DNA of 64,000 nt from Sphingomonas phyllosphaerae. Its GTDB lineage: Bacteria; Pseudomonadota; Alphaproteobacteria; Sphingomonadales; Sphingomonadaceae. The DNA lies in NCBI GenBank assembly GCA_036946405.1, contig JAQIJC010000001.1:2363001-2427000 (forward strand), read 5' to 3'. The notes under the pieces were generated by a model, which saw only the letters and a list, made by a program, of their open reading frames with translations, was not told the origin of the DNA and ran no database searches. Positions 1-64,000 of this stretch are shown piece after piece. Each line of letters begins with the position of its first letter. Within the stretch, counting starts at the first letter, position 1. The position numbers and the translations under genes are program-made.

Positions 1-1
1 C

Positions 2-1687
2 ACCGCCGGCATCGAAAGCGCAGGGCTGAGACCGATTCAGCCGTGGCTGGCGAAGATCCGCAAGGTCGACAAGGCCGGCTATCCCGCGCTGCTCGCCGAG
101 GCCGACCGCAACGGCGTCGACATTCCGTTCGGCCTGTACGTCGGGCAGGACGACAAGGACCCGGACACCTATGCGGTCAATTTGATGCAGAACGGGCTGG
201 GGATGCCCGACCGTGATTATTATCTGTCGACCGACGCCAAGCTGATGCAGACCAAGGCCGCCTATCAGGCGCACCTTGCGAAGCTGCTGACGCTGGCGGG
301 CGAGCCGAACGGCGAGGCGCGCGCCGCCGCGTTGGTGGCGTTCGAGACCGAGCTGGCGCGTGTCCACTGGACGCGCATCGACAGCCGCGACGCCGACAAG
401 ACGTACAACAAGATGACGCTGGAGCAATTGCGCCAGAGCGCGCCGGGCTTCGACTTCGCGACCTTCCTCAAGGCCGAGAAGGCGAGCGCGCCGACGCTGA
501 TCGTCGCGCAGCCGACCGCGATCACCGGCACCGCCAGGCTGATCGCCGCCACGCCGATCGCGGTGCTGCGCGACCAGTTGCTGGTGCGCAGCCTCGACGG
601 TTTCGCCGACGTGCTGCCCAAGGCGATCGATGCCGAGAGCTTCGCGTTCAACGGTACGGTGCTGAGCGGCACGCCGCAGCAGCGCGAGCGCTGGAAGCGT
701 GGCGTCAGCTTCACCTCGGAGGCGCTGACCGACGAGGTCGGCAAGGTCTATGTCGCGCGCTATTTTCCGCCCGAAACCAAGGCGGCGGCGGACGAGATGG
801 TCAGGAACGTGCTCGCCGCGCTCGGCCACCGCGTCGAGAAGCTCGACTGGATGGCGCCCGAAACCAAGCAGAAGGCGCTGGCCAAGCTGGCCGCCTTCAC
901 GCCGCGGATCGGCTATCCGGACCAATGGCGCGATTATTCGAACCTCGAGGTTCGCGCCAATGACGCGTTCGGCAACATGTTGCGCGCCAACCAGTGGCGG
1001 CATGACTATAACGTCACCAAGCTCGGCAAGCCGATCTATCGCTGGGAATGGGGCATGGCGCCGATGACGGTGAATGCGCAGGCCAATTTCGGGCTGGTCG
1101 CAATCACCTTCCCGGCGGCGATCCTCCAGCCGCCGTTCTTCGATCCAAAGGCCGACCCGGCGGTCAACTACGGCGGGATCGGTGCGGTGATCGGGCACGA
1201 GATCAGCCATCATTTCGACGATCAGGGTGCCAAGTACGACAGCAAGGGGCGGCTGACGCAATGGTGGACCGATGGCGATGTCCAAAAGTTCAAGGCGCTC
1301 AGCGAGCGGCTGGCCCGGCAATATGACGCCTATGAGCCGCTGCCGGGGATGCATGTGAAGGGTGAGCTGACGCTTGGCGAGAATTCGGCCGACCTCGCCG
1401 GTCTCGCCGCCGCGCACGATGCCTATGTCGCGACGCTTGGCGGCAAGCCCGCGCCGGTGATTGATGGCTTCACCGGCGACCAGCGCTTCTATCTCGGCTG
1501 GGCGCAGGTGTGGCGGCGCAACTATCGCGAGGCGAACCTGCGCCAGCGCCTGCTCACCGACCCGCACGCGCCGTCGGAGCAGCGCGGCAATATCGTGCGC
1601 AACATGGATCCATGGTACTCGGCCTATAATCCGCAGCCCGGCCAGAAACTGTATCTCGCGCCCGATGCGCGGGTGCGGATCTGGTGA
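2..1687 (+). CDS. M13 family zinc metallopeptidase (neprilysin/PepO-like), 5' truncated by the window edge
   Basis: This is the C-terminal 561 residues of a zinc endopeptidase that in this family is usually exported and cleaves peptides. The frame is already open at base 2, so the start codon and probable signal peptide lie outside; M13 proteins are near 700 residues, so roughly 120 are missing. The zinc motif HEISH is at 1196-1210 within a GHEISHHFDDQG stretch, and the second motif ENSADLAG, carrying the third zinc ligand and the catalytic aspartate, follows about 60 residues later. A C-terminal RxNxxRxxDxW-like segment (RGNIVRNMDPWYSAY) is typical of bacterial M13 enzymes. The family call is firm; the substrate is unknown. 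The next gene starts 17 bp downstream on the same strand. Confidence 0.95.
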   Translation, partial: TAGIESAGLRPIQPWLAKIRKVDKAGYPALLAEADRNGVDIPFGLYVGQDDKDPDTYAVNLMQNGLGMPDRDYYLSTDAKLMQTKAAYQAHLAKLLTLAGEPNGEARAAALVAFETELARVHWTRIDSRDADKTYNKMTLEQLRQSAPGFDFATFLKAEKASAPTLIVAQPTAITGTARLIAATPIAVLRDQLLVRSLDGFADVLPKAIDAESFAFNGTVLSGTPQQRERWKRGVSFTSEALTDEVGKVYVARYFPPETKAAADEMVRNVLAALGHRVEKLDWMAPETKQKALAKLAAFTPRIGYPDQWRDYSNLEVRANDAFGNMLRANQWRHDYNVTKLGKPIYRWEWGMAPMTVNAQANFGLVAITFPAAILQPPFFDPKADPAVNYGGIGAVIGHEISHHFDDQGAKYDSKGRLTQWWTDGDVQKFKALSERLARQYDAYEPLPGMHVKGELTLGENSADLAGLAAAHDAYVATLGGKPAPVIDGFTGDQRFYLGWAQVWRRNYREANLRQRLLTDPHAPSEQRGNIVRNMDPWYSAYNPQPGQKLYLAPDARVRIW

Positions 1688-1704
1688 TCGGCTGACCGAC
1701 GGTG

Positions 1705-4122
1705 ATGCGGCTCGCCACGATCGAGAAGGAACGCCGGTGGCTCGACGGCGGAGTCGCCGCGCTGGCGATCGCCGGCGTCGCCGGGATGGCCGCGGCCGCG
1801 CTGATCCTGTGGCTGGTGGGCGATGCGCTGGTCGCGGGCGGCTTCCTCGCGGCGGCTTTGGTGCTGGCAGGCGCGGGCGCAGCGGTCGTGCGGCTGCGAC
1901 GCGCCACCGACGCGGCGGTTCTGGTCAGTTATGACTGGGAATTGCTGCGGGTCATGGCGGAGGCGAGCCCGGACGGCGTCGCGATTACCGACCGCAGCGG
2001 GCGGCTGGTGTGCGCGAACGATCAATATGAGCAGCTCTTCGCGGGCTTTCCGACCCCGCCGTCGCTACCGCTGGCCGGCGATGGCGCGGGCGAGCTGGAG
2101 GTGGCGGGGCGCACCGCCTGGCGCGACGGAAAGGCGCATGTCACGCTGAAGGGCGCGGTCGGGATGATCGAGGCGACGATCGTCCGGGCGGGGCAGCAGC
2201 AGGATGTGCTGATCTGGCGCTTCGCGAGCCGCACCGTGTCGCCGGGGCTGCCGGCACGATTGATGGAGGCGCTGGACGGGGTGCTCGGCGCGCAGCTCGG
2301 TGCGGCGGGCGTCATGGCCGCGCTCATAACGGCCGAGGGCTATGTCATCTCGGCAAACGCGGTGCTGCAGATACGCGCCGCGCCGTCCGCGGATCGGCGG
2401 ATCATCGGCGAGGATCTCGCCGGTTTCCTGGCCGAGGACGAGGCCGGGCTGGTCCGTTTCGTCGCGGAGGGAAGCGCCGCGACGCCGTTGCGGCTCGTGC
2501 AGATTCCGCTTGCCGACGATCCGGAAGCGACGATCCTCGTCGCGCTGATCGATAGCGATCCATCGATCGCCGGCGCGTCGGGCGACGGGATCGAGGCGCT
2601 GCTGATGCTGATGCCGTTCGGTGTCGCGCTGGTCGATCGCGAGGGGCGCTTTCTCCAGATGAACAGCGCGTTCGCGCGCGCGGCCAACGTCAATGCCGGT
2701 GCGCCGCCGATCTACCCCGGCGATCTCGTCGTGCGCGAGGACAAGAGCGCGGTTGCCGATGCGATCCGCCGCTTCGCGAGCACCGCGGCGCGCTCGACCG
2801 ATCTGGCGGTGCGCCTGAAGGGGCATCCCGACGAGCCGGTCGCGCTGTCGATCGCCGCCGCGCGCGGGCTGGGCGACGCTGCGGTATTGCTGAGCCTCAA
2901 GGACAATGGCGAGGAAAACCGTCTGAAGCGCGAGGTGGCGCAGGCGACCAAGATGCAGGCGGTCGGCCAATTGGCGGGCGGTGTCGCACACGACTTCAAC
3001 AACATCCTGACCGCAATCATCGGGCATTGCGACCTGATGCTGATGCGCCATTCGCCTGGCGACAGCGATTACGACGACATCCAGCAGATTCGCGCCAATT
3101 CGAACCGCGCCGCCAGCCTGACCCGGCAGTTGCTCGCCTTTTCGCGCCAGCAGACACTGCGGCCGCAGGTGTTGCAACTGCCCGACGTCGTTTCCGAGGT
3201 GTCGAACCTGTTGCGCCGGCTGATGGGCGAAACCGTGACGATGGAGGTCAAGCACGGGCGCGATCTCGGTGCGGTACGTGCCGATCCGGGGCAGCTCGAG
3301 CAGGTGGTCGTCAATCTGGCGGTCAACGCGCGCGACGCGATGCTCAGCACCGGCACCAGCGGCAAGCTGACGATCCAGACCCGTTCGGTGCCGATCGGTG
3401 AGATCCGCCGTCGCGGCGATATCATTCCGGCGGGCGATTACACCGCGCTGGAAATCTCCGACACCGGCACCGGCATCCCGCCGGAAGTGTTGCCCAAGAT
3501 CTTCGAGCCGTTCTTCACCACCAAGGAAGTGGGCAAGGGCACCGGGCTCGGGCTCTCGACCGTTTACGGCATCGTCAAGCAATCCGGCGGATTCATCTTC
3601 GCCGATTCGCGTCCGGGACGCGGCGCGACCTTCACCATCTATCTGCCGGTCCACACCGCCGGCGTTCCGGATGCGGTGACCGTCGCTGCGCAAGCCAAGC
3701 AGGCCGCGCGCCACCGTTCGGGGGACCTGTGGGGCAGCGGCACGATCCTGCTGGTCGAGGACGAGGACATGGTCCGCGCGGTCGCCGAGCGCGCGCTGGC
3801 GCGGCAGGGCTATACCGTGCTCGCCGCGGAAAATGGCGAGGCGGCGATGGAGTTGATGCAGGGCGTCGACCGGCCGACGCTGGTCATTTCCGACGTGATG
3901 ATGCCGTTGATGGATGGTCCGACACTCGCGCGGCAGCTGCGCAAGATCCATCCCGGAATCCCGATCCTGTTCATGTCCGGCTATGCCGAGGAGCAATTGC
4001 GGCGCTCGATCGATCTCGACAACGTCGCCTTCCTCCCCAAGCCCTTTTCGGTGCAGCAGCTTGCGGAGGCGACCCGCGACGTGCTGGTCGCGCAGGATGG
4101 GGCATCGCGGCCCGAGGCGTAA
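1705..4122 (+). CDS. cckA: Hybrid sensor histidine kinase, CckA type
   Basis: An 805-residue membrane hybrid kinase. Two hydrophobic segments near residues 15-57 are followed by PAS-like domains (around residues 77 and 300), a HisKA domain with His429 in [17 protein letters not shown], an HATPase with [10 protein letters not shown] (N box), DTGTGIP and [13 protein letters not shown] (G boxes), and a C-terminal receiver with Asp730 in [10 protein letters not shown] and the lysine in FLPKPF. The HDFNN H-box and [14 protein letters not shown] in the receiver are hallmarks of CckA, which in alphaproteobacteria feeds phosphate through ChpT to CtrA and CpdR to control the cell cycle and polarity. 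An in-frame GTG precedes the chosen ATG at 1702. A receiver-only gene follows 89 bp downstream. Function is inferred from the family. Confidence 0.93.
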
Positions 4123-4211
4123 ACAGCTGCCTGAAATTGGTGATCTTTCGTATCGTACTGGCCATCTGACAGCGGTTGCGTGTGCGCGAGAGCGCGCTAT
4201 GGCATTCCGCC

Positions 4212-4559
4212 ATGACGATGCGTGTGCTTTTGGTCGAAGACGAACCGTTAATTGCGATGATGCTCGAGGATTTTCTCGACGCACTCGACAAGACCCATGC
4301 CGGTACGGCCGACAGCGTCGCCGCCGCGCTGCCGATGGTCGAGGCGGGCGGTTTCGACGCCGCGATCCTCGACGTCAACCTGCGTGGCGGGGAGAAGAGT
4401 TTCGCGATCGCCGACGCCCTCGCCGAGCGCAACATCCCGTTCGTCTTTGCGACCGGCGGCGGCGGTGACGAGATCGCCGTGACGCATCGTCAGCGCCCGC
4501 GTTTGGCCAAGCCGTTCACGATCGACGGTGTCGACAAGGCGCTCAGCGAACTCGCCTGA
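4212..4559 (+). CDS. Single-domain response regulator with a FATG motif
   Basis: A 115-residue stand-alone receiver with no output domain. The acidic pocket is VEDEP near the N terminus, the phosphoacceptor is Asp54 in AAILDVNL, the conserved threonine is in FVFATGGGG and the lysine in LAKPF. The FATG string resembles the FAT GUY single-domain regulators of alphaproteobacteria (for example SdrG of Sphingomonas, which acts in the general stress response), but the aromatic residue that should follow is replaced by glycines. The ATG at 4212 leaves a normal receiver N terminus ([12 protein letters not shown]); an upstream in-frame GTG at 4176 would add an unlikely 12-residue extension. It follows cckA on the same strand and may be co-transcribed. 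Whether CckA is its partner cannot be told from sequence. Confidence 0.9.
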
Positions 4560-4609
4560 CGCATAATACTTGCGCAACGCCCGCCTTCGGCGACATAGGC
4601 GTGCGCATC

Positions 4610-6331
4610 ATGACCCAGACCTTCGACAAGTCCCGCCTGCCGAGCCGCCACGTGTCGGTCGGCCCCGAACGCGCACCGCACCGCAGCTATTATTATGCGA
4701 TGGGGCTGACCGAGGAGGAGATCGCGCGCCCGTTCGTCGCGCTCGCCTCCGCGGGCAACGACAGCGCGCCGTGCAACACCACGCTCAACGCGCAGGCCGA
4801 TGCCGCGCGGCGCGGCGTCGAGCAGGGCGGCGGGATGCCGCGCCGCTTCAACACGATTACGGTCACCGACGGGATCGCGATGGGGCACCAAGGGATGAAA
4901 TCCTCGCTGGTCAGCCGCGAGGTGATCGCCGATTCGGTCGAGCTGTCGGTACGCGGCCACTGCTACGACGCGCTGGTCGGCTTCGCGGGTTGCGACAAGT
5001 CGCTGCCCGGCATGATGATGGCGATGCTGCGGCTCAACGTGCCGTCGATCTTCGTCTACGGCGGCTCGATCCTCCCCGGCCGCTTCCACGATCGCGACGT
5101 GACCGTCGTCGACGTCTTCGAGGTCGTCGGCAAGTACGCGGCCGGCGCCTGCCCCTTGTCCGAGGTGCACGAGCTGGAGAAGGTCGCGTGCCCGGGGCAC
5201 GGCGCGTGCGGCGGGCAGTTCACCGCCAACACGATGGCGTGCGTCGGCGAGGCGATCGGCTTGTCGCTGCCCAACAGCAACATGGTCCCGGCGCCGTTCA
5301 CGACCCGCGAACAGATCGCGGTCGCGGCCGGCGCGCAGGTGATGGAGCTGGTCGCACGCAACCTGCGGCCCCGCGACATCTGCACGCGCAGCGCGTTCGT
5401 CAACGCCGCGCGCGTCGTCGCGGCGACCGGCGGCTCGACCAACGCCGCGCTGCATCTGCCCGCGATGGCCAGCGAGGCCGGGATCGACTTCGACCTGTTC
5501 GACGTTGCCGAGGCATTTAAATCAACGCCTTACATCGCTGACCTAAAACCGGGTGGCAAGTATGTCGCCAAGGACATGTACGAGGCCGGCGGCGTCTATA
5601 TGTTGATGAAGACGATGCTGGCCGGCGGGCTGCTCGATGGCGAGTGCCTGACCGTCACCGGCAAGACGCTCGGCGAGAACATCGACGAGGTGACGTGGAA
5701 CCCCGACCAGAAGGTCATCTACGACGTCGCGACCCCGATTACCCCGACCGGCGGCGTCGTCGGGCTGCGCGGCTCGCTCGCCCCCGACGGCGCGATCGTC
5801 AAGGTCGCGGGGATGCACCGCCTGCAATTCGAGGGGCCGGCGCGCTGCTTCGATTGCGAGGAGGACGCCTTCGCCGCGGTCGAGGCGCGGCAGATCGCCG
5901 AGGGCGAGGTCATCATCATCCGCTACGAAGGCCCCAAGGGCGGGCCGGGGATGCGCGAGATGCTCTCCACCACCGCCGCGCTCTACGGGCTCGGGATGGG
6001 CGAGAAGGTCGCGCTCATCACCGACGGGCGCTTTTCGGGCGGTACGCGCGGCTTCTGCATCGGCCATGTCGGGCCGGAGGCGGCCGAGGGTGGCCCGATC
6101 GCGCTGGTCGAGGACGGCGACCCGATCCGCATCGACGCCGAGGCCGGGACGATCGACCTGCTCGTCGACGAGGGCCTGCTCGCCGAGCGGCGGGCCCGCT
6201 GGCAGGGGCGCGAGAACGACTATGGCGCGGGCGCGCTGTGGCGCTATGCGCAGAACGTCGGCCCGGCGTACAAGGGCGCGGTGACGCACCCCGGCGCCAA
6301 GGCGGAGCGGCACGTCTTCGCGGATATCTGA
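4610..6331 (+). CDS. ilvD: Dihydroxy-acid dehydratase
   Basis: Cytoplasmic iron-sulfur enzyme that dehydrates 2,3-dihydroxy-isovalerate and 2,3-dihydroxy-3-methylvalerate to the 2-keto acids of valine, isoleucine and leucine synthesis. The 573 residues contain the three cluster cysteine contexts expected of the family: [21 protein letters not shown] and [15 protein letters not shown], and the C-terminal [20 protein letters not shown] use the ATG at 4610 ([14 protein letters not shown]); a GTG at 4601 is also in frame. The gene stands alone, 50 bp after the receiver gene, and is followed by an inverted repeat at 6354-6436. No other branched-chain pathway genes lie in the window. Confidence 0.97.
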
Positions 6332-6353
6332 GGGGCGCACATGTCTCTCAATT

Positions 6354-6436
6354 CGTCATCCCGGACTTAATCCGGGATCCCGCTTCTTACTTCTGACGCA
6401 ATGAAGCGGGGTCTCGGATCAAGTCCGGGGCGACGA
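6354..6436. repeat. Inverted repeat, CCGGACTT(G/A)ATCCGG family
   Basis: Two imperfect arms of about 33 bp face each other: the left begins with cgtcatcccggacttaatc and the right ends with gatcaagtccggggcgacg. Related units appear at 26576, 51717 and 63400, so this is a dispersed REP-like family. It lies just after the ilvD stop and could act as a transcription barrier or mRNA stabiliser; that role is inferred. Confidence 0.8.
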
Positions 6437-6490
6437 GTGTTGGCGAACGAACCGCTTCACTCCGCCGCCGCCAGCGGGTAGGCGGCGGTG

Positions 6491-7864
6491 ATGATCCCGA
6501 TCGCCGGAACCCCCGTGCTTACCGCCGCCGAGATGCGCGCGGCGGAAGCCGCCGTCATCACCAGCGGCACCAGCGTCGATACACTGATGCAGCGTGCCGG
6601 CGCAGGCATCGCCGACGCCGTCCGGCGGCTGGCCGGTGTCAACGAGGTGCTGGTCCTGTGCGGTCCCGGCAACAACGGCGGCGACGGCTATGTCGCCGCC
6701 GCGCGGTTGCACGCCGCGGGGCGCACGGTTCGCGTCGCCGCCTCCGCCGAACCTCGCACGCCCGCCGCGATCGCCGCCCGCGCCTTGTGGACGGGCGCGG
6801 TCGAGCCGCTCGCGACGGTCGCCCCCGCACCCGTGCTGGTCGATGCGCTGTTCGGCACCGGCCTGTCGCGCGCGCTAGAAGAAGACACAGGTTCGTCGCT
6901 CAAACGTTTGGTTGAACAGACTAATTTGGCCATCGCGGTTGACGTGCCGAGCGGCGTCGCCACCGACGATGGCGCGCTGCTCGGCGACGTTCCGACCTTC
7001 CACGTCACGCTCGCGCTCGGCGCGGCCAAGCCCGCGCACCTGCTCCAGCCCGCCGCCGCGCGCTGCGGCGCGGTGCGCGTGATCCCGATCGGCGTCGCAG
7101 CCAGAAGCGCCACGCACATCCTCGCGCGACCCGATCTTCGCGCTCCGGCGGTCAACGCGCATAAATTCACGCGCGGGATGGTCGCGGTCGTTCGGGGGCG
7201 GATGGCCGGCGCCGCACAACTGGCGGCGCGCGCGGCGATGCACGCCGGCGCAGGGTATGTCGAACTGCTTGGTGCGACGATCCCCGGCGCGCCGCATGCG
7301 CTGGTCCGCCGCCGCTGCGATGCGGAGGCGCTCGCCGATCCACGCATCGCGGCGCTGCTGATCGGTCCCGGGCTCGGCCGGGACGACGCGGCGCGCGTGC
7401 TGCTCGATCAGGCGCTCGCTACCGATCACCCGCTGGTGATCGACGGCGACGCGCTTCATCTGGTCAGCCCCGAGCGGCTTTGCGAGCGTAGCGCGCCGCT
7501 GATCCTCACCCCGCACGCCGGCGAATTCACCGCCTTGTTCGGCGCGCCGACCGGCAGCAAGCTTGCCGCCGCCCGCGACGCAGCGATGCGGGCACAGGCC
7601 ATCGTGGTCTTCAAGGGACCCGATACCGTCATCGCCGCGCCCGATGGTAGTGCGATCATGGCCGGTGAGGCGACCTCATGGCTGTCGACGGCGGGCAGCG
7701 GCGACGTGCTCGCCGGCGCGATCGCGGCGATGCTGGCGGGGGGACGCGCGCCGCTCGACGCTGCGGCGGCCGGAGTCTGGCTGCACGCCGCGGCGGCCCG
7801 CCGGCTCGGCCCCGCGTTCATTGCCGACGACCTCGTAACGGCCCTGTCGGGAGCGCGCGCATGA
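6491..7864 (+). CDS. nnr: Bifunctional NAD(P)H-hydrate epimerase / ADP-dependent NAD(P)H-hydrate dehydratase
   Basis: Repairs hydrated NADH and NADPH: the N-terminal YjeF domain (about residues 1-200) epimerises the R and S forms and the C-terminal ribokinase-fold domain (about 215-457) dehydrates S-NAD(P)HX using ADP. Visible motifs are GPGNNGGDGYVAARLH in the epimerase half, and LTPHAGEF and STAGSGDVLAGAIAAMLA in the kinase-fold half. At 457 residues it is somewhat shorter than E. coli Nnr. ATG 6491 is preferred to the GTG directly before it. The stop overlaps the start of the next gene in an ATGA, so the methyltransferase is probably translationally coupled. Confidence 0.95.
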   Translation: MIPIAGTPVLTAAEMRAAEAAVITSGTSVDTLMQRAGAGIADAVRRLAGVNEVLVLCGPGNNGGDGYVAAARLHAAGRTVRVAASAEPRTPAAIAARALWTGAVEPLATVAPAPVLVDALFGTGLSRALEEDTGSSLKRLVEQTNLAIAVDVPSGVATDDGALLGDVPTFHVTLALGAAKPAHLLQPAAARCGAVRVIPIGVAARSATHILARPDLRAPAVNAHKFTRGMVAVVRGRMAGAAQLAARAAMHAGAGYVELLGATIPGAPHALVRRRCDAEALADPRIAALLIGPGLGRDDAARVLLDQALATDHPLVIDGDALHLVSPERLCERSAPLILTPHAGEFTALFGAPTGSKLAAARDAAMRAQAIVVFKGPDTVIAAPDGSAIMAGEATSWLSTAGSGDVLAGAIAAMLAGGRAPLDAAAAGVWLHAAAARRLGPAFIADDLVTALSGARA

Positions 7865-9039
7865 CCACGATCGTTCGCGTCGCCGCGCGCGGCGAGGGCA
7901 TTGCTGACGATGGCCGGCATGTAGCGTTCGCCGCGCCGGGCGACTCGCTTGCCGCCGATGGCACGGTCGTTCGTGGCCCGCACCATCTCGACCCGCCGTG
8001 CCGGCATTATCCCGAATGTGGCGGCTGCCAGCTCCAGCATCTCGACGATGTCGCCTGGTCCGGATTCATCGTCGATCGCATCGCTTCCGCGCTCGAGGCG
8101 CAGGGCGTGCGCGCACCGATCCGCGCGCCAGCGCTCTCGCCGCCGCGCACGCGTCGCCGCGCCTCGCTGCACGTCGAGCCGTCGGGCCGGATCGGCTTCA
8201 CCGCCGAGCGCAGCCACCAGATCGTCGATCTTCACGAATGCCATGTGCTCGCGCCCGAGCTGTTCGCCTTGGTCCGCCCGCTCAAGCGCTTGCTCCCGAC
8301 TTTCAAGGCGAAACGGCGGCTCGACGTCCATCTGACGCTCGCCGACCAGGGCGTCGACGTGCTGGTGAAGGGCGTCGCGCCGGAGGGGTTGGCGCATCAC
8401 GATGCGCTCACCGCTTTCGCGCAGGCGCACGGCGTCGCCCGCATCGCCTTCGACGACGGCATGGGACCGGAGGTGCGTTGGGAGCCCGAGCCGGTGACGA
8501 TCACGCTCGGCGGCGTCGCGGTGCCGCTACCGCCGGGCGCGTTCCTGCAAGCGACCGTCGAAGGCGAGGCGGCGCTGGTCGCGGCCGCGCGCGAAGCCGT
8601 GCAGGGCGCGCGGGTCGTCGCCGATCTGTTCGCCGGCCTCGGCACCTTCGCGCTATCGCTCGACGCGCGCGTTTATGCGGCAGAGGGCGCGCGCGACGCG
8701 ATCATGGCGCTCAAGGCCGCGGCGGGGCGTGCGCAGCGGCCAGTGTTCACCGAGCACCGCGACCTGTTTCGCCGCCCGTTGACCACGGCCGAACTCGACC
8801 GTTTCGACGCGATCGTCCTCGACCCGCCGCGCGCCGGAGCACGCGAGCAGGTGCTGCAACTCGCCGCGTCAAAGGTCGCGAGGATTGGCTATATTTCCTG
8901 CAATCCCGGCAGCTTCGCGCGTGATGCGCAGGAGTTGTGTAAGGGCGGCTACACGCTCGACTGGGTGCAGCCGGTTGGTCAGTTCCGCTGGTCGACGCAC
9001 GTCGAACTGGCGTCGCGCTTCAGCCGGTCGCCGGGGTAG
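7861..9039 (+). CDS. SAM-dependent RNA 5-methyluridine methyltransferase, RlmD/TrmA family
   Basis: A 392-residue enzyme that methylates C5 of a uridine in rRNA or tRNA. The N-terminal cysteines in [14 protein letters not shown], with a further one in HECHV, match the 4Fe-4S cluster of RlmD-type enzymes. The SAM site is [13 protein letters not shown], followed by [11 protein letters not shown] and [14 protein letters not shown], which holds the catalytic cysteine. The protein is shorter than E. coli RlmD and its N-terminal TRAM-like part is reduced, so RlmD versus RlmC or another site cannot be settled. The start overlaps the nnr stop (ATGA). The last 61 bp overlap the 3' end of truA on the opposite strand. 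Confidence 0.9.
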
Positions 9040-9770
9040 AGCGCCTTCACGAAGAATAGCCCGTCGGGCGGCGCGTTCAGCCCCAGCCGCCCGCGATCTG
9101 CGGCGCGCAGCGCGTCGCCAAGATCGTCGACCGACCATCGGCCCATCCCGACCAGCGCGAGGCAGCCGACCATCGAGCGCACCTGATGGTGGAGGAACGA
9201 CCGCGCCTCGACCCGGGCGATCACCCGGTCGCCGTCGCGCACCACCTCGAACCAGTCGATCGACTTGAGCGGGCTCGCCGCCTGACAATGCGCCGAACGG
9301 AAGGTAGTGAAGTCATGCGCGCCAACCAGCACCTGCGCGCCCGCGTGCATCGCGGTGGCGTCGAGCGGCTGAGGGATCTGCCACGCGAGCCCCTTCTGGA
9401 AGGTCAGCGGGGAGCGACGATTGACGATCCGATATTCATAAGCGCGCGCAAGGCACGAGAATCGCGCGTGAAATTCTTCGTCCACCTCGACGCAGTCGAG
9501 GATGGCGATCGGCGCCGGCCGCAGCCGCGCGTTGAGCGCCTCGCCCAGCCGGAACGCACCGATCGGCTTGGCGATGTCCAGATGCGCGCGCATCCCCAGC
9601 CCGTGGACGCCGGCATCGGTGCGCCCCGCGCAATGCACCACGACCTGCTCGCCGGTGACCGCGAGCGCCGCTTCCTCGATCGTCTGCTGAACGCTGGGCC
9701 CATGCGCCTGCCGCTGCCAGCCCATGAACGGCCGGCCGTCGAACTCGACGGTCAGCGCATAACGCGTCAC
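8979..9770 (-). CDS. truA: tRNA pseudouridine(38-40) synthase
   Basis: Isomerises U38-U40 in the anticodon stem-loop of many tRNAs. The 263 residues begin [12 protein letters not shown] and carry the catalytic aspartate in [14 protein letters not shown], followed by the family segments [16 protein letters not shown] and [11 protein letters not shown]. Length is normal. The start ATG overlaps the fmt stop by 4 bp, so the two are one operon. Its 3' end runs 61 bp into the uracil methyltransferase gene on the plus strand, an overlap of two RNA-modification genes tail to tail. Confidence 0.97.
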
Positions 9771-10672
9771 AGCTGCGTACCGACCGGGATCGGAAAGCCG
9801 CGCAACAACTCCGCCACGCTCATCACCCCGCGTCCGGCGCGCTGCACCCGCGTGGGCCGGATCGCCCTATTGCCGCACGCGATCGTCAACATGTCGTCGA
9901 GCACCTCACCCGGCGGCCCGTCCCCCGCCGCCATTTCGGCTTCGAGCACCTTCATCCGTTCGCCCTGATGCTCGAAGAACGCGCCCGGCACCGGACAAAA
10001 GGCCGCAACCTGCCGCACCACCTGCGCGGCACCCGCTCCGAAATCGATCCGCGCCTCGTCCTTGCGGATCTTTTCGGCGTAGGTGATGCCGTCCTCCGGC
10101 TGCACAACGGGCGGGTAGGCATCGGGGTCGCGCAACACCTCCGCCATCAGATGCGCGCCCATTATTGCTAGTTCTTCCGTCAGTTGTCCGGCGTTCTTGC
10201 CATCGATCGACGTCCGCCCCTCCAGCCGCACCGGCCCGGTGTCCAGCCCGGCTTCCATCTGCATGATCCCGACTCCGGTCTCGGCATCGCCGGCGAGGAT
10301 CGCGCGCTGTACCGGCGCCGCGCCCCGCCAGCGCGGCAGCAGCGAGCCATGAACGTTGAGGCATCCCAGCCGCGGTGCGTCCAGCACAGCCCGTGGCAGG
10401 ATCAGCCCATACGCCGCGACGACCGCGACATCGGCGTCGTGCGCCGCGAACGCCGCCTGCGCCTCGGCGTCGCGCAACGTCACCGGCGTTCGCACCGGTA
10501 CGCCCAGTTCCTCCGCCCGGGCATGCACCGGTGAGCGCACCAGCTCGCGGCCGCGCCGCCCGCCCGGCCGCGGTGGCTGGCTATACGCCGCCACGACGTC
10601 ATGCCCGTCCGCCACCAGCGCCTCCAGCGTCGGCACCGCGAACGCCGGAGTTCCCATGAAGATGATCCGCAT
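9767..10672 (-). CDS. fmt: Methionyl-tRNA formyltransferase
   Basis: Formylates initiator Met-tRNA with 10-formyltetrahydrofolate. The 301-residue protein starts [19 protein letters not shown] and contains the formyltransferase signature [19 protein letters not shown] with the catalytic Asn/His and [18 protein letters not shown] 10672 is chosen; a GTG at 10687 would add five residues. It heads the fmt-truA pair and is divergent from recR, with 52 bp between the two starts. The deformylase gene def, which often sits with fmt, is on the other side of recR on the plus strand. Confidence 0.97.
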
Positions 10673-10724
10673 CGCTTCTCTCGACACGCTGGCGGCGCGC
10701 CGCGCAACCCCCTATCTGTTCCGC

Positions 10725-11321
10725 ATGGCATCCCCCGAGATCGAGGCGCTGACGAGCGCGCTGGCGCGGCTCCCCGGTTTCGGCCCCCGCTCGGCGCGGC
10801 GCGCGGTGCTTCATCTGCTCAAGCGCCGCGAGGCATCACTGGTGCCGTTGCGCGCGGCGTTGACGGCGGTGGAGGAACGCCTTGCAACCTGCGGAATTTG
10901 CGGAAACGTCGACACTAGCGACCCGTGCCAGATCTGCGCCGATCCGCGCCGCGATCCGCGCAGCCTGTGCGTGGTCGAGGATGTCAGCGACCTGTGGGCG
11001 CTGGAGCGCGGGCGGCTGTTCCCCGGCCGTTTCCACGTGCTGGGCGGGCGGCTGTCGGCGCTGGAGGGCGTCCGGCCGGAGGATCTCGCAATTGAGGGTC
11101 TGATCACGCGGGTCGCCGATGGCGCGGTCGACGAGGTCGTGCTCGCGATGAACGCCACGCTCGAAGGCCAGACCACCGCGCATTATCTGGTTGAGCGGCT
11201 GGAGCGCTTTCCGGTTCGGCTCACGCAGCTTGCGCACGGGCTGCCGGTCGGTGGCGAGTTGGATTATCTCGACGAAGGTACGCTCGCGCAGGCGCTGCGC
11301 GCGCGCCGCCCGGTCGCTTGA
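10725..11321 (+). CDS. recR: Recombination mediator protein RecR
   Basis: DNA-repair protein that with RecO and RecF loads RecA on gapped DNA. The 198 residues show the helix-hairpin-helix region [14 protein letters not shown], the four-cysteine zinc finger [16 protein letters not shown], and the Toprim motif [13 protein letters not shown], then the Walker-like C-terminal part typical of RecR. ATG 10725 gives the family's usual N terminus ([18 protein letters not shown]). It leads a recR-def-rmuC series with gaps of 31 and 67 bp. Confidence 0.97.
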
Positions 11322-11352
11322 CGGGCGGGCGACGCGCTTCTAGCCCCGCGCC

Positions 11353-11883
11353 ATGGCCATTCTCCCGATCGTAGAAGTCCCCGACGCGCGCCTGCGCGAA
11401 ACCGCCGAGCCCGTCGCGGACGTGAACGATGCCGTGCGCGCGATCGTCGCCGATATGTTCGACACTATGTATGACGCGCATGGCATCGGGCTGGCGGCGG
11501 TGCAGGTCGGCATCATGCAGCGGATCGTCGTGATCGATCTGCAGGAACGAGAACTGGAAGAAGGCGAGCCGCGTGAGGCGGCGCGCGATCCACGCGCGTT
11601 CATCAACCCGGAACTCACGTGGCTTAGCGAGGAAACCTCGAGCTACAACGAAGGCTGTCTCTCGATCCCGGAGCAATATGCCGAGGTTACCCGGCCGACG
11701 CGCTGCCGGGTCAAGTGGCTCGACACCACCGGTGCAACGCAGGAGGCGGAGTTCGACGGGCTGCTGTCGACATGTATGCAGCACGAGATCGATCACCTGA
11801 ACGGGGTGCTGTTCATCGATCACATCTCGCGGCTGAAGCGCGGGATGTTGCTCAAGAAGCTCGACAAGCTCCGCCGGGGCTGA
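11353..11883 (+). CDS. def: Peptide deformylase
   Basis: Metalloenzyme that removes the formyl group from nascent proteins. The 176 residues have all three motifs: GIGLAAVQVG, EGCLSIPEQ with the metal-ligand cysteine, and QHEIDHLNG with the two histidines and the catalytic glutamate. Length and start (MAILPIVEVPDARLR) are standard. It works in the same cycle as fmt, which is divergently oriented about 0.7 kb away. Confidence 0.98.
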   Translation: MAILPIVEVPDARLRETAEPVADVNDAVRAIVADMFDTMYDAHGIGLAAVQVGIMQRIVVIDLQERELEEGEPREAARDPRAFINPELTWLSEETSSYNEGCLSIPEQYAEVTRPTRCRVKWLDTTGATQEAEFDGLLSTCMQHEIDHLNGVLFIDHISRLKRGMLLKKLDKLRRG

Positions 11884-11950
11884 TCCTCTGGCCGCGCGTG
11901 GCGGCAATTAACGGTTGTCGCCGGCGCCTCGTTCGATCTATGTTCCGGCA

Positions 11951-13330
11951 ATGCTTGAATATGTCCTCGTCGCTCTCTTGGCGCTCGCCCTTGGTGCTCT
12001 GCTCGGCTGGCTCGCGGGCAAGCGCGAGGCGGCCGGCTTCCGTCAGGAGCGCGACGCACAGGTCGAGCAGTTCAAGCGCGCGATCACCGACCTCGCCAGC
12101 GCGGAGGAACGCGCTCGCGCCGCCGAGACGCTCCGCACGGAACTGACCCAGGCGCGCGACGAGCGCGAGACCGCGCGCTTGCAGGTGTCGCGGCTGGAGG
12201 CGGAGGGCCGCGCCGCCGAGCAGCGCATCGCCGACCTGCGCGCCGCCGCCGACGAGATGAGCCTGCGCTTCCGCGAGGTCGCGCAAAACGCGCTCGGCGA
12301 GGCGCAGAAGCAGTTCCTCGAACGTGCCGAGGCGCGCTTTCGGCAGGCCGAGGAGCAATCGGGGCAGGGGCTGCGCGCGCTGCTTCAGCCGGTCAACGAT
12401 CGACTGCTCCGCTACGAAGAGGGCGTCGCGAAGATCGAGGCCGAGCGCCGCGACGCGTTCGGCGAGCTGCGCGGCCAGATCGAGGCGATGCGCGTCGGGC
12501 AGGAGCGTGTCTCGGGCGAGGCCGCCAAGTTGGTCAATGTGCTCCGCAACGCCCCGAAGGCGCGCGGGCGCTGGGGTGAGCAGCAACTCCGCAACGTGCT
12601 CGAATCGTGCGGACTCGCCGAGCACACCGACTTCCGCATGGAGGTGAGCGTCACCGGCGAGGAAGGCGCGCGTCTCCGTCCCGACGCGATCGTCCGCGTG
12701 CCGGGCGGCAAGTCGCTGATCATCGACGCCAAGGTGTCGCTCAACGCCTATCAGGACGCGTTCGGCGCGGTGGACGAGGCGGAGCGGCAGCTGGGGCTCG
12801 CCGCGCATGCCGCATCGATGCGCACGCACGTCAACGCGCTGGGCGCCAAGGCTTATTGGACACAGTTCGACGACGCGCCCGAATATGTCGTGATGTTCGT
12901 CCCTGGCGAGCATTTCCTCTCCGCCGCGCTCGAACATGACGCCGGGCTGTGGGATTACGCGTTCGAGCGCCGCGTGCTGCTCGCCACCCCGACCAACCTG
13001 ATCGCGATCGCCCGCACCGTTTCGGCGGTGTGGCGTCAGGAGAAACTGGCGCGCGAAGCGCAGGAGATCGGCGCGCTCGGCAAGGAACTGTACCAGCGGC
13101 TCGCGGTGATGGGCGGGCATGTCGCGCGGCTCGGCAAGAATCTCGACACCGCGATGGGCGCGTACAACAGCTTCGTCGGCAGTTTGGAGAGTCAGGTGCT
13201 GACCAGCGCGCGCCGCTTCGAATCGCTCAACATCGACACCGGCAACAAGACGATCGATACATTGCCGGTCGGCGAACAGGCCGCCCGCCCGCTGACCAAG
13301 CTGGTCGCGGTAGAGGATGCGGCGGAATAG
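11951..13330 (+). CDS. rmuC: DNA recombination protein RmuC homologue
   Basis: A 459-residue protein with an N-terminal membrane segment (LEYVLVALLALALGALLGWL), a long charged coiled-coil stretch from about residue 25 to 170, and the RmuC nuclease-like domain, recognisable from GRWGEQQLRNVLESCGL, SLIIDAKVSLNAYQ and EYVVMFVPGEHF. RmuC limits rearrangements at inverted repeats in E. coli; its biochemistry is poorly known. ATG 11951 places the membrane helix at the N terminus; an upstream in-frame codon at 11915 adds only 12 unlikely residues. A coding-like frame continues past its TAG stop (see 13331-13759). Confidence 0.92.
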   Translation: MLEYVLVALLALALGALLGWLAGKREAAGFRQERDAQVEQFKRAITDLASAEERARAAETLRTELTQARDERETARLQVSRLEAEGRAAEQRIADLRAAADEMSLRFREVAQNALGEAQKQFLERAEARFRQAEEQSGQGLRALLQPVNDRLLRYEEGVAKIEAERRDAFGELRGQIEAMRVGQERVSGEAAKLVNVLRNAPKARGRWGEQQLRNVLESCGLAEHTDFRMEVSVTGEEGARLRPDAIVRVPGGKSLIIDAKVSLNAYQDAFGAVDEAERQLGLAAHAASMRTHVNALGAKAYWTQFDDAPEYVVMFVPGEHFLSAALEHDAGLWDYAFERRVLLATPTNLIAIARTVSAVWRQEKLAREAQEIGALGKELYQRLAVMGGHVARLGKNLDTAMGAYNSFVGSLESQVLTSARRFESLNIDTGNKTIDTLPVGEQAARPLTKLVAVEDAAE

Positions 13331-13759
13331 CTATGCTCGTGGCGGCGGATCAAGGTCGTCGCGATCGACAGTGATGAGCGAACGACCGAGGCGCTCGCGC
13401 GGCTGACGGAAAGCGGGAAGGAGCGCCCTCGTCGCTGCTGGCTGCCGCAGATCGCCGAAGAGGGCATCGCTCCGCACGCGGTCGACAAGCGGCTGAAGAT
13501 GGCGCGCGCCGGATGCGGCGTTGCGCGGGGTCATGAAGCCGGACGATTGGCCCCGCACTGAATCGTCAACAAGCCTGCCCCGATAGAGGCGGCAGTTAAC
13601 CGGCGTGTGACGCCAAGCTACGCTGGCGCACGCCGTTGGTCCGGCCGCCGGCTCGGCGCGGGGGCAGATCGCGCGCCGCCTGCGCCCCGCACCGGGCGCA
13701 GGCTCATCAGCCACGAGGCAATCGACGGCTTCGTCCGAAGCCGCCGAAGGCATCGACGA
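13331..13759. other. 429-bp interval without a convincing gene
   Basis: The frame of rmuC stays open for 76 codons after its TAG, to a TGA at 13559-13561, with GC-rich third positions and a plausible protein-like start (RIKVVAIDSDERTTEALARL). I do not recognise it and see no start codon with a ribosome binding site, so it may be a gene remnant or chance. The rest, up to the TonB receptor stop on the other strand, shows no hairpin with a U tract and nothing else I can name. Confidence 0.4.
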
Positions 13760-15886
13760 TCAAATCCCCATGCGGAACGTCACGCGCACGTCGCGACCGG
13801 CCAATGGCGCAAAGTCCTTGAGCACGCTCGCGGCGCGACGTGCCTCGACGTCGAAGATGTTGTTCGCCGCCAAGAGGATGCTGCGCCGGTCGCTTCCGCC
13901 CCAAGGATGGAAGGAGAGCGAGGCGTTGACCATCGTATAGCCATCGGTCCGCGTTTCGAACGGGGCGGTGCGGTTCTGCGAGAAGGCGCGCTCCACCTCG
14001 ACACGCGCGCCGCTGGTGTCGTTGCGCGCTTCGATCCCGCCAAGCAGACGCAGCGGCGGAATCCGCGGCACCGGGCTGCGGTCCACGACCTCGGCATGGA
14101 CGTAATCGCCGAGCAGATCGGCGGTGATGACATGCGTGCCGATCGTCGCCAGCCGTGCCGACGCATCCGCCTCGAAGCCGTAATAGCGTGCCTTCGCCTG
14201 ATCGTAGCGGAAGCACGGCAGCTCGACCTCACCCTGCGCCGCCGTTACGCACGCTGCCTCGTCGACTTGCGACTCATAGATGTAGTTGTCGAACCAATTG
14301 TAATAGGCCGACGCATCGAGGCTAAAGATCTGGTTGTGCGCGTGGAGCGTCGCTTCCAGTCCCCACGAGGTTTCCGCGCGGAAGTTGGGGTTGCCCAGCT
14401 CATAGGCCTGCGTGCCGGCATGCGGTCCGTTGGCGAACAATTCCTCGGCGGAGGGCGCGCGCGCCGTGCGCGACCCGTTCAACCCGACGCGTACCCCGTC
14501 CGCGATCGTGTAGGCCGCACCCAGCGACCCCGACCACGTTTCGAAGCTACGATCTGCACCCGTGAACCGCTCGGTTCCTTCGCGAAAGCCGGGATCGGCC
14601 GTGAGCCGCGTCTGTTCATAGCGCAGCCCGCCCTCCGCCTTGAAGCGGCCGTCCTCGAATTGCTGGAGGGTGAAGAGCCCGGTCTGTTCGGTCTGGTTGC
14701 GCGGCAGGAACGCCTCGTCGCCGACCACGTCGAACGCACGGCTGAAATATTGCACGCCGCTGGCACCCTGCCACGCGCCGCGCTTCGCCTGCACGACTTC
14801 GAGCCGCGCCTCGAGCCCCTTGTTGTAGAAGGCGGTGCCGACCGAGCCGTCTTCCTCCAGCTCGAAATGCCGGTAATCGGCATGCGCGGCGCGGATGCGG
14901 ATCGCGTCGATCAGCGAACCGTGCGGCGTCACCTCGGCGCGCAGGTCGTAGCGGTTCTGCACGACATCGAGCCGCGGCGCTTCCTGCTCCTGCCCGAGCG
15001 CGGTCGCATAGCGCACCGGCACGCCGTAGAGGCTGTCGTAATGGCCGTAGGAGACGCCAAGCATCCCGCCATCGGTAATGATCGACGCGCCGGCACCGGC
15101 GGTCCACGTCTCCGCTCCGCTGTTGGGCAGCTTGCCGCTCAGCGCGGCGTTGCCGGCGAAGTCGATCGGCTCGTCACCGTCCTGCGGTGCGCCCGCCAGC
15201 GCCAGCGAAGCGCGGCGCGCGGCGCGCGACAGGATGAACCCGCCAGTGCGCAGGTCGTCCGCCTTCAGATATGATCCGTCGACGTGCAACACGAGCGGAC
15301 CGGCCGCGGTCACGTCCGCCGCGCCGCCGATCGAGCGCTCGTTCGCCGCGCTGCCATAGGTGCCGATCGCATCGACCCGATAGCCGTTCTCGGGCAGCGC
15401 ACGGGGGATGCGCCGGTCGACGACGTTGACCACGCCGCCGACCGCCGACGAGCCGTACAGCAGCGCCGCCGGACCGCGCAGCACCTCGACGCGCTCGGCA
15501 AGCAGCGGGTCGATCACCACCGCATGGTCGACCGAGGTATTCGAGACGTCGATGGACCCGATGCCGTCGGTCAGGACGCGGATCCGATCACCCTGGAAAC
15601 CGCGCAGGATCGGCCGCGACGCGTTCGGGCCGAAGGAGGTCGCCGACACGCCGGGCAATCGTGCAAGCGTCTCGCCGATCGTCGGGCGAAGTTCGCGGGT
15701 CAGATTCGCACCGGTCAGCACCGACGTGCCCTGCAGGACGTCGGCCTCGCTGGTCTGGATCGGCGCGGTGACGATCACCTCGTCGGAACGGTGCGGATCG
15801 GACTGCCGCGCGGAACCGGCCGTCTGGGCGGCAGCGGGCAGGGCAAGCGGTGCAAGCGCGACGGCGGCAAACAACATGGTCTTCAT
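13760..15886 (-). CDS. TonB-dependent outer membrane receptor, possibly zinc-regulated (ZnuD-like)
   Basis: A 708-residue receptor for energised uptake across the outer membrane. The signal peptide is MKTMLFAAVALAPLALPAAA, a TonB-box-like stretch DEVIVTAP follows, then the plug domain (GETLARLPGVSAT, RPILRGFQGDRIRVLTDGI, VEVLRGPAALLYGSSAVGG) and the 22-strand barrel with PSAEELFANGPH and the C-terminal strand. The plug and barrel wording is like receptors of the zinc group (ZnuD). ATG 15886 has GGAG six bases upstream; an upstream ATG at 15901 would add five residues. A near-palindrome resembling a Zur box lies about 30 bp upstream (15919-15930). Zinc as substrate is inference from that site and the family resemblance; heme or a siderophore is possible. 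Confidence 0.88.
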   Translation of the reverse strand: MKTMLFAAVALAPLALPAAAQTAGSARQSDPHRSDEVIVTAPIQTSEADVLQGTSVLTGANLTRELRPTIGETLARLPGVSATSFGPNASRPILRGFQGDRIRVLTDGIGSIDVSNTSVDHAVVIDPLLAERVEVLRGPAALLYGSSAVGGVVNVVDRRIPRALPENGYRVDAIGTYGSAANERSIGGAADVTAAGPLVLHVDGSYLKADDLRTGGFILSRAARRASLALAGAPQDGDEPIDFAGNAALSGKLPNSGAETWTAGAGASIITDGGMLGVSYGHYDSLYGVPVRYATALGQEQEAPRLDVVQNRYDLRAEVTPHGSLIDAIRIRAAHADYRHFELEEDGSVGTAFYNKGLEARLEVVQAKRGAWQGASGVQYFSRAFDVVGDEAFLPRNQTEQTGLFTLQQFEDGRFKAEGGLRYEQTRLTADPGFREGTERFTGADRSFETWSGSLGAAYTIADGVRVGLNGSRTARAPSAEELFANGPHAGTQAYELGNPNFRAETSWGLEATLHAHNQIFSLDASAYYNWFDNYIYESQVDEAACVTAAQGEVELPCFRYDQAKARYYGFEADASARLATIGTHVITADLLGDYVHAEVVDRSPVPRIPPLRLLGGIEARNDTSGARVEVERAFSQNRTAPFETRTDGYTMVNASLSFHPWGGSDRRSILLAANNIFDVEARRAASVLKDFAPLAGRDVRVTFRMGI

Positions 15887-15918
15887 TGGCGACTCCATCA
15901 TGAGTCCCCCATAGCGCC

Positions 15919-15930
15919 ATGTTACAACAT
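15919..15930 (-). promoter_or_regulatory. Candidate Zur operator upstream of the TonB receptor
   Basis: On the minus strand the core reads ATGTTGTAACAT, a near-perfect palindrome embedded in GATATGTTGTAACATGGC. It resembles the alphaproteobacterial Zur consensus built on ATGTTATAACAT. It is an AT-rich island in GC-rich DNA and sits 33 bp before the receptor start codon, where it would cover the promoter. The match is read by eye. Confidence 0.55.
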
Positions 15931-15947
15931 ATCAATAGCCGATAGAA

Positions 15948-16187
15948 TCAGCCGTTCGCGTCGCGTTCGACCCCGTCGATGATCTTGCCGCCCGCCATGA
16001 ACACGACGATCGTGCATGCGACGAACATGATCCAGCCCGGCGTGCCGGGGAAGCGGTGGAGATAGGTCATTCCCCGCTCGACCGCGCCGGTGGCGATCGC
16101 GTAGATCAGCATGAACGCCTCGAATTTGGTCTTGACGACGAACAGCCGCGCGAACCCGCGCCACCAGCGTTGCACCCGCGCGGTCAT
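15948..16187 (-). CDS. Small two-helix membrane protein of unknown function, last gene of the ast operon
   Basis: A 79-residue protein with a basic N terminus (MTARVQRWWRGFARLFVVKT), a hydrophobic segment around residues 24-38 (FEAFMLIYAIATGAVERGM) and a second around 51-66 (GWIMFVACTIVVFMAGG), then an acidic tail. No family is recognised. Its ATG overlaps the astB stop in an ATGA, which argues for translation from the same message as arginine succinyltransferase genes. Role unknown; membrane association is predicted from hydrophobicity only. Confidence 0.8.
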   Translation of the reverse strand: MTARVQRWWRGFARLFVVKTKFEAFMLIYAIATGAVERGMTYLHRFPGTPGWIMFVACTIVVFMAGGKIIDGVERDANG

Positions 16188-17437
16188 GCGCGAAGCTCCA
16201 TCAGGCCAAGTTCGTCGACCAGCGCAGTGCGGGCGGTCGCGATCTGTCCGAGCAACGCCTGGTTGCCGAGGTCGTCGGGCGCGATCGTCTCGGGCCAATG
16301 ACGCTCGATCACCATCGCGATGCGATCGAGCCGACGGTCGTCGACGAGGAACCGCGGGTCGACGGTCGCCGGATCGCAGACGACGCGCAGCCGCAGGCAC
16401 GCCGGGCCGCCACCGTTCGCCATCGACTCGCGGACATCGACCACCTCGACGCGGCGAATCGGCCCGTTGCCGGCGAGATGCGCCCCGATCCATTGCCATA
16501 CGCGTGGGTTGGCGCGTGCTTCTTCGGGCACGATCAGCGTCGGCACGCCATCGGGCGGAGTCACGAGTTGCGCGTTGAAGAGGTAGGAGCCGATCGCATC
16601 GCTCAGGCTCACTTCCGCCGCCCGCACCTCGACGATTTCGACCTCGGGCAGCAAGCGGCGGAGATCGGCGTAAAAGCCATCGCGATCCGCGAATGCCTGC
16701 TCGTGCGCCAGCAAAATCCGCTCGTTGGCGACCGCGACCACGTCGTTGTGGAAGGCGCCGGCGGCAATCGCCTCGACCGACTGCTGGACGAACAGCGTCC
16801 GCGCGGGGTCGAGCCCATGATGCCGCGCGATCGCGCGACTGGCCTCGACATGCTGCCGCGCCGGAAACGCGCCACCGGCGACGCCGTAGACGAACACCTC
16901 CACGCCCGGCGCATCATGCGCGGTACACAGCCGCATGTGGTTCGCCGCGCCCTCATCGCCGAACGGTGGGAGGACGGGCGGTTGCACGACGAAATGCGCG
17001 ACATCCGCAAACGCGACGTGCAACTGCTCCAGCGTCGCGCGCCATTCGTGACTGCGATGCGGCATCGTCACCAGATTGGCGATGGTCAGGTGGCAGCGCC
17101 CGTCCGCGGTGTCGGGCGCGGGAGAGACGGTCGCCGCATTGGCGGCCCACATCGACGAGGCGGACAGGGCCTGCGCCTTCAGGTGCGCCGGGGCGTCATC
17201 ATAATCGATCGCCAGCCGCGCCAGCCATGCGTGATCGGGGCGGGGCGGGGGGATCAGCACGCCCTGCACCAGCCCGAGCGCGAGATTGGCGCGCATCTTC
17301 GCCACGCCCTGCAACGCCGCGGCGCGCGGATGCGCGACTTGTCCGGCATTGGCGGTGGCGGCGAGATTGCCGAGGCTCAGCCCTGCATAATTGTGGCTGG
17401 GGCCGACGATCCCGTCGAAGTTGATCTCGCGTATCAT
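16184..17437 (-). CDS. astB: N-succinylarginine dihydrolase
   Basis: Second step of the arginine succinyltransferase catabolic route: N2-succinylarginine to N2-succinylornithine, CO2 and ammonia. The 417 residues start MIREINFDGIVGPSHNYAGL, the family signature, and end with the catalytic cysteine in MANGGGPACLRLRV. Length is slightly below the E. coli enzyme (447). The start overlaps the astA stop by 4 bp. Gene order on the minus strand is M20 hydrolase, astA, astB, small membrane protein; astC, astD and a canonical astE are not in the window. Confidence 0.96.
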   Translation of the reverse strand: MIREINFDGIVGPSHNYAGLSLGNLAATANAGQVAHPRAAALQGVAKMRANLALGLVQGVLIPPPRPDHAWLARLAIDYDDAPAHLKAQALSASSMWAANAATVSPAPDTADGRCHLTIANLVTMPHRSHEWRATLEQLHVAFADVAHFVVQPPVLPPFGDEGAANHMRLCTAHDAPGVEVFVYGVAGGAFPARQHVEASRAIARHHGLDPARTLFVQQSVEAIAAGAFHNDVVAVANERILLAHEQAFADRDGFYADLRRLLPEVEIVEVRAAEVSLSDAIGSYLFNAQLVTPPDGVPTLIVPEEARANPRVWQWIGAHLAGNGPIRRVEVVDVRESMANGGGPACLRLRVVCDPATVDPRFLVDDRRLDRIAMVIERHWPETIAPDDLGNQALLGQIATARTALVDELGLMELRA

Positions 17438-18450
17438 ATCCGTCCGATCCAGCTCACGCGGTCGCCCTCGCGCAGCCGTAGCGCCGTGGCCGCGGCCGGG
17501 TCCAGCGTCACACCCCCGTCGACCGTCCCGATGCGGGCGTAGGCGCAGCGGAAATCGGCGAGCCGTCCGGTCGCGACGAGCGCTTCGTTCTTGCCGCCCT
17601 CGCGCACCGCCACGACCGTCGCATCCTTTGCGTCGCGGACGGTGCGGATCTGGTCGGTCTTGACCGTCATCGTCGGGCCACCATCGAAGATGTCGATGTA
17701 ATTCTCGTAGGCAAACCCCTCGTTCTCCAGCATCCGCATCGCCGCGCGGCCGGAAGGATGCGGGAGGCCGATCGACGCGCGGGCATGGTCGGAGAGCATC
17801 GCGGTATAGATCGGATGCTTGGGCATCAGATCGGCGATGAACTGGTGACCGTGTACCGCGTTAAATTCGTCGGCCTCCTGAAACCCCATGCCGAAGAACC
17901 GCCCGGCGAGCCCGTCCCAGAACGGCGACCCGCCCGCCTCGTCGATCACGCCCCGCAGCTCTGCAAGCGTCCGATCCGCGAAGCGCGGCCGATGCGCGCG
18001 AATGAACAGGTAGCGGCTGCGCGCCAGCAACAGCCCCAGCCCGCCGGCGCGTTCACCGGGATGCAGGAACAGCCCGCCGACCTCGCTCGCGCCCTCAAGG
18101 TCGGTGGTCAGCGACAGCATCTCGGCCCGGAATGTCCGCGCCAGCTCGCGGCTGTGCTGGGTCAGCGTGCCGAGCCGATAGCTGTAGAAGGGATGTTGCT
18201 GCCCGACATGCGTGAACAACTGGCACGTACCGCGCACCTCGCCGGTGACGTTGTTCTCGAGCATCAGCACGAACAATTCGTCGGTCAGCGAGGTGTCGTC
18301 ATGTCCGAACGCGCGTGCGCTGCGCTCGAGCTTCGCGGTCAGCGCATTGCGATCCGGGGGCAGGTTGGTGAAACCGCCGCCGGTCAGCTTCGCCATCTCG
18401 TAGAGGTGCGCCAGATCGTGCGCATCGGCGGCGCGGATCACGAACGTCAT
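17434..18450 (-). CDS. astA: Arginine N-succinyltransferase
   Basis: First step of the AST pathway, succinyl-CoA plus arginine to N2-succinylarginine. The 338 residues have the GNAT-like AstA fold with MTFVIRAADAHDLAHLYEMA at the start and ASEVGGLFLHPGERAGGLG, LAELRGVIDE, GSPFWDGLAGRFFGM and FVYEN-like FAYENYIDIFDGGP, all diagnostic. ATG 18450 gives the usual N terminus although the frame is open further upstream. Overlaps on both sides (4 bp with the M20 hydrolase stop, 4 bp with astB) show a tight operon. Confidence 0.96.
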   Translation of the reverse strand: MTFVIRAADAHDLAHLYEMAKLTGGGFTNLPPDRNALTAKLERSARAFGHDDTSLTDELFVLMLENNVTGEVRGTCQLFTHVGQQHPFYSYRLGTLTQHSRELARTFRAEMLSLTTDLEGASEVGGLFLHPGERAGGLGLLLARSRYLFIRAHRPRFADRTLAELRGVIDEAGGSPFWDGLAGRFFGMGFQEADEFNAVHGHQFIADLMPKHPIYTAMLSDHARASIGLPHPSGRAAMRMLENEGFAYENYIDIFDGGPTMTVKTDQIRTVRDAKDATVVAVREGGKNEALVATGRLADFRCAYARIGTVDGGVTLDPAAATALRLREGDRVSWIGRI

Positions 18451-19649
18451 GCCAGCGCTCCCTCGGCCAGTCGCAGCATCGTCACCGCCGAGAGCGCGGC
18501 GCGCTCGGCAAGGCTGTCGACGATCAGAAATTCGTCGGCGGAGTGGATCGCGCCGCCGCGTGCGCCCATCGTATCGACCACCGGCACGCCAAAGGCGGCG
18601 ATATTGTTGCCGTCGCAGACGCCGCCGGTGTCGCGCCACGCGATCGGCTGGCCGAGGTCGGCCCCTGCGTCGCGGACCAGCGCGAACAGCCGCGCCGCGC
18701 CATGGTCGATCGGCTTGGGCGGACGGTTGAAGCTGCCATGGACCTCGATGCCGACGTCATACGCGGTCCGGACCGCGGCGACCGCGGCATCGATCGCGGT
18801 GCGCGCGCGCACGATTTCGGCGGCGTCGGCCGGGCGAAAGTTGACGCGGAGCACCGCGAGATCGGGGACGACATTGTTGGGACCGCCGCCCTCCATCCGC
18901 GCCGGATTGACCGCCAGCCGCGGCGAGCGTTCTTCGTGCAGCCGCACGGCCAGCGCGCTCGCGGCGACGATCGCATTGCGGCCGTCCTCCGGATTGCGCC
19001 CGGCATGGGCGGACCGACCGCGGATCACGATCGAGAAGTTTCCCGTGCCCCCACGAGCGCCGGCCAGCGTCCCGTCGGGTAGCGCGGGTTCGTAGGTCAG
19101 CGCCGCGATCTTGCCCCGTGCCGCCTCGGCCAGCAACGCAGTGGACGACAGCGATCCGGTTTCCTCGTCCGCGTTGATGACCACATCATAACCGAGCTGC
19201 GGCTTGCCCGCCTCGATCGCGAGCAGCGCTTCGAGCATCAGCGACAATCCCCCCTTCATGTCCGCCACACCGGGGCCATTGAGGATGCCGGGCTCACGCC
19301 AGCGCGACGTCTGGAAGGGGTGATCGGCAGGATAGACCGTGTCCATATGCCCGGTCAGCAGCAGCCGGACCGGCGCGTCGGGGCGGACCGACAGACGCAG
19401 ATGGCGGCCATGCGCCAGCGGCACGACCTGCCCGTCCGCCCCGACGCTCTCGGTCGCGGTCGGCTCGATCAGCTCGATCTCCCCCGGCAGCGCCGCAAAG
19501 GCATCGGCCAAATCCGCCGCCATCGCCGCGCAGCCCGCGACGTTGCGCGTCCCGCTGTTGATCGCTGCCCATCGCTCGACGCGCAACAGCATCGCGGCGG
19601 CGTCGATCCTCTCCAGAGATGCCCGTTCGACGGGCGAAAGCTTGTTCAT
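18447..19649 (-). CDS. M20 family metallohydrolase in the arginine succinyltransferase operon
   Basis: A 400-residue di-zinc amidohydrolase related to carboxypeptidase G2, ArgE and DapE. Metal and catalytic residues are in TGHMDTVYPAD, GPGVADMKGG, NADEETGSLSS and the C-terminal GGAIHSADEF, and the dimerisation domain lies in the middle (GRSAHAGRNPEDG, GGGPNNVVPD). It is the first gene of the ast operon, with its stop overlapping astA. The last AST step, release of succinate from N-succinylglutamate, is normally done by AstE, an unrelated M14-type enzyme not present here; M20 enzymes cleave just such acyl-amino acid bonds, so this could replace AstE. That is inference. Confidence 0.88.
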   Translation of the reverse strand: MNKLSPVERASLERIDAAAMLLRVERWAAINSGTRNVAGCAAMAADLADAFAALPGEIELIEPTATESVGADGQVVPLAHGRHLRLSVRPDAPVRLLLTGHMDTVYPADHPFQTSRWREPGILNGPGVADMKGGLSLMLEALLAIEAGKPQLGYDVVINADEETGSLSSTALLAEAARGKIAALTYEPALPDGTLAGARGGTGNFSIVIRGRSAHAGRNPEDGRNAIVAASALAVRLHEERSPRLAVNPARMEGGGPNNVVPDLAVLRVNFRPADAAEIVRARTAIDAAVAAVRTAYDVGIEVHGSFNRPPKPIDHGAARLFALVRDAGADLGQPIAWRDTGGVCDGNNIAAFGVPVVDTMGARGGAIHSADEFLIVDSLAERAALSAVTMLRLAEGALA

Positions 19650-19722
19650 TCCGGCATCGTAGCGGGACGATGGCCGAAACGAAACACAGGGCTGATCGCC
19701 CCCGGTCGCGGGCGGTCGGTGC

Positions 19723-20781
19723 CTAAAAGGCGTAGACCAGTGACGCGCGGCTGGTCGTGTCGGTCGTCACCCGCCCGGCTGGCGGCTCGCTTTCATATTG
19801 CAGCGTGTACGACAGCCGCGCCGACAATGGCCCGAGCAGCTTCGCTTCGATCGCGGAGACGCTGCGGATCGTGCTGTTATAGCGTTCCCAGTACGCCGAG
19901 GCGCTTTGCGTCGCGGTGAGCCCGCTGAACAGCGTCCAGTTCAGCTCCATGCTTCCGCGCGCCGCGATGCTGCCCTGCATCGTGCGGTCGGTGAAGTCGG
20001 TCTGCCGGAAGGCCGGCCCCACCTCAATGTCGAGCGTCAGGCCGTTGCGGCGGAACACGCTGTAGCCGGCGCCTACCGAGGCCGAGTAGCGGTTGAAATA
20101 GCCGAGAAAGCGGTCGGACTCATATTGCCCGTTTCCGTAGATATAGCCGCGGTCGTTGAGCTTGTAGTTCGGCTGATAGCCGAGCGCGTACCGTTCGCGG
20201 CTGGTCACGCCGGCCGTGCGCTGGAAATCCGCCTGCGCCATGACGCGATGCCGCCAGCGCAGGCCCTCGCGGGTGAGGTCGGCGACTCCGGTGAGGCCGG
20301 TGACGTCGGAATTGCCGGTCGAGACGAACCCGCCCGCCTCGACCCGTCCGCTCCAAAGCTGGAACGCGCTGGCCTGTCGCACCCGCTCGTTGCGGGCGCG
20401 GGCACGCGCTTCCTTCCACTCGGTCGCACGGCGCAGCACCAGATCGCGCGCCCCCGGATCGCCGTTGCGCGCATATTTGACGAGCGTGTCGACGCCGGCC
20501 TCGTCGCCCGCCTGCATCGCGGCATCCAGCATCGCGCGCATTTCCGGCGAGATCTCCGGCCCGGGGATCCTGCCCAGCACGACGCCGACATCGTTGAGCA
20601 CCGGCTCCGACACGTCGAGCGGCGGCGCGGTGATGAAAACCGGCTCTACCTCCAGCTCGGGCCGCTCGAGTGTCGTCTGGCGCCGCACACGCCGGGTCGT
20701 CGGGCCGCGGCGGCGCGTCTGGGCGACCGCCGGCTCCGGCAACGCGGCGAGACACACCGTCCCGATCAACACCGACAGCAT
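19723..20781 (-). CDS. DUF481 (YdiY-like) outer membrane beta-barrel protein
   Basis: A 352-residue exported protein. A signal peptide (LSVLIGTVCLAALPEPAVAQ) is followed by a Thr/Arg-rich stretch, an Ala- and charge-rich helical part at about residues 80-130, and a DUF481 beta-barrel from about 140 (WSGRVEAGGFVSTGNSDVTG, RYALGYQPNYKLNDRGYIYG, YSASVGAGYSVFR) that ends in the terminal phenylalanine typical of outer membrane proteins. In E. coli YdiY is acid or salt induced, but the role is unknown. It follows rppH by 15 bp and precedes the M20 gene by 73 bp, so it probably shares the rppH message. Confidence 0.87.
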   Translation of the reverse strand: MLSVLIGTVCLAALPEPAVAQTRRRGPTTRRVRRQTTLERPELEVEPVFITAPPLDVSEPVLNDVGVVLGRIPGPEISPEMRAMLDAAMQAGDEAGVDTLVKYARNGDPGARDLVLRRATEWKEARARARNERVRQASAFQLWSGRVEAGGFVSTGNSDVTGLTGVADLTREGLRWRHRVMAQADFQRTAGVTSRERYALGYQPNYKLNDRGYIYGNGQYESDRFLGYFNRYSASVGAGYSVFRRNGLTLDIEVGPAFRQTDFTDRTMQGSIAARGSMELNWTLFSGLTATQSASAYWERYNSTIRSVSAIEAKLLGPLSARLSYTLQYESEPPAGRVTTDTTSRASLVYAF

Positions 20782-20796
20782 CGTACGGCCTGCCGA

Positions 20797-21300
20797 TCAG
20801 CGCGGCGGCGTAGCGTCGTTACCCGGCAGATGCGGGGCAAAGGCGGCGAGCACGTCGCGGTACAATTGCGCCTTGAACGGCACGATCAGCTGCGGGAGAT
20901 CGGCGGGCGCGGCCCACCGCCACGCGCGAAACTCCGGGTGCGGCGTGTCGATATGAATATCGCTGTCCTCGCCGTCGAAGCGGAACAGGAACCAGCGTTG
21001 CCGCTGTCCGCGATACTTGCCCTTCCAGACCTTGCCGACCATTTCGGGTGGAAGGTCGTAGAAGAAGTCGTCGGGTGCCTCTGCGAGCAACGTCACCTTG
21101 TCGGCGGTGACCCCGGTTTCTTCCCACAACTCTCGCGTCGCCGCGGCCTGTGCATCTTCGCCCGGATCGATCCCGCCCTGCGGCATCTGCCATGCTTCCA
21201 GCACGTTATCGATGCGCTGACCGACGAACACCTGTCCGTCGCGATTGATGAGCATCACGCCCGCACAAGGGCGATAGGGCAGGGAGTCTGGCGCAGTCAT
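20797..21300 (-). CDS. rppH: RNA pyrophosphohydrolase (Nudix)
   Basis: Removes pyrophosphate from the 5' end of primary transcripts and so starts mRNA decay. The 167 residues contain a full Nudix box, [20 protein letters not shown] followed by TGV, plus the RppH-type segments [20 protein letters not shown] and [14 protein letters not shown] 21300 gives the normal N terminus ([11 protein letters not shown]). It is separated from the esterase gene upstream by 31 bp on the same strand. Confidence 0.95.
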
Positions 21301-21331
21301 GCCGGTCGAATAGGCTGCGTCTCGAAGTGCT

Positions 21332-22324
21332 TCAACCCGGTGCCTTCGCATTTGCGATATCGTGAGTCGCGGTCGCGACCGCTGCGCGCACGGCCGTCAG
21401 ATACGCGGTGAGATCCCGTTGGCTGGAGGGGATCGCGCGGCGTAGCGTCGCGAAGCCGTGGATGTTGCCGCGCGCCTCCTGATAGGTGACCGGTACGCCC
21501 GCCAGCGCGAGCGCGGCGGCATAGGCGCGCGCCTGATCGCGCAACGGATCGAGCCCGGCCGCGACGATCACGGCGGGCGGCAGGTCGCGAAGGTCGTTGA
21601 TGATCGGCGAGTAGCGCGCGTCGTGCGGGTCGGGTCGATAATGGTCGCCGAACCACCTCATCATCTCGCGCGTCAGCAGATAGCCTTCGGAGAAGGCGTC
21701 GAACGATGGGTAGCGGCGCGTCGCGTCGGTCGCCGGATAGATCGGTGCTTGGACGAGCACAGGTGCGTCAGCGGGCATGTCGCGCAACGCCACGCTGGCG
21801 ACGATCGCCAGATTGCCGCCTGCGCTGTCGCCACTCAGTACCAGACCAGTGACGGCTTGACCCAGTTCGGCGGGGCTTCCCGCCACCCATCGCGCTGCCG
21901 CTTCGGCGTCGTCGGCCGCGGCGGGGAAGGGCGCTTCGGGGGCCAGCCGATATTCGACCGAGATCACGGGCAGGTCCAGCTGCCGGGCCATCTCCGCGGC
22001 GAGACTGGCGTGGCTGGCGACATTCCCGGCCACCCAGCCGCCGCCATGGTAGAACACTACCGCCGGTCCGGCCGATCGCGTCGCGCGCGCATCGAACAGC
22101 CGCGCGGGTAACGCGCCGGATGGACCGGGAATCGTCAATTCCCGCACCAATCCCAACTCGCCGAGTGGCGAGTCGGTGACGTCCTTCATCGCGATCATCG
22201 CCGCGCGCGCGTCCGCGACGCTCATCTCATGCGTGCGTGGGCCGGGGAGGTTGTTGAGATAGCCGAGGAAGCTCGCCACGTCCGGGCGGACGAACGGTTG
22301 TGCGGCGATGGTCGGTTCGGTCAT
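21332..22324 (-). CDS. Alpha/beta hydrolase, hormone-sensitive-lipase (family IV) esterase
   Basis: A 330-residue esterase or lipase for short acyl esters. The oxyanion motif HGGGW is in [14 protein letters not shown], the nucleophile in SGDSAGGNL, the acid in GLDPLRDQ and the histidine in NIHGFA, all in family order and spacing. There is no signal peptide, so it is predicted cytoplasmic. It is divergent from the histone-deacetylase-fold gene with 42 bp between starts. The natural substrate is unknown. Confidence 0.93.
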
Positions 22325-22366
22325 TCGCTACTCCTGCGCGGGCGTGCCAATGCCTATCTTAGGTCG

Positions 22367-23287
22367 ATGATCGCCATCGTCCACCATCCCGATTATGTCA
22401 CCGAGGCGCCGGCCCGCAGCAGCTATCGATGGGGTAAGAATGGCGCGATCCGCGATCTGCTCCGCGCCGAGGGCGAACGGATCGTGTGGCACGAGCCCGA
22501 GCCGATGCCGCAGCGCTGGCTGGAGGCCGCGCATGATCCCGAATATGTGGCCGAAGTGCTCGCCGCACGGGTGCCTGCCGTCAAGGAACGGCGGATCGGC
22601 TTTCCCGTGACGCCGGTCGTGGCGCGCCGCGCGCAGATGGTGCCCGGCGGGACCTATCTCGCCGCCGTGCTCGCGCTGGAACAAGGTTTCGCTGCCAACA
22701 CCGCCGGGGGCAGCCATCATGCCTTGTCGGACACCGGCGCAGGCTATTGCGTGTTCAACGATCTGGCAGTGGCCGCGCTTCGGCTGGTGGAGGAGGGGAC
22801 GACCGCGCGCATACTGATCGTCGATGTCGACGTTCACCAGGGCGACGGTACCGCGGCGCTGACCGCCGGGCATCCGCAGATCGCCACCTATTCGATCCAT
22901 GCCGAGAAGAACTTCCCGGTGCGGAAGGCGCGATCGACGCTCGACGTGCCGCTCGCCGATGCGATCGGCGATGACGCCTATCTGGCGGTGCTCGAAGAGA
23001 CGCTCGCGCCGATGATCGCCGACTGGCAGCCGACCTTGATCCTCTATCAGGGCGGTGTCGATCCGTTTGCAGGCGACCGTCTCGGCCGGCTGGCGCTCAG
23101 TGAGGATGGACTCGTCCGGCGCGACCGGCTCGTCGCGCGACTGGCGAACGCCGCCGGCATCCCGCTCGCCTGTACGGTCGGTGGCGGCTACGGCGACGAC
23201 GTGATGGCGATTGCGGCGCGCCATGTTCGCGTGATTTCGACGCTCGGCGAAGCATTCGCCGGAACCGCGCGGGGGAATTGTACGTAG
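22367..23287 (+). CDS. Histone deacetylase-fold amidohydrolase
   Basis: A 306-residue zinc hydrolase of the arginase/deacetylase superfamily, the class that in bacteria includes acetoin-utilisation AcuC-like and acylpolyamine amidohydrolases. The core motifs are AGGSHHALSDTGAGYCVFND (catalytic histidines), IVDVDVHQGDGTA (zinc ligands), and LYQGGVDPFAGDRLGRL with the third ligand. ATG 22367 gives the typical start (MIAIVHHPDYV). The photolyase gene starts 8 bp after its stop, so the two are probably co-transcribed. The substrate cannot be told from the sequence. Confidence 0.9.
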   Translation: MIAIVHHPDYVTEAPARSSYRWGKNGAIRDLLRAEGERIVWHEPEPMPQRWLEAAHDPEYVAEVLAARVPAVKERRIGFPVTPVVARRAQMVPGGTYLAAVLALEQGFAANTAGGSHHALSDTGAGYCVFNDLAVAALRLVEEGTTARILIVDVDVHQGDGTAALTAGHPQIATYSIHAEKNFPVRKARSTLDVPLADAIGDDAYLAVLEETLAPMIADWQPTLILYQGGVDPFAGDRLGRLALSEDGLVRRDRLVARLANAAGIPLACTVGGGYGDDVMAIAARHVRVISTLGEAFAGTARGNCT

Positions 23288-23295
23288 CGCGAACG

Positions 23296-24636
23296 ATGAC
23301 TACTTTGCTTTGGCTGCGACAGGACCTGCGCCTTCACGATCAACCGGCGCTCGTCGCCGCCGCGCAGCAGGGCGCGGTGATCCCGGTCTATATCCTCGAC
23401 GACGACGCGCCGGGCGATTGGCGGATCGGTGGGGCGCAGCGGTGGTGGCTTCATCACAGCCTCGCCGCACTCGACAAGGCGCTACGCGAGAAGGGCAGTC
23501 GGCTGATCCTGCGGCGCGGGAATGCGGTGTCGATCCTCGACGAATTGGTGGAGACGACCGGGGCCGAGGCGATCCACGCGATCCGTCACTACGAACCGTG
23601 GTGGCGCAAGGCGGAGGCGGCGCTCGGCGAGCGGCTATGCCTCCACGACGGCAATCATCTCGCCCCGCCGGAGCAGGTCACGACGGGGTCCGGCGGTCAG
23701 TTCCGCATCTATTCCGCGTTCTGGAAAGGGTTGCAGGAGCATTTGCCGCCCGAGAAGCCGCTCGCCGCGCCGGACGAGATCCCACCGCCCAAGAAGTGGC
23801 CGAAAAGCGACAAGCTCGCCGACTGGCGCCTGTTGCCGTCGAAGCCGGATTGGTCGGGCGGTTTCGACTGGACGCCGGGCGAGGACGCGGCATGTCGGAA
23901 GATCGCTTCCCTCGACCTCAAGGGCTATGACGATCGGCGCAACATGCCCGCCGTGGAAGGCACGTCGCGCTTTTCGCCGCATCTGCACTTCGGCGAGGTA
24001 TCGCCCCGCGCGGTCTGGCATGCCAGCGGCGCGCACGACGTGACGTTTCGCAAGGAACTGGCGTGGCGCGATTTCACCGATGGCGTCGTGCTCGCCTTGC
24101 CGGATTATGCCGACAAGAACGGTCGTTCGGCCTTCGACAAGCTGCCATGGCGTACCGGCAAGGGTGCCAGAACCGATTTGCGCGCCTGGCAGACCGGGCA
24201 GACCGGCTATCCGATCGTCGATGCCGGAATGCGACAGCTTTGGCAGAGCGGCTGGATGCACAATCGCGTGCGGATGATTACCGCCTCCTTCCTGATCAAG
24301 CATCTGCTGATCGACTGGCGCGAGGGCGAACGCTGGTTCTGGGACTGCCTCGTCGACGCCGACTACGGGAACAATTCGGTGAACTGGCAATGGGTCGCCG
24401 GCACCGGGATCGACGCCAACATGTTCGGGCGGATCATGGCGCCGCTGACCCAGTCCGAGAAGTTCGACGCGGGCGACTACATCCGCCGGTGGGTTCCCGA
24501 GCTGAAGGATGTGCCGGACGAGGCGATCCACGATCCCGATGCCGCCGGCTGTCGTCCCGACTCTTACCCGGCCAAGCTGATCGGGCATCGCGAAGCGCGT
24601 GAACGCGCGCTGGCGGCGGGCAAGAAGGTGCGTTAG
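23296..24636 (+). CDS. phrB: Deoxyribodipyrimidine photo-lyase (cryptochrome/photolyase family)
   Basis: Light-driven repair enzyme that splits UV-induced pyrimidine dimers. The 446 residues have the N-terminal antenna domain (TTLLWLRQDLRLHDQPAL) and the FAD domain with TSRFSPHLHFGEVSPR, ELAWRDF, TGYPIVDAGMRQLWQSGWMH and WQWVAGTGIDANMFGR. These fit a class I CPD photolyase rather than a DASH cryptochrome. ATG 23296 is used; a TTG-type start 18 bp upstream would overlap the previous gene. The next gene, a CFA synthase, begins 12 bp downstream. Confidence 0.95.
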   Translation: MTTLLWLRQDLRLHDQPALVAAAQQGAVIPVYILDDDAPGDWRIGGAQRWWLHHSLAALDKALREKGSRLILRRGNAVSILDELVETTGAEAIHAIRHYEPWWRKAEAALGERLCLHDGNHLAPPEQVTTGSGGQFRIYSAFWKGLQEHLPPEKPLAAPDEIPPPKKWPKSDKLADWRLLPSKPDWSGGFDWTPGEDAACRKIASLDLKGYDDRRNMPAVEGTSRFSPHLHFGEVSPRAVWHASGAHDVTFRKELAWRDFTDGVVLALPDYADKNGRSAFDKLPWRTGKGARTDLRAWQTGQTGYPIVDAGMRQLWQSGWMHNRVRMITASFLIKHLLIDWREGERWFWDCLVDADYGNNSVNWQWVAGTGIDANMFGRIMAPLTQSEKFDAGDYIRRWVPELKDVPDEAIHDPDAAGCRPDSYPAKLIGHREARERALAAGKKVR

Positions 24637-24648
24637 GGCGCGTCCGCC

Positions 24649-25869
24649 ATGGACGCGGCCACCTCTCATCCTTCGCCTGCCCGGGGTCGTGCGCGGCTAT
24701 TTGCGCCGATCTGGCGCCGCATCCTCGATCGGATCGGTCGCGGACTGCGGGAGGGCGCGATCGAGGCGCAGCTACCCGATGGAACGCAGCGGTTGCTCGG
24801 TGGCCATGCGCCGGGGCCGGTCGCGGTGGTGCGGCTGGTGCGGTGGCGGGCGCTGTGGCGGCTGGTCACCGCCGGGTCGATCGGCTGGTACGAAGGCTGG
24901 GCGGCCGGCGACTGGACCAGCCCCGATCTGGTGCCGATCTTCGATCTGTTCGTGCGCAACCGCGCCGCGCTCGGCAATGTCGCGCGCGCCAAGCATGTCG
25001 CGCGGCTTGCGGTGTGGCTCGGCCATCGCCTGCGCCGCAATCACCGCAGCGGGGCGCGACGCAACATCGCCGCGCACTACGATCTGGGGAACGACTTCTA
25101 TCGCGAGTGGCTCGATGCGACGCTGACCTATTCGAGTGCGCTCGATGTGGTCGAAGGCGAGCCACTGGAAGCAGCGCAGCAGCGCAAGCTCGATGCGATT
25201 CTGACGCGCACCGCAACCAGCGCCGGGCAATCGATCCTCGAGATCGGCTGCGGCTGGGGATCGTTCGCAGCGACCGCGTCTGCGGCCGGCGTCGCGGTGC
25301 ACGGGCTGACGCTCTCCACCGAGCAGCGCGACCATGTGCTCGCGCGTGGGCTGGAGGGGGTGACGGTCGCGCTGACCGATTATCGCGACGTCACCGGCCG
25401 CTATGACGCGGTCGCCAGCATCGAAATGGTCGAGGCGGTCGGACCCGAATATTGGCCTGCCTATCTGTCGACGATCGCGCGTGTGCTGAAGCCGGGCGCC
25501 CGCGCCGCCTTGCAGTTCATCACGATCGCCGACGATATCTGGGATGCCTATAATGGCAGCGCCGACTTCATCCAGCGCTATGTCTTTCCGGGTGGGTCGC
25601 TGCTTTCCGCAAGCCGCTTTCGCGCGCTTGCCGAGGCGCACGGGCTTTTGTGGCAGGACGAACATCGCTTCGGGATCGACTATGCCGAAACGCTGCTCGA
25701 CTGGCGCCGCCGCTTCGACCGCGCCGCGGCCGATGGCCGGCTTCCGCCACGCTTCGACGCGCGCTTCCAGCAGCTCTGGCGCTATTACCTGATGTATTGC
25801 GAAGGCGGCTTCCGCGGCGGCGGGATCGACGTCATGCAAGTGACGCTGGTGAAGGCGAGCCCAGCCTAG
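24649..25869 (+). CDS. cfa: Cyclopropane-fatty-acyl-phospholipid synthase family methyltransferase
   Basis: Transfers methylene from SAM to unsaturated acyl chains of membrane phospholipids. The 406 residues carry IAAHYDLGNDFYREWLDATL, the SAM motif LEIGCGWGSFA, SIEMVEAVGPEYWPAYL, and the C-terminal FGIDYAETLLDWRRRF and MYCEGGFRGGGIDVMQV, which define the family. Length is close to E. coli Cfa (382). It follows the photolyase with a 12-bp gap. In Rhodobacter the photolyase and CFA synthase genes belong to the singlet-oxygen sigma-factor regulon, so the pairing here hints at a photo-oxidative stress module. Its TAG stop overlaps the TAG stop of the convergent SDR gene. Confidence 0.93.
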   Translation: MDAATSHPSPARGRARLFAPIWRRILDRIGRGLREGAIEAQLPDGTQRLLGGHAPGPVAVVRLVRWRALWRLVTAGSIGWYEGWAAGDWTSPDLVPIFDLFVRNRAALGNVARAKHVARLAVWLGHRLRRNHRSGARRNIAAHYDLGNDFYREWLDATLTYSSALDVVEGEPLEAAQQRKLDAILTRTATSAGQSILEIGCGWGSFAATASAAGVAVHGLTLSTEQRDHVLARGLEGVTVALTDYRDVTGRYDAVASIEMVEAVGPEYWPAYLSTIARVLKPGARAALQFITIADDIWDAYNGSADFIQRYVFPGGSLLSASRFRALAEAHGLLWQDEHRFGIDYAETLLDWRRRFDRAAADGRLPPRFDARFQQLWRYYLMYCEGGFRGGGIDVMQVTLVKASPA

Positions 25870-26573
25870 CCGACCCGTTCGCGATGGTTCACCGGGAACC
25901 CCTCGGCCGCCAACGCCACGATCCGCGCCGCGACCGTCTCGGGCGGCTTGACAGAATTGGGGTCCTCACCCGGATAGGCGCGCGCGCGCATCTTGGTGCG
26001 CGTGGCCCCCGGATCGAGCACCGCCACGCGGATCTTGCTCACCTCGGCGGTTTCATCGCCATATGCCTCCAGCAGCGTTTCGAACGCCGCCTTCGACGCG
26101 CCATAGGCGCCCCAATAGGCCCGCGGCGTACGCCCGACCGATGACGTAACGCCGATCACGCGCGCGCCGGCCGAGCGGCGCAGCATCGGATCGAACGCCT
26201 GGATCAGCGCCACCTGTGCCGAGACGTTGAGCGTCAGCACCTGCGCGAGTTCCTTGGCGTCGATCGCCGGCACCGCCGCGAGCGATCCGAGCATCCCGGC
26301 GTTGAGCACCATCACGTCCAGCGCCTGCCAGCGCTCGCCGATCGCGGTCGCCAGCCGGGCGATCGAGTCGCTCTGCGCGAGATCGAGCGGCGCGATCGTC
26401 GCCGATCCGCCCGCGTCGAAGATCCGCTGCTCGACCTCTTCCAGCCCGCTGGCGGTGCGCGCGGTCAGCACGACATGCGCGCCCAGTTCCGCCAGGGCGA
26501 TCGCGGTCGCCGCGCCGATCCCACGGCTGGCGCCGGTCACCAGCGCCAGTTTGTCGGCAAGCTGCTTGTTCAT
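25866..26573 (-). CDS. SDR family NAD(P)-dependent oxidoreductase
   Basis: A 235-residue classical short-chain dehydrogenase. The cofactor motif is VTGASRGIGAAT near residue 12, NAG is at the expected place (VMVLNAGML), and the catalytic Ser/Tyr/Lys are in TSSVGRTPRAYWGAYGASKA. The C-terminal end (PGATRTKMRARAYPGEDP) is typical. ATG 26573 gives the standard start (MNKQLADKLALVTG); the open frame upstream runs into an intergenic repeat. The substrate is unknown. It lies alone between the CFA gene, which converges on it, and purF upstream on the same strand. Confidence 0.92.
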   Translation of the reverse strand: MNKQLADKLALVTGASRGIGAATAIALAELGAHVVLTARTASGLEEVEQRIFDAGGSATIAPLDLAQSDSIARLATAIGERWQALDVMVLNAGMLGSLAAVPAIDAKELAQVLTLNVSAQVALIQAFDPMLRRSAGARVIGVTSSVGRTPRAYWGAYGASKAAFETLLEAYGDETAEVSKIRVAVLDPGATRTKMRARAYPGEDPNSVKPPETVAARIVALAAEGFPVNHRERVG

Positions 26574-26575
26574 GG

Positions 26576-26672
26576 ACGTCATCCCGGACTCGTTCCGGGA
26601 TCCACCGTCCCGCGAACCTGTTGATCGCCACTCTTGCGGCACGGTGGATGCCGGGACGGGCCCAGCATGATG
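26576..26672. repeat. Inverted repeat between purF and the SDR gene
   Basis: The left arm contains gtcatcccggactcgttcc and ccgggatccaccgt, the right arm acggtggatgccgggacg. It resembles the unit at 6354 in its first 20 bases but differs in the centre. Located directly upstream of the SDR start and after the purF stop. Confidence 0.7.
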
Positions 26673-26680
26673 GCAGAAGC

Positions 26681-28138
26681 CTAGTTCACCCGTTCGGCGA
26701 GCATCGCGAATTGGTCGACCGCGCTCGACTCGTCGTGGTCGGTCAGCGTGCTCGGATAGTCGCCGGTGAAGCATGCATCGCAATAACGCGGCCGTCCGTC
26801 GGCGCGCTGCGCTTCGCCCAACGCCTTGTAGAGCCCGTCGATCGAGACGAACGCGAGACTGTCGGCGTGGATGAAGTCGGTCATTCCCCCCAGATCCAGC
26901 TTCGCCGCGAGCAGCTTGGCGCGCTCCGGCGTGTCGACGCCGTAGAAGCAGCTGTGCCGCGTCGGCGGTGAGGCGATGCGCATGTGCACCTCCGCCGCGC
27001 CGGCCTCGCGCATCATCTGCACGATCTTCAGCGAAGTGGTGCCGCGCACGATCGAATCGTCGATCAGCACGACCTTCTTGCCCTGGATCAGCGCGCGATT
27101 GGCGTTGTGCTTCAGCTTGACGCCGAGGTGACGAACCTTGTCGCCCGGCTGGATGAAGGTGCGCCCGACATAGTGCGAGCGGATGATGCCGAGTTCGAAC
27201 GGGATACCCGATTCCTGCGCATAACCGATCGCGGCGGGGACGCCCGAATCGGGCACCGGGATCACGAGATCGGCGTCGACCGGCGCTTCGATTGCCAGCT
27301 GCGCGCCGATGTTCTTGCGCACCGAATAGATCGAGTGATCGTCGACGATCGAATCAGGTCGCGAGAAATACACCCACTCGAAGATGCACGGACGCGCCGC
27401 GACCTGCTCAAACGGGCGGATCGAACGCACTTCGCCGTTCTGGACGATTACCAGCTCACCCGGTTCGACCGAGCGCTCGAAGGTCGCACCGACCACGTCG
27501 AGCGCGACCGTCTCGCTGGCGAAGATGTACGTGTCGCCCAGCTTGCCCATCACCAGCGGACGAATGCCCAGCGGATCGCGGCACGCGATCATGCCGTCCG
27601 GCGTCATCACGATCAGCGCATAGGCGCCCTCGACCTGCTTCAGCGCGTCGATGAACTTGTCGAGCAACGTCCGATACTGGCTGGTCGCGACCAAATGGAT
27701 GATCGTCTCGGTATCGGAGGTCGACTGGAAGATCGATCCACGCCGCACCAGCTCACGACGCAGGCGCATCGCATTCGAAATGTTGCCGTTGTGCGCGATC
27801 GCGAACCCGCCCGATTGCAATTCGGCGTAGAGCGGCTGGACGTTGCGCAGCGCGGTTTCGCCGGTCGTCGAATAGCGGACGTGTCCGCAGGCGACGTCGC
27901 CGGCAAGGGCGCGGATGACCTCGTCGCGGTCGAAATTCCCGGCGACATGGCCCATCGCGCGATGCGTATGGAAGAGGTGGCCGTCGAAGCTGGTGATGCC
28001 CGCGGCCTCCTGGCCGCGATGCTGGAGCGCATGGAGGCCCAGCGCGACGAGCGCGGCCGCGCCCTCCGAGCCGGAGGCACCGAAGATGCCGCATTCCTCG
28101 TGGAGATGATCGTCGTCGAACGGATGTGTCGTCAGCAT
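26681..28138 (-). CDS. purF: Amidophosphoribosyltransferase
   Basis: First committed step of purine synthesis: PRPP plus glutamine to phosphoribosylamine. The 485 residues begin with a short propeptide ([15 protein letters not shown]) before the N-terminal-nucleophile cysteine in CGIFGASG, so removal of 15 residues is expected. The glutaminase half shows HRGQEAAGI and GHVRYSTTG; the PRTase half shows [14 protein letters not shown]. Cysteines in [15 protein letters not shown] and [11 protein letters not shown] fit the Fe-S-containing Bacillus-type enzyme. cvpA, a frequent neighbour, is absent. It is divergent from hisI with 129 bp between starts. Confidence 0.97.
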
Positions 28139-28170
28139 AAGCGGTGGGGGCTCGCGTTGTGCGGGGCCGC

Positions 28171-28200
28171 ATATAGCGACGGTCGCGCAAATGTCATCAA
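28171..28200 (-). promoter_or_regulatory. Possible sigma-70-type promoter of purF
   Basis: On the minus strand TTGATG (28195-28200) and CTATAT (28171-28176) are spaced by 18 bases, about 33 bp before the purF start codon. The fit is moderate and read by eye. No PurR-type box is evident. Confidence 0.35.
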
Positions 28201-28267
28201 TTGCCGGGGATCGGTCGACGATATCGTGCGTTGTGACGCGCCTTCGCCTGTTCTACGCGGTTTCCGC

Positions 28268-28630
28268 ATGAGCGATCCGCGTGAAGATGGCAGTGATTTC
28301 CTGCCCAAATTCGATGCCGCCGGACTGGTGACGGCGGTCGTGACCGATCGGGCCAGTGGCGGATTGCTGATGGTCGCGCACATGAACGCCGCAGCGATCG
28401 AAGCCACACGCGCGAGCGGAGAGGCCACCTTCTTCTCTCGCAGCCGCGGAAGGCTTTGGAAGAAGGGTGAAACCTCCGGCAATATCCTGCGGGTGGTCGA
28501 GATACGCGTCGATTGCGACCAGGATGCGCTGTGGATCATCGCCGATCCGACCGGCCCAGCTTGCCACACCGGCGCACCGAGCTGCTTCTATCGGCGCCTG
28601 ACCGATTCGGGGCTGGAGCGCGTCGGCTGA
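28268..28630 (+). CDS. hisI: Phosphoribosyl-AMP cyclohydrolase
   Basis: Third step of histidine biosynthesis: opens the purine ring of phosphoribosyl-AMP. The 120-residue protein is the cyclohydrolase alone, not fused to HisE. Motifs are [35 protein letters not shown], the metal-binding VDCDQDALW, and the cysteines in [17 protein letters not shown] 28268 matches the family N terminus. Its stop overlaps the start of the lipoprotein gene (TGATG), so the two are probably coupled. Other his genes are not in the window. Confidence 0.96.
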
Positions 28631-29115
28631 TGATGCGTGCGGCGATCGTCCTGTCGCTGTTGCTCGTAGGCTGCTCGTCCGCCCCCGAACCGGTCGACGA
28701 CGACGCGGCGGGCAGGGCGCTGGAGGCGGCGGCGCACAAGGCGGGGATCGTCGGCGACATCGCCGATGCGACCGGCGTCTACGCGGTTGGTGAGGACCGG
28801 CTTTGCATGACCGGCGCAGCGCCGCGCTACCGGATCGGCGTCAGCGTCGACTTCGGCGACGGACAGCGCTGTATCGCGCACGGCACGGCACAGGGAAGGG
28901 GCGCGCTGGCGATCGACCTCGGTGACGGCTGCCGCCTTACGGCAACCCACAATGGCGATCGCTTGCTGTTCCCGGTCCGCGCCCCGGCCGGCTGCGCGCG
29001 ATATTGCCAAGGTCGCGCGACGCTCGACACGCTCGCGCTCGACCGGCTGAGCGAGGCAAGTGGCGAGGCGACGCGGTTGCGCGGGGCGGACGGCAAGTTA
29101 CTGTGCGCTGATTGA
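28630..29115 (+). CDS. Predicted lipoprotein of unknown function
   Basis: A 161-residue protein with a lipoprotein signal peptide: MRAAIVLSLLLVGC ends in a lipobox (LVGC) with Cys15 as the probable lipidated residue (counting from the first ATG). The mature part has further cysteines (RLCMTG, QRCIAHG, DGCRLTA, AGCARYCQ, KLLCAD), so disulfides in the periplasm are likely. I recognise no family. Its start overlaps the hisI stop by one base. The stop codon at 29113-29115 lies inside a palindrome proposed as the operator of the following MerR gene. Confidence 0.8.
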   Translation: MMRAAIVLSLLLVGCSSAPEPVDDDAAGRALEAAAHKAGIVGDIADATGVYAVGEDRLCMTGAAPRYRIGVSVDFGDGQRCIAHGTAQGRGALAIDLGDGCRLTATHNGDRLLFPVRAPAGCARYCQGRATLDTLALDRLSEASGEATRLRGADGKLLCAD

Positions 29116-29126
29116 CGTTCACGTAA
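29112..29126 (+). promoter_or_regulatory. Candidate MerR-type operator (LiuR-like palindrome)
   Basis: The sequence ttgacgttcacgtaa fits TTnACGT-N2-ACGTnAA, the form of the sites bound by LiuR-type MerR regulators of branched-chain acyl-CoA catabolism. It overlaps the stop codon of the lipoprotein gene and ends 9 bp before the MerR start codon, adjoining the ribosome binding site, as expected for autoregulation. By-eye match. Confidence 0.5.
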
Positions 29127-29135
29127 GGGGAAGGT

Positions 29136-29567
29136 ATGTCGGGTTCCATGAGCGCTTCTGCTGCCTATGCCGTTGTTTCCCCGCGGCCCGACCGCGACAG
29201 CTTCACGATTACCGATCTGTCGGCGGAGTTCGGCGTTACGCCGCGTGCGCTGCGTTTCTACGAAGACGAGGGGCTGATCGCGCCGGAGCGGCGCGGGCTG
29301 GTCCGCATCTATTCGCACCGTGATCGTGCGCGGCTGGCGTGGATCCTGCGCGGCAAGCGCGTCGGGTTCAGCCTCGCCGATATTCGTGAGATGATCGACC
29401 TCTACGATCTCGGCGACGGCCGCCAGACGCAGCGTGCGGTGGCGATCCAGCGCTGTCGCGACCGGATCGCGGCGCTCGAACAGCAGAAGCACGACCTCGA
29501 CGCCGCCATCACCGAGCTGACCGAATTCGTCGGCGTGCTCGATGGTGGCGCAAGCAAGAAAGAGTGA
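29136..29567 (+). CDS. MerR family transcriptional regulator (LiuR-like)
   Basis: A 143-residue DNA-binding protein. After a short leader, the winged helix spans about residues 22-92 with FTITDLSAEFGVTPRALRFY, EDEGLIAPERRGLVRIYS and RARLAWILRGKRVGFSLADI, followed by a dimerising coiled coil (RDRIAALEQQKHDLDAAITE). It lacks the cysteines of metal-sensing MerR proteins and resembles the LiuR/PsrA-like group that senses acyl-CoA intermediates. It precedes an acyl-CoA dehydrogenase gene by 4 bp, which supports control of fatty or branched-chain acid breakdown. The start with the nearest Shine-Dalgarno (ggggaagg) is ATG 29136. Confidence 0.9.
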   Translation: MSGSMSASAAYAVVSPRPDRDSFTITDLSAEFGVTPRALRFYEDEGLIAPERRGLVRIYSHRDRARLAWILRGKRVGFSLADIREMIDLYDLGDGRQTQRAVAIQRCRDRIAALEQQKHDLDAAITELTEFVGVLDGGASKKE

Positions 29568-29571
29568 GACG

Positions 29572-31374
29572 ATGCCGCAGTACACGCCGCCGATCCGCGA
29601 CACCCGCTTCGTGCTCGAACATGTCGTCGGGCTGGACCGCTACGCCAACGTCGCCGGCTTCGCTGCGGCGACTCCCGACACGGTCGAGGCGGTGCTGGAG
29701 GAAGGCGGTCGGTTCGTTGCCGAAGTGCTGTTCCCGCTCAACCAGTCGGGCGATCAGGAAGGCTGCACCCGCCACGAGGACGGTAGCGTGACGACGCCGA
29801 AGGGCTTCAAGGAAGCCTATGCCAAGTTCGTCGAGTCGGGCTGGGGCACGCTCAGCGCGCCAGAGGCGTTCGGTGGGCAGGGGATGCCGCATGTCGTCTC
29901 GACCGCATTCCAGGAATATATGATCTCCGCCAATATGGCGTTCGCCATGTATCCCGGCCTCGCGCACGGTGCGATCGCCGCGCTCGTCGTGAAGGGCAGC
30001 CCCGAGCAGCAGCAGAAGTATCTGCCGCGAATGGTGTCGGGCGAATGGGGCGGCACGATGAACCTGACCGAGCCGCAATGCGGCACCGATCTCGGGCTGA
30101 TCCGCACCCGCGCCGAGCCGCAGGCCGACGGCAGCTACAAGATCACCGGCACCAAGATCTTCATTTCGGCGGGCGAGCACGATCTGACTGACAACATCAT
30201 CCACCTCGTGCTCGCCAAGACGCCGGGCGCGCCGGACAGCTCGAAGGGTATCTCGCTGTTCGTGGTGCCCAAGGTGCTGGTCAACGACGATGGATCGTTG
30301 GGCGAGCGCAACGCGGTGTCGTGCGGCTCGATCGAGCACAAGATGGGCATTCACGGCAATTCGACCTGCGTCATGAACTATGACGGCGCGACCGGCTGGC
30401 TGGTCGGCGAGGAGATGAAGGGGCTCGCCGCGATGTTCATCATGATGAACGCGGCGCGACTGGGCGTCGGCTTGCAGGGCCTCGGTGTGGCGGAAACCGC
30501 GTACCAGAACGCCGTGCAGTACGCGCAGGATCGCCGGCAGGGGCGCGCGCTGACCGGTCCGGCCGAGCCGGGCGAGAAGGCCGACACGCTGTTCGTTCAT
30601 CCCGACGTGCGCCGAATGCTGATGGATGCGAAGGCGTGGACCGAGGGGCTGCGCGCCTTGTGTCTGTGGGGCGCACTTCAGGCCGATCTCGAGCACAATG
30701 CCGCTGCCGAGGAGGATCGTCAGCTGGCAGGCGATCTGCTCGGGCTGCTCACCCCGGTCATCAAGGGCGTCGGCACCGATCGCGGCTATCAGATCGCGAC
30801 CAACGCGCAGCAGGTTTACGGCGGCCACGGCTACATCCGCGAATGGGGGATGGAGCAGTACGTCCGCGATGCGCGGATCGCGATGATTTACGAAGGCACG
30901 AACGGCGTGCAGGCGATGGACTTGGTCGGCCGCAAGCTGGCGCAGAACGGCGGCCGCGCGGTGCAGGCGTTCGGGCGGCTGGTGATGGAAGAGATCGTGG
31001 AGGGCAAGAACAACCCCGCGGTTGCCGATCTCGCGCAGCGGCTTGAGAAGGCTGCGGGCGAGTTGCAGGCGGCGACGATGTGGTTCCTCGCCAACGGCAT
31101 GAAGGACCCGAACAACGTCGGTGCGGGCGCGGTGCCGTACATGCATCTGGTCGGCGCGGTCGCGACCGGGCTGATGTGGCTGCGCATGGCGACCGCGGCG
31201 GCGAAGCTGAAGGACGAGGGGCAGGGCGATGCCGCGTTCCTCGACGCCAAGCTGGTCACCGCGCGCTACTTCGCCGAGCGTGTGCTGCCTGAAGCGGGTT
31301 CGCTGCGCCGGCAGATCGAAGGTGGGTCGGAGGCGATCATGGCGCTGCCGCCGGAGATGTTTGCCGCGGCGTGA
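29572..31374 (+). CDS. Acyl-CoA dehydrogenase with C-terminal extension (FadE/DmdC-like)
   Basis: A 600-residue flavoenzyme that introduces the 2,3 double bond in acyl-CoA. It is larger than the 380-residue classical enzymes because of an extra C-terminal domain, as in the FadE12/DmdC group. Visible are GTMNLTEPQCGTDLGLIRTR (FAD and substrate contact), KITGTKIFIS, the second part VYGGHGYIREWGMEQ, and the glutamate in AMIYEGTNGVQAMDLVGRK, which is the expected catalytic base region. ATG 29572 is preferred to an upstream codon at 29542 inside the MerR gene. It is followed by a 259-bp non-coding stretch with a repeat and a terminator. Chain-length preference is unknown. Confidence 0.95.
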   Translation: MPQYTPPIRDTRFVLEHVVGLDRYANVAGFAAATPDTVEAVLEEGGRFVAEVLFPLNQSGDQEGCTRHEDGSVTTPKGFKEAYAKFVESGWGTLSAPEAFGGQGMPHVVSTAFQEYMISANMAFAMYPGLAHGAIAALVVKGSPEQQQKYLPRMVSGEWGGTMNLTEPQCGTDLGLIRTRAEPQADGSYKITGTKIFISAGEHDLTDNIIHLVLAKTPGAPDSSKGISLFVVPKVLVNDDGSLGERNAVSCGSIEHKMGIHGNSTCVMNYDGATGWLVGEEMKGLAAMFIMMNAARLGVGLQGLGVAETAYQNAVQYAQDRRQGRALTGPAEPGEKADTLFVHPDVRRMLMDAKAWTEGLRALCLWGALQADLEHNAAAEEDRQLAGDLLGLLTPVIKGVGTDRGYQIATNAQQVYGGHGYIREWGMEQYVRDARIAMIYEGTNGVQAMDLVGRKLAQNGGRAVQAFGRLVMEEIVEGKNNPAVADLAQRLEKAAGELQAATMWFLANGMKDPNNVGAGAVPYMHLVGAVATGLMWLRMATAAAKLKDEGQGDAAFLDAKLVTARYFAERVLPEAGSLRRQIEGGSEAIMALPPEMFAAA

Positions 31375-31417
31375 TTTGTCGCGAGTGGGCGGGGCTGCAT
31401 GGCTGTGGCCCACCCTG

Positions 31418-31500
31418 CTGTCATTGCGAGCGTAGCGCAGCAATCCAGAGCGTCCTGATCCGGCTCCGGGTTGCTTCGCTGCGCCCGCAATAACAAACGA
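31418..31500. repeat. Inverted repeat, CATTGCGAGCG family
   Basis: Arms gtcattgcgagcgtagcgca and, about 30 bp later, the inverted gttgcttcgctgcgcccgca form an imperfect stem of about 25 bp after the acyl-CoA dehydrogenase gene. A shortened relative occurs near 63436. This is a short dispersed intergenic repeat; a terminator or REP role is inferred. Confidence 0.7.
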
Positions 31501-31576
31501 CAGGCGGGGCTTCGGCGACAATCCGTCGCCGATGTACAGCGTGGCGTGCAGCTCGTCGTCTTAGCCGGAACAACGG

Positions 31577-31607
31577 GCAAAAAAATAGCGGCCCGAAGGC
31601 CGCTATT
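31577..31607 (-). terminator. Rho-independent terminator of the 81-residue protein gene
   Basis: Perfect 10-bp stem AATAGCGGCC/GGCCGCTATT with a TTCG loop on the minus strand, followed by a run of T residues (plus-strand aaaaaaa at 31579-31585). It begins 27 bp after the stop codon at 31634. Confidence 0.9.
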
Positions 31608-31633
31608 CCTTACCCCCGGAGGAGCAGGTCAGC

Positions 31634-31879
31634 TTAGTTGCTGTCCGAGCTATCGTCTTCGTCAGCGACGACGACGATACCGGCCACAACGGCCGCAGCT
31701 GCCAGAACGGCAACGATCACGCCGCCACCGGCGAGCTCGTTCTTCTTGGCCGACGGAGCCGAAGCGCGGACCGACTTGGCGACCGACAGGCTGGCTGCCG
31801 AGTTGGCAGGCGCGGCCATCGCCGGAGCAACCGCCATCGTGGCGGCGGCAGCAGCGAGCATATACTTGGCAATACGCAT
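31634..31879 (-). CDS. Small exported or membrane protein of unknown function
   Basis: An 81-residue protein with a signal peptide (MRIAKYMLAAAAATMAVAPA, cleavage after AMA likely), an Ala/Ser-rich segment with basic residues, one strong transmembrane stretch (GGGVIVAVLAAAAVVAGIVV) and an acidic Ser/Asp tail. No family is recognised; similar Ala-rich small proteins are common in sphingomonads. It is a self-contained transcription unit: promoter-like boxes at 31906-31934, GGGAG six bases before the ATG, and a strong terminator at 31577-31607. That arrangement suggests an abundant monocistronic mRNA. Confidence 0.8.
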   Translation of the reverse strand: MRIAKYMLAAAAATMAVAPAMAAPANSAASLSVAKSVRASAPSAKKNELAGGGVIVAVLAAAAVVAGIVVVADEDDSSDSN

Positions 31880-31905
31880 GATGAACTCCCTTTGCGTGCA
31901 GGGCA

Positions 31906-31934
31906 TCTCATAACTACGCGTGCGCGAAATGCAA
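31906..31934 (-). promoter_or_regulatory. Probable promoter of the 81-residue protein gene
   Basis: On the minus strand TTGCAT (31929-31934) and TATGAG (31906-31911) are separated by 17 bases, 26 bp before the start codon, with GGGAG near the ATG. Both boxes are fair matches to sigma-70 elements. Confidence 0.5.
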
Positions 31935-31954
31935 GCGTCGATTGCCGCGGTGCA

Positions 31955-32713
31955 TCATGTGTTCAGGATCCATGTTTCACGATCCTCGATGCCCAGCGCC
32001 GTGAGCTTGCCCGAGGCATAAGCGCCCGTATCCACGCCGATCCGGTTGGGTCGACGATCGACCTCCGCGGTAATCGTGTGACCGTGCACGATCATTTTCG
32101 AATGCGCCCCGCGATGTTCGAGAAAGCTGTCGCGAATCCAGCGCAGGTCGCTGGGTTTCTGTTCGTCGAGCGGTACGTCCGGCCGCACCCCGGCATGGAC
32201 GAACGCATAGTCGCCAGAGACGATCAGGTCCTCGAACCCGTCGAGAAACGCGCGATGCTCGGCCGGCACCACCATCGACAGCCGTTCGGCAAGCTGTGGG
32301 TAATCGAGCGAATCATATTCGGCGCTGTCGATGCCGTAACTGAGCACCGTTTCCTTGCCGCCGACGCGACAGAACATTCGTAGCGCGTCCTTGGCGCCGT
32401 CCAGTGCGTGCAGGAACAACTCCTCGTGGTTGCCCTTCAGGAACCGGATACGGGGTCGCTGCTCCGCCAGCGCCATCAGCCGCGCGATCACGCCCGCTGA
32501 GTCGGGGCCGCGATCGACCAGGTCGCCGAGGAAGATCAACGTTGTTTCAGCGGCGCCGCGCGCTGCGTCGTCGGCGTCGATCATCTCCAGCAATTGGTCC
32601 AGCTCGAAACGGCAGCCGTGGATATCGCCGATCGCATAAATTCGGCTTCCCGCTTCTGGCGCGAAGGCAGGGCCGGGAGCGACGCGGGACGAACGAAACA
32701 GCTTCTTGAGCAT
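31955..32713 (-). CDS. PPP-type metallophosphatase (serine/threonine protein phosphatase or Ap4A hydrolase-like)
   Basis: A 252-residue metallophosphoesterase with the three signature blocks in order: YAIGDIHGCRFELDQLL, FLGDLVDRGPDSAGV and FLKGNHEELFLHAL, then VHAGVRPDVPL and MIVHGHT for the remaining metal ligands. This is the bacterial PrpA/lambda-phosphatase group. There is no signal peptide. ATG 32713 gives MLKKLFRSSR; the frame is open further up but without support. The substrate could be a phosphoprotein or a dinucleotide polyphosphate. It lies 75 bp upstream of the 81-residue protein gene, which has its own promoter. Confidence 0.9.
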   Translation of the reverse strand: MLKKLFRSSRVAPGPAFAPEAGSRIYAIGDIHGCRFELDQLLEMIDADDAARGAAETTLIFLGDLVDRGPDSAGVIARLMALAEQRPRIRFLKGNHEELFLHALDGAKDALRMFCRVGGKETVLSYGIDSAEYDSLDYPQLAERLSMVVPAEHRAFLDGFEDLIVSGDYAFVHAGVRPDVPLDEQKPSDLRWIRDSFLEHRGAHSKMIVHGHTITAEVDRRPNRIGVDTGAYASGKLTALGIEDRETWILNT

Positions 32714-32879
32714 GGAGAACGCAAAAACCGGCGATGTCGGGATGGAGCGGGTGCTTAGGCGAAACGCCCGGCGATCGCAAGCGCGGCACTTGTGAGGCGC
32801 GGGACGCCTGATCGCTATGCTATCGAATTGCTTACGCGATCGGCCCCCGGTAGAGAGCCCGCGCCAACAGGAGGACCGA

Positions 32880-33749
32880 ATGACCATCAAGCCGGTACGC
32901 AAGGCGATTTTCCCCGTAGCGGGGCTCGGCACCCGTTTCCTGCCCGCCACCAAGGCGATGCCCAAGGAAATGCTGACGGTGGTCGACAAGCCGCTGATCC
33001 AATATGCCGTCGAGGAAGCGCTGGAGGCGGGGATCGAGCAGATCATCTTCGTCACCGGGCGCGGCAAGGGCGCGCTCGAGGATCATTTCGACATCTCGTT
33101 CGAGCTCGAGACGACGATGCGCGCGCGCGGCAAGAGCCTGTCGGTGATCGAGAACATCCGCCAGCAGCCCGGCTCGCCGGTCTATGTCCGCCAGCAAGAG
33201 CCGCTCGGGCTCGGCCATGCGGTGTGGTGCGCGCGCGACATCGTCGGCGATGAGCCGTTCGCGGTGTTGCTCCCCGACGAGCTGATGGTCGGCACGCCGA
33301 ACTTCATGGCGCAGATGGTGCAGGCCTATGACAAGGTCGGCGGCAACGTCATCGGCGCGCTCGAAGTCGCGCCGGAAGAAACCGACAAATACGGCATCAT
33401 CTCGCCGGGCGCGCGCGACGGTGCGCTGACCGAGGTGACCGCGCTGGTCGAGAAGCCCGCCAAGGGCAGCGCGCCGTCGAACCTGATGATCCCCGGCCGC
33501 TACATCCTCCAGCCCGAGGTGATGAAGATCCTCGACGCCAAGGAAAAGGGCGCTGGCGGCGAGATCCAGCTGACCGACGCGATGGCCAAGCTGATCGGGC
33601 AGCAGCCGTTCCACGGCTTCACCTTCAACGGTGAGCGGTTCGATTGCGGCGACAAGACCGGCTTCGTCACCGCCAACCTCGCGCTGGCGATGGCGCGTGG
33701 CGATATCGGCCCGGCGGTGCGCAGCTTCGCCGAAGCGCGGCTCGGCTGA
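32880..33749 (+). CDS. galU: UTP--glucose-1-phosphate uridylyltransferase
   Basis: Makes UDP-glucose from UTP and glucose 1-phosphate for polysaccharide and glycolipid synthesis. The 289 residues start with AIFPVAGLGTRFLPATKAMP, containing the nucleotide-binding loop and KEM lysine, and continue with VDKPLIQYAVEEA, EPLGLGHAVWCARD, LPDELM and GGEIQLTDAM, all GalU signatures. AGGAGG-like bases (caggaggacc) precede ATG 32880. It is convergent with the MoeB-type gene, with only 3 bp between stops. Confidence 0.97.
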   Translation: MTIKPVRKAIFPVAGLGTRFLPATKAMPKEMLTVVDKPLIQYAVEEALEAGIEQIIFVTGRGKGALEDHFDISFELETTMRARGKSLSVIENIRQQPGSPVYVRQQEPLGLGHAVWCARDIVGDEPFAVLLPDELMVGTPNFMAQMVQAYDKVGGNVIGALEVAPEETDKYGIISPGARDGALTEVTALVEKPAKGSAPSNLMIPGRYILQPEVMKILDAKEKGAGGEIQLTDAMAKLIGQQPFHGFTFNGERFDCGDKTGFVTANLALAMARGDIGPAVRSFAEARLG

Positions 33750-33752
33750 TCC

Positions 33753-34517
33753 TTACCCGCGTGTCGCGCCGCACGCGCGGCACGCGGGATCGGGCGGCAA
33801 GACCAGCGTACGAAAGCGCAGCGACAGGAAGTCGAGCAGCATCAACCGTCCGGCGCTGTCATCGCCGAACGGCGCGATCTGGCGGATCGCCTCCAGCGCC
33901 GCCATGCTGCCGACGATCCCGGTCACCGGTCCCAGCACGCCTTCCTCCGCACAGGTCAGTGCATCGCGCGCCGGCGCATCGCCGACGAAGCAGCGGTAGC
34001 ACGGCTTGCCTGCCTCCCAGCCGCGATAGACGCCGAGCTGTCCCTCGAACCGCCCGACCGCCGCCGAGACGAGCGGGATGCGACGCGTCAGTGCGGCATC
34101 GGCGACCAGCAGCCGGGTGTCGAAATTGTCGCAACCATCGGCGATGACGGCCGGTGCATCGTGCAGCATCGATCCGATGGTTTCCGCGGCCACTCGCGCA
34201 ACGATCGCCTGCGCGGAGACGTGCGGGTTGAGCCGCGCCACCGCCTCGGCGGCGAGCTCGGCCTTGGCACGTCCGACATCCGCGGTCGTGAACAGCGTCT
34301 GGCGTTGCAGGTTGCTCAACTCGACCCGATCGTCGTCGACGATCGTCAGACGACCGACCCCCGCCGCCGCCAGATACTGGATCACCGGCGATCCGATCCC
34401 ACCGGCCCCGATCACCAGGACATGCGCGCGCGACAGCCGCAGCTGCCCGGCGCCGCCGATCTCAGGCAGCACGATATGGCGCGCATAGCGTGCGAGTTCG
34501 TCGGGGCCGAGCGTCAT
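33753..34517 (-). CDS. moeB: MoeB/ThiF family adenylyltransferase
   Basis: E1-like enzyme that adenylates the C terminus of a sulfur carrier such as MoaD or ThiS. The 254 residues contain the ATP motif VIGAGGIGSPVIQYLAAAGV, the DDDRVELSNLQRQ block, CDNFDTR and two zinc Cys pairs (CYRCF and CRACG). There is no C-terminal rhodanese domain, so it is the MoeB rather than the MOCS3 form; ThiF is also possible. It is the last gene of the ubiE-coaBC-dut train and its ATG overlaps the preceding stop by 4 bp. No molybdopterin genes are nearby. Confidence 0.9.
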   Translation of the reverse strand: MTLGPDELARYARHIVLPEIGGAGQLRLSRAHVLVIGAGGIGSPVIQYLAAAGVGRLTIVDDDRVELSNLQRQTLFTTADVGRAKAELAAEAVARLNPHVSAQAIVARVAAETIGSMLHDAPAVIADGCDNFDTRLLVADAALTRRIPLVSAAVGRFEGQLGVYRGWEAGKPCYRCFVGDAPARDALTCAEEGVLGPVTGIVGSMAALEAIRQIAPFGDDSAGRLMLLDFLSLRFRTLVLPPDPACRACGATRG

Positions 34518-34876
34518 GGCTCGCTCAGGGCGACCGTCGTGACATACCATGTGTCGGAAGAGGGCGGGGGCATCTTGTCCCGCGCGGCACTCAGAACAAT
34601 ACCGGCGGCGAACTGTTCCACTACCGGGCAACCGATCGCGCGTGGCACGATCCGGCGCACTTGGCCGCTCTGCGCGATCAACACCACCAGATCGAGCATC
34701 CGCGCTTCCGACGGCAACGTGCAGCGCGCCGCCGCTACCTCTCGCCGGACGAACTCGGTCAGTCGTGCCGGCGGCGCAGCGGCAAGGCCAAGTTGCAGCC
34801 GCGGCAGCGACGTCCACTCGGTCGGCGGGTTAAGCGAGGAAAGCTGCCCGAGCAGCAACAGCGCGGCGAGGATCAT
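34514..34876 (-). CDS. Small hypothetical protein with an N-terminal export-like segment
   Basis: A 120-residue protein starting with a hydrophobic [15 protein letters not shown], then a domain ending [20 protein letters not shown] followed by [12 protein letters not shown] and [13 protein letters not shown]. The middle wording (Ser-Gly-x-Val-xx-Ile-xx-x-Gly-Cys-Pro) is reminiscent of TonB C-terminal-like repeats seen in other small sphingomonad proteins, but I cannot assign it. It overlaps dut upstream and moeB downstream by 4 bp each, so it is certainly read within this operon. Confidence 0.75.
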
Positions 34877-35322
34877 CGACCTGTCGACCCGAACCCGCCC
34901 GCACCGCGATCGGTCGGGTCGAGCGCATCGACTTCGATCATGCTGGCAAGCGTGACGGTGGCCGGGACGAGCTGCGCAATGCGTTCGCCGCGACGGATCT
35001 CGAAAGGCTCGTTGCCAAGATTGGCGAGGATCACCTTGATTTCCCCACGATAGTCGGCGTCGATCGTGCCGGGCGTGTTGAGGCAGGTGATGCCGTGCTT
35101 CAACGCCAGCCCCGACCTCGGGCGCACTTGAACCTCGAACCCGGCCGGAATGGCGATCGCGAAGCCGGTGGCGATCGCGCCACGCGCGCCAGGTGCCAAC
35201 GTCACGTCCTCGGCGGCGACCACGTCCATCCCGGCCGCGCCCGCTGTCGCGTAGACGGGCAACGGCAGTCCCTCACCATGCGGCAAGCGGCGCAGCGCAA
35301 TGCTGATCGGTTCAGAGCGCAT
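34873..35322 (-). CDS. dut: dUTP diphosphatase
   Basis: Hydrolyses dUTP to dUMP, keeping uracil out of DNA and feeding dTMP synthesis. The 149 residues show all trimeric dUTPase motifs: [10 protein letters not shown] (I), [13 protein letters not shown] (II), [16 protein letters not shown] (III), [10 protein letters not shown] (IV) and [10 protein letters not shown] (V). ATG 35322 ([13 protein letters not shown]) overlaps the coaBC stop by 11 bp; a codon at 35340 would extend the overlap. Linkage of dut with coaBC is common in proteobacteria. Confidence 0.97.
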
Positions 35323-36490
35323 CGGCAATCCTGTCGGCAAGTCGTTCGGCTACAGCGGTTTTGGGAAGGCGTTCCCAGCTTTCGATGCCCTCGGCGGTGA
35401 CGAGGTGGACGGTATTGGCATCGCCACCCATCACATCGCCGGATACGTCGTTGGCGACGATCCAGTCGGCACCCTTGCGCCGCCGCTTGGCCTGCGCATG
35501 GTCGAGCACCTGCTCAGTTTCGGCCGCGAACCCGATCAGCAATCGCGGCCGACGCGGATCATGCGCCAGCGTGGCCAGAATGTCCACGTTGCGCGCGAGA
35601 CGAAGCGGCGCGGGCGCCTCTTCGCCCTTCTTCAGCTTCTGCGGGGCGATCTGCTCGACCCGCCAATCCGCCACGGCGGCGACCATCACCGCTGCATCGG
35701 CGGGCAGCGCCGTCGCAACCGCATCTGCCATTTCCGACGCCGTTTGAACATCCTGCCGGATGACGTTCAGGGGGGTCGGCACGTCGACCGGACCGGCGAT
35801 CAACGTGACCCGCGCGCCCCGCCGCGCCAGCGCCGCCGCGATCGCGAACCCCTGCTTCCCCGACGAGCGGTTGGCGATGTAGCGTACCGGATCGATCGGT
35901 TCGTGGGTCGGGCCGGCGGTGACGATGACGTGTCGTCCCGCCAGCGAACGAACCGGCGGTGCCAGCGCAGACGTGATTCGCGCGACGATCGCCGGGACCT
36001 CCGGCAGGCGACCCGGTCCGAATTCGCCGCATGCCATCGCGCCCTCGTCGGGCTCGATCACCGTAATGCCGTCGGCGCGGAGTTGGGCGACATTGCGCTG
36101 TGTCGCCGGGTGCAGCCACATCCGGACATTCATGGCCGGCGCGATCAGTACCGGCTTGTCGGTCGCCAGCAGCAAGGTCGTGGCCAGATCGTTCGCGAAT
36201 CCGCCCGCCATGCGGGCGATCAGATCGGCGGTGGCGGGGCAGACGACGACCAGATCGGCCTCGCGGCTGAGGCGGATATGCCCCATCTCCGCTTCGTCCT
36301 TCAGGTCCCACAATGTCGTATGGACCTTGTTCTCGCTCAGCGCCGCAAGGGTCATGGCGGTGACGAAATGCGCTCCGCCGTCGGTCAGGACACAACAAAC
36401 GTCATGTCCCGCGGCGCGCAAACCGCGGATCAGCTCACACGCCTTGTACGCGGCGATTCCGCCGCCGACGATCAACAGGATCCTGCTCAT
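35312..36490 (-). CDS. coaBC: Bifunctional phosphopantothenoylcysteine decarboxylase / phosphopantothenate--cysteine ligase
   Basis: Second and third steps of CoA synthesis from pantothenate. The 392 residues have the N-terminal flavin-dependent CoaC half ([20 protein letters not shown] and the PAMNVRMW motif, plus [12 protein letters not shown] with the key cysteine) and the C-terminal CTP-dependent CoaB half ([31 protein letters not shown] and a lysine-rich KLKKGEEAP). ATG 36490 overlaps the stop of the membrane protein gene by 4 bp. Confidence 0.97.
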
Positions 36491-37533
36491 CGCGTCATCC
36501 TCGTCACCGTTATTCGTCGCCGCACGACCGTGCGGCGAACCAGCGTCACCAGACCGGCGGGGGCGAGCGCCAGACCGGGCGCAACCAGCGCCGTCGCGAG
36601 GGTCGCCGATCGAATCCCCAGCACGCCGTCCAGCGCCACGCCCGCCACCAGCAGCGCCAGCACGCGTGGGCCCAGCGGATCGGCAAGTACCGCCCAGCCG
36701 AAGACCGCGAGCACCAGCAGCAGCGCGCCGATCCCGCCGGGCGCATCGGGGAAGGCGGCCCCGACCAGCCGCGCCAGCGCACCCTCGGGCGCCAATGTCA
36801 CGGCCGGAGCATGGGGTGTTCCCAGCGTATGAAGATGCAGGCCGAGCGCGCACGCCGCGACGATCAGCGCGGCCAGCCAATGCAGCGGCTCGCCACGGTC
36901 GCCGTCAAGCAGCGCCAGCGCACCCATCGCCATCAAGGTCACCAACGCTGCTGGATCGATCAGCGCCGCGGCGCAGGCGACGGCGACCGATGTGGCCACC
37001 CGTTTGCGGTCTCGTGCGACCAATGCGATGGCCGACAGCAAGGCCGCGGCGCCGGCGTGCGGTGCCGTCAGCCATAGCGCCGCCGTCGCCACGATCCCGA
37101 AGGCGAGCAGGCTGACGATCAACAGCGCCCCGCCGCTACGCGCCAGCAGCGCGCCGAGCCGCAACCCGCCGAGCCACAGCAAGATCGTCAGCCCGGTCGC
37201 GACCAGCGCGGTCAGCGCCCAGGGTGGCATCGCCCCTGCGACCACCGCCAGCGTCGATGGCAGCATCCGGGCGGCGCGTGCGTCCGGTTCGGTGCGCAGC
37301 AGGTCGCGCGCGGCGTCGTAATAGTCGCCGCCATGACGCAGTGTCGCGACGATCGCGTCGTGCAGGAACTCCGGTGGCGTGGTGGCCCCGCGCAGCAGCA
37401 ACGCCGCGACGACCAGCGCCGACAGCAGGGACGCCAGAAGCGCGCGGGCCGAGCTGTAGCCGAGTCCGGTCAGCCGGTCCGGGGTCACCAGCCAGCGCCC
37501 CGCCGGTCCGGATCGCCCCGGCGCGGCTACCAT
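36487..37533 (-). CDS. Multipass membrane protein of unknown function within the ubiB-coaBC operon
   Basis: A 348-residue, very hydrophobic protein with about eight to ten predicted membrane segments (for example SARALLASLLSALVVAALLL and WALTALVATGLTILLWLGGL) and a basic C terminus. A soluble stretch early on, PEFLHDAIVATLRHGGDYYD, recalls periplasmic loops of membrane glycosyltransferase-like proteins, but I cannot name the family. ATG 37533 overlaps the ubiB stop by 7 bp (ATGGTAG), and its own stop overlaps coaBC by 4 bp. Function unknown. Confidence 0.82.
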   Translation of the reverse strand: MVAAPGRSGPAGRWLVTPDRLTGLGYSSARALLASLLSALVVAALLLRGATTPPEFLHDAIVATLRHGGDYYDAARDLLRTEPDARAARMLPSTLAVVAGAMPPWALTALVATGLTILLWLGGLRLGALLARSGGALLIVSLLAFGIVATAALWLTAPHAGAAALLSAIALVARDRKRVATSVAVACAAALIDPAALVTLMAMGALALLDGDRGEPLHWLAALIVAACALGLHLHTLGTPHAPAVTLAPEGALARLVGAAFPDAPGGIGALLLVLAVFGWAVLADPLGPRVLALLVAGVALDGVLGIRSATLATALVAPGLALAPAGLVTLVRRTVVRRRITVTRMTR

Positions 37534-39065
37534 CCGCCCGCGAGCATCATGCCCGCGACGCCTGCCAGCATGCCGAGCGTGCCGACCAGCGCATAGCGCC
37601 ACCCGCCACCGACACGGACGCGTTCGATCTCGCGCAGCGGCGGGCGCGGCGGTGCGCCGCCGGGGGCAGGGAAGCGCGCCTCGATCCGCCGCACCAGCTC
37701 GGGCAGCCGCGCCAGCGTCCGCACGTCCGCGACCAGCCGGTCGGCGATCGCCGCTTCGGGGCCGAGTTCGGTCCGGATCCAGTCCTCGACCAGCGGCGCG
37801 GCGGTCACCCACAGATTGATGTCGGGATCGAGCCCGGTCGCGACACCCTCCACCATCACCATCGTCTTTTGCAGCAGCAGCAGGTGCGGCTGCGTCACCA
37901 TATCGAAATCGCGGGTGATCCCGAACAGCCCGTCGAGCATCATCCCGATCGACATGTCCTTGACCGGCAGCCCGCGCATCGGCTCGCCGACCGCCCGCAG
38001 CGCGGTCGCGAATTCCTCGACGCTGTGGTGCGAAGGGACATATTGCGCCTCGAAATGGATCTCGGCGACGCGGCGGTAATTGCCGGTGATCAGGCCGTAG
38101 AGGATCTCGGCGAGCCAGACCCGTGCACGTCGGTCGATCCGCCCCATGATCCCGAAGTCGATCGCGGCGACGCAATTGCCCGGCAATGCGAACAGATTGC
38201 CCTGGTGCATGTCGGCATGGAAGAAGCCGTCGGCGATCGCCTGCCGCAGGAAGGCATGGACCAGCACGCGCGCCAGCTCGGGCAGGTCATAGCCTGCCGC
38301 GACCAGCGCTTTGCGGTCGGACAATTTGATGCCGTCGATCCATTCGATCGTCAGCACCTCGCCGGTGGTGCGCGCCCAATCGACCGCGGGGACGAAGAAG
38401 TTGCGCTCCGAGGTCATCGTCTCGGCCAGCTCGGACGCCGACGCCGCCTCGCGGGTGAAGTTCAGTTCGCGCGCGGTCCAGCGCTTGAACGTCTCGATGA
38501 CCAGACGCGGCTGGAGCCGGGCGATCTCGCCGCCCATCGGCTCGATCTGCGCCGCCGCCCATTCATAGGTTTCGATCGCGCGCGCGAAATCGTCTTCGAC
38601 GCCGGGGCGCAGCACCTTGACTGCGACTCGCCGCCCGTCGGTGGTGACCGCGCGATGTACCTGCGCGATCGACGCCGCGCCGACCGGCACCTCGTCGATC
38701 TCGCTGAACAACGTTTCCAGCGGGCGGCCGAAGCTGCCGCGCATCGTCTGCGCGATCGTCGCATAGGGGACGGGTGGCACCGCGTCCTGCAACCGCAACA
38801 GGTCTGCCGCCGCCGCCTCGCCGACCAGATCGGGGCGGGTGGCGAGCGTCTGGCCGAACTTGATTGCCGCCGGCCCCAGCGCCTCGAACGCATCGGCATA
38901 GCGCGGCACCTCGGGCACGCGCGCACCCAGCCGCGCCACCCGCAGCAGACGGCGCAACCGCGGCGGCGTATTGAGGTCGCGCTCCAGCCCGCGCAGCGCA
39001 CCATGGCGCGCCAGCGTCCGCCCCCATTTCAGGAGCCGCCAGGTGTGGACGAGCGAGGAGGTCAA
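37527..39065 (-). CDS. ubiB: Ubiquinone biosynthesis regulatory kinase-like protein UbiB
   Basis: Atypical protein-kinase-like ATPase needed for ubiquinone synthesis, associated with the inner membrane. The 512 residues contain the ADCK signature ALGPAAIKFGQTLATRPDL (KxGQ), VGAASIAQVHRA, the lysine in VAVKVLRPGV, and DGFFHADMHQGNLF and AAIDFGIMGR for metal binding. The C terminus ends in a hydrophobic helix (YALVGTLGMLAGVAGMMLAG). The start appears to be TTG at 39065, overlapping the ubiE stop in TTGA; no ATG or GTG is suitably placed and the N terminus MTSSLVHTWRLLKWGRTLA is family-like. Confidence 0.95.
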   Translation of the reverse strand: MTSSLVHTWRLLKWGRTLARHGALRGLERDLNTPPRLRRLLRVARLGARVPEVPRYADAFEALGPAAIKFGQTLATRPDLVGEAAAADLLRLQDAVPPVPYATIAQTMRGSFGRPLETLFSEIDEVPVGAASIAQVHRAVTTDGRRVAVKVLRPGVEDDFARAIETYEWAAAQIEPMGGEIARLQPRLVIETFKRWTARELNFTREAASASELAETMTSERNFFVPAVDWARTTGEVLTIEWIDGIKLSDRKALVAAGYDLPELARVLVHAFLRQAIADGFFHADMHQGNLFALPGNCVAAIDFGIMGRIDRRARVWLAEILYGLITGNYRRVAEIHFEAQYVPSHHSVEEFATALRAVGEPMRGLPVKDMSIGMMLDGLFGITRDFDMVTQPHLLLLQKTMVMVEGVATGLDPDINLWVTAAPLVEDWIRTELGPEAAIADRLVADVRTLARLPELVRRIEARFPAPGGAPPRPPLREIERVRVGGGWRYALVGTLGMLAGVAGMMLAGGW

Positions 39066-39793
39066 ATCTTCCAGCCGCTGTGGATCGCGACCAGCCCACC
39101 CATGATCGGCTCGACCTTCGTCTGAACGAACCCGGCGTCGGCGACCATTCGCTCGAACGTCGGCATGTCCGGGAAGCGGCGGATCGACTCGATCAGGTAG
39201 CGGTAGCTGTCGGCATCGTTGGCCAGCAGCTGCCCAAGCTTCGGCACCAGATGGTGCGAATAGGCGTCATAGACCTCGGCGAACCCCGGCCAGACGTTGG
39301 TCGAGAATTCGAGGCAGAAGAACCGTCCCCCGCGGCGCAGCACGCGATGCGCCTCGCGGAGCGCCTTGGGGATATCGGTGACGTTCCGGATCCCGAACGC
39401 GATCGTATAGGCGTCGAAGAAGCGATCCGGAAAGGTCAGCGTCTCGGCATTGGCCTCGGTCCACACCAGCCCGTCGATCCCGCGCTGCTGCGCGCGGCCG
39501 ATCCCGACCTCCAGCATCTCCGGATTGATGTCCGCGACCGTCACAGAGGCGCCGCCTTCGGCGAGGCGAAAGGCGATGTCGCCGGTGCCGCCGGCCATGT
39601 CGAGGATCTGCTCGCCCGCACGCGGCTTCACGCGCCGCACGAAGCGGTCCTTCCACAGCCGGTGCATGCCCCCGGACATGGCGTCGTTCATCAGGTCGTA
39701 GCGGCTGGCGACATTGGAGAAGACCCCGCGTACGCGGGCGGTCTTCTCGGTCGGGGTGACGTCTTCGTAGCCGAAGGAGACGGTTTCGCTCAT
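39062..39793 (-). CDS. ubiE: Demethylmenaquinone / 2-methoxy-6-polyprenyl-1,4-benzoquinol C-methyltransferase
   Basis: C-methylation step of ubiquinone synthesis. The 243 residues have VFSNVASRYDLMNDAMSGGM, LDMAGGTGDIAFRL (SAM motif), AFGIRNVTDIPKALREAHRV and the C-terminal MGGLVAIHSGWK, diagnostic of UbiE. ATG 39793 gives the usual start (MSETVSFGYEDV). It heads a seven-gene minus-strand series running to 33753 and is divergent from mutM with 46 bp between starts. Confidence 0.97.
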   Translation of the reverse strand: MSETVSFGYEDVTPTEKTARVRGVFSNVASRYDLMNDAMSGGMHRLWKDRFVRRVKPRAGEQILDMAGGTGDIAFRLAEGGASVTVADINPEMLEVGIGRAQQRGIDGLVWTEANAETLTFPDRFFDAYTIAFGIRNVTDIPKALREAHRVLRRGGRFFCLEFSTNVWPGFAEVYDAYSHHLVPKLGQLLANDADSYRYLIESIRRFPDMPTFERMVADAGFVQTKVEPIMGGLVAIHSGWKI

Positions 39794-39839
39794 GGCGCTC
39801 GCTCTAGCCGCCATGATAGCGAGCGGCTAGAGGGCAGAC

Positions 39840-40655
39840 ATGCCGGAATTGCCAGAGGTTGAAACCACCGTGCGGGGCCTGCGCCCGGTGCTGGAAGGCG
39901 AGGTGCTGACCCGTGTCGAGCCGCGCCGCGACGATCTACGCCGCGCCTTTCCCGCCGACCTGCGCCAGCGGCTGACCGGGGCGCGCGTCACTGGGCTGCG
40001 GCGGCGCGCCAAATATGGCGTGATCGACACCGATCGCGATGATTCGCTGATCTTCCACCTCGGCATGTCCGGACGCTGGCGCGTCGATCCGACCGAGTTG
40101 TTGCCACACGACCATCTCGTGCTCGCGACCGGAGCGGGGCGGGTGCTGGCGCTCAACGACCCGCGGCGCTTCGGCTCGGTCGACCTGCTGCCTACCGCCG
40201 AGATAGCGGACTTTCCGGCGTTCCGCCTGCTCGGCCCCGAGCCGCTGGGCGCGGATTTCACGGCCGAGCACCTGCGGCTCGCGCTGGCCGGGCGACGGCT
40301 GTCGATCAAGCTCGCGCTGCTCGACCAGCGGATCGTCGCCGGGCTCGGCAACATCTACGTGTGCGAGGCGCTGTACGACGCGCGCATCGATCCGCACACC
40401 CCCGCCGGGTCGCTCGACGCGCCGGCGCTCGCGCGGTTGGTGCCTGCGGTCCAGCTGGTGCTGGAGGCGGCGATCAAGGCGGGCGGCTCGACGCTGCGCG
40501 ATTATGCGCGGCCGGACGGCGATCTGGGCTATTTCTCGAAGCAATTCGCGGTCTACGGTCGTGCCGGCGAGCCGTGCGCGTGCGGCGGTACGGTGGAGCG
40601 CTATGCCGAGGGCGGACGCTCGACCTTCTGGTGTCCGCGCTGCCAGCGGAGTTGA
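39840..40655 (+). CDS. mutM: Formamidopyrimidine-DNA glycosylase
   Basis: Base-excision repair of 8-oxoguanine and formamidopyrimidines, with AP lyase activity. The 271 residues begin [14 protein letters not shown], with the catalytic N-terminal proline exposed after Met removal and Glu next to it. Further hallmarks are the lysine in [27 protein letters not shown] and the C-terminal zinc finger [10 protein letters not shown]...CPRC. Its stop codon falls inside the -35 box of the rpsT promoter. Confidence 0.98.
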
Positions 40656-40680
40656 CGCTGGTGCGTGGCCGGGCTATGGG
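40652..40680 (+). promoter_or_regulatory. Promoter of rpsT
   Basis: ttgacg (40652-40657) and tatggg (40675-40680) are spaced by exactly 17 bases, a good sigma-70 pair. The -35 box contains the mutM stop codon. It predicts a leader of about 65 bases before the rpsT start. Confidence 0.7.
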
Positions 40681-40752
40681 CCGCGCCTTACGAGGGTGCA
40701 GGGCTTACCCAGCGCCTTTTTCCATCGATTCGAAACTTATCAGAGGACGTTC

Positions 40753-41016
40753 ATGGCGAACACGCCGCAAGCCAAGAAGCGCATCCGCCGCAACCAGCGC
40801 CGGGCCGAGATCAACGGTGCCCGTGTGGGCCGTATCCGTACCTTCGTGAAGAAGGTCGAGGCCGCGCTGGCAGCGGGTGACAAGACCGCGGCGACGACCG
40901 CGCTGGCAGCGGCGCAGCCGGAGATGCAGCGCGGCGTGGCGAAGGGTGTCCTTCACCGCAACACCGCCTCGCGCAAGTTCTCGCGTCTGACCAAGCGGGT
41001 TGCCGCGCTGGCCTGA
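40753..41016 (+). CDS. rpsT: 30S ribosomal protein S20
   Basis: Primary 16S rRNA-binding protein of the small subunit. The 87 residues are rich in Lys, Arg and Ala and start [20 protein letters not shown], ending [20 protein letters not shown], fully typical. It has its own promoter and a strong terminator at 41044-41075. rpsT directly before dnaA is a common alphaproteobacterial arrangement. Confidence 0.98.
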
Positions 41017-41043
41017 TCGCCGGCGACAACACGGACGACATCG

Positions 41044-41075
41044 ACGCCCGTCGGGTTTGCCCGGCGGGCGTTTTT
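41044..41075 (+). terminator. Rho-independent terminator of rpsT
   Basis: A 12-bp stem (acgcccgtcggg with cccggcgggcgt, one G-T pair) and a tttg loop followed by five T residues, 27 bp after the rpsT stop. Confidence 0.93.
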
Positions 41076-41447
41076 GCGTGTGCGATCAGCCGCCTCAGGA
41101 ACAAAACAGCACCTCTCCAAAAGGCTTGGAATTCCTGCGATTCGCGTATGGCGACTTTCGATGATCTCCAAAATACCCTAGAGATATCAATGGCTTACGA
41201 GATTTATGACGCATTTGTGCCGCTGGCGACGAGTCAATCCGCTTTATTTCGGGATCGTACCCGTTCGCGGGCTTGATCGACTCACCCGCCTGTTCCTAAT
41301 CCTCTCGAACCGCGCCGCCGTCCGTGCTGCGCGGCACAAGGACAATGTCTGGAAGCCTACGCGCTAGGGGCCGCGGGCGGGGGGACGTTTGACTTTTTGA
41401 ATGCGCGGGCCGCGAACCATGTGGTTGCGGCAACAGGAGAATTGTGC
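41076..41447 (+). promoter_or_regulatory. Long leader region upstream of dnaA
   Basis: About 370 bp without a gene, noticeably more AT-rich than the rest of the window (for example tatcaatggcttacgagat). It must hold the dnaA promoter. Three GANTC sites, the target of the cell-cycle methylase CcrM, lie at 41139, 41231 and 41279. A weak promoter-like pair is ttgatc at 41273 with ctaatc at 41296. I see no clear TTATCCACA-type DnaA boxes, so I do not call it an origin. Confidence 0.5.
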
Positions 41448-42842
41448 GTGGCGCCGATGGTCGAAGCCGATGACGGGTTGAGCGAACTGGCCCGGGCCTG
41501 GGCCCGGGTCCGCGCCAACCTGCGCCGCTCGGCCGGTGCACGCGTGTTCGATCAATGGCTTGCTCCGATTGCGCTGGCGGATGGCGACGACGCGCTGGAC
41601 GTGCGGCTCACCGCGCCCTCGGCGTTCATGACCAACTGGGTCAAGAGCCACTATGCGGATCGGCTGGTGCACGAGTTCCGCACCGTGTTGCCGGGCGTGC
41701 GCAGCGTCGCGATCGACACCGCGGTGCGGCCTGCTGCACCGGTGGTGCTTGCCGCGCCCGTCGCCGCCGTGACAGCCCTGCCGACCGCTGAGCCTGTCGC
41801 CCATACGGTCACCGCCGAGCGGCCGTCGCTCGATCCGCGGCTGACCTTCGAGCGTTTCGTCGCGGACGCATCGAACATGGTGGCGCTGAACGCCGCGCAG
41901 GCGCTGGCAGCGCCGGGCGCGGTACGCTTCAGCCCGTTGTTCCTCCATGGCGGCACCGGCCAGGGCAAAACCCACCTGCTCAACGCAATCGCGCATCGCT
42001 TCCTCGCGGATCACCCGCAAGCACGCGTGATGCTGATGTCGGCCGAGCGCTTCATGTTCGAGTTCGTCGCCGCGATGCGCGCGCGCGACACGTTCGCGTT
42101 CAAGGCCAAGCTGCGCAGCTGCGACCTGCTGCTGATCGACGACCTGCAGTTCATCGCCGGCAAGGACGTCACGCAGGACGAGTTCTTCCACACCGTCAAC
42201 GAGATCATGGCGGCGGGCAAGCGGCTGGTGATCGCCGCTGACCGCGCACCGCAAACGCTGGACGGCATCGAGCCGCGCATCCTCGGCCGGCTCGGATCGG
42301 GGCTGGTGGTCGATATCCGTCCGTCATCGCCCGAGCTACGCCACGCCGTGCTCGCCCGGCGGGTCGCCGAAATGCCCGACACACGGGTGCCCGGCGACGT
42401 GCTCGACCTGCTGGCCGCACGTATCAGCTCCAGCATTCGCGAGCTGGAGGGCGCGCTGACCCGCGTCACCGCCTATGCGATGCTGACCGGCCAGGCGATC
42501 GACCTCGACTTCGCGACGCAGACGCTGGGCGACATGCTCCGCGGGCACCAGCGGCGCGTGACGATCGACCAGATCCAGAAGCTGGTCTGCGAGCATTTCG
42601 AGCTGAAGCCGCTCGATCTGCTCTCCGCCCGCCGCGCGCGTGCGGTGGCGCGCCCGCGGCAGATTGCCATGTATCTTGCCAAGCGGCTCACCACGCGGTC
42701 GCTGCCTGAGATCGGGCGCAAGTTCGGCGGCCGCGATCACTCGACGGTAATCCACGCCGTCCGCCGCATCGAGGCGTTGCGCGACAGCGACCGTGAGGTC
42801 GATCAGGCGGTACATATGTTGCTGGGGCAGCTTGAGGCTTGA
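41448..42842 (+). CDS. dnaA: Chromosomal replication initiator protein DnaA
   Basis: AAA+ ATPase that opens the replication origin. With the GTG at 41448 it has 464 residues: domain I (LARAWARVRANLRRSAGARVFDQW is split here as LARAWARVRANLRR and VFDQWLAPI), a short Ala/Val/Pro-rich linker, an AAA+ domain with Walker A HGGTGQGKTHLL and Walker B LLLIDDLQFIAGK, and domain IV with the DnaA signature GGRDHSTVIHAVRRIE. The start is chosen because aggaga at 41435-41440 lies 7 bases before GTG 41448; a TTG at 41397 and an ATG at 41457 are alternatives. A hairpin follows the stop. Confidence 0.95.
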   Translation: MAPMVEADDGLSELARAWARVRANLRRSAGARVFDQWLAPIALADGDDALDVRLTAPSAFMTNWVKSHYADRLVHEFRTVLPGVRSVAIDTAVRPAAPVVLAAPVAAVTALPTAEPVAHTVTAERPSLDPRLTFERFVADASNMVALNAAQALAAPGAVRFSPLFLHGGTGQGKTHLLNAIAHRFLADHPQARVMLMSAERFMFEFVAAMRARDTFAFKAKLRSCDLLLIDDLQFIAGKDVTQDEFFHTVNEIMAAGKRLVIAADRAPQTLDGIEPRILGRLGSGLVVDIRPSSPELRHAVLARRVAEMPDTRVPGDVLDLLAARISSSIRELEGALTRVTAYAMLTGQAIDLDFATQTLGDMLRGHQRRVTIDQIQKLVCEHFELKPLDLLSARRARAVARPRQIAMYLAKRLTTRSLPEIGRKFGGRDHSTVIHAVRRIEALRDSDREVDQAVHMLLGQLEA

Positions 42843-42856
42843 GCCTTTTGATGACG

Positions 42857-42876
42857 ACCCGGGCGTGAACCCGGGT
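42857..42876. terminator. Hairpin between the convergent dnaA and pspC-like genes
   Basis: acccggg and cccgggt pair around a six-base loop 14 bp after the dnaA stop. No T run follows, so it is a weak or factor-assisted terminator at best; it could serve both strands. Confidence 0.4.
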
Positions 42877-42910
42877 GACGCTTCTTCGCAACGCCACCCC
42901 CGTCAAGCGG

Positions 42911-43198
42911 TCAGGCGGCCTGCCGATACTCATCCTCCCCGACCTCGTTTGCCGCTGCCACAGGGGCCTGTGTCGTCGCCGTGCGGACGCGATTGGGGAA
43001 CAGCAGCCGGCTGACGAGCACCAGCACCCCAAGCGCGGCATAGGTCAGCAGCACCTTCTCCAGCGAGAACAGCAACGCCACCGCGAAGCCGAGCCGAAGC
43101 CACAGCGGGTTGAAGCCGAAATCCTCGCCGAGCGCGGCGCACACGCCGAACAAATTGTCGCGGGGGGCAGCGGCGGGGGTGTCGATGTGGTCGGTCAT
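42911..43198 (-). CDS. PspC domain-containing small membrane protein
   Basis: A 95-residue protein with the PspC pattern: RDNLFGVCAALGEDFGFNPLWLRLGF followed (in two pieces) by hydrophobic AVALLFSLEKVLLTYAALGVLV. PspC domains occur in envelope-stress (phage-shock) proteins of the inner membrane. The polar C-terminal tail has no match I recognise. ATG 43198 is used (MTDHIDTPAAAP). No other psp genes are in the window, so it may act alone. It is 139 bp downstream of trpS on the same strand and convergent with dnaA. Confidence 0.85.
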   Translation of the reverse strand: MTDHIDTPAAAPRDNLFGVCAALGEDFGFNPLWLRLGFAVALLFSLEKVLLTYAALGVLVLVSRLLFPNRVRTATTQAPVAAANEVGEDEYRQAA

Positions 43199-43337
43199 GT
43201 CTCGCTCCGTTGTTACGGGATGCTCAGCAAGACCGATGCCAAATGGAAAAAAGCGCTGTTTTCGGCGCACTTTTCCGCCACGCCGTGGCGTGGATTGCCG
43301 AAGGTTGGCGCGCGACATGGCGTCGCGCGCCAGATGG

Positions 43338-44354
43338 TCAGATCAACAGCCCCATGGCCTCCTGCGCCCGGCGCAAGGTCGGCGCCGCCAGCGCGGCCGC
43401 ACGTCGGGCGCCGTCGCGCAGGATCGCGTCGATCGCACCGCGGTCGTTCAGCAGCCGCAGCATCTCGTCGCGGATCGGGCCGAGCTTCGCGACCGCCAGA
43501 TCGGCGAGATCGGGCTTGAACTGTCCGAAGCCCTTGCCCGCATAGTCCGACAGCACCGCGTCCGGGGTGCGGTCGGCGAGCGCCGCGAAGATCGTCAGCA
43601 GATTGCGCGCTTCCGCCCGCCCTTCCAGCTCGGCGATCGTCGCCGGCAACAGGTCGGGGTCGGTCTTGGCCTTGCGGAACTTGTCGGCGATCACCTCGTC
43701 ACTGTCGATCAGCTTGACCACCGATTGCTCGGACGGGTTCGACTTCGACATCTTCGCGCTCGCATCGCGCAGCGACATGATGCGCGGCGCGGCCTTGCTG
43801 ACCAACGGTTCGGGCAGCGTGAACAGCTCGGTCGCGTAATCGGTGTTGAATTTCGTCGCGATGTCGCGGGTCAGCTCCAGATGCTGCTTCTGGTCCTCGC
43901 CGACCGGAACGTGGGTCGAATTGTACAGCAGCACGTCGGCCGCCATCAGCACCGGATAATCGTACAGCCCGACCGACGCGCCTTCGCGGTTCTTGCCCGC
44001 CTTGTCCTTGAATTGCGTCATGCGATTGAGCCAGCCGACCCGCGCGACGTTGTTGAGCAGCCACGCCAATTCGGCATGGGCGGGGACGCGCGCCTGGTTG
44101 AACACGATCGAGCGCGCCGGATCGATCCCGGCAGCGATCAGCGTCGCGGTCATCTCGACGGTGTTGGCGGTCATCTCGGCGGGGGCGATGAACTCGGTCA
44201 GGCCGTGAAGGTCGGCGATGAAGTACATCGTCTCGCCGCCCGACGCCTGGATATCGTCCTGCATCGCCACCCATTGCTTCACCGCGCCGAGGTAATTGCC
44301 GAGGTGAAGATTGCCGGTCGGCTTGATGCCGGAAAGGACGCGCATATTGGTCAT
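43338..44354 (-). CDS. trpS: Tryptophanyl-tRNA synthetase
   Basis: Class I synthetase charging tRNA-Trp. The 338 residues contain the HIGH-equivalent PTGNLHLGNYLGA, the tryptophan pocket region YFIADLHGLTEF, and KMSKS within ASAKMSKSNPSEQ. The start ATG overlaps the murJ stop (TGATG); a second ATG three codons later (MRVLSGIKPTG) is also possible. Gene order secB, murJ, trpS on the minus strand. Confidence 0.97.
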   Translation of the reverse strand: MTNMRVLSGIKPTGNLHLGNYLGAVKQWVAMQDDIQASGGETMYFIADLHGLTEFIAPAEMTANTVEMTATLIAAGIDPARSIVFNQARVPAHAELAWLLNNVARVGWLNRMTQFKDKAGKNREGASVGLYDYPVLMAADVLLYNSTHVPVGEDQKQHLELTRDIATKFNTDYATELFTLPEPLVSKAAPRIMSLRDASAKMSKSNPSEQSVVKLIDSDEVIADKFRKAKTDPDLLPATIAELEGRAEARNLLTIFAALADRTPDAVLSDYAGKGFGQFKPDLADLAVAKLGPIRDEMLRLLNDRGAIDAILRDGARRAAALAAPTLRRAQEAMGLLI

Positions 44355-45940
44355 CAGGTGGAAGCTCTGCGACGAAGAACGGTTTTCAGATCGGCGAGGC
44401 GATACGCGCCGGTGACGACGCATGCCAGCGCATAGATGGCGACGCCCGCGCCGACGAGCACGATCAGCCCGGTCACCCGGACCGCCAGCGTGCCGGTGAG
44501 ATAGGGATCGACATACGGCGTCACGAGCAGCAGCGCCGCGCCCATCGACAAGGCCGCCAGTGCCAGCCGCGGCACCTTGCGCCTGACCTGCGGATCGAGC
44601 GCGAAATGCCCACGCCTTGCCAGAACGACATAGAGCGACACGACGTTGACCGTCGAGGCGAGCGCGGTCGCCAGCGGCGGGCCGATCTGCCCGATGTTCC
44701 AGTGCGCCAGCGTCGGGATCAGGATCAGATTGCCGACGAGGTTGATCGCGACCGAATAGAGCGCGAGCCGCACCGGCGTCTTCGTGTCGGCGCGCGCGTA
44801 GAAGCCCGGCGTCAGCACCTTGACCAGCACATAGCTCGGCAGTCCCAGCGAGAAGGCGGCGAGTGCCTGTGCCGCGCGCACTGTGTCGCCGCCATCGAAG
44901 GCGCCATGCTGAAACAGCCCACGGACGATCGGCTCGGCGGCGAACACGAACGCGGCGGTGGCGGGCAGGGTAAGGAACAGCGCGAGTTCGAGCCCGCGGT
45001 TCTGCGTCTCCATCGCCTCCGCCTCGCGTCCCTGCGACAGCAAGCGCGAGACGACCGGCAACAGGATCGTGCCGAGCCCAATCCCGATCAGGCCCAGCGG
45101 CAACTGGTTGAGCCGGTCGGCATAATAGATCGCCGAAATCGACCCCGCCGACAGCAGCCCGCCGGCCAGCGCGGTCGAGATCGCGAGATTGATCTGCGCC
45201 GCGCCCGCGCCGGTCGCCGCGGGGACGATCAGCTTCAGCATCTGCTTGACGTCGTCGTCGATACGCGGTCGGCGCAGCTTCAGGCTCACGCCCGCGCGCT
45301 GGCACGCCCACCAGAGCCAAGCGAGCTGCAATGCACCTCCGACCGTCACCGAGATCGCCTGCGCCCGCGCGGTCGCATAGGGGTCGCCGCCGTGAAAGAA
45401 GATCAGCGCGCCGACCATCGCGATGTTGAGCAGGATCGGCGCGGCGGCATTGACCCAGAAGCGATGCAGCGAGTTCAGGATGCCGCCGAGCAGCGACACC
45501 AGCGAGATCAGCAGCAGATAAGGGATGGTGAAGCGCGACAGCGTCACCGCAAAGGCGAATTGCTCGGCGGTCGGGTGCTGGCGGTCGAACCCGCCGGACA
45601 GCGCCCAGGTCAACGGCCATGCCGCTGCCAGCATCAGCGCGGTCATCGCCAGCAGCACCGGGAACAGCAGCGCCAGCGCGCGCTCGGCGAAGTCGACCCC
45701 GGCCGCGGTCCCACCGCCTTCCGCGACCTTGCGGTTGAACAACGGGATGAACGCCGCGGAGAAGGCACCTTCCGCGAACAGTGCGCGGAACATGTTCGGC
45801 AGCCGGAACGCGACGAAGAAGGCGTCCGACGCGAAACTCGCGCCGACATAGCTCGCCTGCAACGTGTCGCGGACCAGCGCCAGCACGCGGCTGACCAACG
45901 TCAGCCCGCCGATCGACCCCAAAGCGCGGGCGAGGTTCAT
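44354..45940 (-). CDS. murJ: Lipid II flippase MurJ (MviN)
   Basis: Moves lipid II across the inner membrane for peptidoglycan synthesis. The 528 residues have about 14 membrane helices and the family segments SRVLALVRDTLQASYVGA, FRLPNMFRALFAEGAFS, AGAAQINLAISTALA, YYADRLNQLPLGLIGIGLGT and KVLTPGFYARADTKTPVR. Length and start (MNLARALGSIGGLTLVSR) are typical. It lies 27 bp after secB and overlaps trpS by one base. Confidence 0.97.
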   Translation of the reverse strand: MNLARALGSIGGLTLVSRVLALVRDTLQASYVGASFASDAFFVAFRLPNMFRALFAEGAFSAAFIPLFNRKVAEGGGTAAGVDFAERALALLFPVLLAMTALMLAAAWPLTWALSGGFDRQHPTAEQFAFAVTLSRFTIPYLLLISLVSLLGGILNSLHRFWVNAAAPILLNIAMVGALIFFHGGDPYATARAQAISVTVGGALQLAWLWWACQRAGVSLKLRRPRIDDDVKQMLKLIVPAATGAGAAQINLAISTALAGGLLSAGSISAIYYADRLNQLPLGLIGIGLGTILLPVVSRLLSQGREAEAMETQNRGLELALFLTLPATAAFVFAAEPIVRGLFQHGAFDGGDTVRAAQALAAFSLGLPSYVLVKVLTPGFYARADTKTPVRLALYSVAINLVGNLILIPTLAHWNIGQIGPPLATALASTVNVVSLYVVLARRGHFALDPQVRRKVPRLALAALSMGAALLLVTPYVDPYLTGTLAVRVTGLIVLVGAGVAIYALACVVTGAYRLADLKTVLRRRAST

Positions 45941-45967
45941 CCGCCGATCCTCACCCGCGCGTGTGGC

Positions 45968-46471
45968 TTACGCCTGACCGGCGTCTTCGGCGCCGAACGA
46001 CACGCCCTGCGCCTGCGCCTGCTGGAGGAACAGCGCGTTGAAGTCGATCGGCTCCAGCAGCAGCGGCGGAAAGCCGCCGTCACGGATCGCATCGGCGACG
46101 ACGCGGCGCGCGAACGGGAAAAGCAGGCGCGGCCCTTCGCCGAGCAGGAACGGCTGGACGTGATCGGCCGGCACGTTGCGCAGCCCGAACAGCCCGGCAT
46201 AGGAAAGCTCGGCGATGAACGCGGTCTTGCCGCCGGTCGTCGCACGCACTTCGATCTTGAGCGTGACCTCGTGGACCTCGTCGGCGACCTGTGCCGCGCC
46301 GATGTCGAACTGGACGTTGATCTCGGGGGCCTGCGGCTCCTGATAGATCGCCGGCGCGTTCGGGTTCTCGAACGACAGGTCCTTCACATATTGCGAGATC
46401 AGCCCCGCGGCCGGCGCCGTGTCGGCACCGTTGGCGAGCGGTTCGCCGCCGGCATTGCCAAATTCGTCCAT
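45968..46471 (-). CDS. secB: Protein-export chaperone SecB
   Basis: Tetrameric cytoplasmic chaperone that keeps precursors unfolded and hands them to SecA. The 167 residues contain QYVKDLSFENPNAP, VHEVTLKIEVRA, AELSYAGLFGLRNVP and LLFPFARRVVADAIRDGGFP, followed by the C-terminal DFNALF segment; all are SecB hallmarks. It is divergent from the Tim44-like gene with about 190 bp between starts. Confidence 0.98.
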   Translation of the reverse strand: MDEFGNAGGEPLANGADTAPAAGLISQYVKDLSFENPNAPAIYQEPQAPEINVQFDIGAAQVADEVHEVTLKIEVRATTGGKTAFIAELSYAGLFGLRNVPADHVQPFLLGEGPRLLFPFARRVVADAIRDGGFPPLLLEPIDFNALFLQQAQAQGVSFGAEDAGQA

Positions 46472-46661
46472 CGTCCTACCCCTATCGTCAGGCCAGGCGC
46501 GCGCCGGTGCGGCGCTGCGCGGGAAAGTGTCGGGCGGTTAGCAGCGCCCCGCCGATGTGACAATCGCGGATGCGGCACGCGGCGGATACAATGCGGGACT
46601 TGGCGATTTGATGTTCGGTGCCCACGCGCCTATGTACGCACACCAGCTTACTGGAGTTGCC

Positions 46662-47306
46662 GTGTTCTACGTTGTCCTGCTCGCCATGGTCGCCGGCTTT
46701 CTGGCGCTGCGACTCTATTCGGTTCTGGGCAAGCGCTCCGGCCACGAACAGCCGCTTCCCAAGCCCGCGGAGGAGCGGGTGGTGACGGCGGCGGTCCCGC
46801 GCGCGGTCGAAACCACGGCGGAGATCCGCGAGCCGGCCGCACGCCCGTTCGACAGCGCGACCGAGCCCGGGCTGCGCGCGATCGTCTCGGCCGAGCCGGG
46901 TTTCGACGTCTCCCGCTTTCTCGAAGGCGCGAAGTCGGCGTATCGCATGATCCTCGAGGCGTTCTGGCGCGGTGACGAGGCGGCCCTGCGCGATCTGGTC
47001 AGCGACGATGTCCACGCCGCCTTCGCGGAGGCGATCGAGGCGCGCAACGCACAGGGGCAGGTGCTCGACAATCGGCTGATCGCGATCGAGCGCACGACGA
47101 TCGTCTCGGCCGGCGTGGCGAACGGCGAGGCGCGGGTCGCGGTGCGGTTCGATGCCGATATCGCAGCGGTGACACGCGATGCGGACGGCAACGTCATCGC
47201 CGGCTCGACCAGCGATGCGGTGCAGACGCACGATGTATGGACGTTCGTGCGCACCGTCCGTGCCTCGGATCCGAACTGGATCCTCGCCGACACCGACGAA
47301 GCCTGA
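46662..47306 (+). CDS. Tim44-like domain protein
   Basis: A 214-residue protein with one N-terminal membrane helix (VFYVVLLAMVAGFLALRLYS) and a C-terminal Tim44-like domain (PGFDVSRFLEGAKSAYRMIL, AFWRGDEAALRDLVSDDVHA, VWTFVRTVRASDPNWILAD). The mitochondrial relative tethers Hsp70 at the inner membrane import pore; the bacterial role, placed here next to secB, may be in envelope protein handling. GTG 46662 with ggag five bases upstream is chosen; an in-frame GTG at 46557 would add 35 unlikely residues. It heads a Tim44-mltA-Smr operon. Confidence 0.88.
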   Translation: MFYVVLLAMVAGFLALRLYSVLGKRSGHEQPLPKPAEERVVTAAVPRAVETTAEIREPAARPFDSATEPGLRAIVSAEPGFDVSRFLEGAKSAYRMILEAFWRGDEAALRDLVSDDVHAAFAEAIEARNAQGQVLDNRLIAIERTTIVSAGVANGEARVAVRFDADIAAVTRDADGNVIAGSTSDAVQTHDVWTFVRTVRASDPNWILADTDEA

Positions 47307-47333
47307 CCGAATAAAGTAGAAGAGGGGGACGGG

Positions 47334-48644
47334 TTGCGGAGCAAAGCGACGCTCGCGGTGGCGGGCGCCCTGTTGATGGCTGGCTGCGTCGGTCCGGGCG
47401 GCCGTTCGGTGCCGACGCCGACGCCGCCGCCGTCGCCCCCACGTCCCGTCGCTGCGGCGCCGCGGCCGACGACGCTCCCGTCGCGACCACTGGCGGTGCG
47501 CCAGCCAATAGCGTCGGTCCCGCTTCCCGCCATCGCGACCGCGGTCGTGCCCGGCGCAACGAGTGCGGCGATGGCCGGACTCACGCCCGCGATCGATTTG
47601 GCGACCGTGCCGCTCGACGCGGCGCAGGCCGCCGCAGCGCTCGACGCGTTCCGCATCTCATGCCCCAGTCTCGTGCGCCGCACCGATACGTCCGGGCTGA
47701 CGATCGCAACCGACTGGCAGGCCGCCTGTACCGAAGCGGTGCGCACCGATCCGGCCCGTGCCGCGGCGTTCTTCCAGCGCTGGTTCGAAGCCGTGCAGGT
47801 CGGCGACGGGCGCGCCTTCGCCACCGGCTATTACATTCCCGAGATCGCCGGATCGCGCCGCCCGCGTGCCGGCTATGTGCCGATCTACGGACGTCCCACC
47901 GACCTGATTGAGGTCGATCTCGGCGCGTTCTCCCCGACCTGGGCGGGCAAGAAGATCCGCGGGCGCGTGCAGGGCCAGGCGCTGGTGCCGTATTTCGACC
48001 GGACTGCGATCGAGGAAGGCGCGCTGAACGGCCGCGCGCCGATTCTCGGCTATGCCGCGGATGCGGTCGAGCTGTTCTTCCTGCAGGTGCAGGGCTCGGG
48101 CTTCATCCGGCTCGACGAAGGCGGCGTGCTCCGCATCGGCTATGACACGCAGAACGGCCGCGACTACACCGGGATCGGCGCGCTGATGAAAAGCCGCGGG
48201 CTGCTCGGCCCCGGCCAGTCGTCGATGCAGGGCATCGTCGCCTGGCTGCACGCGCATCCCGACGAAGGTCGCGCGATCATGCGCGAGAACAAGAGCTACG
48301 TCTTCTTCCGCGAACTGACCGGCGCGCCGCAGGGGGCGCTCGGCCTTCCGGTCAACGGCGGCGCGACCGTCGCGGCCGATCCGAAGTTCGTACCGCTCGG
48401 CGCGCCGGTGCTGCTGTCGATGGACCGTACCGATGCCAACGGCATCTGGATCGCGCAGGACACCGGCGGCGCGATCAAGGGCAGCAACCGCTTCGACACC
48501 TTCTGGGGCGCGGGTGAAGAAGCGCGCGCGATCGCCGGCGGGATGAGCGCGCGCGGCACGGCGTTCGTGCTGTTGCCGCGTGGCAGCTATGCGCGCTGGC
48601 GGGCAGGGCAGGCGGCGAGTGGCGGCACGACGCCTCGGCCCTGA
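47334..48644 (+). CDS. mltA: Membrane-bound lytic murein transglycosylase A (MltA)
   Basis: Cleaves glycan strands of peptidoglycan with 1,6-anhydro ring formation. The 436-residue lipoprotein has the signal KATLAVAGALLMAGC (lipobox LMAGC, lipidated cysteine near residue 18), a proline-rich linker to about residue 75, the MltA domain (FATGYYIPEIAGSRR, PYFDRTAIEEGAL, FFLQVQGSGFIRL) and the C-terminal 3D domain (GIWIAQDTGGAIKG, FDTFWGAGEEAR). Translation seems to start at TTG 47334 after agaggggg. It lies 27 bp after the Tim44-like gene. Confidence 0.93.
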   Translation: MRSKATLAVAGALLMAGCVGPGGRSVPTPTPPPSPPRPVAAAPRPTTLPSRPLAVRQPIASVPLPAIATAVVPGATSAAMAGLTPAIDLATVPLDAAQAAAALDAFRISCPSLVRRTDTSGLTIATDWQAACTEAVRTDPARAAAFFQRWFEAVQVGDGRAFATGYYIPEIAGSRRPRAGYVPIYGRPTDLIEVDLGAFSPTWAGKKIRGRVQGQALVPYFDRTAIEEGALNGRAPILGYAADAVELFFLQVQGSGFIRLDEGGVLRIGYDTQNGRDYTGIGALMKSRGLLGPGQSSMQGIVAWLHAHPDEGRAIMRENKSYVFFRELTGAPQGALGLPVNGGATVAADPKFVPLGAPVLLSMDRTDANGIWIAQDTGGAIKGSNRFDTFWGAGEEARAIAGGMSARGTAFVLLPRGSYARWRAGQAASGGTTPRP

Positions 48645-49152
48645 CGAAGAGGCGCTGTGGGCGCGGGTGCGCGCGACCGTGCGCGCAATGCCGGGCCGGA
48701 AGGTCGCCGCACCCGCGCCGGAGCGGCTCCCGCTTCCCGCGCCCATGAAGGCGATGCAGGTCTCCGGCGTTCCGACCCCGCCGCCCTCGCACCCGCGCCG
48801 CGAGCCGGGTCACACGCTCGATGGCGGCTGGGATCGTCGGCTCGCGAGCGGTGTGGTCGCGCCCGATCGCACGATCGACCTGCACGGCCATACGCTGGCG
48901 AGCGCCCATGCCGCGCTCGAGATGGGGCTGGGTCAGGCGTTGATGCACGGCGACCGCGTCATCCTGCTCGTCACCGGCAAGCCGCCGCGCCCCGAGAGCC
49001 AGCGCCCGCATGCCCGCGGGGCGATCCGCGCCGCGATCCCCGACTGGCTGCGGCTTTCGGCCTTCTCCGGTGCGATCGCCGCCGTCCGCAACGCGCATCC
49101 GCGCCACGGCGGGGCGGGGGCCTTGTACGTGGTGCTACGCCGTCGGCGCTGA
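48619..49152 (+). CDS. Smr domain protein
   Basis: A 177-residue protein with a C-terminal Smr domain: TIDLHGHTLASAHAAL (DLHGxT motif), VILLVTGKPPR and GGAGALYVVLRR. Smr domains nick nucleic acids in other bacteria (MutS2-like); stand-alone copies have poorly known roles. I use the GTG at 48619 (MAARRLGPDEEALWARV), which overlaps mltA by 26 bp; in-frame starts at 48580 and 48589 would lengthen both protein and overlap. Its last 18 bp overlap the 3' end of dapE on the other strand. Confidence 0.88.
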   Translation: MAARRLGPDEEALWARVRATVRAMPGRKVAAPAPERLPLPAPMKAMQVSGVPTPPPSHPRREPGHTLDGGWDRRLASGVVAPDRTIDLHGHTLASAHAALEMGLGQALMHGDRVILLVTGKPPRPESQRPHARGAIRAAIPDWLRLSAFSGAIAAVRNAHPRHGGAGALYVVLRRRR

Positions 49153-50268
49153 AAAGGCGCGCTGGATGATGTGCGTGTAGATGTCGGTCAGCTGGTGCAG
49201 GTCTTCGATCGACACCGCCTCGTCGGCCTTGTGCATCGTCGCATTGAGCAGCCCGAACTCCACCACCGGACACAGCGCCCGCAGGAACCGCGCGTCCGAG
49301 GTGCCGCCGGTGGTCGACAGCTCCGGCGTCCGCCCGGTCACCTCCAGCACGGCCGCGGACACCAACGCGGAGAGCTGCCCCGGCTCGGTCAGGAACGCCT
49401 CGCCGGAGATGCGCGGCGTGACGATCGCCTCCGGCGCATGGGCATGGACGATCGCCGCAACGCGCTCGGCAAGTGCCTGTCCGCTCTGGAGATCGTTGAA
49501 GCGGATGCTGATCCGCGCGGTGGCGCGCGACGGGATCACGTTCGTCGCCGGGTTGCCGACCGAAACATCGGTAATCTCGAGGTTGGACGGCTGGAACCAG
49601 TCGCTGCCCTGATCGAGCACGAGGGCGTCCAGCTCGGCGAGGATCGCGACCAGCCGCGGGATCGGATTGTCGGCAAGGTGCGGATAGGCGACATGCCCCT
49701 GCCGCCCCGGCACCTCGATCCAGATATTCACCGAGCCGCGCCGCCCGATCTTGACCATGTCGCCAAGTGCGGCGACCGAGGTCGGCTCGCCGGCGAGGCA
49801 CAGGTCGGGTAGCAGCGCGCGCTCGCGCATCCGCTCGATCAGCGACACGGTCCCGAACGTCGCCGGACCTTCTTCGTCGCCGGTGATGATGAGCGTCAAC
49901 CGCCCCGCATCGGCCGGGACGCGCGCCGCGGCGGCGATGAACGCGGCGACCGCGCCCTTCATGTCGACCGCACCGCGCCCGACCAGCAGGCCGTCGCGCT
50001 GCTGCGGCGTGAAGGCATCGGCACTCCACCCTTCGCCGGGCGGCACGACATCGACATGCCCGGCAAAGGCGAGGTGCGCTCCCCGCGTACCGCGCGTGGC
50101 GAGCAGGTTCTCGACCGGGCCATCGGGCGCATCGCCGCTGATCCGCCGCTCGACCGCGAAGCCGAGCGGCGCCAGCGCCGTCTCCAGCACGTCGAACACC
50201 GGGCCGCGCGCGGGGGTGACGCTCTCCGCCCCGATCAATAGACTGGCGAGGTGAACGACATCGATCAC
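49135..50268 (-). CDS. dapE: Succinyl-diaminopimelate desuccinylase
   Basis: Lysine and meso-diaminopimelate synthesis: removes succinate from N-succinyl-L,L-DAP. The 377-residue M20 enzyme has FAGHVDVVPPGEGW, VGRGAVDMKGAVAAF, TGDEEGPATFG, the dimerisation-domain VPGRQGHVAYPHLADNPI and the C-terminal ELSTTGGTSDARF, the DapE signature. GTG 50268 is preferred because GGAG stands eight bases upstream on the minus strand; GTG 50277 is an alternative. It is divergent from the cupin gene with 14 bp between start codons. Confidence 0.95.
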   Translation of the reverse strand: MIDVVHLASLLIGAESVTPARGPVFDVLETALAPLGFAVERRISGDAPDGPVENLLATRGTRGAHLAFAGHVDVVPPGEGWSADAFTPQQRDGLLVGRGAVDMKGAVAAFIAAAARVPADAGRLTLIITGDEEGPATFGTVSLIERMRERALLPDLCLAGEPTSVAALGDMVKIGRRGSVNIWIEVPGRQGHVAYPHLADNPIPRLVAILAELDALVLDQGSDWFQPSNLEITDVSVGNPATNVIPSRATARISIRFNDLQSGQALAERVAAIVHAHAPEAIVTPRISGEAFLTEPGQLSALVSAAVLEVTGRTPELSTTGGTSDARFLRALCPVVEFGLLNATMHKADEAVSIEDLHQLTDIYTHIIQRAFSAPTA

Positions 50269-50269
50269 A

Positions 50270-50280
50270 AGGAGCACTCC
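50270..50280. promoter_or_regulatory. Overlapping Shine-Dalgarno sites of the divergent dapE and cupin genes
   Basis: The block ggagcactcc (50271-50280) reads GGAG on both strands. On the minus strand the copy at 50277-50280 serves GTG 50268; on the plus strand aaggag (from 50269) serves ATG 50283. No room is left for promoters between the genes, so they must lie inside the partner coding region. Confidence 0.6.
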
Positions 50281-50282
50281 CG

Positions 50283-50714
50283 ATGCCGAAGCTGGACGTC
50301 GACGCCATACCGCCTGCCACCGGCAGCGATTATCCGCCGCCGTTCGCCGCCGCGGCGTCTGGCCGGCTGGTGCGCGATCTGGCGGCGGCGGCCGGACTCA
50401 CGGATTTCGTCGCGACGCATGTGACGGTCCCGCCGGGCGGCTGGTCGTCGCAGCGGCACTGGCATGAGGGCGAGGACGAGATCCTCGTCGTGCTCGCCGG
50501 CACCGCGACGCTGGTCGACGATTCTGGCGCGACCGTCCTGCACCCCGGCGACGTGGCGGTATTCCGCAAGGGTGACGCCAACGCGCACCACCTGCGCAAC
50601 GACGGCGATGCACCATGCGTGCTGTTCGCGGTCAGTTTGCCCGAACGGTCGACGGTCCATTATCCCGATATCGCCATGCGCTGGTCGCCCGACGCCGGCT
50701 ACGCACGCGACTGA
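50283..50714 (+). CDS. Cupin domain protein
   Basis: A 143-residue single-domain cupin. The metal-binding motif 1 is WSSQRHWHEGEDEILVVLAG (two His, Glu) and motif 2 is HPGDVAVFRKGDANAHHLRN. Many such proteins are small enzymes or sensors of unknown substrate. The C-terminal HYPDIAMRWSPDAGY resembles a subgroup of cupins near the GST and dapE genes of other sphingomonads, but I have no functional clue. It is convergent with the GST gene, 4 bp between stops. Confidence 0.87.
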   Translation: MPKLDVDAIPPATGSDYPPPFAAAASGRLVRDLAAAAGLTDFVATHVTVPPGGWSSQRHWHEGEDEILVVLAGTATLVDDSGATVLHPGDVAVFRKGDANAHHLRNDGDAPCVLFAVSLPERSTVHYPDIAMRWSPDAGYARD

Positions 50715-50718
50715 CATA

Positions 50719-51381
50719 TCAGGCGACGGGCTGCTCGAACTTCTCGATCACCCATTCTTCTTCCTGCGCGCCCGCGATCCAGTCCTGCATGAACGGATGC
50801 TGGAGCACCGCCAGCACATAGGCGGCGGCGAAGCGCGGGGTGGGGAGCGAATAGGTGACGATCCGGGTGCAGACCGGCGCGAACATGATGTCGGCGGCAC
50901 CGAATGCGCCGAACAGAAAGTCGCCCCCGCTGCCGAACCGTGCGCGGGCCTGCGCCCATAGCTCGAAAATCCGCGTCAGGTCGGCGCGCACATCGTCGTC
51001 GGGCGGTACGGGTTGATAGACCTGACGGATGTTCATCGTGTGCTTGCGGCGCAGCGCGGCGAAGCTGGAGTGCATTTCGGCCGCCATCGACCGCGCCATC
51101 GCGCGCGCCGCCTCGTCGGCCGGCCAGAACAGATCGCGCCCGACCTTGTCGGCGAGATAGTCGACGATCGCCAGGCTGTCCCACACCACCGCCTCGCCAT
51201 CCCACAGGATCGGCACCTTGCCCGACGAGGGCGCGAACTCGTCACCCTCGCGGCGGCGATCCCATTCGTCGTCATAGAGCGGCACGACCACTTCCTCGAA
51301 CGGAAGGCCGGACTGCCGGCACGCGAGCCAGCCACGCAGCGACCAGGAGGAATAGGCCTTGTTACCGATGATGAGCTTCAT
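50719..51381 (-). CDS. Glutathione S-transferase family protein
   Basis: A 220-residue GST with the thioredoxin-like N-terminal domain MKLIIGNKAYSSWSLRGWLA, where the Ser/Trp-Ser region replaces the usual Cys or Tyr, the cis-proline region SSGKVPILWDGEAVVWDSLA (glutathione-binding) and a helical C-terminal domain. ATG 51381 is chosen; an upstream GTG-type start at 51402 would add seven residues. Substrate and subclass are uncertain (GSTs of this start pattern are a bacterial branch). Confidence 0.92.
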   Translation of the reverse strand: MKLIIGNKAYSSWSLRGWLACRQSGLPFEEVVVPLYDDEWDRRREGDEFAPSSGKVPILWDGEAVVWDSLAIVDYLADKVGRDLFWPADEAARAMARSMAAEMHSSFAALRRKHTMNIRQVYQPVPPDDDVRADLTRIFELWAQARARFGSGGDFLFGAFGAADIMFAPVCTRIVTYSLPTPRFAAAYVLAVLQHPFMQDWIAGAQEEEWVIEKFEQPVA

Positions 51382-51529
51382 GGCACTCGGCGTAGGCGGC
51401 AATCACGGCGAGGGCAACGCTGCGCGGAATTTTGGCGAGCGGCACGTTAACCGGGCTCGTCCACCGGTTGGCAGGAATGTGCGCCTATCCCGGACAGAAG
51501 AGAAGGATCGTCACCGAAGGAGCATTGCC

Positions 51530-51697
51530 ATGGCCAGCATTCCCCCGACCGACGCCGCCCTGAGCGCCTCGACGCCAGCGTTCGTCCAGGCGCCGACCTT
51601 CGTGTTCGCGGCCGATGCGCCGGCCCCGAGCCGCTCGGAACTGCTCCGCCAGCAGATCGAAGCCGCCCGCACGGCCCGCCGCGCGACGATCTGGTAG
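51530..51697 (+). CDS. Small protein of 55 residues, unknown function
   Basis: A short reading frame with a strong aaggag Shine-Dalgarno seven bases before ATG 51530. The protein is Ala/Pro/Ser/Thr-rich in the first half (ASIPPTDAALSASTPAFVQA) and ends in a charged helix, SRSELLRQQIEAARTARRAT then IW. It has no signal peptide or membrane segment. Codon use matches the surrounding genes. I do not recognise a family. It stands alone between the GST gene (divergent) and an inverted repeat. Confidence 0.65.
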   Translation: MASIPPTDAALSASTPAFVQAPTFVFAADAPAPSRSELLRQQIEAARTARRATIW

Positions 51698-51716
51698 GAA
51701 CTCGCCGCCAACTCAG

Positions 51717-51806
51717 CGTCGCCCCGGACTTGATCCGGGGCCTCGCTTCTTCGCCGCCGCCTCTGCGCTAGCGGGATCCCGCATCAAGTCCGGGAGGACA
51801 GCGGGG
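51717..51806. repeat. Inverted repeat, CCCCGGACTTGATCCGGGG family
   Basis: Left part cgtcgccccggacttgatcc and right part gcatcaagtccgggaggac are inverted copies separated by a less conserved centre. It lies between the convergent 55-residue gene and engB. Same family as 6354 and 63400. Confidence 0.8.
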
Positions 51807-51812
51807 TAAGAC

Positions 51813-52463
51813 TCAGCCGATCGCCTCGACCACCGCCGCACGCAGTTCCGCGATCCCCATGCCGCCCTCGCTGGAGGTAACGATGATCTCCGGATGCGCC
51901 GCCGCCCGCTTGCGTGCCTCGGCCTCGGTCGCGGCGACCGTCACCGCCAGATCGCTGGCCTTCACCTTGTCCGCCTTGGTCATCACCAGCCGATAGCTGA
52001 CCGCCGCGCGGTCGAGCATCTCGAGGATCTCGCGATCGACGTCCTTGATCCCGTGCCGGCTGTCGATCAGCACCAGCGCGCGCTTCAGCACCTGCCGCCC
52101 GCGCAGATAATCGTTCACCAGGAAGCGCCACTTCTTGACGATATCCTTGGGCGCCTTCGCGAACCCATAGCCGGGCATGTCGACCAGCCGGAACGCCAGC
52201 GGATCGCCGACGTCGAAGAAGTTCAGCTCCTGCGTCCGCCCCGGCGTCACCGAGGTGCGCGCGAGCGCCTTGCGCCCGGTCAGTGCGTTGAGCAGCGACG
52301 ACTTGCCGACGTTCGACCGCCCTGCGAACGCCACCTCCGGCACCTCGTCGGCGGGCAGGAAGGTGAGCGCAGGCGCCGACTTCAGGAATTCGATCGGTCC
52401 GGCGAAGCGCTTGCGGGCCGTCTCAATCGCCTCCTCGTCGAAGCTGGGATTGATGTCGCTCAC
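51813..52463 (-). CDS. engB: Ribosome biogenesis GTP-binding protein EngB (YsxC/YihA)
   Basis: GTPase needed for assembly of the 50S subunit. The 216 residues contain G1 [14 protein letters not shown], the threonine in [28 protein letters not shown] (G3) and [11 protein letters not shown] (G4). The GTG start at 52463 overlaps the yidC stop (GTGA). It follows the rpmH-rnpA-yidD-yidC block, the usual order in this group. Confidence 0.96.
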
Positions 52464-54163
52464 TTGGCCGGCGCGTTCTTCAGCTGCGGATGGCGGCTGT
52501 AGAGCCACTTCTGCTGCAGGATCGAAATGCAGTTGGTGGTGATCCAGTAGATCTGCAGCCCGACCGCAAACGGCGCCATCACGAACATGAGCACCCACGG
52601 CAGGATCGCGAACACCTGTTGCTGCGCCGGGTCCATCTGCGTCGGGTTGAGGCGGAACTGGAAGAACATCGAAATGCCCAGCAGCACCGGCACCACGCCG
52701 ATCGCGAGGAAGTGCGGCAGCGCGATCGGAATATAGCCGAACAGGTTGAGGATCGTCGCGGGATCGGGCGCGGACAGATCCTTGATCCACAGCGCGAACG
52801 GTTGGTGACGCATCTCGATCGTCAGCATCAGCGCCTTGTAGAGCGCGTAGAAGATCGGAATCTGGATGAGCGACGGGACGCAGCCGGCGAGCGGATTGAC
52901 CTTCTCCGCCTTGTAGAGCGCCATGATCTCCTGCTGCTGGCGCTGCTTGTCGTCCTTGAAGCGCTCCTGGATCGCCTTCATCTTCGGCTGGAGCGCGCGC
53001 ATCGCCGCCATGCTCGCGAACTGGCGCTGCGCGATCGGGAAGACCAGCAAACGGATCGTCAGCGTCAGGATGATGATCGCCACGCCGAAATTGCCGACGA
53101 TGCGGAACAGCCAGTCGAGATAATAGAAGATCGGCTTCTCGACCAACCGGAACCAGCCCCAGTCGATCGCATAGTCGAGCTTCGTCACCGCACCGGTATC
53201 GGTGTAGCGGTCGAGCAGCTTCACTTCCTTGGCGCCCGCGAACAGCTTGGCGGTCTGCGTCAGTTGACGGCCGGGCGGCAGCAGCTGCGGCGCGGTGGTG
53301 AAGTCCGCCTGATAGGCGCTGTTAGCCCCGGCGCGGAACTGCCCGTCGAACGCCCGCCCCTGATCGGGGACGAGCGCCGCCAGCCAATATTTGTCGGTGA
53401 AGCCCAGCCAGCCGCCGGTCGTCGTGAAGCGGGTCGGCTCCTTGTCGACGTCCTTGAAGTTCGGATTGTAATGCGCCGCGCCGTTGTTGACCGACATCGG
53501 CCCGGTGTGGATCGTCCAGCTGTCCGGGTCCTTCGACACGCCGACCCGGCTGACGAGGCCATAGGCCGCCACCGGCACCGCCGCACCGCCGCCATTGGCG
53601 ACGGTCTGCTTGACGGTGAACAGATAGTCGTTGTCGACCGCGATCTCGATCGCGAAGCGCTGCCCCTGCGGGTTGCTGGCGGTCAGCGTCACCGGCTTGC
53701 CCGGGGTCAGCACCGGTGCCGAGGCGCTCCACACCGCGTCGGCGGCGGGCGGGGTCAGTCTGTCGGCGCGCCAGCCGAAGCCGGCGAAGTAAGCGTCCTG
53801 CGTCCCGGCGGGCGAGAACAGCCGGATCGGCGGCGAGTCCTTGGCGAGCGATTCCTTGTAGCGGGTCAGCACCAGATCATCGATCCGCGCGCCCTTCAGG
53901 TTGATCGAGCCCTTCAACGCGGGCGTGTCGATCCGCACGCGCGGGCTCTCCGCCAGCACGACGGCGCGATCACGGATCGCGGCGGGCGAATCGGCGGTCG
54001 GGTCCGCGGCGGGGTTGGGCAGCGGCTTGTTCTTGCCATCGACCATCTTGGTCGCGGGCGGGTTCGCCGTCGGGAAGACGCGGCTCTGGATCAGCGGCCA
54101 TCCGAACAGGATCAGCGCCGCGATCACCGCGAACAGCACGAAGTTCTTGCTCTCGTCCTTCAC
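52460..54163 (-). CDS. yidC: Membrane protein insertase YidC
   Basis: Inserts and folds inner membrane proteins, alone or with SecYEG. The 567 residues comprise an N-terminal anchor ([20 protein letters not shown]), a large periplasmic beta domain (about 60-330) and the conserved five-helix C-terminal core with [40 protein letters not shown] and the final [18 protein letters not shown]. The start is GTG 54163. yidD ends 18 bp upstream. Confidence 0.97.
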
Positions 54164-54181
54164 CAGCGTCCCACGCTTTCC

Positions 54182-54394
54182 TTATGGCACCGGATCATGG
54201 CCGTGCCCGCCCCAGGGATGGCACCGCGCAATCCGGCGTATTGCCAGCCAACTACCTTTGCCCGCGCCATAGCGGCGAAGCGCCTCGATTGCATAGGCTG
54301 AACATGACGGCTGAAACCGGCACGACGGCGGCAGCAGGACCGACGGCCCCAGCTGCCACCCGCGTGCGAGCAGGATCAGCACGCGTGCGATCAC
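54182..54394 (-). CDS. yidD: Membrane protein insertion efficiency factor YidD
   Basis: A 70-residue member of the UPF0161 family, recognised by [20 protein letters not shown] and [17 protein letters not shown] with the paired conserved cysteines. It is thought to aid YidC. GTG start at 54394 overlaps the rnpA stop (GTGA). The N-terminal hydrophobic part suggests membrane association. Confidence 0.94.
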
Positions 54395-54744
54395 CGTTTC
54401 GGCCGTGACCGGTTGCCGCCCGGCGCGACGCTGCGGCTCTTCGCCAGCGCCTTGGCCAAATGCGCGCGTAATTCCGCGAAATCGGAGGTGAGCGCCGCCT
54501 CGCGCCCGATCAGCACGTGATCGGCACCGGGCCAGCCATGGTCGGGCAGGATCTCGCGCGCCAGCGCGCGAAATCGTCGCTTGATGCGATTGCGCACGAC
54601 TGCGTTGCCGACCTTCTTGGTGACCGTGATGCCGATCCGCATCGCCGGGTCATCGTCGCCACGCGGGTGCACCAGAAGCACGAAGCCGGGCATCGGCACC
54701 CGACGCCCGGCGTTCGCGGCCAGATAGTCTGGCCGTCTGGTCAT
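54391..54744 (-). CDS. rnpA: Ribonuclease P protein component
   Basis: Protein subunit of RNase P, which matures tRNA 5' ends. The 117 residues have the RNR motif in [20 protein letters not shown] and an early [20 protein letters not shown]. The rnpA start is taken as ATG 54744; no Shine-Dalgarno is evident there, and it lies 47 bp after rpmH, so translation may be coupled or use a further start. The extra C-terminal tail [14 protein letters not shown] is basic. Confidence 0.92.
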
Positions 54745-54791
54745 CCGCCCGACCGCGGCCGAAGCCGCGGAGGGGCAGGTATCCGTCGTGC

Positions 54792-54926
54792 TTACGCCGA
54801 CAGCTTCTTGCGACCGCGTGCGCGACGCGCCCGGATCACCGCTCGGCCGCCGACCGTGGCCATCCGCGCGCGGAAGCCGTGACGGCGGGCGCGCACCAGA
54901 TTGCTCGGCTGAAAGGTCCGCTTCAT
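54792..54926 (-). CDS. rpmH: 50S ribosomal protein L34
   Basis: A 44-residue, highly basic protein: [20 protein letters not shown] at the N terminus and RGRKKLSA at the C terminus, matching L34 from end to end. Short enough to be missed by length cut-offs. It is the first gene of the rpmH-rnpA-yidD-yidC-engB series and has a clear promoter 63 to 91 bp upstream. Confidence 0.98.
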
Positions 54927-54954
54927 CGTTCATGTCCCGAAATCGAATGTCGAA

Positions 54955-54976
54955 GGGCCGCCCACGCGGACGGCCC
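54955..54976 (-). promoter_or_regulatory. Stem-loop in the rpmH leader
   Basis: The transcript can fold as gggccg(t)cc and gg(c)cggccc with one mismatch and a 4-base loop, right at the predicted 5' end (about 6 bases after the expected start site). It may protect the mRNA or take part in attenuation; it has no U tract suited to termination. Confidence 0.5.
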
Positions 54977-54988
54977 GAAAGAAGGACG

Positions 54989-55017
54989 CCGTTAGGGGAG
55001 GCTGCTGCCAAAGTCAA
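54989..55017 (-). promoter_or_regulatory. Promoter of the rpmH operon
   Basis: On the minus strand TTGACT (55012-55017) and TAACGG (54989-54994) are 17 bases apart. The -35 box overlaps the stop codon of the PGPGW gene. Confidence 0.65.
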
Positions 55018-55289
55018 CGCGCCGCGGCACGATCGCGCGCGCGACGCCGCAATGCGCTGCGCCGTCGCAGCGCGACATCCACCATCCCGCCGACTCGTGG
55101 CCAGCGTCGCTTGGCGCGCGCGAACCAGCTGCGCGCCCGTGGCGAGTTGCGCAGGATCAGCACCAGCCCCGCCGCCATCGGGAACACGCCGCCGGGGCCG
55201 GGCAGCGGCGCAATCACCGCCGCGAGTAACAGCAACAGCCCGCCGAGCAGCAATTGCGCATATCGCAGGGCCGGATGGCGGCGGGTCAT
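55014..55289 (-). CDS. PGPGW family small membrane protein
   Basis: A 91-residue protein with two hydrophobic stretches (YAQLLLGGLLLLLAAVIAPL and GGVFPMAAGLVLILRN) joined by the LPGPGG turn that gives the family its name, then a strongly basic C-terminal tail (RRRSALRRRARDRAAAR). Function unknown. It lies upstream of rpmH on the same strand and is divergent from comM, with about 100 bp between the starts. Confidence 0.82.
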   Translation of the reverse strand: MTRRHPALRYAQLLLGGLLLLLAAVIAPLPGPGGVFPMAAGLVLILRNSPRARSWFARAKRRWPRVGGMVDVALRRRSALRRRARDRAAAR

Positions 55290-55387
55290 GTCGGTGATGT
55301 GGCGCAGGTGTATTGCAGTTGCAAGTCACTCTCACCCCTCTCACGCCGTCGCGAGGCGGCGATGGCGCGCGCTTGGCTGGGGTGAGA

Positions 55388-56896
55388 ATGGTCGCGATCG
55401 TATCGACGGTAGCCTATCTGGGGCTGGAGGCGCGCAGCGTCGAGGTACAGGTCCAGTTGATCCCGGGCCTGCCCGCGTTCAACGTCGTCGGGCTGGCCGA
55501 CAAGGCGGTCGGCGAAAGCCGCGAGCGGGTGCGTGGCGCGATCGCGGCAATGGGTTTGTCGCTGCCGCCGAAGCGGATCGCGGTGAACCTCTCGCCCGCC
55601 GATCTGCCCAAGGAAGGCTCGCACTTCGACCTGCCGATCGCGCTCGGCCTGCTCGCGGCGATGGGCGTGGTCGATGCCGAGGCGCTGGCGGACTATGTGA
55701 TCGTCGGCGAATTGGGGCTCGACGGGCGGCTCGCGCCGTCGCCCGGCGTGCTCCTCGCAGCGCTCCACGCTGCGGAGACGGGCAGGGGGCTGATCTGCCC
55801 CGCCGCGCAGGGCAGCGAGGCGGCGTGGAGCGGCAGCATCGAGGTGGTCGCCGCGCCCGATCTGCTCGCGCTGCTCAATCATCTGAAGGGCCATGGCCTG
55901 CTCGCGTTGCCGAAGCCCGGCGACGTGCAGGAGGCGCGCGCCGGCCCCGATCTGCGGCAGGTGAAGGGACAGGAGGTCGCCAAGCGAGCGCTGGAGATCG
56001 CCGCGGCCGGCGCGCACAATTTGCTGTTCGTCGGCCCGCCGGGCGCGGGCAAGTCGCTGATGGCCGCGTGCCTGCCCGGCATCCTGCCCCCGCTCGACCC
56101 AGCCGAGGCACTGGAGGTGTCGATGGTACAGTCGGTCGCCGGCATCTTGCCCGGCGGCATGCTGACCCGCACGCGGCCGTTCCGCGCACCGCATCATTCG
56201 GCGAGCATGGCGGCGCTGACCGGCGGCGGGTTGAAGGTGAAACCGGGCGAGGTGAGCCTTGCGCATCACGGGGTGCTGTTTCTCGACGAACTCCCCGAAT
56301 TTCAGCGCGCCGTGCTCGATTCGCTCCGCCAGCCGCTGGAGAGCGGGATCGTCAGCGTCGCACGCGCCAATGCGCACGTCACCTATCCGGCGCAGGTGCA
56401 GCTGATCGCGGCGATGAACCCCTGCCGCTGCGGGCACCTCGGCGATGCGTCGCTGGCCTGCGCCCGCGCCCCCAAATGCGCGGCGGACTATCAGGCAAAG
56501 GTTTCCGGCCCGCTGCTCGACCGGATCGACCTGCACGTCGACGTCGCGGCGGTGAGCGCGGTCGACCTCACCCTTCCGCCGCCCGCCGAAGGCTCGGCAG
56601 AGGTCGCGGCCCGTGTAGCGGCGGCGCGCGCGATCCAGACGGCGCGGCTGGCGGACAGCGGGATGCGGACGAACGCCGAACTCGATGGGGACAGCCTCGA
56701 ACGCTTCGCCTCACCCGACGCCACAGGCCGCGAGCTGCTGGCGCAGGCGGCGGTGGCAATGAAGCTGTCGGCGCGGGGCTACACCCGCATCCTGCGCGTC
56801 TCACGCACCATCGCCGATCTCGCCGGGTCCGACTCGGTCGGTCGCATCCATATCGCTGAGGCGCTGAGCTACCGGCGGCAACCACCACGGAATTGA
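55388..56896 (+). CDS. comM: YifB/ComM family magnesium-chelatase-like AAA+ ATPase
   Basis: ComM is a hexameric helicase that promotes branch migration in natural transformation. The 502 residues include the N-terminal ChlI domain (GLEARSVEVQVQLIPGLPAF, NVVGLADKAVGESRERVRGA), Walker A VGPPGAGKSLMAACLPG, the LFLDELPEFQ Walker B region, the zinc-finger-like NPCRCGHLGD with CARAPKC, and the C-terminal RGYTRILRVSRTIADL. ATG 55388 gives the family start (MVAIVSTVAYLGLEAR); the frame is open 75 bp further upstream. It is followed by a large inverted repeat. Confidence 0.95.
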   Translation: MVAIVSTVAYLGLEARSVEVQVQLIPGLPAFNVVGLADKAVGESRERVRGAIAAMGLSLPPKRIAVNLSPADLPKEGSHFDLPIALGLLAAMGVVDAEALADYVIVGELGLDGRLAPSPGVLLAALHAAETGRGLICPAAQGSEAAWSGSIEVVAAPDLLALLNHLKGHGLLALPKPGDVQEARAGPDLRQVKGQEVAKRALEIAAAGAHNLLFVGPPGAGKSLMAACLPGILPPLDPAEALEVSMVQSVAGILPGGMLTRTRPFRAPHHSASMAALTGGGLKVKPGEVSLAHHGVLFLDELPEFQRAVLDSLRQPLESGIVSVARANAHVTYPAQVQLIAAMNPCRCGHLGDASLACARAPKCAADYQAKVSGPLLDRIDLHVDVAAVSAVDLTLPPPAEGSAEVAARVAAARAIQTARLADSGMRTNAELDGDSLERFASPDATGRELLAQAAVAMKLSARGYTRILRVSRTIADLAGSDSVGRIHIAEALSYRRQPPRN

Positions 56897-56924
56897 CTCG
56901 CTGATTGCCGCAAAACCATTGCCG

Positions 56925-57180
56925 TCATTCGCGCGAAGGCGAGACCTCTGCGAAACCCGCTTTCCGTTCCCCGGCGAAGGCCGGGGCCTAGTTGGGGGAG
57001 GCTTGTAACTAATTGAAACACCTTCCCACCGGAACCCGGCCTCCGCCGGGGAACGGCTTACGACGGATGTGGCCCGCACTTTCGCAGAGGTCTCGCGAAG
57101 GCGGAAATCCAGACGCGCAGGTCCGTCGATAGAAGCTGAACGTCAGAGGTTCTGGATTCCCGCCTGCGCGGGAATGACGG
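56925..57180. repeat. Nested inverted repeat and palindromes between comM and a symporter gene
   Basis: Outer arms gcgagacctctgcgaaa (56939-56955) and tttcgcagaggtctcgc (57080-57096) are a perfect 17-bp inverted pair. Inside, gttccccggcgaaggccggg and cccggcctccgccggggaac form a second, near-perfect inverted pair. Further right, attcccgcctgcgcgggaat (57156-57175) is a perfect 8-bp stem around CTGC. The 311-bp interval 56897-57207 holds no gene; both neighbours end here. It looks like a mosaic of short dispersed repeats that could terminate transcription from both sides. Confidence 0.85.
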
Positions 57181-57207
57181 GGCGGTCGCGAGTAAGCGAC
57201 CAAACCC

Positions 57208-58530
57208 TCATACCTCCCGAAAACTCTCCACCTCGCGCGCCGGCCCGTCTCCCGACGGCGCCGCGGCCCCGGCGATCACCGGCGATTCGCGCGGGTCGAG
57301 CCCGCCCTCCCATTTCGCGATGACCGCGCTCGCCACCGCATTGCCGATCACGTTGGTCGCGGTGCGGCCCATGTCGAGGAAATGGTCGATCGCCAGCACC
57401 AGCAGCAACCCCGCCTCGGGCAGGTTGAACATCGGCAAGGTCGCCGCGATCACCACCAGGCTCGCGCGCGGCACCCCCGCGATCCCCTTGGACGTGACCA
57501 TCAGCACCAGCAGCATCGTCACCATCTGCCCCAGCGACATGTCGATGCCATAGGCCTGTGCGATGAAGATCGACGCGAAGGTCATGTAGATCATCGACCC
57601 GTCGAGGTTGAACGAATAGCCGAGCGGTAGCACGAAGCTGGCGATGCGCGGTGGCACTCCGAACCGGTCGAGCGCTTCCAGCATCCGCGGGTACGCCGCC
57701 TCCGACGAGGCGGTCGAAAAGGCGACCAGCAACGGCTCGCGGACGTAGCGGATCAGCTCGCGGATCCGCGCGCCGATGAACAGGAAGCCGATCCCGAGCA
57801 GCACCGCCCACAGCACCAGCAGCGTCAAATAGAAGCTGCCCATGAAATAGGCGAGCTGTCCAATCACCGCCGGGCCGCGCTCGGTCAGCGTCCCCGCCAC
57901 CGCCGCGAAGACCGCAACCGGCGCGACGCGCATCACGTAATCGGTGACCTGCAACATGACGTGCACCAGCGCGTCGATCGCTTTGACCAGCGGCGCCGCC
58001 TTCTCGCCGACCGCAGTGATCGCGACCCCAACGAAGACGGACATTACGACGATCTGCAAGATCTCGTTCTTCGCCATCGCATCGACCATCGAGGCGGGGA
58101 CGATATGCGTGAAGAAGTCCTTGAGGTTGAATGCGGCGGTCTCCAGCCCGCTCGACTGGCCGGCGGGTGGCAGCGCCAGCCCGATTCCGACGCCGGGCTG
58201 GAGCAGGTTGACCATCACCAGCCCCAGCGTCAGCGACAACAGGCTGGCGGAGATGAACCACGCGAGGCTCCGCGCGCCGATCCGGCCGAGCGCGGCGGTG
58301 TCGCCCATTTGCGCGATCCCAGAGACCAACGTCGCGAAGACGAGCGGCGCGATGATCATCTTGATGAGACGCAGGAAGATGCTGGTCAGGATCGAGAAAT
58401 AGCCGGCGATCTCGGTCGTCCGGGCCTGTGCCGCCGCGCTGCCGTCGTCCAGCCAGGTGTTGAGCACCAGCCCGACGATCAGCCCGAGCACCAGCCCGCC
58501 AAGAATATAAAGGGTCAGCCGCTTGGCCAT
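57208..58530 (-). CDS. Dicarboxylate/amino acid:cation symporter (DAACS family)
   Basis: A 440-residue inner membrane symporter for C4-dicarboxylates or acidic amino acids. The family segments are LRLIKMIIAPLVFATLVSGI, AFSTASSEAAYPRMLEAL (serine-rich re-entrant loop), LPLGYSFNLDGSMIYMTFAS and DHFLDMGRTATNVIGNAVAS, the latter two forming the substrate and Na+ sites. The ARTT-like N-terminal helices are normal. Length is near DctA and GltP. The gene is divergent from the M24 peptidase-like gene with 72 bp between starts. Exact substrate unknown. Confidence 0.94.
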   Translation of the reverse strand: MAKRLTLYILGGLVLGLIVGLVLNTWLDDGSAAAQARTTEIAGYFSILTSIFLRLIKMIIAPLVFATLVSGIAQMGDTAALGRIGARSLAWFISASLLSLTLGLVMVNLLQPGVGIGLALPPAGQSSGLETAAFNLKDFFTHIVPASMVDAMAKNEILQIVVMSVFVGVAITAVGEKAAPLVKAIDALVHVMLQVTDYVMRVAPVAVFAAVAGTLTERGPAVIGQLAYFMGSFYLTLLVLWAVLLGIGFLFIGARIRELIRYVREPLLVAFSTASSEAAYPRMLEALDRFGVPPRIASFVLPLGYSFNLDGSMIYMTFASIFIAQAYGIDMSLGQMVTMLLVLMVTSKGIAGVPRASLVVIAATLPMFNLPEAGLLLVLAIDHFLDMGRTATNVIGNAVASAVIAKWEGGLDPRESPVIAGAAAPSGDGPAREVESFREV

Positions 58531-58602
58531 TCATCGCTCCCGTATGTGCGTACAGGGAAGGGGATTGCGGTCGCGCGGTCAAGCACCGTATCGTTCGCAA
58601 CC

Positions 58603-59859
58603 ATGTTCTCCTCGACCTTCCGCCCATCGCGCCGCGCCCTTCTGGGCGGCGGTGCCGCGCTGCTCGCCGCGTCGGTGGTCCGCGCCGCCGAGCCCGATCT
58701 CGCCGGGCTGACCGACATGACCGCGGACGTGGTGCCGATCGGTCTGGCGGAACGACAGGCGCGGCTGGCGCGTGCGCAGGCGCTGATGCGCGCCAGCGGC
58801 ATCGGCGCGGTGCTGATCGAGCCCGGGTCGAGCCTCATTTATTTCACCGGGGTCGTCTGGCACCGTAGCGAGCGGCTGACCGCGGCGGTGATCCCGGTCG
58901 AGGGGGAGCCGTGCATCGTCACGCCGTTCTTCGAGGAACCCTCGGTTCGTCAGACGCTTGCCGTCCCGGCCGAGGTTCGCGTGTGGCAGGAGGATGAGGA
59001 TCCGCTCAAGGTCGTCGCCGGCTTCCTGCGCGATCACAAGCTGGCCGGGCGCACGATCGGGATCGAGGAAAGCGCGCGCTTCTTCGCCTTCGATGGTCTG
59101 GCGCGGGCACTGCCTGACGCAAGGTTGGTCAGCGCCAACTCGGTCGTGCGCGGCTGCCGGATGATCAAGACGCCGGCCGAGATCGCGCTGATGCAACGCG
59201 CGACCGACGTGACGATCGCCGCCTATCGCTGGACCTATCCGCGCGTCGAGGCGGGGATGACCGGCGCGCAGATCGGCGCGCTCATGAACGCCGCGACGCG
59301 GAAGCTGGGCGGCGATCCCGAATTCGCGCTGGCGCTGATCGGCCCCGCCGCCGCACTCCCTCACGGCAGCCGCGAGGTGACGCGCGTCGCCGACGGGCAG
59401 GTCGTGTTGATGGATTGCGGCTGCACCGTGCAGGGCTATCAATCCGACGTCTCGCGTACCTGGGTCCACGGTCGCGCGACCATCGAGCAGCGGAAGGTCT
59501 GGGATCAGGTGAAGGCCGGACAGGCGCTGGCATTCCGCACCGCACGGATCGGCGTGGCGGCGGGCGCGATCGACGATGCGGTACGCCGCTCGTACGAGGC
59601 GCTTGGCTATGGCCCGGGCTACCGCCTGCCCGGATTGTCGCATCGCACGGGGCACGGGATCGGCATGGACGGCCACGAACCCGTCAACCTCGTTCATGGC
59701 GAGACGACGCGGCTGGCGGCCGGCATGTGTTTCTCGGACGAGCCCGGCCTGTACCTGCCGGGCAAGTTCGGGGTGCGGCTGGAGGATTGCTTCTACATGA
59801 CGCCGGGCGGGCCGGCGTGGTTCAGCACCCCGCCGGCCTCGCTCGACCGTCCGGTCTAA
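58603..59859 (+). CDS. Tat-exported M24 family peptidase (Xaa-Pro aminopeptidase-like)
   Basis: A 418-residue protein of the pita-bread fold. The N terminus has a twin-arginine signal, PSRRALLGGGAALLAASVVR, which indicates folded export to the periplasm. A creatinase-like N-terminal domain (SLIYFTGVVWHRSERLTAAV) is followed by the catalytic domain with metal ligands in VVLMDCGCTVQGYQSDVSRT, HRTGHGIGMDGHEP, DEPGLYLPG and RLEDCF. It could remove an N-terminal residue before proline or hydrolyse a related amide. ATG 58603 is used because it starts the Tat signal. It is convergent with the PEPxxWA-CTERM gene, only 4 bp between stops. Confidence 0.9.
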   Translation: MFSSTFRPSRRALLGGGAALLAASVVRAAEPDLAGLTDMTADVVPIGLAERQARLARAQALMRASGIGAVLIEPGSSLIYFTGVVWHRSERLTAAVIPVEGEPCIVTPFFEEPSVRQTLAVPAEVRVWQEDEDPLKVVAGFLRDHKLAGRTIGIEESARFFAFDGLARALPDARLVSANSVVRGCRMIKTPAEIALMQRATDVTIAAYRWTYPRVEAGMTGAQIGALMNAATRKLGGDPEFALALIGPAAALPHGSREVTRVADGQVVLMDCGCTVQGYQSDVSRTWVHGRATIEQRKVWDQVKAGQALAFRTARIGVAAGAIDDAVRRSYEALGYGPGYRLPGLSHRTGHGIGMDGHEPVNLVHGETTRLAAGMCFSDEPGLYLPGKFGVRLEDCFYMTPGGPAWFSTPPASLDRPV

Positions 59860-59863
59860 AGCG

Positions 59864-60586
59864 TCAGGCCACCGCTGCGACCCGACGGCGACGCCGCAGC
59901 GCCGCGCCGGTGGTCGCAAACCCCGCGATCATCAACGCCCAGCTCGCCGGCTCGGGCACCGCCGCCGACGCCGCCGTATAGGTGTAGGTCAGCTTGTAAT
60001 TCGCGCTGCCGCAGAAATCCTCACCCGGCGAGAGCGGGGTGCCGTTGACGACGATGCACCCGCCCTGAAGCTGGGTCACCGTGCCGCCGACCGGCACGCC
60101 GCTGAAGAGGGTGTCGCCCGATCCGATCGTCTGCCCGTAATCATAGCCATTGAAGAGCACGTCGCGATTGAGGAATTGACTGGGGTCGAGCGAGAAACTG
60201 GCCGAGCCGGTCGCGAGGACCTCGAAGAAGCCGAAATTGGTCTGCCCGCTGCGCCGGTCGAGCGAGACGACGCTGGTGCCCGCCCCGGTCAGCGCGACGA
60301 ACGGCTGCGGTAGCGCGGTATTGGCCGAGCGGAGCTGCCACCGTCCGTCGATCGTCCACGACAGATTGGCGGTCGTTTCGCCGGCCGGGGCGGTGACTCG
60401 CCATCCGCGCCATTTCGCCAGATCGACCGCCAGCGTCACGCTGTCGAGCGTGCCGAGCCGGGTATCGAAACCCTTAAAGCCGGTCAGCGCGCCCTGTTCC
60501 GAATCCGTCTGCACGATCGTTGCCGCATCGGCGACAGACACGGTCGACACCGTGGCGATCGCGGCCAGCGCCAGCACAAACTTCAT
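59864..60586 (-). CDS. PEPxxWA-CTERM sorting domain protein
   Basis: A 240-residue secreted protein with a signal peptide (KFVLALAAIATVSTVSVADA) and the C-terminal tripartite sorting signal VPEPASWALMIAGFATTGAA followed by a basic LRRRRRV tail, the PEPxxWA variant found in sphingomonads. The middle is a beta-rich region with a cysteine pair (GGCIVVNG, EDFCGSAN), no family recognised. Such proteins are processed by an exosortase-type enzyme and linked to exopolysaccharide production; no sorting enzyme is in this window. Confidence 0.9.
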   Translation of the reverse strand: MKFVLALAAIATVSTVSVADAATIVQTDSEQGALTGFKGFDTRLGTLDSVTLAVDLAKWRGWRVTAPAGETTANLSWTIDGRWQLRSANTALPQPFVALTGAGTSVVSLDRRSGQTNFGFFEVLATGSASFSLDPSQFLNRDVLFNGYDYGQTIGSGDTLFSGVPVGGTVTQLQGGCIVVNGTPLSPGEDFCGSANYKLTYTYTAASAAVPEPASWALMIAGFATTGAALRRRRRVAAVA

Positions 60587-60712
60587 TGATCTTCCCCCGA
60601 ATCTTCGCCGGCGGGCTTTGCATACATGGTTAATTCAGGCAACTACGCATCTCGTGTCGGCAGCCGTCGCGAGGCTCTAGGCAGCGCGGCCTTCGCGGAT
60701 TAAGTCGACGCC

Positions 60713-63376
60713 ATGACCGCTACCAACGACATTCGCCGCTCGTTCCTCGACTATTTCGGTTCGGCCGGGCACCAGATCGTGCCCTCGGCCCCGCTGGTGC
60801 CGCAGAACGATCCGACGCTGATGTTCGTCAACGCCGGGATGGTGCCGTTCAAGAACGTGTTCACCGGGCTGGAATCGCGACACTATTCTACCGCCACGTC
60901 GTCGCAGAAGTGCGTGCGCGCGGGCGGCAAGCACAACGATCTCGACAATGTCGGCTATACCGCACGCCACCATACGTTCTTCGAGATGCTGGGCAATTTC
61001 AGCTTCGGCGACTATTTCAAGGAACAGGCGATCACCCACGCCTGGACCTTGCTCACACGGGAGTGGGGGCTCGACCCGGATCGTCTGACCGCGACCGTCT
61101 TCCACACCGATGATCAGGCGTTCGATCTGTGGAAGAAGATCGCCGGGCTTCCCGATCACCGCATCATCCGCATCGCGACCAAGGACAATTTCTGGGCGAT
61201 GGGATCGGACGGGCCGTGCGGCCCGTGCTCGGAGATCTTCTACGACCATGGCGAGCACATCTTCGGGGGGCCTCCGGGCAGCCCGGATGAGGACGGCGAT
61301 CGCTTCGTCGAAATCTGGAATCTCGTGTTCATGCAGCATGTGCAGGAGGCCGATGCGATCGTCGGCGACCTGCCGCGTCCGTCGATCGACACCGGGATGG
61401 GGTTGGAGCGAATCGCGGCGGTGATGCAGGGCGTCACCGACAATTACGACACCGACACCTTCAAGGCGCTGATCGCCGCCTCGGGCGCGCTGACCCACAC
61501 CGCGACCACCGGCGACAATCAGGCGAGCCACCGCGTGATCGCCGATCACCTGCGCTGCTCGGGCTTCCTCGTCGCCGACGGCGTGCTGCCCGCCAACGAA
61601 GGTCGCGGCTACGTGCTGCGCCGGATCATGCGCCGCGCGATGCGCCACGCGCATCTACTCGGCGCGAAGGAGCCGTTGATGCACCGGCTGGTCCCGGCGC
61701 TGATCGCCGAGATGGGGGTGGCGTATCCCGAACTGATCCGCGCGCAGTCCTTGATCGAGGCGACGCTGCGTCAGGAAGAGACGCGCTTCCGCCAGACGCT
61801 CGACAAGGGGCTGCGGTTGCTCGACGACGCCACCGCGGGAATGAAGCCTGGCGACACGCTGGCGGGCGACACCGCCTTCCGTCTCTACGACACTTACGGC
61901 TTCCCCTACGATCTCACCGAAGACGCGTTGCGCGCGCAGGACTTCAAGGTCGACCGTGCCGGCTTCGATGCCGCGATGGCCGAGCAGAAGCGCGCCGCCC
62001 GCGCCGCATGGAAGGGCTCGGGTGCGAAGGCGTCGGACGATCTGTGGTTCGATCTGGTCGAGGAAGTCGGCGCGACCGAATTCACCGGCTATAGCAGCGA
62101 TGTCGGCGAAGGCGTGGTGCTCGCGCTGGTCAAGGACGGCACGCGCGTCGACCATGCCGAGACCGGCGACACGGTCGACGTGATCGTCAACCAGACCCCC
62201 TTCTACGGCGAGAGTGGCGGGCAGGTCGGCGATGCAGGGATTATCAGTAGCGACAATGGGTTGCGTGCCGATGTTGCCGAAACCTCGAAGCAGCTCGGCA
62301 AGCTGTTCGTCCACCATGCGACGATCGCCGCGGGCGCGCTGAAGGTCGGTGACACTGTCAAGCTCGCGATCGACGTCGCGCGCCGCGCCGCGATCCGCGC
62401 CAATCACTCGGCGACGCACCTGCTCCACGAGGCGCTGCGCCAGAAGATCGGCACGCATGTCGCGCAGAAGGGCTCGCTGGTCGCGCCCGAGCGGTTGCGC
62501 TTCGACGTCTCGCACAACAGCGCGATGACCCCGGAGGAACTCGCCGAGGCCGAACGCGCGGTCAACGCGCAGATCCGCCGCAACGGCAGCGTCGAGACGC
62601 GGCTGATGACCCCCGACGAGGCGATCGCCGAAGGCGCGATGGCGTTGTTCGGTGAGAAATACGGCGACGAGGTACGCGTCGTGTCGATGGGCACCGAGGA
62701 AGACGGCAAGACCTATTCGATCGAATTGTGCGGCGGCACGCATGTCCGCGCGCTCGGCGACATCGGCGTGTTCAAGATCGTCGGCGAGAGCGCGGTGTCG
62801 TCGGGTGTGCGCCGCGTCGAGGCGCTGACCGGCGAGGCGGCGCGGCAATGGCTCAACGCCCGCGACGAAAAGCTGCGCGAGGCGGCGGCAACGCTCAAGG
62901 CGTCACCTGATGAAGTCCCCGCCCGCGTCGCCGCGTTGGTCGAGGACCGTCGCCGGCTCGAGCGCGAGCTGGCGGAGGCGAAGAAGGCGCTGGCGCTCGG
63001 CGGCGGCAGCGGCGGTGCGCCTGCTGGCCCGGAAACGGTCGGCGGCGTCGGCTTCGTCGGCCAGGTGCTCGACGGGTTCGAGGCCAAGGGGCTGCGCGGC
63101 GCGGTCGACGATGCCAAGGCGCGCGTCGGCTCGGGTGTGGCGGCGCTGGTCGCCGTCAACGATGGCCGGGCCTCGGTGGCGGTCGGCGTCACCGCCGATC
63201 TGGCTGGCGAGATCAGCGCGGTCGAGCTGCTGCGTCAGGCGGTGGCGGTGCTCGGCGGGCAGGGCGGGGGCGGCCGCCCCGACATGGCGCAGGGTGGTGG
63301 TCCCGATGGCGACAAGGCCACCGACGCCGTCGCCGCAATCCGCATCGCGCTGGAAGCGCGCACGGTTACGGCATAA
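60713..63376 (+). CDS. alaS: Alanyl-tRNA synthetase
   Basis: Charges tRNA-Ala and edits Ser- and Gly-tRNA-Ala. The 887 residues show the class II catalytic domain ([35 protein letters not shown]), [35 protein letters not shown] (motif 3), the editing-domain zinc sites [12 protein letters not shown] and [13 protein letters not shown], and the C-Ala domain to the end. Length is standard. ATG 60713 is used. It is divergent from the PEPxxWA gene with 126 bp between starts. Confidence 0.98.
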
Positions 63377-63399
63377 GGCCAAGTCGCCTAGCTCTTCGT

Positions 63400-63470
63400 C
63401 GCCCCGGACTTGATCCGGGGTCCCGCTTTCTCCGTCATTGTCAGCGAAGCAATGACGATAGACTATCTCG
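63400..63470. repeat. Composite repeat after alaS: CCCCGGACTTGATCCGGGG unit and tcattg-type inverted unit
   Basis: cgccccggacttgatccggg at the left is the same unit as at 51717. It runs into tcattgtcagcgaagcaatga, a short inverted pair (cattg/caatg) related to the 31418 family. Part of the 233-bp gap between alaS and the next gene. Confidence 0.7.
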
Positions 63471-63526
63471 TGGCGAAGACCCGGAAGCTGTCATCCTCGG
63501 TTCGGCCCGGAAGGCCGCACCCCGAT

Positions 63527-63565
63527 AAACGAAACGCCGCCCGTGCCTGACCGCACGGACGGCGT
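63527..63565 (-). terminator. Probable rho-independent terminator of the gene at 63610
   Basis: On the minus strand a 13-position stem (acgccg, one mismatch, ccgtgc) with a 6-base loop is followed by TTTCGTTTATC. A second hairpin lies just before it (see 63578-63601), so two hairpins follow the stop. Confidence 0.7.
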
Positions 63566-63577
63566 CTCGCCAAGAAA

Positions 63578-63601
63578 GCGGCGGGGCCGAAACCCCGCTG
63601 C
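63578..63601 (-). terminator. Hairpin after the 63610 gene
   Basis: A 9-bp stem, GCAGCGGGG with CCCCGCCGC on the minus strand (one G-T pair), is followed by TTTCTTGG, 9 bp after the stop codon. It may be the first of two tandem terminators. Confidence 0.6.
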
Positions 63602-63609
63602 CTTCTAAC

Positions 63610-64000
63610 TCAGCGCGGCTTGCGCTTCGACTTCGCCGGCGCCGTGGTTTCGGTCGTCGCCGCGGTCGCGGTGTCGGCGGTTGCCGCCGTCGCATCCGCC
63701 GTGGCTCCCGCTGCGGCGGTCGCGCCGCCCGACGGCGCCGCTCCCGCCATCGCCGCCTTGAGCTGCGCCGCGGTCATGCCGAGCAGAATGCCCTGCGGCC
63801 CCGGCCCGAAGCCGGTGACCGGCAACACCGCATCACCGTCGGCGGTGGTCAGCGTTACGCCGCTGGCGTCGACCGACTTGATCGTGCCAAGCTGCGCGCC
63901 ACCCGTCCCGTAGACGGTCGCGCCCGGCACCAGCTTGGCCTTGAAGTCGGCCGAAGCCTGCGCCTGCTGCTGGCCGGCGGCCGCCTCGAGCTGTGCCTTG
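63610..64000 (-). CDS. Hypothetical protein with an Ala/Thr-rich C terminus, 5' truncated by the window edge
   Basis: The frame is open to the right end of the window, giving 130 visible residues. The N-terminal visible part (KAQLEAAAGQQQAQASADFK) is followed by a small repeat-like domain, VPGATVYGTGGAQLGTIKSV and TADGDAVLPVTGFGPGPQGI, then MTAAQLKAAM and a low-complexity tail of Ala and Thr ending in KSKRKPR. The Gly-x-x-hydrophobic pattern recalls PRC-barrel-like modules, but I do not assign it. Full length and any signal peptide are outside the window. Confidence 0.7.
   Translation of the reverse strand, partial: KAQLEAAAGQQQAQASADFKAKLVPGATVYGTGGAQLGTIKSVDASGVTLTTADGDAVLPVTGFGPGPQGILLGMTAAQLKAAMAGAAPSGGATAAAGATADATAATADTATAATTETTAPAKSKRKPR

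Follow-up and report, generated by a model that had tools for sequence, protein, structure and literature searches.

A large unnamed family of small, putatively exported membrane proteins in Sphingomonas and its relatives, probably helpers or anchors for the surface sugar coat

Within a 64,000-nucleotide stretch of Sphingomonas phyllosphaerae DNA (the window, taken at its full length), some 360 bases had been read as a self-contained unit for an exported or membrane protein of 81 residues. Is this unit a gene, and if so, what could so small a protein do in the cell envelope? As judged by sequence comparison, the unit is genuine: it encodes a small, predicted exported membrane protein of a large unnamed family found in Sphingomonas and relatives, and this protein is probably a helper or anchor for the surface sugar coat. 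The features of the locus, with the evidence for each in brackets, are as follows.

31579..31607, minus strand: UUCG intrinsic terminator (hairpin and T run; fold; family-wide hairpins)
31637..31879, minus strand, stop codon 31634-31636: coding sequence of the 81-aa protein (ORF; purifying selection; homologues)
31637..31663, minus strand: residues 73-81, acidic tail ending D-S-N, with a near-invariant penultimate Ser80 (family alignment)
31664..31729, minus strand: residues 51-72, predicted membrane helix (hydropathy; AlphaFold2)
31730..31813, minus strand: residues 23-50, disordered Ala/Ser-rich linker with a near-invariant Arg38 (composition; low pLDDT)
31814..31879, minus strand: residues 1-22, signal peptide-like, cleavage expected after AMA (sequence, by eye; conservation of P19 and A22)
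31893-31886, minus strand: Shine-Dalgarno sequence AAAGGGAG (sequence; conserved in orthologues)
31907..31912, minus strand: weak candidate -10 box TATGAG (sequence; consensus scan negative)
31929..31934, minus strand: weak candidate -35 box TTGCAT (sequence; consensus scan negative)
31955..32713, minus strand: calcineurin-like metallophosphatase gene, upstream in the same direction and conserved with the small gene (PF00149, E 1.1e-14; adjacency)
32880..33749, plus strand: galU-like nucleotidyltransferase gene, divergent, at the opposite end of a conserved block (PF00483, E 1.5e-26; synteny)

A selected reading frame and its expression signals

The reading frame runs on the minus strand from 31879 to 31634, comprises 81 codons with a TAA stop and encodes a product of 81 amino acids (MRIAKYM...DSSDSN). 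Alternative frames are open at the locus too, as would suit a chance ORF in high-GC DNA with no gene behind it, but this explanation is refuted by dN/dS values far below 1 and also by family-wide conservation, and we give it practically no weight. A dN/dS near one had been named beforehand as the outcome that speaks against a gene; the dN and dS found are 0.006 and 0.17 against the nearest named relative, S. endophytica DSM 101535 (L038, 99% over the protein), 0.006 and 0.30 against L039, and 0.029 and 0.60 against L040. The ratio of ~0.04 to the nearest relative indicates purifying selection, and the small ORF is thus a selected protein-coding gene. Together with the homologues described below, this bears out the protein proposed in the sequence-only reading.

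The expression signals read from the letters fared well, with one partial exception. The Shine-Dalgarno sequence of the small gene, AAAGGGAG, is strong and is kept in relatives. The promoter boxes TTGCAT and TATGAG are indeed present at their proposed place with a spacing of 16 nt (31934-31907), yet they are weak, matching the consensus at 3/6 and 4/6 positions by our own count, and a consensus promoter scan found 0 promoters; TTG and part of the -10 box recur in the closest relatives. The proposed UUCG terminator is formed by the hairpin AATAGCGGCC-TTCG-GGCCGCTATT plus a T run (31607-31579). The fold of 31570-31640 reaches -32.1 kcal/mol (z -3.4), and 0/200 shuffles were equally stable. A consensus terminator scan returned 0 terminators, probably because G-U/A-U pairs consume the T tail. 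In our own scan, a terminator-like hairpin follows within 120 nt 3' of 111/142 family members, against 10/489 control pieces that were taken at random from these loci and could include coding sequence. A TTCG loop is present in 35 of the 111 hairpins.

Plan of the protein and spread of the family

The N-terminus resembles a signal peptide by eye, as had been proposed, and cleavage of the 81-aa protein would be expected after AMA: P19 is kept in 97/100 aligned members and A22 in 98/100. R38 of the linker recurs in 95/100 and S80 in 97/100. All 100 aligned members carry a Ser within the last four residues, and the Ser is penultimate in 89/89 complete proteins of a first set and in 53/57 of a second, of which 4 repeat the first set (L053, cut by a contig end, is omitted from the C-terminus counts). 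Over 100 members the linker is 27% A and 17% S, and the tail is 40% Asp with a mean net charge of -3.8 (range -8 to 2). Likewise, the single strong membrane segment held up, with one strong hydrophobic stretch (Kyte-Doolittle 19-residue maximum 3.08) and AlphaFold2 helices at 2-21 and 49-73 (mean pLDDT 69.6, low confidence between and after the helices).

In a cleaved type I form, the linker would be periplasmic and the C-terminal Ser and tail cytoplasmic, which would put the tail beyond the reach of a periplasmic ligase or protease. The acidic tail is at odds with the positive-inside rule, and this orientation of the small protein is therefore tentative.

The helix-plus-tail module is shared with a larger protein of different N-terminal part, which carries it at its C-terminus in two genomes (L095, L246). 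In L095 the module scores 36.5 bits, against a maximum of 5.0 in 200 shuffles, with a model built without L095; the larger proteins of both loci have no Pfam match. A Gly-rich motif, a helix and a charged tail, in a module shared with an otherwise different protein, recall PEP-CTERM and GlyGly-CTERM. These sorting signals carry a known signature and a basic tail behind the helix. The tail of the small family is acidic instead (mean as given above), and no PEP-CTERM or GlyGly-CTERM model of NCBIfam is among the matches of the 100 members; a signal of this type was therefore rejected.

A search with the single sequence matches 32/61 genomes at E<=0.01, all within the 37 of the same genus and 0/24 of other genera. 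Profiles reach further: the C-terminal profile matches 54/60 genomes of the genus at E<=0.01 and 59/99 of the taxonomic family at E<=0.1, and the full profile 70/147 genomes of the order at E<=0.01, with 1.6e-4 as the best value outside the window's own family among the matches listed. Across the class, 36/289 genomes match at E<=0.01; many of these are, by eye, signal-peptide matches in long ORFs, and the likely homologues retained come from just two genomes, both of one other family (L188, L189). Small uncharacterised genes found in most sampled genomes of the genus (54/60) are thereby given a testable family.

Genomes carry several copies, six at E<=1e-9 in G120. The paralogue search with the protein's core, which the sequence-only reading had proposed, uncovered three further homologous loci in the window's genome (G000), one of them split by a frameshift. 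This split copy (G000:C1:31817-32054, L004; about 7818-8058 in L093) lies upstream of a nusG-like gene, spread over two reading frames, and is either a decayed copy or a sequencing error; relatives L048, L068 and L094 keep an intact copy at the same nusG-like site. The alignments omit the frameshifted copy (L004/L005/L093/L109), one half of which is counted among the 79 loci described below.

The earlier remark that the sequence belongs to no family familiar to its reader holds for curated Pfam and NCBIfam families, none of which fits the 100 members; PHROGs gave nothing convincing for the window protein alone. Matches to TrbC/VirB2 pilin (6/100 members, best E 1e-4), Trp_oprn_chp (15/100, best 0.0015), Podoplanin (5/100) and NCBIfam lectin_2 (4/100) were judged to reflect signal-peptide or helix composition. 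Three matches to solved structures, the best being 7ue2 at E 6e-6 and presumably a designed protein, were put down to composition as well. A sequence-string search of papers returned 0, and searches of one open-access library on Sphingomonas small proteins, EPS and YjbE/GfcA brought up no report of the family; the accessible parts of PMC5399355 and PMC11340318 do not show it.

A small, exported, multi-copy protein with a hydrophobic helix could also be a bioactive peptide of the bacteriocin or toxin type, secreted and hydrophobic at its core. Against this, no immunity or transporter gene was recognised among the neighbours (read by eye), and orthologues are under strong purifying selection rather than diversification; on these two grounds the bacteriocin reading was rejected, and we regard any such peptide as very improbable.

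Gene neighbourhoods and what they suggest

In relatives, the small gene (SMALL) stands at the end of a block ordered galU-wecB-wecC-M48/PDZ protease-metallophosphatase-SMALL. The window retains the phosphatase gene, SMALL and the nucleotidyltransferase gene at 32880..33749, which we take to be galU; the window locus is a shortened form of this conserved block. Among 48 related loci in named records, the phosphatase gene lies within 600 bases of the small gene in 21; 19 of these 21 also have galU, 9 also wecB and wecC, and 6 also the M48/PDZ gene in the 5-kb flank. The description of the unit as self-contained therefore stands as regards its own terminator, but not as regards its surroundings, since the phosphatase gene precedes it in 21/48 loci and often a longer block does so. 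For one protein of each kind, Pfam supports the assignment as epimerase, dehydrogenase or M48+PDZ protease. OPX or Wzy_C genes occur in the fetched flank of 0/48 related loci. The slot after the phosphatase is occupied in L095 and L246 by the larger protein with SMALL's C-terminal module.

A REP-like repeat, CATTGCGAGCGNAGCGNAGCAATCCAG, occupies 31422-31448 on the plus strand, in the gap that separates the acyl-CoA dehydrogenase gene from the terminator of the small gene; an imperfect second arm can be seen by eye at about 31467-31493. It has one match in the window and 61 + 60 copies at up to 2 mismatches in the genome (control 0). Many of these form inverted pairs about 44 bases apart, which marks a REP-like element, and the paralogue at G000:C1:1900377 has one such pair immediately downstream.

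For the family at large, we examined 79 loci from 46 genomes picked for having a member, obtained by merging 85 rows at E<=1e-9 that lay within 2 kb of each other (tandem copies); besides the frameshifted copy, two rows of the 85 have an internal stop (G238, G175), and twelve rows at E 1e-9 to 1e-6 stand outside the main count. Neighbouring genes were called by our own codon-usage caller and named by eye except where Pfam was run; the caller missed the small gene in L247, L248, L251, L255 and L257, and two profile matches (L249, L252) were signal-peptide false positives and are uncounted.

With expected values that assume random placement, and in related genomes (one genus provides 7 of the 15 OPX cases), an OPX gene (PF02563) lies within 10 kb of 15/79 loci (1.46 expected), a Wzy_C gene (PF04932, O-antigen ligase family) within 2.5 kb of 9/79 (0.38) and within 10 kb of 16/79 (1.52), the window-type metallophosphatase within 1 kb of 6/79, the window's own included (0.07), and the M48/PDZ protease within 5 kb of 11/79 (0.26), or 13/90 with the twelve weaker rows added; these enrichments are strong, but they are no exact probabilities, and P values computed on this basis come out too small. 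The Wzy_C counts use 141/147 rows (6 below Pfam's cut-off were dropped) and the metallophosphatase counts 56/58 (2 short partial matches were dropped). The M48/PDZ protease has one match in 52/54 genomes.

These associations could be the ancestry of a few loci rather than present function, the small protein being a general structural protein of the envelope. Such an explanation, which we consider rather unlikely, agrees with the absence, by hand count, of both OPX and Wzy_C from the 10 kb around 61/79 loci, with the terminator-like hairpins that many members (111/142) have of their own, and with the several copies per genome, six in G120. Yet members from seven genera, with differing gene orders, have Wzy_C or OPX within 10 kb (hand count), and SMALL adjoins Wzy_C in another alphaproteobacterial family. 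There, a likely homologue is placed directly upstream of an O-antigen-ligase gene in two genomes (L221 by eye, L222 by Pfam), with 35.0 and 30.9 bits against maxima of 12.4 and 10.6 in 200 shuffles. The orders include sugar transferase-SMALL-Wzy_C-OPX-Wzc (L227, L230, L265), Wzc-unnamed gene-SMALL-wecB-wecC (L097; with one extra gene between in L238 and L253) and galU-wecB-wecC-M48/PDZ-glycosyltransferase-SMALL-unnamed gene-Wzc-OPX (L256); the unnamed gene has no Pfam match. In the window's genome, all four family loci are distant from OPX (244 kb at the nearest, 459 kb for the window gene), and none lies within 10 kb of Wzy_C.

The protease and the phosphatase open another explanation, namely a regulated small membrane protein that is subject to M48/PDZ proteolysis outside and, inside, to a phosphatase acting against phosphorylation of the tail Ser, and that tunes or reports on the envelope and carries no glycan. 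M48 and phosphatase genes are each linked to the family independently, at sites far from OPX genes as well: SMALL and M48 form divergent pairs in G010 and G187, where the nearest OPX genes are 541 and 634 kb away. HExxH is kept in 7/7 M48 proteins read, Pfam finds a PDZ domain in the single M48 protein scanned (L222), and the Ser of the acidic tail would be cytoplasmic under the type I topology. However, the phosphatase is assigned its substrate class by inference, and the last residue of PDZ ligands is usually hydrophobic, whereas the tail ends in N or P. We hold this explanation to be unlikely.

Several further sites recur. Members lie beside tatC or upstream of the nusG-like gene, and some stand alone; near tatC (L140-L147, L155, L156) small genes are single, tandem or triple, most beside an amidohydrolase-like gene (named by eye). 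M48 metalloprotease genes are found repeatedly near family members (L222:2077-3102, L086, L096, L097, L221, L234, L239), also in divergent orientation and away from export genes. In G137, two tandem small proteins with acidic linkers lie directly upstream of an OPX gene (L261:6153-6710), and the Wzy_C genes among the matches listed are >270 kb from them. The cluster-borne relatives L258:6164-6511 and L265:6064-6441, beside Wzy_C, have a two-cysteine stretch before the helix and end in ISP and DSPGG. The cluster-borne copy L231 (G238:C1:625449-625715), flanked by genes for a sugar transferase and a Wzy_C protein, contains one internal stop.

A possible accessory of surface-polysaccharide assembly

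The best-supported statement is that the protein would be a small membrane accessory of surface-polysaccharide assembly. In its fuller form, to which we assign a probability of about 0.45, it would be a Sec-exported, single-pass accessory of Wzx/Wzy-type assembly in Sphingomonadaceae, with a mode of action resembling that of E. coli GfcA/YjbE. Anchored in the inner membrane and with the linker on the periplasmic side, the protein would be the acceptor or adaptor of an enzyme of the O-antigen ligase family; the M48/PDZ protease may trim or release it; and paralogues outside the clusters, the window's included, may serve the same machinery in trans. The earlier suggestion of a cell-surface small protein is partly supported, in that it agrees with the polysaccharide-gene association described above; none of the findings bears on the envelope-stress role suggested alongside it.

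Three facts suggest the acceptor role: a subset of members is encoded next to the ligase family, the disordered linker is rich in Ala and Ser, and a Ser close to the C-terminus is conserved. In its boldest reading, a glycan would be carried on the Ser-rich linker or on the C-terminal Ser. According to the accessible part of PMC12645811, a C-terminal Ser is the acceptor for TfpO and Ala-rich disordered regions are acceptors for PglL, and substrates of TfpO, TfpM and PglS are often encoded near their enzyme while those of PglL usually are not. Since Ser, Ala-rich region and linkage thus differ by class, no single class in that part of the source fits all three facts of the small protein. The acceptors of these O-OTases (TfpO/TfpM pilins, PglL targets) resemble the family in the Ser at or near the C-terminus, in the Ala-rich disordered segment and, for a subset, in the enzyme-adjacent gene, here of the Wzy_C family (same part of PMC12645811). 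The enzyme is within 2.5 kb in 9/79 family loci, the window gene not among them. Unlike them, the small protein is no pilin, has a tail after its membrane helix and is a candidate acceptor.

Going further, the C-terminus of helix, acidic tail and S-[N/P/A] might be a modular signal that a Wzy_C-family ligase recognises when it joins surface polysaccharide to peptides held in the membrane, their release being set by the M48/PDZ protease; we rate this as quite unlikely. If true, the signal would be present on many small proteins and an occasional larger one, and would anchor the sugar coat to protein in bacteria that are not known to have ordinary LPS. A subset of the family is in any case tied to a Wzy-type ligase, a PDZ protease and a phosphatase, which bears on how sphingomonads hold their surface polysaccharide and on the role of GfcA/YjbE-type proteins. 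In Sphingomonas sp. LM7, as described in the accessible part of PMC11340318, the polysaccharide made by one cluster is secreted and that made by another belongs to the cell surface.

The closest known parallels in plan are E. coli GfcA of the group 4 capsule operon and YjbE (PF11106) of the yjbEFGH operon, with 80-101 aa, a signal peptide, a Ser/Thr/Ala-rich low-complexity linker, a hydrophobic stretch, a polar tail and polysaccharide genes as company. GfcA is described in the accessible part of PMC8592465 as a small Ser/Thr-rich protein, whose modification by O-antigen its authors speculate about. The tail of GfcA and YjbE is a Thr tail, whereas that of most family members is D-rich and ends in S-[N/P/A]; furthermore, the small family is multi-copy and mostly away from export genes, linkage to polysaccharide export, the YjbE-like feature, being confined to a subset (OPX 15/79, Wzy_C 9/79) to which the window gene does not belong. 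YjbF-YjbG-YjbH/GfcB-D were not recognised beside same-family members in the gene lists read by eye. Homology to the E. coli proteins was rejected, since profile scores are unconvincing against shuffles: with the A3 profile YjbE reaches 6.9 bits (1/200 shuffles as high) and GfcA -1.3 (37/200), and with the C-terminal profile both fall below most shuffles. The PF11106 model matches 0/100 members at E<=0.05; it matches E. coli YjbE and does not match E. coli GfcA.

Among alphaproteobacterial YjbE-like proteins, beside which YjbF/YjbH were recognised by eye, the first L223 copy scores at shuffle level; L215 and the second L223 copy score above shuffles with A3, not clearly so with the C-terminal profile. 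L217 (G491) lies with YjbF (PF11102) and YjbH (PF06082) by Pfam and with SLBB and galU-like genes by eye. It has the same plan as the small family, with a Thr-rich C-terminus and weak similarity only, and scores above all 200 shuffles with both profiles (A3, 21.5 against 13.3 bits; C-terminal, 18.9 against 7.2).
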